From positions 1-27,122 of IMG/VR virus record IMGVR_UViG_3300032883_000119: 27,122 bases of DNA; one strand, written 5' to 3'. The stretch is from a virus. The position numbers and the translations under genes are program-made. The notes below the pieces were generated by a model. It was given only the letters and a program-made list of their open reading frames with translations. It was not told where the DNA came from and ran no database searches. This document shows positions 1 through 27,122 of this stretch, piece after piece; the first letter of the stretch is position 1, and every line of letters starts with the position of its first letter.

Positions 1-1392
1 CACAAGCTGTTTCGCTGGCGGCAATTCTGTCATTGCGTCAGGCGCAACCAGCCAATCGGTATAAGCTTCCCTGACGCCAGACAGCGCCGCAGGATCGTGC
101 TTCGTATCCCGCACCAATTCGTTCATTTTCTGGCCGGGGTATTGATCCTTGAAAACGTTGTCGAGCATTTGGCGCTTATCTTCGCGCGTTCGGCCGGCAA
201 AAACTTCCGGCTGCGCGGTCGCCTTCGACATGGCGGTTTCGTCGGCCGTGAATGGCCTGACCGCTTCGGCCTTTTCGCCCCATGCGGCAATCGCTTTTTT
301 GTAAGGGTCTGGCGCCTTTGCCATCAGGGCATCCCTGACGTTCATCAGGCGGCGCTGCGCGTCTGCGCTCAACGGCTTGCCAGACAAGTCTTTCGCGTCA
401 ATTTCCGCCTTGATGACTTGGCGCACGGCGTCTAGGTGGTCGATTGGAAGCGCGGCCTTTGTGGCCGCTTGCTGCGACACCGACCCGGCCGGCACCATTT
501 TGTTTCCTACCAAAACGAAGCCGGGGTAATTGCTTGGCGAAACCGCGCCGCCCTTCATTCCGGCACCGCCAGAATTTTCGAGCGCCAAGTCGATTGCGTC
601 TTTCACGCGCTTGAGCGCGGCGCGCTCCGATTGAGCAAGCGCCGTGCCTTTCAATTCTTGGTCGATCTGCCTGATGGCGGGGTCAACGTCAAATTTACCC
701 TTCGTATTCCGCATCACGTCGCGCAGTTCGCCGGCGGCGCCAGCCTTTTGCGACAACGCGGCTTCGGACGCCGACGGGGTGCCGGTAGTCGGGCCAACCC
801 GCCCCGTTTCGAGAACGTCTTTTTGACGCTGCAATTCGTTGACGACTTTTTCAGCGCCGGCGCCCGTGCGGGTGCGGACGGCTGCCGGCGGTTGTTCTGT
901 CACACGCAATCGGTTCACGCCCGGAAGGGTTGCCGGCACCTTTGGCGTGGCGCCCATCAACATCTGTTCGGACGGCCCGATGCCGGCCAGCTTCGATTTT
1001 TCAAGCGCGCCGCTGACCATTTCGACATTTTCGCGCCCCTCTTTCGAGCGCGGTTCGTATGTGGTTGCGCCGGAAACCTTCGCCGCAGTCTTTTCCGCTT
1101 CGGGCATTGATGCGCCCGTAGCGCGACGGAATACTCCGGCAATCGGCCCTGCGACGCTGCCAACCGCGCCAGTGAGTGCCGAGAGAGCGCCTTCCTGCGA
1201 CCCCACGACCTTGTTCAGCGGGTAGGGTAAATCAATTCCGGCGGGCGCCGCGTCTGGCGTTTTTCCGCTTGCAAGAAACGCGGCTTTCGATGACGTGTCC
1301 TGCCCGGTTTCAATAGTGCCGGGCGCGGGCGCTGCTTGCGCCTCACGCTCCATACGAAGCCGAAACTCAAATTCTTCGTTTTCGGTTGTCAC
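1..1392 (-). CDS. Large putative internal virion / DNA-ejection protein (C-terminus beyond the window)
   Basis: The minus strand is open from a GTG at 1392 to the left edge: 464 codons with no stop. The GTG overlaps the stop of the upstream gene by one base (TAGTG) and has AAGGG eight bases before it, so translational coupling is likely. The visible part is hydrophilic, rich in Ala, Lys and Glu and predicted mostly helical. It contains no recognisable signal peptide, membrane segment or catalytic motif. It is the last visible gene of the virion block, after the tail fibre and two other large helical proteins. That is where short-tailed phages often place internal (ejected) proteins, so that role is inferred from position only. 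A C-terminal enzymatic domain, such as a transglycosylase, could lie outside the window. Confidence 0.75.
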   Translation of the reverse strand, partial: MTTENEEFEFRLRMEREAQAAPAPGTIETGQDTSSKAAFLASGKTPDAAPAGIDLPYPLNKVVGSQEGALSALTGAVGSVAGPIAGVFRRATGASMPEAEKTAAKVSGATTYEPRSKEGRENVEMVSGALEKSKLAGIGPSEQMLMGATPKVPATLPGVNRLRVTEQPPAAVRTRTGAGAEKVVNELQRQKDVLETGRVGPTTGTPSASEAALSQKAGAAGELRDVMRNTKGKFDVDPAIRQIDQELKGTALAQSERAALKRVKDAIDLALENSGGAGMKGGAVSPSNYPGFVLVGNKMVPAGSVSQQAATKAALPIDHLDAVRQVIKAEIDAKDLSGKPLSADAQRRLMNVRDALMAKAPDPYKKAIAAWGEKAEAVRPFTADETAMSKATAQPEVFAGRTREDKRQMLDNVFKDQYPGQKMNELVRDTKHDPAALSGVREAYTDWLVAPDAMTELPPAKQLV

Positions 1393-2807
1393 TATTTTTT
1401 CCCTTGCCGGGCTTTCCATTCCTGATACCGGCGCTCTTTCTCCGCGTCGTCATACGGCTGGCCGCCGGCTTTCGGAATGTCTGCCGGCCCTTCGTCGGGG
1501 TTTTGAAATTGCGGGTTTGTCTTGAACATCTGATTGTAGATTTTCGACGTGCCCTTGATGTTCGCCTCAAACAGTCGCATTTTCTCGTTCGCAACGTCTG
1601 GCGGGTCGCCGACTTGCGGCACCTGATTGAGCAAAAATTGCCGGAACGAATCGCTGCCGCGAAGCCCGTTCGTAAACACGGGTATCGCTTCGTCAATCAT
1701 CGAATTATATTTCGCGTCAACCGCCAACTGTTCTTTTGGCAGAGTTTCCCGCAATCCCGCATACGCGGCGGCGCTTATCAGCCCTTCGGCGTGGCGTCCG
1801 AATAAAATTGATGTGGTCGGAAACTGGCCTTTGCCGTATTGCTTTATTTCCTCAATGTTGCGTTCAGTGTTTTCGACGCCAGCCTTCACGCTGGCAACGC
1901 GAGCGTTGGCGTTCGCCGAGCCGCCGCTACCGCCAGCGCCGCCCGGCTTCGGCTTAAAGAAACCTTCGCTGCCGGAAATTTCTTTCTTTTCTCTTGTGAG
2001 CGTATTGATTGACCACAACTTTCCGTCTTTTGGGTCTTGCCAAATCGCCCACGCCTTCGCCTCTTGCGCGTCTTTATGCGCTCGCGCAGCGTCGGCTGAC
2101 CGCTGCCGGCGGTCGGCCATCATTTCCTTCGACAGAATCAGCTTTTCATTAAGGCTGGCAAGTTTCTCAGCATCATCGACGCGAGCCTTTACGTCCATTC
2201 GTTCGTGCTGAAACATCGCCACTTCATTCTTGTATTCCAGATCAAGGTGGCGCAACTGTTCCTGTTTCTGCGACAACGAAATGTCGTAGTTTTTCATTAT
2301 TCGGTTGAATTTGTCGAGGTATTGCTTGTTCGATTCAACCACCTTTTTCGTTTCGCCATCCCACGTTTTATAGGCGTTTTCAAATTTCTGTTGGTCGCCC
2401 TTGTTGGCGCCTTCGATCAATCCGGCCATCGCGTTCAGAGACATCGTAAGCGGCTGGCGAGAAGCCATGCCGGAGAACGCGGCCAGCGCCATCAAGGTGC
2501 CCATCGTGCCCTGAATTTCGGTGTGAGAGAATTTGGGAGTGTCGGCAATCGCCGTGTGTTCAGGGCCGATCTTGTTCGCCTCCACCTGTTCGCCCATCGT
2601 TTTTTCGATGTCTTTATGGATTGGATCGACCTTGCCCATGAAGTCTTTTGATGCAGCAGTTTCTTTTTTTCCAATCTCAGCGCGTTGCGTTTGCGCGGAC
2701 TTGATAGTTTCGCCAAGCCCCAACAGCGGGTCGCCAATACCGAGCGCGGACTTACCCGCCGGGCCGAGCGCGGTCGTGGTCGGTTGAAGTCCGGTGCCGT
2801 CTGCCAT
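1392..2807 (-). CDS. Putative internal virion protein, coiled-coil rich
   Basis: 471 residues from an ATG preceded by AAGGGG. Residues of roughly 150-260 are strongly charged and heptad-like (many Lys, Glu, Gln, Asp, Arg, Leu), consistent with a long coiled coil. A Gly/Ser-rich linker follows at about 285-300, then a second helical region. A short Ala/Met-rich, mildly hydrophobic stretch around 100-130 could insert in or touch a membrane. It lies between two other large virion-type proteins, 9 bp after the gene upstream and overlapping the one downstream. No family is recognised. The ejection-protein assignment is inferred from size, composition and place in the operon. Confidence 0.8.
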   Translation of the reverse strand: MADGTGLQPTTTALGPAGKSALGIGDPLLGLGETIKSAQTQRAEIGKKETAASKDFMGKVDPIHKDIEKTMGEQVEANKIGPEHTAIADTPKFSHTEIQGTMGTLMALAAFSGMASRQPLTMSLNAMAGLIEGANKGDQQKFENAYKTWDGETKKVVESNKQYLDKFNRIMKNYDISLSQKQEQLRHLDLEYKNEVAMFQHERMDVKARVDDAEKLASLNEKLILSKEMMADRRQRSADAARAHKDAQEAKAWAIWQDPKDGKLWSINTLTREKKEISGSEGFFKPKPGGAGGSGGSANANARVASVKAGVENTERNIEEIKQYGKGQFPTTSILFGRHAEGLISAAAYAGLRETLPKEQLAVDAKYNSMIDEAIPVFTNGLRGSDSFRQFLLNQVPQVGDPPDVANEKMRLFEANIKGTSKIYNQMFKTNPQFQNPDEGPADIPKAGGQPYDDAEKERRYQEWKARQGKK

Positions 2808-2816
2808 GATTGCCCC

Positions 2817-4079
2817 TTATGCCGCTGCGGGTTGCGCGCCCATTTGGCCGGCTGCGCTCATCACACCTTTTGCCGCGTTGCTCAGTGCTGTGTCCTGCGC
2901 GATTTGCTGATTCGCCATTTGCCCATACGGCCCCGTCATGGCGCCCGTGACGCTTAAGGCTTGTTGCAGGTAATTCTTGGACATCTGATCTTTCATCGCG
3001 GCAACTTTTTGGTCGATCTGCATTTCCGCTTGCCGCTGTTGCTCAGAACCCGCGATACCCATGCTCTGATATTGCTGGCGAACTTGCGCCTTTGATTGCG
3101 TTTCAAAGTCCTGAATCGCCTGATGGTCGCCCATATTGAGCGTGCCCGCCTCGTACTGGCTGATAAGCTGTTGCTGCAATGGCTGCAACGCGCCGGTAGT
3201 TTTGGCAAGCTGTTGCTGCGTGTTTCCGACCTGCCTGTTCGCGGCCGCTTGCTGCATCGCGTTGAAGCCCAAGCCGCCAATAGTGGCGACGCCGGGCAGA
3301 TTCACGTTCCCTTCCTTGTTCGTCAAGCCGAGTGCTTTGGCGCCGCGCGAAATGTAGTCGGTTGCGCCGCCGGGCAGTTGGAAACCCGTAAATGGATTCG
3401 ACACGCCGGCCGCAGCCGCTTCTTGACCGCCGGCGGGGCCGAAACCCGTATCGACGCCGGCGCCGCCGTAGCTGCGGGCGGCAATTTCATCCGGCGAGGG
3501 CGGGGCGCCGGTCGCCCCCGACACGGCGGTGTCGGCCACGCCAGCGCCTTCCGTGGCCGGCGTTAATGATGTTGCGGCCGGCGTTGGGGCCGCCACTTGC
3601 GCGGTTGATGTCGGGGTGGTGCCGGCGCCCGCTTGGGCGCCAGTTGGCCCCTTCGGAGCTTGGTAAGACGGGGAAATGTCGCCGCCAAAGGTGCCGGCGT
3701 TCGTCATGGTCGAAAATCGGGGGTCGATGGTCGGCCCGGTGGCAAGGCCGGCAACGCCCCCGCCGCCGGCCGCAGTAGAGCCGAGCGCGCCGCCGCTGGC
3801 AACGAAGTCCGTTGCCGCCTGACCCGTCAGGCCCGCGTCAGCGGCCATTTGGGCAAGCCCTGCGGCGTCTGCGGCAGCAGTTCCGCCGGCTACCGCGCCA
3901 GCCGCCCCCGCGCCCGCCTCGCCAGCCAAAGCGCCCGGCAGAAAGGCGTCGCCAGCGATTGCTCCCTCCGCAGCCGCAGCCGGCGCCCCGAAAGAGGCCA
4001 GCAATTCAGGTGCGAAATAGGCCAAAGCCGCCGGGGCGGCGTATTTGACCGCCTGTTTGAAAAAGTGGCCTAAACTCAT
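2817..4079 (-). CDS. Ala/Gly-rich putative internal virion protein
   Basis: 420 residues; ATG with GGAGG five bases upstream. The N-terminus is a short amphipathic/hydrophobic segment (FFKQAVKYAAPAALAYFAPE), followed by about 190 residues of low-complexity Ala, Gly, Thr and Pro. The last ~150 residues are Gln-rich and helical, with many QQ pairs. Such a membrane-active N-terminus plus disordered spacer plus helical C-terminus is typical of short-tailed-phage proteins carried inside the capsid or at the tail tip. No catalytic motif is seen. It follows the two small fibre-linked genes and is the first of three consecutive large proteins of this style. Function is inferred from composition and context. 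Confidence 0.8.
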   Translation of the reverse strand: MSLGHFFKQAVKYAAPAALAYFAPELLASFGAPAAAAEGAIAGDAFLPGALAGEAGAGAAGAVAGGTAAADAAGLAQMAADAGLTGQAATDFVASGGALGSTAAGGGGVAGLATGPTIDPRFSTMTNAGTFGGDISPSYQAPKGPTGAQAGAGTTPTSTAQVAAPTPAATSLTPATEGAGVADTAVSGATGAPPSPDEIAARSYGGAGVDTGFGPAGGQEAAAAGVSNPFTGFQLPGGATDYISRGAKALGLTNKEGNVNLPGVATIGGLGFNAMQQAAANRQVGNTQQQLAKTTGALQPLQQQLISQYEAGTLNMGDHQAIQDFETQSKAQVRQQYQSMGIAGSEQQRQAEMQIDQKVAAMKDQMSKNYLQQALSVTGAMTGPYGQMANQQIAQDTALSNAAKGVMSAAGQMGAQPAAA

Positions 4080-4109
4080 GGAAGCCTCCGCGTGATTACT
4101 GCCATTTGA

Positions 4110-4457
4110 CTACAAATCGAGCGCCGCATCAATTAGTTGATGTTGCTGTTGGTGAAGCTGCAACCAGCTTTCAAATTGGTCTGGATCATGTATTTCAAGG
4201 TCGGACAAATCTGGCACTTCTGACAGGTTCAGAGTCGCCGCCAGCGCCTTGTGCATAAGGTAGTGCGATTGCAGCCAATCTTCGATGCCTTCCTCTGACC
4301 ACGCAACATCAAGAATCGGGTAAGTCAGCGGGGGGAATCCGGACAGTTCAAGCGCGGCCGTATAGTTTTGGTGCGCCAACACGTTGACAAGCAAAAAGTC
4401 GTCTAACGACTCTTTGTTGTCGTAAGGGAAGTACGAAAAAATTGAAATGTCGGCCAC
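4110..4457 (-). CDS. Conserved-looking small acidic phage protein
   Basis: 115 residues from a GTG that begins two bases after the preceding gene's stop; there is no good ribosome site, so coupling is likely. It is acidic and aromatic with two similar halves. Each half has a W-x-x-S/L-H pattern (EDWLQSHYLMHKAL near residue 60, ESWLQLHQQQHQLI near 95), suggesting an internal duplication of a short helical unit. There are no membrane segments or cysteines. It sits between the tail-fibre pair and the internal proteins. I do not recognise a characterised function; a structural or fibre-linked role is only positional. Confidence 0.75.
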   Translation of the reverse strand: MADISIFSYFPYDNKESLDDFLLVNVLAHQNYTAALELSGFPPLTYPILDVAWSEEGIEDWLQSHYLMHKALAATLNLSEVPDLSDLEIHDPDQFESWLQLHQQQHQLIDAALDL

Positions 4458-4459
4458 GG

Positions 4460-4741
4460 CTACGGCAGCGAATCAAACTTGCTTTTGAACATCGCTTTGA
4501 TCTGCTGAACATTCAGCCCGCCGACCTGTGCCACACACAGCGCCAGCGCCTTGATTTGCTTTTCCATATTGTTGATGTCTGAGGCGTCGAGCGGCGGCGG
4601 CAGCGGGTCTGCCGGGTCTGGCGTATTCCCGGCAGCCATCCATTCCTGAATGGACTTGTCAGTAACAAGTCGAGAATCAATGCCGCCATCTTGTTTGATG
4701 AAAACAACACGATTCGTCGCGTCAGTGAATTTCCAGTTCAT
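4460..4741 (-). CDS. Small protein coupled to the tail fibre, possible fibre accessory/assembly protein
   Basis: 93 residues, with its ATG overlapping the tail-fibre stop by four bases (ATGA). The N-terminal half (KFTDATNRVVFIKQDGGIDS, then IQEWMAAGNTPDPAD) resembles the short domain often found in proteins encoded directly after phage tail fibres. The C-terminal half is a short amphipathic helix (INNMEKQIKALALC). The coupling suggests synthesis in proportion to the fibre. It may be a fibre chaperone or a small fibre component; the sequence does not decide between these. Confidence 0.75.
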   Translation of the reverse strand: MNWKFTDATNRVVFIKQDGGIDSRLVTDKSIQEWMAAGNTPDPADPLPPPLDASDINNMEKQIKALALCVAQVGGLNVQQIKAMFKSKFDSLP

Positions 4742-5919
4742 AGTTCACACCCCGTAAAGAGTAGAGTAGTCGCGCCGGTCGCGTACATAAACGCCGGCAT
4801 ATTTGCTGTGTACGGCGTGCCCGTTCCACCCCAAGCAAGCTGCCCGGCGTTCAGGCCAGCAGATGAAAATGTTAGGGCCGTCAAAACACTGTTGGCGCCA
4901 TTAGACGCCGAAGCGGAAAGATTCGCGAGAGTGCCGACGGTAATTCCGGTGGGCGCAATTCTGGCCGTCACAGGAAAAATCGGATAGACATAGCCGCCAG
5001 CAGTAGAGGACGTATAACCCATTTGCGGAATAATCAATGAGCTGCCGGTTACGTTTAGCGAGGGAAGATACCGCTGACACATTACCAATTCTTCGGAAAC
5101 GATGCGGCGCTCAAAAGGCGCCCCCGGCGATGCCGACCACATCACATCGTCAACCGTGAAAAGGTCGTTCGCCCCCGCAGTTCCGGTCGGCGTCCACGAA
5201 AACATTAGCGTCATTTGCGTGGTTGTCGTCGGAATTACCGAGCTTGCCGTGCCGGATATAGTCGTTGCGCCGCTGGACGGCGCGAGGTTAGTCGTCACAG
5301 TAAGCTGCGTTGTTTCCCCGGTGTATCCGGATAGACCCCTAGCCCGAGCCGCGCCAGTTCCGCACAGGATACTAAGTGTCAGCGTTCCGCTAGTTGGCGA
5401 CCAATTACCGCCAGTGGCAACAACGCATGAAATATAGATAATTCTGCCGCGCCACTTCACGATTTCTGACAATTCAAACGGTTGCTCGTAAGTCATGATG
5501 CCCGTGCCGGTTTGACCGTTATTGCGCTGCACGACTCCCGAATATTGCGAAGCAGATGTAGAGCCGGCACTTTGACTAATCGTTGACGCCTGATTGACGC
5601 CTGTCGTGATGCACCACCGATCTGCGCCGTACGTCGTGGCGCTGGCGGCGGCGGCAATCGTGGTTGCGCCACCAATTCCAAGTCGCTGCCAGACTTCGTG
5701 CCCGCCATTGATTAAACCGTTGGATACCCCGGAAACTGCCGCCATATTGGTAAGCTGACTGCCATCGACCGCCGGCAGTTTTGCACTCCCGTCCAACGCC
5801 ACCAAGTTACCGGCAGCCACTCCGATTGCGTTGTTGACGGCCGTGAAATTGTCGTCAAGGTAGCTGAGTGGAATGTTCCCCGCCAGCGGGCCGAAAGTTC
5901 TTGGAAAAGAAATTGACAT
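4738..5919 (-). CDS. Tail fibre / receptor-binding protein
   Basis: 393 residues. The N-terminus (about 1-60) has the layout of a virion-attachment domain with a small shaft (DGSAKLPAVDGSQLTN). The central part has the phage-fibre signature of NGGHEVWQR, ADRWCITTG, RNNGQTGTG and GNWSPTSGTLTLS, ending in FERRIVSEELVMCQRY. That set recurs in Gly/Thr/Ser-rich, beta-sandwich receptor-binding proteins of many tailed phages. A further ~110 residues form the C-terminal tip, the part expected to vary with host receptor. It follows the nozzle-like gene by 3 bp and overlaps the small accessory gene. Assignment rests on motif memory and context. Confidence 0.85.
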   Translation of the reverse strand: MSISFPRTFGPLAGNIPLSYLDDNFTAVNNAIGVAAGNLVALDGSAKLPAVDGSQLTNMAAVSGVSNGLINGGHEVWQRLGIGGATTIAAAASATTYGADRWCITTGVNQASTISQSAGSTSASQYSGVVQRNNGQTGTGIMTYEQPFELSEIVKWRGRIIYISCVVATGGNWSPTSGTLTLSILCGTGAARARGLSGYTGETTQLTVTTNLAPSSGATTISGTASSVIPTTTTQMTLMFSWTPTGTAGANDLFTVDDVMWSASPGAPFERRIVSEELVMCQRYLPSLNVTGSSLIIPQMGYTSSTAGGYVYPIFPVTARIAPTGITVGTLANLSASASNGANSVLTALTFSSAGLNAGQLAWGGTGTPYTANMPAFMYATGATTLLFTGCEL

Positions 5920-5922
5920 GAT

Positions 5923-7662
5923 CTACCACCTTGCCCTAAGTTCGTATTGAAGTTGTGCCGCAGACAATTCGCAATTCGGAACAGTCGTTGTTATTGTCAT
6001 GCCGACGTATTTTCCAAAATTAGACGCATCGCCACGAAACCACGTAAATCCACTTGCAGACCACGTTACTGTCGCAAGCGAGTTGTTTATCCAAGCTACC
6101 ACGACAGCGGACGCATTTACCCATATTGCAGCATTAGATGGCGCGACCGTGACCGGGCTGGAAGTCGATATTTCAGTGTCAATCGTGACTGTCAGTGATC
6201 CAGCAACCGCCGGCATTACTGTTTCAACGCCATATTTCAATACCTGAGAATCCTGAATCGCGCCCTCGCCGAAGCCCCATAATTTTGTTTGAACTTTCTG
6301 CGTGATGTTTGAGGCAGTATCGTTGAAAAGCTTATACAACTTCGTGCCGTTGGTCGCGTACATCACTTGCAATCCGGCCTGAGTTATCGGGGCGCAGAAC
6401 GTAAGCCCCGATGCTTGGCTTGCAAAAAACCATTTTTTGTTGAAGTAGATGGCGAACAGCGGGCGGTTCCCCGCAACCGGATCGTTGTATGACATCAAAA
6501 AGCACAGACACAAAATCTTGTTCAAGACGACTACGCCGCCGCTGATATTATTCGTGCTGGCAAGCAGCTTGTAAACGCCGTCGAGCTTGTCGCTTCCCTT
6601 CTGCGCGTTAGCGCCGGTGACTGCGATAAATCCGTATGGCGACGCCATCCAAAGGGTGCGGTAGTAGGGAACTAAGCTTGCGGCCGCAAAAGTGCCCGTG
6701 GTGGTGACAAGGTTCAGATTTGAAAACAGCGTTGTTGCCGGCGAAGTCGAAACGCGTACGTCGCTTACCACGTTGATCGAATCGACGCCGGTGATATACA
6801 GGAATCCTCCTGTAGTAATCATCGTCGTTATGTTTGAGTGAAGCGTCGAATCGTTGATGGTGAACGAGCCGCCAAAGTCTGTGCTGGTGAAGTCCGAATA
6901 GCTGTTCGGCGCCGTGAAAAAAACGTTACGGCCGCTTGCAATCCACACGCGGCCGGCATATGAAGCGACTGCGGTTCCGGCGGGTGGCGCGGACGGCGTT
7001 GCCGTCATCGCTTCGCTGGCGACGTTCATGGAGTTGTTGACCGTATATGTGCCGATGCCGCCGGTGCCTGACAAAAGCGCCGTGATGATGGTGTTGGCCG
7101 TAACACCGGCGCCGCTGATTATTTGCCCCACTTGCAGAACGCCGGCCGTGACCGTGACATTCAGGATGGTTCCAGCGCCGCCCGATCCGTTGTCGATTTT
7201 CGCCGTAATGCCGAACGCTGTTGACATGCCGATTAGCGTCGTGCCATCCCACGAAAAAATGCCCTTCGTCGGGTCTGCAATGATGATGCGCTGGTTATTC
7301 CATTGGTCGAACGATGTGCCGCTGCCGTTGAACGTTCCGGCTGCGCCGACGGTCGTTATGGCATAACCGCTTGTCAGGTTGATCTGATAGGCCGAGCCGT
7401 CCGTGCAAAACATCATCATGTAATCGACGTTTGCAATGTTCGCCGACTTCATCGTGTAGCACGTCGCCGCCAGCGTTATGCCTGTATCGGTGGCGGCCGG
7501 CACCGACAGCAAGTTGCCGTAGCCGACGGGCTGGATATTCTCAAGCCATGAAAATTCGTTTTCGTCTATCGCTTGCCGGGCGGCTTGCGTGTTCACGCCG
7601 CCAAAGTCGCGTAGCGTGTGATCTTGTTTCCTTCCGGCGGCGGTTGCGGGATTTTGCGCCAT
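5923..7662 (-). CDS. Tail nozzle / tubular-B-like or head-stabilisation protein
   Basis: 579 residues, Gly/Thr/Ser/Asn-rich and predicted almost entirely beta-strand, as in beta-propeller tail proteins. The N-terminus ([20 protein letters not shown], then WLENIQP) matches the typical opening of phage tail proteins of the nozzle/stabilisation type, in which a variable leader is followed by 'W-x-E-N'. There are no membrane segments. It lies immediately after the head-tail adaptor gene (12 bp) and just before the tail fibre. That is the order of genes for short tails: adaptor, nozzle, fibre. An adhesin-like role is a less likely alternative. Confidence 0.8.
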
Positions 7663-7674
7663 GTCGTCGCCGCT

Positions 7675-8298
7675 TTAATAGGCGGTTGGAAGTCGTCGGG
7701 TCGAGGCAGACCGCAACGCGGTAAACACCTTCGCCTTGTATTCTTCGTGGAAGGTTTGCGCTTCCTGATAGGACTGTTCTTTGTATTTCGCCATGTAGGC
7801 GGCGTAATATGGCACTGGCTCAGTGTAGGGGAAATTAATTGTTTCCGGGTCAGACAAGTTGACCAGCGCGGCAGCGTTGACTACCGTATCCCATTCCGTC
7901 GCGTAAACCATGTCTGGAATCGGGCCGAGGTATACGGTGCTTTGCCCGTAGATTGAGAACGCGACAGGGCGGCCCAAGTATCCTTGCCACACTCGCAGCC
8001 GGGCGTTGAATTCCGTGAACGCCATATAGTTCATCGGAACGCGCATACTTCCCCACAACAGCGTTATGTTGATAACGTCAATCGTGTTGACGCCCTGCGG
8101 GAGCGCCGAAAATTGGTATGCCTCTTGCGAGGTTACTGTGTTAAGCGTTTGCAGAACGCGATTGCATCCCGTGTCGCCGACGACGCGCGACCGACCGCTG
8201 TTTATATAGTCGGTTAGTTCCGAGTCCGTCCAAAAATTTGCGTTCGCATCATGCAGCAGCCGACGGACGCTTGTGATGTAATTTTGAAGTGTAGCCAT
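7675..8298 (-). CDS. Head-tail adaptor (connector) protein
   Basis: 207 residues from ATG. The N-terminus (MATLQNYITSVRRLLHDANA, then FWTDSELTDYINSGRSRVV) is typical of phage adaptor/gatekeeper proteins that bind the portal ring. These open with a helical 'L-x-x-L-I..R..L.D' followed by a T-D-x-E-L-x-x-Y-I-N motif. The middle is beta-rich and the C-terminal ~50 residues are helical and charged (KYKEQSYQEAQTFHEEYKAK). Length fits the family, similar to adaptors of phages such as SU10 (from memory). It lies between capsid genes and the nozzle-like gene, supporting a role in closing the portal and docking the tail. Confidence 0.8.
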   Translation of the reverse strand: MATLQNYITSVRRLLHDANANFWTDSELTDYINSGRSRVVGDTGCNRVLQTLNTVTSQEAYQFSALPQGVNTIDVINITLLWGSMRVPMNYMAFTEFNARLRVWQGYLGRPVAFSIYGQSTVYLGPIPDMVYATEWDTVVNAAALVNLSDPETINFPYTEPVPYYAAYMAKYKEQSYQEAQTFHEEYKAKVFTALRSASTRRLPTAY

Positions 8299-8302
8299 TC
8301 AT

Positions 8303-8749
8303 TCACGCACCGGCGGGGTCGGACAATTTATCTAACACGCTGCGCGCCCCTTTTTTTGCCGGAATCGGAACGTCGGTTTCGACGGTAATTTTGGCGTGGG
8401 TGGGGGCCGCCAACTTGGTTGCGCCGTCAGTCGCTTCCTCGTCAGCAGCCCCCGGTTGCAAGGGGGCTAAACCTTGCTCTTTTTTAGGCTGGATTTCATT
8501 CGGGTCAGGCTCGTTCGCATCCGAAAACGTGAACTTCGCCAAGCGGGCCATTGCCGCCTCGCGATCCTGATTGCTCCGCATCCAGCCAAGTCGGGCTAGG
8601 CAACCCGTTTTATCGGCGTCACCAAAACCAAAAATATGTCGCGCAACTTCGTTTGCAACGATGGTGGACTGCCCTTGTAAAAAGGACACATCCACACCGT
8701 TGAAGCGGTCGTGCAGGTCGATGTCGCTGCGGTTCGTTACTCTCAACAC
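8303..8749 (-). CDS. Small virion-module protein of unknown function
   Basis: 148 residues from GTG at 8749, with AAGGG seven bases before it; a TTG one codon later is an alternative start. Residues 1-60 look folded (DLHDRFNGVDVSFLQGQSTI, then VANEVARHIFGF). The rest is Lys/Glu/Pro/Ala-rich and probably disordered, with PIPAKKGAR near the C-terminus. It lies four bases before the adaptor gene and after the surface-repeat protein. Position between capsid and adaptor would suit a head-completion or capsid-associated protein, but no family is recognised. Confidence 0.75.
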   Translation of the reverse strand: MLRVTNRSDIDLHDRFNGVDVSFLQGQSTIVANEVARHIFGFGDADKTGCLARLGWMRSNQDREAAMARLAKFTFSDANEPDPNEIQPKKEQGLAPLQPGAADEEATDGATKLAAPTHAKITVETDVPIPAKKGARSVLDKLSDPAGA

Positions 8750-8776
8750 AGGGTAGCCCTTCCCTTTGCCGAACTA

Positions 8777-9910
8777 TTAAACCGGCATCACGTAGCTGAT
8801 GTCTGACGCCACACCACCGGACGCACCGGACGCATAAGTAAGCGCGGCCTGAATCGTGCCGTTTGACGAATACTGCGGAATCGCCAAGTTGGCAACGTCC
8901 AGTTGACTCATTCCGCCGTCCTGAATCGTTTGCGACGCCAGCGAAGCCGACGTGCCGGGCGCGCCGATACCGTCGCGCATCTGGTAGAGGTTGGTCGTGT
9001 AGTCCGGGTTGGTCATCGAGCCGAACAGCGTCGCAGCAGTCCGCTGCGGAGGGTAAATCAGCCGGTTGACGATGTTGCCGTAGTTGGTCGCGCTGGAAAC
9101 GGTCGGCGCGGTCGTGACGGCGAAGCAGCACACCGCCGTAGCAGCGACCGAGGTCAAGCCCGCCATCGTGATCGTCGGCACCGACGTATAGCCGCCGCCG
9201 TAGTTCGCCATCGTCAGCAGACAGCACTGGCCCAAGCCGCCGGTCGTCGAAGTGACCAGCGCGGCCGTCGCAGTCGCGCCGGTGCCGGGGTCGCCAAACG
9301 CGGACACAAACGTTACGGTAGGCGCAGAAGTGTAGCCGCCACCCTGATTCGTGACCGTGACCGACGTGACAGCGCCGGCCGTCAGCACAGCGTAGCCGGT
9401 CGCCGGCAGTCCGCCGGTTGCTGGCGCACTGAAAATAACCTGCGGCGGAACGACATAGCCGGCGCCGCCGGTCGCAACCGTTACGGTCGTCTGAATGGCG
9501 CCCGAAACAATTGCGTTGAACGTGGCGGTAAGCGCGGTGCCCGCGCCGCCGGCCGTGGTGGTCGCGGTGACGCCGGTAGTGGACGATGAACCCGCCGGCC
9601 AATAGCCGTTTTTCGCGGTGTTCGACGTGCCGCCGGTTGTCACAACCGCGCCGACAACGCAGCCGGTCAGGTTTATGAGTCGGTAGTTTGAGCCGTCAGA
9701 CACGAACAGGAACGAGCCGCCGGCGGAAACCGAATTCAGGTTGCGCCATGTGGTCGAAACCGGGTCATACCACTGAGCGACCGTGTATTTGCCGAGTTGA
9801 ATCCAGTATTGACCCGACGGCAGGACTTGATACTGTCCACTTTGCAGCGTGACGGCGGTCGAAGGATTGGCAAGCGTCTTGGGGCCGTAGCCGATAACAT
9901 TGAATCCCAT
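8777..9910 (-). CDS. Beta-rich virion surface protein with GGxGY repeats
   Basis: 377 residues; ATG with AGGAGAAAAAC upstream, one of the recurring strong ribosome sites in this block. It is Gly/Thr/Val/Ala-rich. Three repeats contain a turn of GGAGYVVPPQVIF, GGGYTSAPTVTF and GGGYTSVPTITM, with the Tyr at about residues 152, 193 and 241. Such Gly-Tyr-x-x-x-P-x-V repeats are frequent in phage capsid-decoration and adhesion proteins. The C-terminal third (from about 280) is non-repetitive (NRLIYPPQRTAATLFGSMTN). It directly follows the major capsid gene, supporting a head-decoration or head-fibre role; a tail role is possible. Confidence 0.78.
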   Translation of the reverse strand: MGFNVIGYGPKTLANPSTAVTLQSGQYQVLPSGQYWIQLGKYTVAQWYDPVSTTWRNLNSVSAGGSFLFVSDGSNYRLINLTGCVVGAVVTTGGTSNTAKNGYWPAGSSSTTGVTATTTAGGAGTALTATFNAIVSGAIQTTVTVATGGAGYVVPPQVIFSAPATGGLPATGYAVLTAGAVTSVTVTNQGGGYTSAPTVTFVSAFGDPGTGATATAALVTSTTGGLGQCCLLTMANYGGGYTSVPTITMAGLTSVAATAVCCFAVTTAPTVSSATNYGNIVNRLIYPPQRTAATLFGSMTNPDYTTNLYQMRDGIGAPGTSASLASQTIQDGGMSQLDVANLAIPQYSSNGTIQAALTYASGASGGVASDISYVMPV

Positions 9911-9935
9911 GTTTTTCTCCTAGTGTCCGCCGTTG

Positions 9936-10943
9936 TTACAGCGTCAAACTGTTGTAGCCGCCGATGCGGGTCATTGATTTCGGCTTGGTGACGACCAATT
10001 CGGCGATATTGACCAGCGCCCCCACGTAGCCCAACTGCCAATTCGACAGGGTGGACTCAAAGCCCGTGAACGCGAAGCTTGCTTGTTCGTGGAAATACAA
10101 GCTGGCGTAATTGCTGTTGATTAGATACATCGTGCCTTCCGGGCAATACGGGTCGGCAAAAATCGGGATGCCGGCGACCATCAGCGCGCGGAACGCGCTG
10201 CGCGGGCCATCCGGGTCACTATCGAACGCCTTGTCGGGCGTAATCATGTAGGTTTCTTGGCCCACAAAGTCTTGCGCCAGCAGCGTCCAAGTTCCGAAGC
10301 CGCACACGCCGAAGGTCGGCATTTCGGCGCCGTTTTTCACGGTGCCGGCGATGTATTGCAGAACGTTCTGGCGCGTCGGGTTGACTGAGCCGGCCGCATA
10401 AACTTTCGACTTCCAATACGTCGAGGTCGTCCGGTTGATGTTGCCGTACGTCGCCAAGTTCGTGCCGTCGTCAATCGCGCCCGGCAGACCGATGAACGCC
10501 TGTTGGTTCGTCGTGTTGTTGTAGAGCGCAGTCGCCATCACGTCGCAAGTGACGTTCGTGGCATCGTTCATGCGCGCTTCGATCAGCGGGATTACCGCGT
10601 AGTCGAGTTGCACCGCGCCTTCCATTCCGAGGAACGGAATCGGCGTGATAAACAGTTTGAGGTTGTATTCCGCGAGGAACGCACCTTGCTGCACCGCCGG
10701 CTGTGCGAACACGCCGGAGTAGTCCGACCATTGGCCGCTGACCATTGCAGCGCCTTGCACCGGCACCGACACGGCCGACACGCCGCCGGATGCTGTTTGC
10801 GAATTTGCAATCAGCGCAGCCAGCAACGGCGTCGAATTGTATAGCTGCACGACCAATTTCGGGATAAACGCACGGCGAGTAACCGCCGTAAGTTCGTTTG
10901 CGATGCTCCCCGAAGGGATGATACCTGTGCCCAAAACTGGCAT
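9936..10943 (-). CDS. Major capsid protein
   Basis: 335 residues; ATG preceded by the strong site AACAGGAGAAAATC. It follows the scaffold-like gene by 12 bp, the canonical order. The sequence is mixed alpha/beta with few charges and few Cys, typical of HK97-fold capsid proteins. The N-terminal helix (VTRRAFIPKLVVQLYNSTPL) is followed by an E-loop-like region (QGAAMVSGQWSDYSGVF). A P-domain-type segment with the motif AFRALMVAGIPIFADPYCPE (residues ~240-260) is common in phage major capsid proteins. No protease domain is fused. Assignment is from gene order and these patterns together. Confidence 0.85.
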   Translation of the reverse strand: MPVLGTGIIPSGSIANELTAVTRRAFIPKLVVQLYNSTPLLAALIANSQTASGGVSAVSVPVQGAAMVSGQWSDYSGVFAQPAVQQGAFLAEYNLKLFITPIPFLGMEGAVQLDYAVIPLIEARMNDATNVTCDVMATALYNNTTNQQAFIGLPGAIDDGTNLATYGNINRTTSTYWKSKVYAAGSVNPTRQNVLQYIAGTVKNGAEMPTFGVCGFGTWTLLAQDFVGQETYMITPDKAFDSDPDGPRSAFRALMVAGIPIFADPYCPEGTMYLINSNYASLYFHEQASFAFTGFESTLSNWQLGYVGALVNIAELVVTKPKSMTRIGGYNSLTL

Positions 10944-10955
10944 GATTTTCTCCTG

Positions 10956-11486
10956 TTACGCGGCTCGTCCGCGATTCTTGATGATGTCGGCAATGGCTTC
11001 CGTAGCCTCGTTGCGCGACCACTGATTTAGATTCATTCCCATTTTTTTCAGGTCGGGCTTGGGAATGGACGGTTGCGAAAACGTGCTTGGGGTCGGCTGC
11101 GCGGCGGAACGCTGCGACAGGTAAAAGTCAGCGGCGGTATCGTGATTGCTGATGCCTTTTTCGACCATCATTTTTTCGACTTCCGCGACTTCCTTTTCCC
11201 CCAACCCCTTATCTTTCATCAGGGCTTGCCGGCGGTCTTTGATGTTCTGCTTGATTTCGCGCTCTTGAATTTCGCGCTCCATCTTCGCCAACTTTTCAAA
11301 TTGCGGCTTCGTCTGCGCTGCGATTTGCAGCGGAATATCGACTTCGGGAATGGACAGCGACGGGTCGCGCGCCTTCATCATGTTCAACAGATAAGGGCGC
11401 GTTTTCGGATCATCGGCCAACCCCTTCGCAAGCGCGGCGAGGTCGGCGATGGCTTCCGGGGTCATACCTTCAAGACTGACGGTCAT
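10956..11486 (-). CDS. Scaffold-like head assembly protein
   Basis: 176 residues; ATG with CAGGAGAAGCCC upstream. It is highly charged, Lys/Glu/Ala/Met-rich and almost entirely helical. A central coiled-coil-like stretch (FEKLAKMEREIQEREIKQNI) is followed by a Pro/Ser/Gln linker around 125-145 and a short basic C-terminal helix. A length below 200, high charge, coiled coil and location right before the major capsid gene are the usual marks of a phage scaffolding protein. Those proteins shape the procapsid through their basic C-terminus. No protease motif is seen. Confidence 0.75.
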   Translation of the reverse strand: MTVSLEGMTPEAIADLAALAKGLADDPKTRPYLLNMMKARDPSLSIPEVDIPLQIAAQTKPQFEKLAKMEREIQEREIKQNIKDRRQALMKDKGLGEKEVAEVEKMMVEKGISNHDTAADFYLSQRSAAQPTPSTFSQPSIPKPDLKKMGMNLNQWSRNEATEAIADIIKNRGRAA

Positions 11487-11539
11487 GGGCTTCTCCTGAA
11501 TGTTGGTAAGCGTTCACTTCGGTTTTTGGCGTAAAAAAA

Positions 11540-11743
11540 TTACCGGCTGGCTTTGGTGGTGCCGCCGGGTTTCTTCAGCGTCATTTCGTTTTTGAACGGG
11601 CCGTACGGTTCTTTGAACTTGTCGAGTCCGCCAAGCTGATTCAGCCGGGGCGGATTGGAAACGCGCCCGTGCATCTTTTTGTTGTCAATCGGGTCGCGGA
11701 TCGCGAACGATTTTGGTGCAAAAACGCCAGTTAGGTCGGCCAT
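11540..11743 (-). CDS. Small basic virion-module protein
   Basis: 67 residues; ATG preceded by AACAGGAGAAAATC, the same initiation sequence as the major capsid gene, so high expression is likely. It is rich in Pro, Lys, Gly and Asn (PKSFAIRDPIDNKKMHGRVS) without hydrophobic core patterns, signal peptide or cysteines. It lies between the Pro/Gly-rich gene and the scaffold-like gene. No family is recognised. A minor capsid or scaffold-associated role is plausible from position alone. Confidence 0.7.
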   Translation of the reverse strand: MADLTGVFAPKSFAIRDPIDNKKMHGRVSNPPRLNQLGGLDKFKEPYGPFKNEMTLKKPGGTTKASR

Positions 11744-11755
11744 GATTTTCTCCTG

Positions 11756-12208
11756 TTAAGCCATTGCGGGCATTTGTGACGGTGCGCCGCCGGGCGGTGC
11801 CGCGCCGCCGGGTGCAGCGCCGCCGGGCATCGGCGGCGTCAGCCCGCCCGGCCCTTGCGGTAAACTTCCGATCAAATTCATCAGTTCGGCTGGCATCAGT
11901 TCGTTGTTGCGCGCGCGATTGGCGCCGCCGAATTTCTTGCCGAGCGTCGAGAGCGTTTTCAAAATCTCGCCGCCTTCCTCCGATTCGCTGCCGAAGTCTG
12001 GCAGGGATTGCTCCAACAAGTCCATCGCCTGTTGCACCTTGAGCATGGCGGACTGCTTTTCGCCAGCGGCGGGCTGCGGCGTGGACATGGGGGAGCCGGT
12101 CGGCGGAACTTGACCGGGCGAGGGCGGTGCACCGGGCGGCATAGCGCCGGCGCCGGGCGGGCCACTCTTGCCCATCATTGCCATCAATTTCGGGTCTATT
12201 GCTGGCAT
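11756..12208 (-). CDS. Pro/Gly/Ala-rich linker-type head-module protein
   Basis: 150 residues; ATG with only a weak ribosome site, starting three bases after the upstream stop, so coupling is likely. Two disordered Pro/Gly arms (about 14-50 and 115-145, with GPPGAGAMPPGAPPSPGQVP and PPMPGGAAPGGAAPPGG) flank a helical core (SAMLKVQQAMDLLEQSLPDF). The layout is like assembly chaperones or scaffolding partners that hold two bodies together. It lies two genes before the scaffold-like gene. Function unknown. Confidence 0.7.
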   Translation of the reverse strand: MPAIDPKLMAMMGKSGPPGAGAMPPGAPPSPGQVPPTGSPMSTPQPAAGEKQSAMLKVQQAMDLLEQSLPDFGSESEEGGEILKTLSTLGKKFGGANRARNNELMPAELMNLIGSLPQGPGGLTPPMPGGAAPGGAAPPGGAPSQMPAMA

Positions 12209-12211
12209 GAT

Positions 12212-12826
12212 TTACAGCGGCACTTCTTCCCACTGGAATGAAAACCACATGCCGGCGACCGAAGCTTGCGCGGGCGTTACCCACATCACGTAACCGCCGG
12301 GCGGCAGGATTATGCTGCCTTCCAAGTCAATCACGTTGCCCGAAGCGTTGGCGGTGGCCGTGGTCGTGTTTTCGACGAACACGGCGTAAAACGGCGCGGT
12401 CGGAAGGCCGGCCGAAATGCTGGCTTGAACGGCGCCGACACCCAATGCCGGGTTGGTGTTGTGGACGGCCAGCGGCGTCGTGTTGGTCACGGCAACCGTT
12501 GCGTTGTAGCCGACGGCAATGGCGAAGGCTTCGACCTGCGTCGCTTGCAAAACCGACTGCATCATCGACACTTTGTTGACAACCGCGTTTCTCTGCGACG
12601 CAATCGGGTTGATGATGCAAAGCCCCGTGTAAGTCGTCGCAAGGCCGACGGTCGTGGTGACTAAGGCTTGCGATGCGGCATAGTACATGTTGCCGCGATA
12701 CGTTGTTTCGTAGTATCGGCCGTGCAGTTCCGACACCATCACTTCGCCCTGTTTGCCGGCGCGGTTTACAATCGGCAACGCCGAATCGGTGTTGTTTTGG
12801 ACGCCGACGAGTGTTTGTATCTGCAT
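12212..12826 (-). CDS. Beta-rich virion protein
   Basis: 204 residues; ATG with AGGAGAATTTT upstream. It is rich in Val, Thr, Ala, Asn and Gly and predicted mainly beta-strand, with a terminal strand of aromatic character (MWFSFQWEEVPL). It has the same composition and length as the protein encoded at 13090-13713. Both look like capsid decoration or minor head proteins, and may be distant paralogues. No cysteine or catalytic pattern is present. It precedes the linker-type gene. The family is not recognised; a virion role is inferred from the operon. Confidence 0.75.
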   Translation of the reverse strand: MQIQTLVGVQNNTDSALPIVNRAGKQGEVMVSELHGRYYETTYRGNMYYAASQALVTTTVGLATTYTGLCIINPIASQRNAVVNKVSMMQSVLQATQVEAFAIAVGYNATVAVTNTTPLAVHNTNPALGVGAVQASISAGLPTAPFYAVFVENTTTATANASGNVIDLEGSIILPPGGYVMWVTPAQASVAGMWFSFQWEEVPL

Positions 12827-12835
12827 AAAATTCTC

Positions 12836-13087
12836 CTAATTACTGACGGTGGCCGAGAAGATGGCGAATGATGCGGGGTCAAAAACTTGATCCGCCCGCA
12901 GTTTGTCGGGGTCGTCCGCAACGATGCCCGGATTCATCGCCGACAAGTACTGATTCATAACCCGCATTTCCATCAGGATATTGACCAGCAGCAGGTTGAC
13001 CGCAATGTTTCCCCCGTCCAGAACAGAAAACAGGCCCGTCGCCGGGTCAAGCAGTTTTAAGTCGGGAGTGAGGTTGACGATTGCCAT
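12836..13087 (-). CDS. Small helical virion-module protein
   Basis: 83 residues from ATG at 13087, two bases after the upstream stop, without a strong site of its own. The N-terminal half reads as two strands (IVNLTPDLKLLDPATGLFSV). A helix follows (NIAVNLLLVNILMEMRVMNQ), then an acidic tail (DDPDKLRADQVFDP). It lies between the two beta-rich virion proteins. No family is recognised. Small size and its place in the head operon suggest a minor structural component. Confidence 0.7.
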   Translation of the reverse strand: MAIVNLTPDLKLLDPATGLFSVLDGGNIAVNLLLVNILMEMRVMNQYLSAMNPGIVADDPDKLRADQVFDPASFAIFSATVSN

Positions 13088-13089
13088 GA

Positions 13090-13713
13090 TTACGACAGGT
13101 ACACAATCGGCGCTTTGGCGGCGGTGAACGTCGTCGGCGGCGTGATGGTTGCCGGAATCGTGCCGAAGGTGCCCGCCGCGATTGCGGCGGCGCAGATTTG
13201 ATACGGTGCCGGCACGGTTTGAATGGCGCCGCCGGTGGTGCCGTTGCCCTGCAAGGCGATGTAATACTGTTGCGGGCCGAAAAGCTGGACTTGGGTCGCG
13301 GCGGTTGATGTGGTCGTGCCGCGCGTGTTGTAGACCAATCCGATTGCTTGCGTCTGCCAACTGTTCGCGGTCGCCAAAATCTGACCGGCCAGCGCGGTAG
13401 AGGCAATGAGGTAGCCGTATGAATCGTAGATCGCGGCCAGCCAGTTGTCGGTGGTCGCCGTGCCGCCCGACAGAATGTTGATGTTTTTGACGACGCGGTT
13501 GTAGGGCACCAAAATGTCCGTCACCCACAACTGGATAATGTCGGTCGTGTTGGTGCCGAGAGAGGCCAGCGCAACCGAGCCGATGGGAATGTTGGAACAG
13601 ATCAACTGGCCGCCGGCCACGTTCAACTGACCGTTGACGGCGATGCCGGCCTGAAAGTTGTCCTCAGTCTGATTGCCGACTTTTTGGCGCTGTTGCAGAA
13701 AGCCTAATGGCAT
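13090..13713 (-). CDS. Beta-rich head protein, first gene of the capsid/tail transcription unit
   Basis: 207 residues; ATG with GGAG seven bases upstream. The N-terminus is Gln-rich (GFLQQRQKVGNQTEDNFQAG). The remainder is Gly/Thr/Ala/Ile/Val-rich with a beta-sandwich look (VQLFGPQQYYIALQGNGTTG). It resembles the second beta-rich protein in this module in size and composition. It is the first gene downstream of the predicted promoter at 13761-13789 and of the mini-gene/attenuator region. A head-decoration or minor capsid role is inferred. Confidence 0.75.
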   Translation of the reverse strand: MPLGFLQQRQKVGNQTEDNFQAGIAVNGQLNVAGGQLICSNIPIGSVALASLGTNTTDIIQLWVTDILVPYNRVVKNINILSGGTATTDNWLAAIYDSYGYLIASTALAGQILATANSWQTQAIGLVYNTRGTTTSTAATQVQLFGPQQYYIALQGNGTTGGAIQTVPAPYQICAAAIAAGTFGTIPATITPPTTFTAAKAPIVYLS

Positions 13714-13760
13714 GGTGTTGCTCCGTCAGTGAGTGCTGACTTGTCTGGTAAACGGTTTGT

Positions 13761-13789
13761 ATTAAAAACTCGTTTTCCAGCAAAGTCAA
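13761..13789 (-). promoter_or_regulatory. Predicted sigma70-type promoter for the capsid/tail genes
   Basis: On the minus strand, TTGACT (13789-13784) and TTTAAT (13766-13761) are separated by 17 bp; each hexamer matches consensus in five of six positions. Initiation would fall near 13754, about 40 bp before the first head gene. It lies downstream of the second mini-gene, so it would supply head and tail transcription independently of readthrough from the portal side. Confidence 0.55.
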
Positions 13790-13822
13790 ATAATCTTGGC
13801 GCTGACGGACGCCGAGGCCGAT

Positions 13823-13864
13823 TTACCGGCGGGATTTCCGCTTGGCGCGATGCGATTTACGCAT
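13823..13864 (-). CDS. Mini-gene: 13-residue Arg/Lys-rich peptide (distal copy)
   Basis: ATG to TAA encodes MRKSHRAKRKSRR. GGGAG lies six bases before the ATG, closely matching the ribosome sites of the capsid genes. Eight of 13 residues are Arg or Lys and one is His, so the peptide is strongly nucleic-acid-binding in character. It starts about 20 bp after the terminator U-tract and shares length and style with the mini-gene at 13938-13979. It could be a packaged DNA-neutralising peptide, a translated leader, or chance. The matched pair with good ribosome sites makes chance less likely. Confidence 0.45.
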   Translation of the reverse strand: MRKSHRAKRKSRR

Positions 13865-13885
13865 GGTGTTCTCCCGTTACTTTGC

Positions 13886-13916
13886 AAAAAAAGGCGGGGC
13901 GGTGACGGCCACCCCG
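13886..13916 (-). terminator. Intrinsic terminator between the two mini-genes
   Basis: In the minus-strand transcript a GC stem (13916-13909 with 13902-13895; eight pairs including one G-U) has a six-base loop. CC and seven U follow (13892-13886). This is a good rho-independent terminator for transcripts arriving from the portal side. Confidence 0.6.
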
Positions 13917-13936
13917 GAGCCGGAATGATCCGGGGT
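13911..13936 (-). promoter_or_regulatory. Alternative (antiterminator-like) hairpin overlapping the terminator
   Basis: ACCCCGG (13936-13930 in the transcript) can pair perfectly with CCGGGGT (13917-13911). The latter is also the 5' arm of the terminator stem, so the two hairpins exclude each other. A small nested CCGGA-ATGA-TCCGG stem is also possible. The upstream arm starts two bases after the stop codon of the 13-residue mini-gene, so a terminating ribosome would cover it. The arrangement resembles a translated-leader attenuator; regulation is inferred. Confidence 0.4.
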
Positions 13937-13937
13937 A

Positions 13938-13979
13938 TTACTTCTTGCCGCGTTTAACGCGACGGCCACGACGTGCCAT
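13938..13979 (-). CDS. Mini-gene: 13-residue Arg/Lys-rich peptide (proximal copy)
   Basis: ATG to TAA encodes MARRGRRVKRGKK: five Arg and three Lys out of 13. AAGGAG lies seven bases before the ATG, the best ribosome site of the region. The gene sits in the gap between the portal and head genes and its stop abuts the antiterminator hairpin. Two readings are possible: a leader peptide whose translation sets the choice of hairpin, or a real basic peptide made with the head proteins. The phiX174 J protein is a precedent for tiny basic DNA-condensing virion peptides, but no homology is claimed. Confidence 0.5.
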   Translation of the reverse strand: MARRGRRVKRGKK

Positions 13980-14060
13980 GTGAATCTCCTTATCGAAGCG
14001 GCCACGTTTTCTAGGGGAACGCAGCCATACCCCTCCTACTTCAATTTGCTTTCTACACCG

Positions 14061-15701
14061 TTATTTTACGGCTTGCAACTTTCCTTGATTTTGCTCTGCC
14101 GCCGCAGCGGACGCCGCCGCCTTTTTCTCATCGGCTTCGATCTTTTTCAGCTTCCGCAACAGCAAGTCTTTCATCGGCGGGTCGATCATGTCTAAGAACG
14201 ATTCGCGGTCGATTGCTTTTGCTTCCAACAGTTCGGCGGCCAGTTGCTTGTGATCCTCTACGAACAGCGGGCTGTTGCTGTGCGAGTCCACCTTCACAAC
14301 GCAATCGTTGGTGAATTGCACTGGAATAAACGGCACGTCATGGTCATCTCTCAGGTCGTTGGTATCGTGCTTCTGCATCACCTTCAAATACAGGGTTGCG
14401 ATTTTCTCCAACGAATCTTCGACTACGAGGGCGCGTTTCTTGATGCGCGCCGATGCCAGCCGAGCCAGTTCGGACGTTTGGCGACCGGAGCGCACACCGG
14501 CTTCGCCCTTGCCCTGCATGATGTTCTGCAATCCGCTGCGTTCCGAAAACATGGAGTCGATTTCGTGAATGACGGCGAACAAATCCGGCGGAATGTCTGG
14601 CTTGTGCCGTTCAACTTTCGCTTGCATGGAGTCAGTTTGCAACACTCCGCCGGCCTTGTTCAAGGCAAACGCCTTTTCGTCAACCAGCCCCATCCATCCG
14701 GTCAGCGAAGTTGGCGGGTCTACGTTGCGGTCGAGCAAATCTTTCAGTTGAATGACGCGCGTGTTGCGCCACTTCTGCAAGCCAATGAGGCCGGCGACTT
14801 CCGACATACCCCAAAAATACGAATACATCGGATTCGGGCAAATCTGAACGAATGGCAGTTCACCCTTCACAAAGAAATTCATGCGGTCGTAGACCGTGAC
14901 CGAATTTGCCGCGCGAGTGACAACGCGCCAATCTTTTTCTTTTGTATCCCAAATCCAAAGTTCCTGCATTTCAATCAAATCTTCTGACACTCGCGGCAGG
15001 TAATCAACCTGCGCGTTCAGCGGAATTTGCGCGTTGCCCTGCATCGTTGGTGTTGATGCCGACAAAATGATTCGATCAACCCCGCTTGGCCTTTCCTCTT
15101 GGCTGGTGCGCGGAAACGCATCGACCGAGTTCAGGATTTGATCTTTCTGCGGGTGGTTTACCAAATCAATTTCAAGCTGCGCTTTGGTCGTATAAAAGCT
15201 GTGTACCATCGCCTGTTGGCGGTCGAGGAATGGCACATCTTCGCGCAGCACACCGAACGATCCGGGGTCGATGATGAATGGCTCAATCGCTTGCAAGCCC
15301 TTTTCACTGGCCTTGACGATAATTTTGAAGATCATCGTGTTGTAGACCAGCGACCACGTTAAGCCCTGACCAAACGTGGCGTCGCCGTTGGACATCAACC
15401 ACGCATCATTGACGGCTTTATTCACCGACTGTATTCTGGCGAATTCATGTTCTGCAATGTGCGGGCCGATGTGCGTTGAAAAGCGCGTCGTTTCCGATGC
15501 GAACAGAAACGAAGTCAGCATGTCGATGTGCGGAAAAATCTTGTTGTAAGGCGTTTCCGCTTCGTCAGAGCCGCAGCCGAACAGGAAATAGTGCCGCATC
15601 GTTGAATAGTCGATGCGTCGGTCATCCTGCGACTGCGTGCATTTTCTGATTATTTCCTCGTAAAATTGGTCGCGGTCGGCAAGATTGGTTGGAATGTCCA
15701 C
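14061..15701 (-). CDS. Portal protein
   Basis: 546 residues from a GTG with GAGG seven bases before it. Size, mixed alpha/beta composition and location downstream of terL and upstream of the head genes fit the dodecameric portal of short-tailed phages. That ring sits at one capsid vertex, is the docking site for terminase, and later serves as the DNA exit channel. N-terminal segments (YSTMRHYFLFGCGSDEAETP, then NKIFPHIDMLTSFLFASE) resemble portal wing/stem regions. A long helix (SLEKIATLYLKVMQK) and an Ala/Lys-rich crown-like tail (KKIEADEKKAAASAAAAEQN) occupy the C-terminus. No catalytic residues are expected. Confidence 0.85.
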   Translation of the reverse strand: MDIPTNLADRDQFYEEIIRKCTQSQDDRRIDYSTMRHYFLFGCGSDEAETPYNKIFPHIDMLTSFLFASETTRFSTHIGPHIAEHEFARIQSVNKAVNDAWLMSNGDATFGQGLTWSLVYNTMIFKIIVKASEKGLQAIEPFIIDPGSFGVLREDVPFLDRQQAMVHSFYTTKAQLEIDLVNHPQKDQILNSVDAFPRTSQEERPSGVDRIILSASTPTMQGNAQIPLNAQVDYLPRVSEDLIEMQELWIWDTKEKDWRVVTRAANSVTVYDRMNFFVKGELPFVQICPNPMYSYFWGMSEVAGLIGLQKWRNTRVIQLKDLLDRNVDPPTSLTGWMGLVDEKAFALNKAGGVLQTDSMQAKVERHKPDIPPDLFAVIHEIDSMFSERSGLQNIMQGKGEAGVRSGRQTSELARLASARIKKRALVVEDSLEKIATLYLKVMQKHDTNDLRDDHDVPFIPVQFTNDCVVKVDSHSNSPLFVEDHKQLAAELLEAKAIDRESFLDMIDPPMKDLLLRKLKKIEADEKKAAASAAAAEQNQGKLQAVK

Positions 15702-15703
15702 GG

Positions 15704-16198
15704 CTATACCTCAATTTTCGCGTCGTGACGGCCGACAACAAGCGGTTTTGGTTGATTGAGCGCGGGGCGCACGGCTTCTAATGCGTCGCCCGGCTTCGCG
15801 CCCACGCTTTGAATGGTCTGAATGGCGCCCTGACCCGAGCGACCCTCGACCGGCACAGCACCGACGCCCTGCTTGAACACGCCGCCGGGTTGCACTTGGC
15901 CCCAACGGTCGGTTGTGTCGCCCAATTTCCCCATCAACTGATTCTGTTTTTCGACCGCGTAGGGGTCGGGGCGTTTAACGGCAGAAGTGCCGTTCTGATT
16001 ATTCATGTCCGTCATGCCGAAGTCGGACGCCAGATTGCCGAGAGTCTTGTCGATGTTCTTAGTGCGGCCGGATTTGAGGCCCGGCGCCTGTAAATGCACC
16101 AATTCCACCATTGATTTCGAGCATCCGTGAGGGCATTGGCCCGTCATGCTCTCAAAAGTGCCGTGCGCCTTGCATTGGTAATCGTTCACAACGGCCAT
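15704..16198 (-). CDS. Zinc-ribbon-like protein next to the portal
   Basis: 164 residues; ATG with AAGGAG. The N-terminus holds a metal-binding pattern (YQCKAHGTFESMTGQCPHGC): Cys9, His12, Cys22, His24 and Cys26. The rest is Gly/Pro/Gln/Lys-rich and probably disordered (QPGGVFKQGVGAVPVEGRSG). It ends two bases before the portal start. Similar 'C-x-x-H-G-x-F' openings occur in small phage proteins of unknown role. A portal- or terminase-associated function is a guess from position. Confidence 0.78.
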   Translation of the reverse strand: MAVVNDYQCKAHGTFESMTGQCPHGCSKSMVELVHLQAPGLKSGRTKNIDKTLGNLASDFGMTDMNNQNGTSAVKRPDPYAVEKQNQLMGKLGDTTDRWGQVQPGGVFKQGVGAVPVEGRSGQGAIQTIQSVGAKPGDALEAVRPALNQPKPLVVGRHDAKIEV

Positions 16199-16222
16199 TT
16201 TTTATCTCCTTAACTCGCGTAT

Positions 16223-16672
16223 TTAACGCTTCTGCGTCAGTTTCGGCAAGATAATCGCTTGCCGCACCCCGAACAATTCCGAAAACGTCGGCAGCGATTC
16301 GTTGGCCGGAATAACGCCCTTTTCAAGCCGAGGGGCGGCGCCTTCGCGCCCGAATATGACGCGGTGAACTGGTAGTGGGGCGCGATTAGGTATGTCCTCC
16401 CACGTTTTCGAGTTTTTCGTGGCGCCGCCATTCCAGCGCAGAGCGCCGGTTTCGATGTCTAGACATATCTTCGCTAGCCGTTTGAGGCGTTCCGGCCCTA
16501 ATTCCCCGTCCTTGTGCGGTGTTCGGCCCTTGATGAACCGGCTTAAATGCTTGGCGTGCATCTTCATTCGGCGCGCGATTTGGGCAAGGGGGAACATGGT
16601 GCGCGCCCGATCCAGCCGAATACGCACTTCCTCGCGCGGCATTTTCAGTGGGTTGGGATCATCGTTTGTCAA
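16223..16672 (-). CDS. Helix-turn-helix protein, possible packaging or regulatory factor
   Basis: 149 residues from a TTG that overlaps the upstream stop (TTGA) and has GGAG eight bases before it; an ATG ten codons in is the alternative start. Residues ~28-60 form a Cro-type HTH (LAQIARRMKMHAKHLSRFIK), followed by a helix with LGPERLKRLAKIC. The C-terminal part is less ordered. A DNA-binding protein two genes after terL could be a small terminase in an unusual position or a late regulator. The sequence does not decide. Confidence 0.75.
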   Translation of the reverse strand: MTNDDPNPLKMPREEVRIRLDRARTMFPLAQIARRMKMHAKHLSRFIKGRTPHKDGELGPERLKRLAKICLDIETGALRWNGGATKNSKTWEDIPNRAPLPVHRVIFGREGAAPRLEKGVIPANESLPTFSELFGVRQAIILPKLTQKR

Positions 16673-16875
16673 TGTGGCTTCTCCGCGATGATGGTCAACA
16701 CGGCTTCACGGTAGGCGCCGGAATATTCGCCGTTGCTGTCGGCTTCGATCTGCCAGATTTCCAGCACTTTGCGCTGATAGATAGGGTCGATGCTGTAGTT
16801 TCGGTAATACCTGAGCAATTCCTTGACCACAAAATTGCGGTTGCTCTTGCCGTTCATGCGCGGCAGTTCGATCAT
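16669..16875 (-). CDS. Small basic helical protein coupled to terL
   Basis: 68 residues from ATG at 16875, whose first bases overlap the terL stop (ATGA). It is basic and helical (FVVKELLRYYRNYSIDPIYQ, then KVLEIWQIEADS), with no Cys and no membrane segment. Its own stop overlaps the start of the HTH gene, so terL, this gene and the HTH gene are chained by four-base overlaps. No family is recognised; a packaging accessory is plausible from coupling. Confidence 0.72.
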   Translation of the reverse strand: MIELPRMNGKSNRNFVVKELLRYYRNYSIDPIYQRKVLEIWQIEADSNGEYSGAYREAVLTIIAEKPH

Positions 16876-18638
16876 GCAGCCAACCCGATTTGTTTCAGGA
16901 ATCCGGTCACGTTGTTGACGTCGCCGTTTTGCTGCGCGTCGCGCTGTTGCGCGCTCTCTCGCGTCATACCGATTTGAACCATGCGGATTCGCACGAAGTC
17001 CGCCCACGCCACCGCGCCCAAAGCCGCCGCAACCACGCGATCATCCTTGCCCCTTCCGGGCGCCCCTATGGTGCCCTCGTCGCGAATGATGTTTTTCATT
17101 TCATCAATCATCGCTTGCGACCTTACCAACATAATGCCCCGTTCAAAGCAGTCTTTCAACAAGTTGAAGGCGCGCTCTTTGGTGTCGGTCGTTGTTTTCC
17201 AGTGGTAGGCGTTCGGTGCGCCGAAATTGTCGAGCCGCTTGTATAGGTAATTCTGAATGTTGGCGATGACGGCATACAGCTTGCTTCCGGCTTGGCCGGG
17301 CTGATTGACGGCGGTTCGGCGCAAGTTCTGGATTTCCTGCCACACGGCTTGCCCCGGCCCGTTGATTTCCAAATTGAGCATCACCGAGCCGCCGCCGTTG
17401 ATGTAGCTGGCGGCCAAGTAGATCATCACCCAAGCAAACTGAAAAGTGGAGCAATCTGGCGTGCAGAATTCGGCGACTTGCTCCATTCCGTCGGCATAAC
17501 ATCGCCATACCGACACGCAGAAGCGGTCTGCCCATTCGCTTGACCCGTAGGCGGGGTCGGCGCCAATGACGTAGTGCCCTTGCGATTTTGGGAATTCCCA
17601 AATTTTGAGGTTTGCAAGTTTCTCCCCGCACTCCAAAATATCCGTGTCCTCGAAAGATTCTCGCAGAACAAAGCGGTAATTGTGAAAGTCGAATTTGGCG
17701 GCCCGCTTGTATTCGTCGTTGATTCGCGCGCTGTTGAAAAACTGGCTGCCACTCAGCACAAAAGCGTATTCCTCCGTCGGCGGGTAGTTCTGGAAATGCA
17801 GCGTTTCGTCGCGCGACTTTTCCGCCATCGACCAGCGCCACCAAGCTATTTGCTCGTCGTCAATGTCAAAGTCATATAGCTGTTTTACCTGCCGCACCCA
17901 CTTCTTTTCCTCCGGCTGCAAGCGGCCATCCCAATATACATCGTATTCGATGCTGCCCTTTTTCTTTCGATAAAATTGATTTCGCCACCATCCAACGAAA
18001 ATTGCGCTTTTGACTTTGGACGCCTTCGCGTCCTGCCACATATCAAAAAATCCGTTATAGCCTTGAGCCGTCGTTTCCCAAACGAATAGCCGATTGGGGT
18101 TTTGTTCCGCAAGAGAGGCTTCAAGCGACGATATTCCTTCCTCATCGCCGTACTCGCTACACTCAGTTGCGTGTAAAAAGGTGAGCGCCTTACCTTTGCC
18201 CAACTTCGTGTTTTTTCGTGACCCTGCCACTTGATAAGAAAAACGCGACCTATTTTTAAGAGTGAGCTGACTGCGATTGTGCGTGACAAGCGGCCGTTTG
18301 AATTCATTTGGCAAACCCTCCATATACATCGTCAGTGTCGAGCGAAACATATCTCGCGTTTCCTCGTCGTGCGTGACCATCGACCCGGACATGCCTTCGT
18401 GGATAAATAACCAATACAGGTCGAGCGCCAAGCAAATCGTTGTGATGCCAAGCTGCCGGCCCTTCAACACGACGAAAGTGTGTATTCCATTTTTCAAACC
18501 TTCCGCGACTTGCTCGACAAAATACTTCTGAGTGCCCATCAACGTCTTGACGTTGAGCGTTGTCAGGCCAAGCTCTTTCGTGTCGATGCGTAGCGACGCG
18601 CAGAATTTCCAGAAATTTTGAAGGTTGAATTGACTCAT
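16872..18638 (-). CDS. terL: Terminase large subunit (ATPase and nuclease)
   Basis: 588 residues. The packaging motor cuts and pumps phage DNA into the procapsid through the portal. The N-terminal ATPase has the deviant Walker A of terminases (KGRQLGITT, residues 59-67). Its Walker B ends in the catalytic Glu159 (LTFLHATE), and a coupling motif is ETTAQG (188-193). The C-terminal RNase-H-like nuclease supplies metal ligands Asp361 (IGADPAYG), Glu424 (NLEINGPG) and Asp532/533 (GKDDRVVA). Length is normal and all key residues are present. The ATG overlaps the stop of a 93-residue gene, likely a partner. Confidence 0.95.
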   Translation of the reverse strand: MSQFNLQNFWKFCASLRIDTKELGLTTLNVKTLMGTQKYFVEQVAEGLKNGIHTFVVLKGRQLGITTICLALDLYWLFIHEGMSGSMVTHDEETRDMFRSTLTMYMEGLPNEFKRPLVTHNRSQLTLKNRSRFSYQVAGSRKNTKLGKGKALTFLHATECSEYGDEEGISSLEASLAEQNPNRLFVWETTAQGYNGFFDMWQDAKASKVKSAIFVGWWRNQFYRKKKGSIEYDVYWDGRLQPEEKKWVRQVKQLYDFDIDDEQIAWWRWSMAEKSRDETLHFQNYPPTEEYAFVLSGSQFFNSARINDEYKRAAKFDFHNYRFVLRESFEDTDILECGEKLANLKIWEFPKSQGHYVIGADPAYGSSEWADRFCVSVWRCYADGMEQVAEFCTPDCSTFQFAWVMIYLAASYINGGGSVMLNLEINGPGQAVWQEIQNLRRTAVNQPGQAGSKLYAVIANIQNYLYKRLDNFGAPNAYHWKTTTDTKERAFNLLKDCFERGIMLVRSQAMIDEMKNIIRDEGTIGAPGRGKDDRVVAAALGAVAWADFVRIRMVQIGMTRESAQQRDAQQNGDVNNVTGFLKQIGLAA

Positions 18639-18916
18639 ATACCCCCCGGCCTCTCAAAGCGGTTTCTCCCGATGCTGGCCCAACTGCGCGCCGCGCGCTG
18701 GCGCCGCTTTATCGGGTCGAGTTCGATCTGTTGCGCGTCGCGCACCATTTCGCTCAGGCTTGGAATCGGTGGCGGATCATTCGCCATAATGTGTCGCAAA
18801 AGGGCGCTATCCGCGACGACCCATGCCGCCATTTTTTTGATGAACATCTGCCGCGTGACGTTCGATAGTTCGTCCGCAATCGTTGCTTGCAAGTCAAAAA
18901 CCTGTTTCGTACTCAA
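18635..18916 (-). CDS. Small protein upstream of terL, candidate small terminase
   Basis: 93 residues from a TTG with GGAGG six bases before it; no ATG gives as good a site. It is helical and basic at the C-terminus (IKRRQRAARSWASIGRNRFE), with an N-terminal helix pair (VFDLQATIADELSNVTRQMF). Its stop overlaps the terL ATG by four bases. Gene order and coupling are those of a small terminase (DNA recognition). No clear HTH can be pointed to, so this is only a positional candidate. Confidence 0.7.
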   Translation of the reverse strand: MSTKQVFDLQATIADELSNVTRQMFIKKMAAWVVADSALLRHIMANDPPPIPSLSEMVRDAQQIELDPIKRRQRAARSWASIGRNRFERPGGI

Positions 18917-19121
18917 GCACGGCCTCCTGAATCATGTCGGACAGGGATTGCGCCGGCTCGAAACTCGTATCAAGCGGATTGACGTACCGGCTGCGCCAGA
19001 GCATGCCGCCGGGCCGCCGGTTGATGTAGGTCAACGGCGAATTGAATTCGGAAAGGCTCTTGTCGATCATCGAAGCAACGACCGCATCGGCTTTCGGCGT
19101 CCAAAATAAAAACCTCGGCAT
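18894..19121 (-). CDS. Small hypothetical protein
   Basis: 75 residues from ATG at 19121, two bases after the upstream stop, with GGGGCGG as ribosome site. Sequence: an N-terminal strand (MPRFLFWTPK), a helix (ADAVVASMIDKSLSEF), a basic middle with RRPGGMLWRSR, and an acidic C-terminal helix (SLSDMIQEAVLEYETGF). It overlaps the candidate small-terminase gene by 23 bp. Not recognised; probably part of the packaging or accessory operon. Confidence 0.65.
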   Translation of the reverse strand: MPRFLFWTPKADAVVASMIDKSLSEFNSPLTYINRRPGGMLWRSRYVNPLDTSFEPAQSLSDMIQEAVLEYETGF

Positions 19122-19123
19122 GA

Positions 19124-19321
19124 CTACCGCCCCGGCGACTTCTCGCCGATCCACCGCGCGCAGATTTCCGGCAGCAGCTTCGCGGCCACACTGTCGCCGT
19201 GCCAATCCCGGCGCTCTTTCAACATCTGCATGAATCTCAATTTTGAATCTTCGGTCGTCAGGCCCGCGTAGTAGCTGCGGAATGACGCGCCCGAATCTTC
19301 ACCTTGCTTTGGCATTGGCAT
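19124..19321 (-). CDS. Small hypothetical protein
   Basis: 65 residues from ATG at 19321 with AAGGGG about ten bases before it; a second ATG two codons later is an alternative start. It is charged and helical (DSKLRFMQMLKERRDWHGDS, then VAAKLLPEICARWIGE). The first 23 bp overlap the gene upstream in another frame. No family is recognised. Confidence 0.6.
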   Translation of the reverse strand: MPMPKQGEDSGASFRSYYAGLTTEDSKLRFMQMLKERRDWHGDSVAAKLLPEICARWIGEKSPGR

Positions 19322-19451
19322 TTTTCGGCCGCCCCTTTTTCCTGCGCGCACTCGCCGGGTCGCCCCGCGAATACCACGCCCAATAGTGGTGATAGCACAG
19401 GTCATGCGCGTGATGCTTTCCTTTGCAGTTCGGCATCCTGCAATCGGTCAC
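19299..19451 (-). CDS. Small zinc-knuckle-like protein with basic tail
   Basis: 50 residues from a GTG that overlaps the preceding stop (GTGA), with GGGG nine bases before it. Upstream in-frame ATG starts would overlap the neighbouring gene more deeply. The pattern C-x3-C...H..H...C-x2-HH (DCRMPNCKGKHHAHDLCYHH) could bind one zinc and is common in short phage HNH-related proteins. A basic tail (RRKKGRPKNANAKAR) follows. A DNA-binding role is plausible; nuclease activity is not shown. Confidence 0.6.
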   Translation of the reverse strand: MTDCRMPNCKGKHHAHDLCYHHYWAWYSRGDPASARRKKGRPKNANAKAR

Positions 19452-19555
19452 GCCGGCCAGCCCCATATCAGCACGTAGGCGGCCGCCACCGCCAGCCCGG
19501 CCAGCACTCCGCCGGCCCACGCCATCAGGATTGATTCAAATTCGTCGCGCTGCAT
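19448..19555 (-). CDS. 35-residue single-pass membrane peptide
   Basis: ATG at 19555 overlaps the upstream stop (TGATG). After a short charged N-terminus (MQRDEFESILM), one hydrophobic segment runs to the end (AWAGGVLAGLAVAAAYVLIW) and finishes GWPA. Charges favour N-in orientation poorly, so topology is uncertain. It is directly coupled to a second membrane protein. Together they might be lysis or superinfection factors, or envelope-active accessory peptides; the sequence gives no decision. Confidence 0.5.
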   Translation of the reverse strand: MQRDEFESILMAWAGGVLAGLAVAAAYVLIWGWPA

Positions 19556-19749
19556 CACCGACACCGCTTGCACCAACAGCGCCAAATCCCGAATTCGATT
19601 GCAATGAACGGAATTACGCAGATCATAATTTTGTGACTTGGCTTCGTCATCATGGTTCTGTAGGTCTGGTATCCGAAAAACCACGTCGCGCAAAGGTAAA
19701 TCGCGAACCAACTGAATCGGACAATCGGAAACGCATCGAATGAGCGCAT
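19555..19749 (-). CDS. 64-residue two-pass membrane protein
   Basis: ATG at 19749 overlaps the stop of the winged-helix-like gene by one base (TAATG). Two hydrophobic segments are visible (WFAIYLCATWFFGYQTY and IMICVIPFIAIEFGIW), separated by a basic loop (RTMMTKPSHK). A Cys/Arg-rich end (RCWCKRCR) follows. A small two-pass protein could be a holin, but no endolysin is nearby, so a lysis role is unproven. Confidence 0.6.
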   Translation of the reverse strand: MRSFDAFPIVRFSWFAIYLCATWFFGYQTYRTMMTKPSHKIMICVIPFIAIEFGIWRCWCKRCR

Positions 19750-20012
19750 TAGAAGTTCTCCCGCACCAATTCAAATGCACCCTTCGCGCTGGTGTTCCGA
19801 ACGAGTCCGACGGCCGCCAGCCTTTTCAGGGAACGATTGAGCGTGATTCGGTGGACGCCAAGCTGCGCGCTCGCCGCCTTGCCCCATCCCCGCGTCAGCG
19901 GCCCACTCAGCCCGCCGTTTTCGATCATCCACCACAACACCCGGTAGTGAATCGGACGCAGGTGCAAGTCCGACCAAATGCAGGTCGGGCTATTCGGCTC
20001 CGGCGAGTCCAC
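19749..20012 (-). CDS. Winged-helix-like DNA-binding protein
   Basis: 87 residues from a GTG, overlapping the previous gene by 23 bp with a weak GCGGA ribosome site. After IHYRVLWWMIENGG (helix 1), a likely HTH follows (GKAASAQLGVHRITLNRSLK). A wing-like region comes next (RLAAVGLVRNTSAKGAFELV). This matches small replication or transcription regulators that read DNA with a MarR/RepA-like winged helix. Target unknown. It may regulate this accessory cluster or act in replication. Confidence 0.7.
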   Translation of the reverse strand: MDSPEPNSPTCIWSDLHLRPIHYRVLWWMIENGGLSGPLTRGWGKAASAQLGVHRITLNRSLKRLAAVGLVRNTSAKGAFELVRENF

Positions 20013-20193
20013 AATATCCGCTGTTCTTCGGGGCCGGCGGCGACTTCATCACCCGCCACATCATGCAGTCTGAACCCACGCACAGAACGTTGCCCGACGC
20101 GGCAGGAACGTGCTGCGGCTGACCGCCATACCCGGCACGGAAAAACCCCGCGCTCACAGGGCAAACTTTCTTTTCGGCAAGTTCCTCGTCCAT
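19990..20193 (-). CDS. Small four-cysteine phage protein
   Basis: 67 residues; ATG preceded by a very strong site (GGGGAGGGG). Cysteines at 11, 38, 43 and 61 are arranged as C...C-x4-C...C, with the motif LCVGSDCMMWR in the middle and GYCGLAG at the end. Short phage proteins with 'C-x4-C-x2-WR ... GYCG' are familiar from other genomes but uncharacterised. Metal binding is likely. It follows the Tad2-like gene by 13 bp. Confidence 0.7.
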   Translation of the reverse strand: MDEELAEKKVCPVSAGFFRAGYGGQPQHVPAASGNVLCVGSDCMMWRVMKSPPAPKNSGYCGLAGAE

Positions 20194-20206
20194 CGCGCCC
20201 CTCCCC

Positions 20207-20458
20207 TCAGACCAACGTGCGCCAATCGTCCGCCATCAAGTCCGTCTGACTTGCCAGCCACGGCACCCGCGTCGGATGCGAGCCCATCCCACCATCCGGC
20301 GGGTAGACCAGATACAGATACGGCAGCGTCATCTTGCTGTGATCGTCAGGGTATTGAACCTCGACCCACAGGCCCTTGCCGTTCCAACCGTCGCGCTGGC
20401 ACTTGGCCCCCGACTTTAACAGGATCAGCGCAGCCGAAAAATTCATGTTGGCCGCCAT
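20207..20458 (-). CDS. tad2: Tad2-like Thoeris anti-defence protein
   Basis: 83 residues from ATG at 20458 with GGGGG six bases upstream, one base after the preceding stop; residue 5 is another Met. It matches the DUF2829/Tad2 family: an N-terminal FSAALILLKSGAK (7-19), the turn GWNGKG (24-29), strands MTLPYLYLVY (43-52), and the highly conserved VPWLASQTDLMADDW (65-79). Tad2 proteins form oligomers that sequester the cyclic-ADP-ribose-type signal made by Thoeris TIR proteins, so host defence is not triggered. Length is normal. Assignment is from remembered family motifs; ligand specificity cannot be read from sequence. Confidence 0.85.
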   Translation of the reverse strand: MAANMNFSAALILLKSGAKCQRDGWNGKGLWVEVQYPDDHSKMTLPYLYLVYPPDGGMGSHPTRVPWLASQTDLMADDWRTLV

Positions 20459-20459
20459 C

Positions 20460-20882
20460 TCAAACCCCCGCCAGCCGCAACAGCTTCGCCGCAATCAGCG
20501 CAAGCGTGTCGTGCCGACCGCCCGTCACCATGTGCAGGTCGTCGTCGTAATCCACCGCAGCAATTACAACCGTCGGGCAACCCATTTCTTTTAGCTTCCG
20601 GTCGAAAGCCCGTATCTCCCGCGCAGTCCTGTCGCGCTGCGACTCCGGCGGCCTCACATCCACCGGCCGCGCGACACTGAGTGCCCCCGCTTGCTCCGTC
20701 GCCGGCACCCTCTCCCATACCGACGGCTTCGCATTGCTGTCCGCCTCTTTCTTCGTCGCCAGCGCGGCCAGTTCAGCACTCGTCAACGTCCGTTGCGGCC
20801 GGCTAACCAAAGCGTTCCGATCCCGTACCCGCTTCATCGCCGCCCGCGCCCTCCCTACCGCTTCCTTCGTTACCTTTTTCAT
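20460..20882 (-). CDS. Hypothetical protein, basic N-terminus
   Basis: 140 residues; ATG with GGGGG five bases upstream. The first ~45 residues are basic and helical (KEAVGRARAAMKRVRDRNAL). A disordered stretch follows (ATKKEADSNAKPSVWERVPA). The C-terminal 50 residues look folded (CPTVVIAAVDYDDDLHMVTG), with an alpha/beta feel and a helix ending LIAAKLLRLAGV. It is the first gene of a short operon with the Tad2-like gene, downstream of a predicted promoter. Function unknown; an anti-defence role is only suggested by position. Confidence 0.7.
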   Translation of the reverse strand: MKKVTKEAVGRARAAMKRVRDRNALVSRPQRTLTSAELAALATKKEADSNAKPSVWERVPATEQAGALSVARPVDVRPPESQRDRTAREIRAFDRKLKEMGCPTVVIAAVDYDDDLHMVTGGRHDTLALIAAKLLRLAGV

Positions 20883-20927
20883 TTCAGCCCCCTAGCAATT
20901 AATAAAAATGGCTTCGCAATTCCTGCG

Positions 20928-20956
20928 ATTCAATACTCTTGCAACATAGTCGTCAA
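20928..20956 (-). promoter_or_regulatory. Candidate promoter for the Tad2-like gene's operon
   Basis: On the minus strand TTGACG (20956-20951) and TTGAAT (20933-20928) are 17 bp apart, matching consensus in five and four positions. It lies in the only sizeable gap (20883-20998) of this cluster, which is AT-rich compared with its surroundings. Confidence 0.4.
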
Positions 20957-20998
20957 GCAAAAAAAACAAAAGTCAAAACCGTTTTATAAAATTCCAAT

Positions 20999-21436
20999 TC
21001 AAAACCGTTCCCTGCGTTTGTGTACCTCCATGTGGTGAACTTGGCACAGCCACACCACATCAAGCGGCGCATCGTAGTCCGCGTGGTGACCCTCTACCTT
21101 CGCTTCCCCGCATGTAAAGCACGGCTGCCTCACCAGCTTCCCTACCTTCACCGCATACCGCACCGCCTCTTTGATTCGCGCGCGCTCCGGGTTTCGTTCA
21201 TACCATCGCCTTTTCAATTCGGCGCACCGCGCTTTATTTTTTTTTCGATACTCCCGCTGGTAACTCGCCATGTCCGCCGTCACTCGCGTCCACCCCGCCG
21301 GCTTGCGCTTCGCGTGTTCCCGCGCATATTCCCTCACGCACACACGGCAATAATTCTGTAGCCCATCCTCTTTCGCTACATTCCGACCAAACTCCCCTTC
21401 CCCTTTCTCCGCACCGCATCGCCCACATGCTTTCAT
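20999..21436 (-). CDS. HNH-type endonuclease with N-terminal zinc motif
   Basis: 145 residues from ATG at 21436 with AGGGG five bases before it; a TTG 18 bases upstream is less likely. Two metal sites are visible. Cys4/Cys7 with Cys30/Cys33 (KACGRCG... and YCRVC) resemble a treble-clef zinc finger. Cys106/Cys109, then HHADYDAPLDVVWLCQVHHM with His117/His118, Cys131, His134/His135 and His139, form the usual phage HNH core. A basic helical linker joins them. Such enzymes nick or cut DNA in packaging, homing or recombination; which applies is not shown. Key histidines are intact, unlike in the gene at 22056-22334. Confidence 0.8.
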   Translation of the reverse strand: MKACGRCGAEKGEGEFGRNVAKEDGLQNYCRVCVREYAREHAKRKPAGWTRVTADMASYQREYRKKNKARCAELKRRWYERNPERARIKEAVRYAVKVGKLVRQPCFTCGEAKVEGHHADYDAPLDVVWLCQVHHMEVHKRRERF

Positions 21437-22055
21437 CTTCACCCCTAAAGTCAATCACTTCCTGACTCTACCGGAAGAAAAATAATCACGCAACCTACGA
21501 AAAACTTGGGGGGAGAACCAGTGGGGACACCAACGCACTCACCCCCAAAGGCAAGATACTATAAGCACCTGACCTGCTGTCAGCACCGTGCCATCCCATA
21601 ATGAAACCACCGCCCAACCAGTACCGAGTCGCATCAACCGAATAACAAAGAGTCGGATAACCCCGCCATCCACGTCCGACCCATTCCAAACCAGCCGCGC
21701 AGGTTATCAGCTAATCACGGTTCGGGCTTGCAGGAAAAACCCTCGCGGTTTCCGGGCGCCGGTCTTGAGAGCGTAGCCCACGCTTTGCCCGGCCCTTGAA
21801 TGTGGGCATCGACGCAGCCATCGCGGTTCGCGCAGAGGGGAGGCCGGCGCTTGGTGGCGGTCTTGATCTTGATTTTTTATCAAGCTTTTGACTTTGCTTT
21901 ACCGCTGGCGGGGAACTGCCGAACCATGCCGCGCGCGAGGCCGTACATGATCCTAGCGCGGAATTGTGAAACGTGGCGAAAAAAAACGGGTTTAGCTATG
22001 AAAAAAAAGCTTGACACGTCAACCGTGCGGGTTTGCAGGTTAGCAGACGCTAACA
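21437..22055 (-). other. Unassigned 620-bp non-genic stretch with coding-like fragments and hairpins
   Basis: No convincing intact gene is found. On the minus strand a 64-codon ATG frame (21689-21495) reads unusually protein-like (VDATRYWLGGGFIMGWHGAD). Farther upstream another frame contains DGCVDAHIQGPGKAWATLSR, and a 15-codon ATG peptide (from 21927) ends in a double stop. Small hairpins lie at 21868-21884 (CTTGAT/ATCAAG) and around 21740-21775. From memory it recalls the Icd/Ash-type regulatory regions of P4-like elements, where overlapping frames cover a structured RNA. This is weak and unverified. Confidence 0.3.
22011..22054. promoter_or_regulatory. Two operator-like palindromes
   Basis: TTGAC-AC-GTCAA (22011-22022) and GTTAGC-AGAC-GCTAAC (22039-22054) are inverted repeats with five- and six-base arms, 16 bp apart. 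On the minus strand the first palindrome contains TTGACG, usable as a -35 element, but the -10 (CATAGC, 22000-21995) is poor. They lie just after the degenerate HNH gene and before the unassigned stretch, where a repressor or regulator could bind. Confidence 0.35.
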
Positions 22056-22334
22056 TTAGCCCGGTTTCATAATGCGAAACAAACGCTTATCGCCAAGACA
22101 CTTGATTAGCAAATTGTCCGGCGTGAATAGTCCGCTAACGTGGCGACCGCGTGGCGGTTCGATCTGCGTTACTTCGAAACGGCAGCCGGCGCGGGCGGAT
22201 TTTTCAGCCGCTTGGCGGTATAGATTTTTGATAGCGTCAACGTCGGCCCATGCTGGCAGCCGGCGAGTAATTCGGGCGCGACGAATGGCGGAGTACGCGC
22301 GGCTTTCGAGCTTGGATTCTGCGGCCGGTTTCAT
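22056..22334 (-). CDS. HNH-family-like protein with catalytic residues replaced
   Basis: 92 residues; ATG with GAGGA about nine bases upstream. It aligns along its whole length with short phage HNH nucleases whose core reads xVDHIxPLxGKxVxGLHxxxNLxxI. Here the core is FEVTQIEPPRGRHVSGLF (residues 53-70), then TPDNLLI. The metal/catalytic Asp-His is Thr56-Gln57, and the later His is Phe70. Gly63, Gly68, Leu69 and Asn74 are kept. The upstream helix (PAWADVDAIKNLYRQAAEKS) is also intact. No frameshift is seen, so it looks like a maintained non-catalytic derivative, perhaps a DNA-binding regulator. It borders the origin-like iterons. Confidence 0.7.
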   Translation of the reverse strand: MKPAAESKLESRAYSAIRRARITRRLPAWADVDAIKNLYRQAAEKSARAGCRFEVTQIEPPRGRHVSGLFTPDNLLIKCLGDKRLFRIMKPG

Positions 22335-22391
22335 GTTAGTAAGTCCTCACTGACTTGATGACTGACGGCGCCAGAATACCCCAATGCCGCA

Positions 22392-22552
22392 GAGTTATCC
22401 ACAGAAAAAAAAACATGACTTGATACCAGCGTATAGCCCGGTTTTTGCCACGCTGTACGGCGATTGTGGCAAGCCGCAGAGGTATAAGTCAGTGACCGCT
22501 TACTTTTGGAGTTTTAGAGTTATCCACAGACTTATACAGGAGTTATCCACAG
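22392..22552 (+). repeat. Three 13-bp iterons containing perfect DnaA boxes; origin-like region
   Basis: GAGTTATCCACAG occurs at 22392-22404, 22517-22529 and 22540-22552, all in the same orientation, each with the DnaA-box consensus TTATCCACA. The last two copies are 23 bp apart, about two helical turns. A perfect inverted repeat (GTATAAGTC 22482-22490, GACTTATAC 22529-22537) and an AT-rich stretch (about 22590-22630) are adjacent. Another inverted repeat is TTGCCAC/GTGGCAA (22445-22472). The 370-bp gap thus looks like an origin or DnaA-responsive control region. Confidence 0.6.
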
Positions 22553-22626
22553 CTTTTGCTGCGACCGCACAATGACGTCAGCAAGTGCTAACTTCATGTT
22601 TATTTTAAATGCCACACTATAAACAT

Positions 22627-22655
22627 TTGACACACACAAGGCGCCGCAGTCTAAT
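22627..22655 (+). promoter_or_regulatory. Strong sigma70-type promoter for the rightward operon
   Basis: TTGACA (22627-22632, perfect) and TCTAAT (22650-22655, five of six) are 17 bp apart. Initiation would lie near 22662, leaving a ~40-base leader before the MoxR ATPase gene. It sits just right of the DnaA-box cluster and AT-rich stretch, so DnaA or a phage factor could influence it. Confidence 0.65.
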
Positions 22656-22703
22656 CACAAGTAAGGCGCGACCCGCGCCGAAACCGATAGGAGTGACAAC
22701 AAA

Positions 22704-23771
22704 ATGGAAACCGTCAGCCAAGTGAAACCGATTGACATCACGCCGCGCCAAATGGCGGCCGATGTGCAGCTTGCCATACGCGACAACGTACCCCGTTTTT
22801 ATTGGGGAAATCCGGGATTAGGTAAAACGTCGATTGTCCGCACGGAAGTGCAGCGCGCCTTGTGGCAGTACTGCGATTTTCGCGCCATGATCCGCGATTT
22901 GCCCGATTTGCAAGGCTATCCCATTATCAGCGACATGCGCGCCGGCGAACCGTGCCCGATGACGGCGGCGCCCGGCTTGCCGTCGCCGGATAGCCCGGAA
23001 CAATGGGCAATCGTTTTTGAAGAAATGAACGGCGCGAGCCGGATGATGCAAGGCGCCCTTTATGGCATGGTTTTAGAGCGTAACGGGCTGCCGAAAATCA
23101 ACCGCGTTTTTGCGACCGGAAACCCGGCGAACGCGCGCGGCGTCAACAATGAAATGCCGGCGCCGCTGAAAAGCCGCTTTCGTCATTTCAATCTGGTACT
23201 GTGCCCGGATGAAACGCTGGCGTACGCGCAAGCGGCCGGCTGGCATCCGTACGTTACGGCGTACCACACGCTGACCGGCGGTAAGGAATGGTCAAGCTTT
23301 GACGCCAAATCGCCCGAGGAAACGTACGCTTGCCCGCGTTCATGGGAAGATGTCAGCCGCACCCTGAACGCCGGCGGAATTCCGGCCAATTTGCTCACGC
23401 CGACGATGGCCGGCAGCTTGGGTTACGGTATCGGCCAAAAATTCGCGGCCTTTTGCCGGTTGTTTACGGAATTGGCACCGACACTTGACGCGATGCGCGC
23501 CGACCCGGCCGGCTGCGCCATTCCGGCCGACGCGGCCGCGCAATGGTTTTTGTCGGCGACGATTGCCGCGAATAAGGCGGAAGCGGGCGCAAATCCGGCC
23601 GGCTTCGCCGCTTGGGCAATTCCTTTTCTTTGCCGGCTGCCGGATGAATTATGCGTGTTTGCGATGAACGCAGCGACCCGCCACACGCCGCAGCTTGGGC
23701 GTACCCCGGCCTTTGTCAAATCGTTTGCGACTAATGCCCGTTACGCGGCGCTGGCGCAATTCTGCAAATAG
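22704..23771 (+). CDS. MoxR-type AAA+ ATPase
   Basis: 355 residues; ATG with AGGAG ten bases upstream. ATPase of the MoxR/chelatase-like clade, which remodels or loads metal on partner proteins together with von Willebrand A proteins. Motifs: Walker A GNPGLGKT (35-42), Walker B VFEEMN (Glu106-Glu107), sensor 1 ATGNP (Asn140), and an arginine-finger region PLKSRF (Arg158). The family's usual DE is EE here. The C-terminal ~150 residues form the helical lid (PRSWEDVSRTLNAGG). Phages sometimes carry such genes labelled CobS-like by annotation. It leads the operon with a helical partner and a VWA protein. Confidence 0.88.
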   Translation: METVSQVKPIDITPRQMAADVQLAIRDNVPRFYWGNPGLGKTSIVRTEVQRALWQYCDFRAMIRDLPDLQGYPIISDMRAGEPCPMTAAPGLPSPDSPEQWAIVFEEMNGASRMMQGALYGMVLERNGLPKINRVFATGNPANARGVNNEMPAPLKSRFRHFNLVLCPDETLAYAQAAGWHPYVTAYHTLTGGKEWSSFDAKSPEETYACPRSWEDVSRTLNAGGIPANLLTPTMAGSLGYGIGQKFAAFCRLFTELAPTLDAMRADPAGCAIPADAAAQWFLSATIAANKAEAGANPAGFAAWAIPFLCRLPDELCVFAMNAATRHTPQLGRTPAFVKSFATNARYAALAQFCK

Positions 23772-23799
23772 TCCGCCAATCAATTCAGGAGTGAAAACC

Positions 23800-24804
23800 A
23801 TGAACGCCATGACCACTAAACCGAACACTTCCGCCCTTGCCGCGTCAACAATGCTGGCGACCCTCAATATCAGCGTTTGGAGCGCGCGCAAGCTTGACCG
23901 CACGGCGACCGCCAAAACGACGAACGATGCCGGCGCCGTGGCCGACGCCGCGCGCGTCAACAAGCATTTGATGGCAGGACAGGACACCTTGCTGCGCGCC
24001 GTGGCGACCGTCGCCAGCGCCGCGCGTGGCGACCATTACGCGCTAACTCTGCCGTGGAGTGATAACGGGCCGCGTATTCTGTCCGTAGAATTGTGGAAAG
24101 ACTTGACGCGCAAGCTACAAGACCACGCGCTAGCCTTTCAAGCGGCCGTCGATGCGTTCATTGAAGATTACGCGCAAGCGCGCGAGCGCGCCCGCTTCCA
24201 GCTTGGTGCCCTTTTCAGTGAAACGGATTACCCGGCGCCGGCCGTCGTCGCGCAAAAGTTTAGCTTCAATTTTGAATTTGACCCGCTGCCGACCGCCGGC
24301 GATTTTCGCGCCGAATTGACCGACGCCGACGCCGACATGATCCGCAAGGAAATAGAGGCGCGCGCAGCCGGCCGCGTGGCGACCGCGATGCGCGACGTAT
24401 GGTCGCGCCTGTATGAAAACGTCGCCCGGATTACCGCGACGCTGCCGGCGTATGAGGCCGGAAACGTCAAAAGGTTTAACGATACCATCATCACAAACCT
24501 GCGCGACATGCTGGCGATTTTGCCCGGCCTGAATATCACGGGCGATGCGGCGCTGGCAGCGATTGCCGACCGGGCGCAAACCGAATTGGCCGGGCTGCAA
24601 CCGCAAACACTGCGCGATGACCCGACCGCGCGCAGCCGCGCGACGGCCAGCGCAACGGCCATTTGCGCGACGATGGCGCGACACTTGGGCATTGACGGCA
24701 GCGCGCCGGCAGCCGCGCCCGCAGCGCCCGCCACGCCAGCGCCAGCCGCACCCGGCAGCGCCGTTGTATACGATCTTTTCACCGCGCCCGTGCGCGCAGC
24801 GTAG
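23800..24804 (+). CDS. Helical partner protein of the MoxR/VWA set
   Basis: 334 residues from ATG at 23800 with AGGAG eight bases before it; frames running farther upstream lack a ribosome site. Recurring phage motifs: LNISVWSARK (22-31), HYALTLPWSDNGPRIL (79-94) and LGALFSETDYP (135-145). AMRDVWSRLYENV and LPGLNITGD follow later. The fold is probably almost all helical. The last ~45 residues are Ala/Pro linker (APAAAPAAPATPAPAAPGSA). It is a third component found between ATPase and VWA genes in other phages (from memory, similar to DUF3150-type proteins). It probably bridges or regulates the other two; function unproven. Confidence 0.8.
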   Translation: MNAMTTKPNTSALAASTMLATLNISVWSARKLDRTATAKTTNDAGAVADAARVNKHLMAGQDTLLRAVATVASAARGDHYALTLPWSDNGPRILSVELWKDLTRKLQDHALAFQAAVDAFIEDYAQARERARFQLGALFSETDYPAPAVVAQKFSFNFEFDPLPTAGDFRAELTDADADMIRKEIEARAAGRVATAMRDVWSRLYENVARITATLPAYEAGNVKRFNDTIITNLRDMLAILPGLNITGDAALAAIADRAQTELAGLQPQTLRDDPTARSRATASATAICATMARHLGIDGSAPAAAPAAPATPAPAAPGSAVVYDLFTAPVRAA

Positions 24805-24815
24805 GAGTGGCCGAC

Positions 24816-26213
24816 ATGGTGAACGCTAAAACGATGACCGCAGCGCCGGCTTTCCGTATTTCGGCCGCGCGGCTGCGCCTGATGGGCGACAAGTCATGCG
24901 GGTTATACGCTGAAATTGGTTACGCGCTGGCGCATGTCGCCACCGACGCCGTGGCAACGCTGGCGACCGACGGCAAAAGCTTGTTGTATAACCCGGCCTT
25001 TGTCGCGCAGTTATCCGATGCCGACCTTGAAACCGCGCTTTTGCATGAATACGTGCACGTTGCGCTTTTGCACCCGGTACGATTCAGCCCGGAAACGCAA
25101 GAAAAGCGGCTCGCTAACGTGGCAATGGATTACGCCGACAATTTGCACGTCGCGGCTTGCGGTCGGACTATTCCCGGTGACTGGTACTATGACGTGAAAT
25201 TCGACGGCATGGCATGGGAAGCGATTTATACATTGCTGAAAAACGAACAACCGCCGCAACCGCCGCAGCCGCAGCCGCAGCCCGACGCCGGAAACGACGG
25301 CCAGCCGCAGCCGGGCGAAAATGGCGCCGACGGCCAAAACGGCGAAAATGGCGCCGACGGCCAGCCGGCCGACGCGCCAGAAAGCGATTTAAGCGATTCA
25401 ACGGCGGCCGGCGATACCACGGCACCCGGCAAGCCGGGCGCTGGCGACGGCGCCGGCAAAGCGGCCGCCGCAGCCGGCGAACCGACGGCCGACCAGACCG
25501 CCAAACCGGCGCCCGGAAAACCCGGCGCCCGTAACGACGACGTGCAGCCGTACCCGGCCGCCAATCAAGCCGAACGCGACATCGCAGCCGCGCAGCTATC
25601 CGACCAGATTATGCGGATTGCCCAAGCGCAACAAATGGCCGGGCACGGGTCGGCCGGGCTGACGCGGTACATGAAAGACGCGACAACGCCGCGCGACCCG
25701 GATTTATATCAAGCGCTGGCGCAGCTATTGCAACGCGCGGCCGACGAACATACATGGCGCAAACCGAATTGGCGCCTTTCGGCGGTCGGCCTTTTTCCCG
25801 GCCTTGATGGCGACGAATTGCCGCCGCTTGTCGTCGTCGTAGATACGTCGTCAAGCCTTTGCGATGAATCACAAGCGGCGTTTGCCGACAAGATCAAGCG
25901 CGCCGTGGCAGACTTCCGGCCGCGCAGCGTGACTATAATTTCGGCCGATGACCGCGTACACAGCGCCGAAACATACGCGCCCGACGATTTGCCAGAATTG
26001 AAATTCCACGGCGGAGGCGGAACTGACTTTCGCCCGGCCTTTGAATGGGTCGCCGACAACATGCCCGACGCGCCGGCGGCGCTGGTCTACCTGACAGACT
26101 TAGAAGGCCCGGCGCCGAAAATCGCGCCAGATTACCCGGTAATATGGGCCGCCGTGCCATCATCGTGCCCGCGCGCGCCGTCATTCGGGCAAATCGTTCC
26201 CTTGATAATTTGA
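24816..26213 (+). CDS. VWA-domain protein with N-terminal HExxH metallopeptidase-like domain
   Basis: 465 residues from ATG at 24816 with AGGAG eight bases upstream; a GTG nine bases earlier overlaps the ribosome site. Domain 1 (to ~145) carries HEYVH (77-81) in LLHEYVHVALLHP, a zinc-peptidase-type motif. A long disordered linker (~145-255) is Pro/Gln- and Gly/Asp/Asn-rich with a duplicated GENGADGQ unit. Domain 2 is a von Willebrand A fold with intact MIDAS: DTSSS (Asp343, Ser345, Ser347), Thr403 in GGGGTDF, and Asp428 in YLTDLEG. This matches the DUF2201 layout. It is the expected effector of the MoxR ATPase. Whether it cleaves protein is unknown. Confidence 0.85.
   Translation: MVNAKTMTAAPAFRISAARLRLMGDKSCGLYAEIGYALAHVATDAVATLATDGKSLLYNPAFVAQLSDADLETALLHEYVHVALLHPVRFSPETQEKRLANVAMDYADNLHVAACGRTIPGDWYYDVKFDGMAWEAIYTLLKNEQPPQPPQPQPQPDAGNDGQPQPGENGADGQNGENGADGQPADAPESDLSDSTAAGDTTAPGKPGAGDGAGKAAAAAGEPTADQTAKPAPGKPGARNDDVQPYPAANQAERDIAAAQLSDQIMRIAQAQQMAGHGSAGLTRYMKDATTPRDPDLYQALAQLLQRAADEHTWRKPNWRLSAVGLFPGLDGDELPPLVVVVDTSSSLCDESQAAFADKIKRAVADFRPRSVTIISADDRVHSAETYAPDDLPELKFHGGGGTDFRPAFEWVADNMPDAPAALVYLTDLEGPAPKIAPDYPVIWAAVPSSCPRAPSFGQIVPLII
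25314..25363 (+). repeat. 27-bp tandem duplication in the VWA-protein linker
   Basis: A 23-base identical block starting GGCGAAAATGGCGCCGACGG begins at 25314 and again at 25341, in frame, encoding GENGADGQN and GENGADGQP. It lies inside the Pro/Gln/Gly linker and probably arose by slippage; linker length may vary between relatives. Confidence 0.75.
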
Positions 26214-26221
26214 GGCCGGCC

Positions 26222-26584
26222 ATGAAAAGGCGAACCGTCTTTTACCCTTTCATTAGAACGCAAAGCCCGCTATTGCGCGACGAACCGCGCGACGGCGAGC
26301 CGCTAACCTATATCATCGCCCGCGCGCGACGCGCGGCGCCGTTGATGCCGCCGGGCGCAAATATCGGTTGGACGTACTACCGGGCCGGCGTCAACGGGCG
26401 CGGGCAATCAATCCGCTGGTGCGTCAGCAAGGCGCGCAATCATGCCGGGTATTGGCTTGTATGGCGCGAAGTGCAAACGCTGGCCGGCGCCGTCAAGCGC
26501 GACCGATGGACGGGCCGCCGGAAGCGATACGCCGCGCACGATCTGGCGAAAGAGCGCGCCGGCTGGCCGGGGAGGCCGGCATGA
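26222..26584 (+). CDS. Small basic hypothetical protein
   Basis: 120 residues from ATG at 26222, eight bases after the VWA gene's stop, with GAGG six bases before it. It is strongly basic, with aromatic and Arg-rich stretches (IGWTYYRAGVNGRGQSIRWC, then VSKARNHAGYWLVWREVQ). The end is DRWTGRRKRYAAHDL. A nucleic-acid-binding role is plausible. Its stop overlaps the next start (ATGA). No family is recognised. Confidence 0.7.
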   Translation: MKRRTVFYPFIRTQSPLLRDEPRDGEPLTYIIARARRAAPLMPPGANIGWTYYRAGVNGRGQSIRWCVSKARNHAGYWLVWREVQTLAGAVKRDRWTGRRKRYAAHDLAKERAGWPGRPA

Positions 26585-26766
26585 CCGCCGGCGGCCTCGC
26601 ACGGCCGGCTTGCTGCCTTGATTGCAAGCATTGGACGCCGTACAGCGCCGGCCCGATCTGCGCCGCCGGCGCCTTTCCGCCGGGCACCGCTTGCGCGCGC
26701 CACTCCGCGCCCGCGCTGGCGCAGTTAATCAGGGCGGCGCAAAGGGGCGACCATGAACGAACCTAA
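26581..26766 (+). CDS. Four-cysteine mini-protein, copy 1
   Basis: 61 residues; ATG overlaps the upstream stop by four bases. Cys12/Cys15 (CLDC), Cys27 and Cys38 form a zinc-ribbon-like C-x2-C...C...C pattern; an extra Cys11 is present. The C-terminus (ALAQLIRAAQRGDHERT) is helical, and the codons for AQRGDH also encode the AAAGGGG ribosome site of the next gene. First of three similar tandem genes. Metal binding inferred; function unknown. Confidence 0.7.
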   Translation: MTAGGLARPACCLDCKHWTPYSAGPICAAGAFPPGTACARHSAPALAQLIRAAQRGDHERT

Positions 26767-26946
26767 CAGGGCCAGCGATTGCCGCGACTGCACCGCCTAC
26801 GGCGGATTGCACACCCTCTATTACTCCGCGCGCCCGTGCAAAATAGATTTGATTGCGCGGGTTGGCCGTCCTTGCCAGATGTTTACCCCGCGAACGCTGG
26901 CGCAATACGCCGAAGATGCGCGACGGGCGCAAAGGGGCGACCATGA
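26736..26946 (+). repeat. Repeated gene-junction sequence carrying the ribosome site
   Basis: A 21-base identical sequence containing GCGCAAAGGGGCGACCATGA occurs at 26736-26756 and 26926-26946. Each copy spans the codons for AQRGDH at one gene's end, the AAAGGGG ribosome site and the next gene's ATG. The copies mark the boundaries of the tandem mini-genes and suggest unequal duplication. Confidence 0.8.
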
Positions 26947-26959
26947 CCCGACCAAGTGA
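26753..26959 (+). CDS. Four-cysteine mini-protein, copy 2
   Basis: 68 residues; ATG inside the previous gene's end, with AAAGGGG five bases before it. Cys10/Cys13 (CRDC), Cys29 and Cys41 repeat the pattern of copy 1 with slightly longer spacing. The sequence between them has diverged (TAYGGLHTLYYSARP). The C-terminus (AEDARRAQRGDHDPTK) is nearly that of copy 1. Its end again embeds the next ribosome site. Probably a diverged paralogue. Confidence 0.72.
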   Translation: MNEPNRASDCRDCTAYGGLHTLYYSARPCKIDLIARVGRPCQMFTPRTLAQYAEDARRAQRGDHDPTK

Positions 26960-27122
26960 CCCGTATCAGGGCAAGCCATGCCCGGAGTGCGCGCATCGGC
27001 ACCTGATCCGCAGCCAGCGCCAGCCAGACCTTGCCTTATGGACGTGCGCGCGCGCCGGCGACATCATCAGGGCACGGTGCGCGCCGTCGCCCTTGCCGCT
27101 GGCCGACTTGATCGAAAGGGCA
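26943..27122 (+). CDS. Four-cysteine mini-protein, copy 3 (cut by the window edge)
   Basis: 60 codons from ATG at 26943 to the right edge, with no stop. Cys13/Cys16 (CPEC), Cys35 and Cys46 repeat the pattern of copies 1 and 2. It ends at the edge with LPLADLIERA, corresponding to the C-terminal helix (ALAQLIRAA) of copy 1. The ribosome site is the same AAAGGGG repeat. The array may continue beyond the window. Confidence 0.65.
   Translation, partial: MTRPSDPYQGKPCPECAHRHLIRSQRQPDLALWTCARAGDIIRARCAPSPLPLADLIERA

What the first reader, a model, noticed from the sequence alone, without database searches (positions are those of the whole stretch)
13823..13979. Two 13-residue Arg/Lys-rich mini-genes between portal and head genes
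Two separate ATG-to-TAA frames encode MARRGRRVKRGKK and MRKSHRAKRKSRR. They are equal in length, both more than 60% Arg/Lys, and both have strong ribosome sites (AAGGAG and GGGAG at proper spacing). They fill a gap in an otherwise gapless late operon and are too short for normal gene calling. Tiny basic peptides are known to condense DNA in small phages (phiX174 J). In a terminase/portal phage they could be packaged DNA-neutralising peptides or translated leaders.
Basis: partly seen in the sequence, partly recalled or inferred. Interest (0 to 1): 0.75.

Follow-up and report, generated by a model that had tools for sequence, protein, structure and literature searches.

The report
Conserved 13-residue basic phage mini-genes
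A widespread, uncultured group of tailed phages carries genes only 10-15 codons long that make strongly positively charged peptides, one of them preceded by a conserved folded RNA element, and these genes had been missed by annotation although evolution clearly preserves them.

Summary
Among 71 distinct relatives chosen only by their portal gene, 67 carry at least one 8-25-residue Arg/Lys-rich frame with a Shine-Dalgarno-like site in the 420 nt after portal; two more carry it further downstream and one has a weaker version. Such frames are about 650 times denser there than elsewhere in the same DNA. They evolve as proteins (pN/pS 0.25-0.36 in frame, above 1.4 in the other two frames) and prefer Arg codons CGT/CGC more than portal does. 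The first family is a strict (x-R-K)n repeat. New here: nearly every first-family ORF has an H-type RNA pseudoknot just upstream of its ribosome site, with many compensatory changes. No Rfam, PHROG or paper match was found. Best reading: highly translated nucleic-acid-binding peptides of the head module, probably DNA-neutralising, one of them under translational control by the pseudoknot (T4 gene 32-like, perhaps autogenous). Coding and pseudoknot are shown by comparative evidence; peptide function, packaging and regulation are inferred.

The parts
14061..15701 (-). portal protein gene (546 aa), upstream flank
   Evidence: PHROG portal E 9e-9; Pfam SU10_portal E 2.6e-11
14050..14078 (-). candidate promoter TTGCAA-17-TAGAAA at the end of portal (weak, 8/12; below the scan threshold)
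   Evidence: read from sequence; scan found none in the window, but relative L142 has TTGACA-18-TAAAGT at the same place
14000..14033 (-). H-type RNA pseudoknot: S1 GGGG 14033-14030 with CCCC 14017-14014; L1 UAU; S2 GGCUGCGUU 14026-14018 with AACGUGGCC 14008-14000; L3 UAGAA
   Evidence: compensatory changes in relatives; S2 also in the MFE fold
13986..13991 (-). Shine-Dalgarno AAGGAG, 6 nt before ATG
   Evidence: SD and 6-8 nt spacing conserved
13938..13979 (-). mini-gene A, MARRGRRVKRGKK (13 aa)
13885..13916 (-). terminator-like hairpin (8 bp, loop 6, then U7) after mini-gene A
   Evidence: equivalents in L142 and L140
13871..13875 (-). Shine-Dalgarno GGGAG, 6 nt before ATG
13823..13864 (-). 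mini-gene B, MRKSHRAKRKSRR (13 aa)
13798..13813 (-). hairpin after mini-gene B, loop UCCGUCA
   Evidence: similar hairpins in relatives
13761..13789 (-). candidate promoter TTGACT-17-TTTAAT for the downstream gene
   Evidence: read from sequence; conserved in L001, L003, L007; not called by the scan rule
13090..13713 (-). 207-aa gene of unknown function, downstream flank, found only in the window's own subgroup

Best explanation
The two frames are genuine, efficiently translated late mini-genes of the head-assembly module. Their 10-15-residue polycationic products bind nucleic acid and most likely neutralise or condense the phage DNA during or after packaging, as the J peptides of microviruses do. 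A conserved H-type pseudoknot directly upstream of the ribosome-binding site of the first mini-gene controls its translation, plausibly by letting free excess peptide bind the RNA and stop its own synthesis, as T4 gp32 does. Shown here by comparison: conserved frames, ribosome sites, purifying selection on the peptides, codon bias, pseudoknot covariation, and near one-to-one association of pseudoknot and first peptide. Inferred: nucleic-acid binding (from charge and composition), presence in virions, and autogenous control.
For: Portal-selected relatives keep the frames in 67 of 71, plus L143 and L216 further downstream. Enrichment 3.5 against 0.005 per kb. pN/pS 0.25-0.36 in frame against 1.47-4.19 in shifted frames. 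Family A is (x-R-K)n, family B ends R-K-x-R-R. ATG start in 111 of 115, SD 6-8 nt upstream in most, CGT/CGC 86% of Arg codons against 59% in portal. Pseudoknot: 95.7% of cells paired against 84.6% shuffled, 39 double changes against 7.7, sliding abolishes pairing; permutation test on loci not selected for the element: S1 in 92 of 104 against at most 48, S2 in 94 of 104 against at most 79. Peptide-motif search: 91 of 91 new loci belong to the same phage group and nearly all carry the pseudoknot. Neighbours are terminase, portal and major head protein. T4 gene 32 precedent: about 28-nt pseudoknot 5' of the SD needed for autogenous repression (PMC535899). Microvirus J/VP8: Arg-Lys-rich peptide inside the capsid, important for packaging (PMC11281519).
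Against: No virion proteomics, transcripts or cultured member. Well-studied tailed phages package DNA without such peptides as far as I know. The fixed R-then-K order suggests more than bulk charge. L226 has no such frame and L222 only a weaker one, so they are not universal. Only the first family has the pseudoknot, so control would be specific to it. The ORF sets were picked partly by basic content, which lowers pN/pS somewhat.
Confidence: 0.45

Rival explanations
1. The peptides are mainly RNA-binding regulators (arginine-rich-motif type, like lambda N) acting on phage or host RNA, with the pseudoknot as one target; they are not packaged.
For: Arg/Lys-rich peptides of this size can bind structured RNA (general knowledge); a structured RNA lies next to the first gene in nearly every member; R and K positions are fixed rather than interchangeable.
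Against: Two or three different copies per phage and translation-preferred codons point to a bulk product; position in the head module.
Confidence: 0.2
2. They are host-directed effectors (cationic peptides acting on ribosomes, nucleoid or membranes).
For: Strongly cationic; good translation signals.
Against: Fixed position in the head module; no signal sequence or hydrophobic face in the sequences.
Confidence: 0.12
3. The RNA is the functional product (a small packaging or regulatory RNA), and the frames only serve it.
For: Very conserved pseudoknot and 3' hairpins; in L142 a promoter-like site and a terminator-like site bracket a short unit; phi29 uses a packaging RNA (general knowledge).
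Against: Differences concentrate at third codon positions and only frame 0 is constrained; in many members the pseudoknot is internal to the cluster, right before the SD of A.
Confidence: 0.1
4. They are translated leaders: ribosome movement through Arg/Lys codons governs expression of the following gene (attenuation or stalling).
For: Short frames followed by hairpins and then the next gene.
Against: Arg codons are mostly CGT/CGC; several copies in tandem; the downstream gene differs between subgroups (207-aa gene against the g11756 homologue) while the frames stay; terminator-like hairpins separate mini-gene A from what follows in several members.
Confidence: 0.08

Closest known systems
Microviridae J / VP8 DNA-binding peptide (phiX174 J, SpV4 VP8)
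   Same: tiny Arg/Lys-rich virus-encoded peptide of the capsid module
   Different: 10-15 aa here against 38 in SpV4; no C-terminal aromatic capsid anchor; tailed phage with terminase and portal; two or three different copies; a pseudoknot upstream; packaging not shown
T4 gene 32 translational operator (pseudoknot 5' of the SD)
   Same: H-type pseudoknot of about 30 nt immediately upstream of the SD of a gene whose product is expected to bind nucleic acid without sequence specificity
   Different: different stems and loops; product is a 13-aa peptide, not a cooperative single-strand-binding protein; no UUAAA repeats; binding untested
T4 internal head proteins (IPI-IPIII)
   Same: proteins packed with the DNA inside a tailed-phage head (PMC7697877)
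   Different: far larger, targeted by a cleaved N-terminal sequence of about 10 aa; the mini-peptides have no such sequence and are not known to be packaged
Rfam RF03012 Mu-gpT-DE RNA
   Same: late phage gene context (from its name); the model also ends in SD plus AUG
   Different: 16.7 bits against a cut-off of 49, the alignment is essentially only CCCU, SD and AUG; no support for homology

Membership tests
Microviridae J/VP8 peptide | short, very basic peptide encoded with the structural genes | tested here: met
Microviridae J/VP8 peptide | C-terminal hydrophobic/aromatic residue buried in the coat protein | tested here: not met
   A mostly ends ...RK, B ...RR; none of the main-family peptides has an aromatic C-terminus; feature from PMC11281519
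Microviridae J/VP8 peptide | microvirus genome and coat protein | tested here: not met
   terminase, SU10-type portal and tailed-phage major head protein instead
Microviridae J/VP8 peptide | present inside the virion, needed for DNA packaging | not testable with these tools
   no cultured member or proteome
T4 gene 32-type autogenous operator | pseudoknot 5' of the SD | tested here: met
T4 gene 32-type autogenous operator | product binds the pseudoknot and represses its own translation | not testable with these tools
   needs binding and reporter assays
Rfam Mu-gpT-DE (RF03012) | score above the curated cut-off of 49 bits | tested here: not met
   16.7 bits in the window, no listed hit in seven relatives
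leader-peptide attenuator | regulatory or rare codons matched to a controlled downstream gene | tested here: not met
   frequent Arg codons; downstream gene changes between subgroups
lambda N-type arginine-rich regulator | cognate RNA hairpin sites in regulated operons | not tested
   no boxB-like search was made; the pseudoknot pattern occurs once per locus

The most novel reading that the evidence does not exclude
A large group of tailed dsDNA phages packages protamine-like peptides only 10-15 residues long, and titrates their supply: free peptide left over once DNA is saturated binds the pseudoknot in front of its own gene and shuts off translation. This would be among the shortest dedicated structural genes known, with a self-gauging RNA operator.
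Probability: 0.22. Interest if true: 0.9.

Novelty: new variant of a known kind. Interest (0 to 1): 0.78.

Why it matters
Genes of 10-15 codons fall below the length limits of gene finders and profile libraries; these show codon-level selection and synteny across hundreds of contigs, so they are a clean case that such genes exist and are systematically missed. They raise a testable question in tailed-phage biology, whether charge-neutralising peptides help package dsDNA, and they come with a new covarying pseudoknot that can be tested at once in a reporter.

Tried and rejected
Rfam at gathering threshold: nothing; permissive search: only weak Mu-gpT-DE, rejected; searching that family in host-like genomes and 299 phylum genomes gave two sub-threshold hits, neither followed by a basic mini-ORF. 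More distant phages with a related major head protein or terminase (Mx8, BUCT555, MW202803, Hydrogenobaculum phage 1) and SU10, whose portal family matches, show no comparable mini-ORF cluster. PHROGs gave no match for the longer basic variants. Literature searches found no description of such peptides or of the pseudoknot; subscription journals and preprints are not covered, and one paper I recalled on small phage genes was not held. Spot-42, SNORD and similar weak Rfam matches were rejected as chance. MAFFT alignment A2 misplaced loop gaps, so pairs were counted on the gap-free set A3 (loop L3 removed).

Full report
OBSERVATION. Both frames exist exactly as described, on the minus strand: A, 13979-13938, MARRGRRVKRGKK, with AAGGAG 6 nt before ATG; B, 13864-13823, MRKSHRAKRKSRR, with GGGAG 6 nt before ATG. 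Each is 8/13 Arg+Lys. They lie between the portal gene (15701-14061) and a 207-aa gene (13713-13090). A both-strand scan of the window for 8-30-aa frames with at least 45% K+R and an SD-like site found only these two.

CONTEXT. The upstream gene matches portal families (PHROG portal; Pfam SU10_portal). The terminase large subunit lies upstream, the major head protein at 10943-9936. The record is a 27,122-base virus record. GenBank holds two related genomes, MW202825.1 and MW202753.1 from Manatee Spring; neither annotates the mini-genes, and both carry predicted minus-strand ORFs in the same region.

CONSERVATION. The first search by portal gave four distinct relatives, all with two or three basic mini-ORFs after portal: MARRARRAKRASKK plus MRKSYRAKRKTRR; MARRSRRAKRASKK or MARRARRAKRASKK plus MARKHMRAKRKSKR; and, at 47% portal identity, MYKSVKRSRRGKRR, MAKRKGRKAKR and MRKGRKGRKARR. 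The two GenBank phages have MYKKHKRSRKTRR with MARKARKTRKGRK, and MRKAYKKTRKTRR with MARAKRKGRKARK. In 71 distinct portal-selected loci, which were not chosen for the mini-genes, 67 have at least one and 52 at least two such ORFs in the 420 nt after portal. L143 and L216 carry theirs at +793 and +600; L222 has a weaker MYGKMPKPMKKPPMRDGKRS; only L226 has none. Density is 3.5 per kb in the gap against 0.005 per kb elsewhere; shuffled gaps give 0.02 in total.

CODING. Starts are ATG in 111 of 115 and the SD sits 6-8 nt upstream in most. Across related pairs pN/pS is 0.31-0.36 (A) and 0.25-0.26 (B) in frame 0, but 1.47-4.19 (A) and 1.58-4.01 (B) in the two other frames. Differences concentrate at codon position 3. 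Family A is essentially M-A-R-K-x-R-K-G-R-K-x-R-K with R and K at fixed places; family B is M-[YR]-K-x-x-K-[RK]-x-R-K-[TS]-R-R. Arg codons are CGT/CGC in 86% against 59% in portal, which points to efficient translation and away from stalling leaders. The sets were filtered on basic content, so pN/pS is somewhat optimistic; the retention in portal-selected loci does not depend on pN/pS.

PSEUDOKNOT. Upstream of A lies GGGGUAUGGCUGCGUUCCCCUAGAAAACGUGGCC (14033-14000). The element folds as an H-type pseudoknot: S1 GGGG/CCCC, S2 GGCUGCGUU/AACGUGGCC; the MFE fold shows S2. On 38 distinct gap-free sequences 95.7% of cells pair (84.6% in shuffles, 0/500), with 39 double changes (7.7) and covariation score 0.294 (0.065); sliding drops pairing to 36-58%. 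The 5' columns there were partly fixed by the search pattern, so I repeated the test on 104 upstream regions from loci chosen by portal or peptide only: S1 pairs fully in 92 (permuted maximum 48), and in 31 of 35 with stems other than xGGG (maximum 11); S2 in 94 (maximum 79). Clear examples: L148 GGUUUCUC/GAGAAACC and L221 GGCUGAUU/AAUUGGCC. A search by peptide motif alone gave 91 new loci, all from the same phage group and nearly all with a recognisable element, L304 being the clear exception. The element goes with A; the B frames have no such element in front.

TRANSCRIPTION SIGNALS. A terminator-like hairpin follows A in the window (13916-13885) and the single mini-gene of L142 and L140; L142 also has a TTGACA-18-TAAAGT promoter-like site just before the pseudoknot. 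The window's own candidate promoters are weak and were not called by the scan. Consensus matches are not proof.

MECHANISM. Shown: conserved, selected, translatable frames and a conserved pseudoknot ahead of A. Inferred: the polycationic products bind nucleic acid; their place in the head module suggests genome packaging. In that sense they would work like microvirus J/VP8 (PMC11281519) without being members, since the aromatic C-terminal anchor and the microvirus capsid are absent. The pseudoknot ahead of the SD resembles the T4 gene 32 operator (PMC535899); whether the peptide itself is the ligand is untested. Rivals, in falling order of my belief: RNA-binding regulator (0.20), host effector (0.12), functional RNA (0.10), leader peptide (0.08).

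NOVELTY. No Rfam, PHROG or literature match. The weak Mu-gpT-DE match is rejected. Other phages with distantly related head, terminase or portal genes lack the cluster. I rate it a new variant of a known kind, because tiny basic packaging peptides and pseudoknot operators are each known, while I found no record of this combination, size and phage group.

Noticed in passing
window 13728-13721 (-) with hairpin loops near 13908 and 13808 (-): The SD region of the 207-aa gene reads TGACGGAG, complementary to the CCGTCA in the hairpin loops after mini-genes A and B; a loop-SD interaction is possible, though CCGTCA is common in the window.
   Followed up: partly
window 22704-23771 (+) and 24807-26213 (+): The second has DUF2201 metallopeptidase-like and VWA-like domains; the first looks by eye like an ATPase partner (no Pfam hit). 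An ATPase-VWA pair in a phage seems unusual.
   Followed up: partly
L225, 42% portal identity, after portal: At least four consecutive basic small ORFs (MLNARRRKHKRK, MAHSARGGKPTGYRKKKRK and two longer ones) without a clear pseudoknot: a divergent version of the cluster.
   Followed up: partly
L027, L042, L161 and relatives: A third mini-ORF (MARKSKKGRKSCK type, with a cysteine) precedes families B and A.
   Followed up: no
L001 6672, L007 1043: In some relatives the reading frame stays open from an ATG inside the pseudoknot into mini-gene A (MAAFPLKRGRFVKEID-MARR...); in the window it stops after MAAFP (14028-14011).
   Followed up: no
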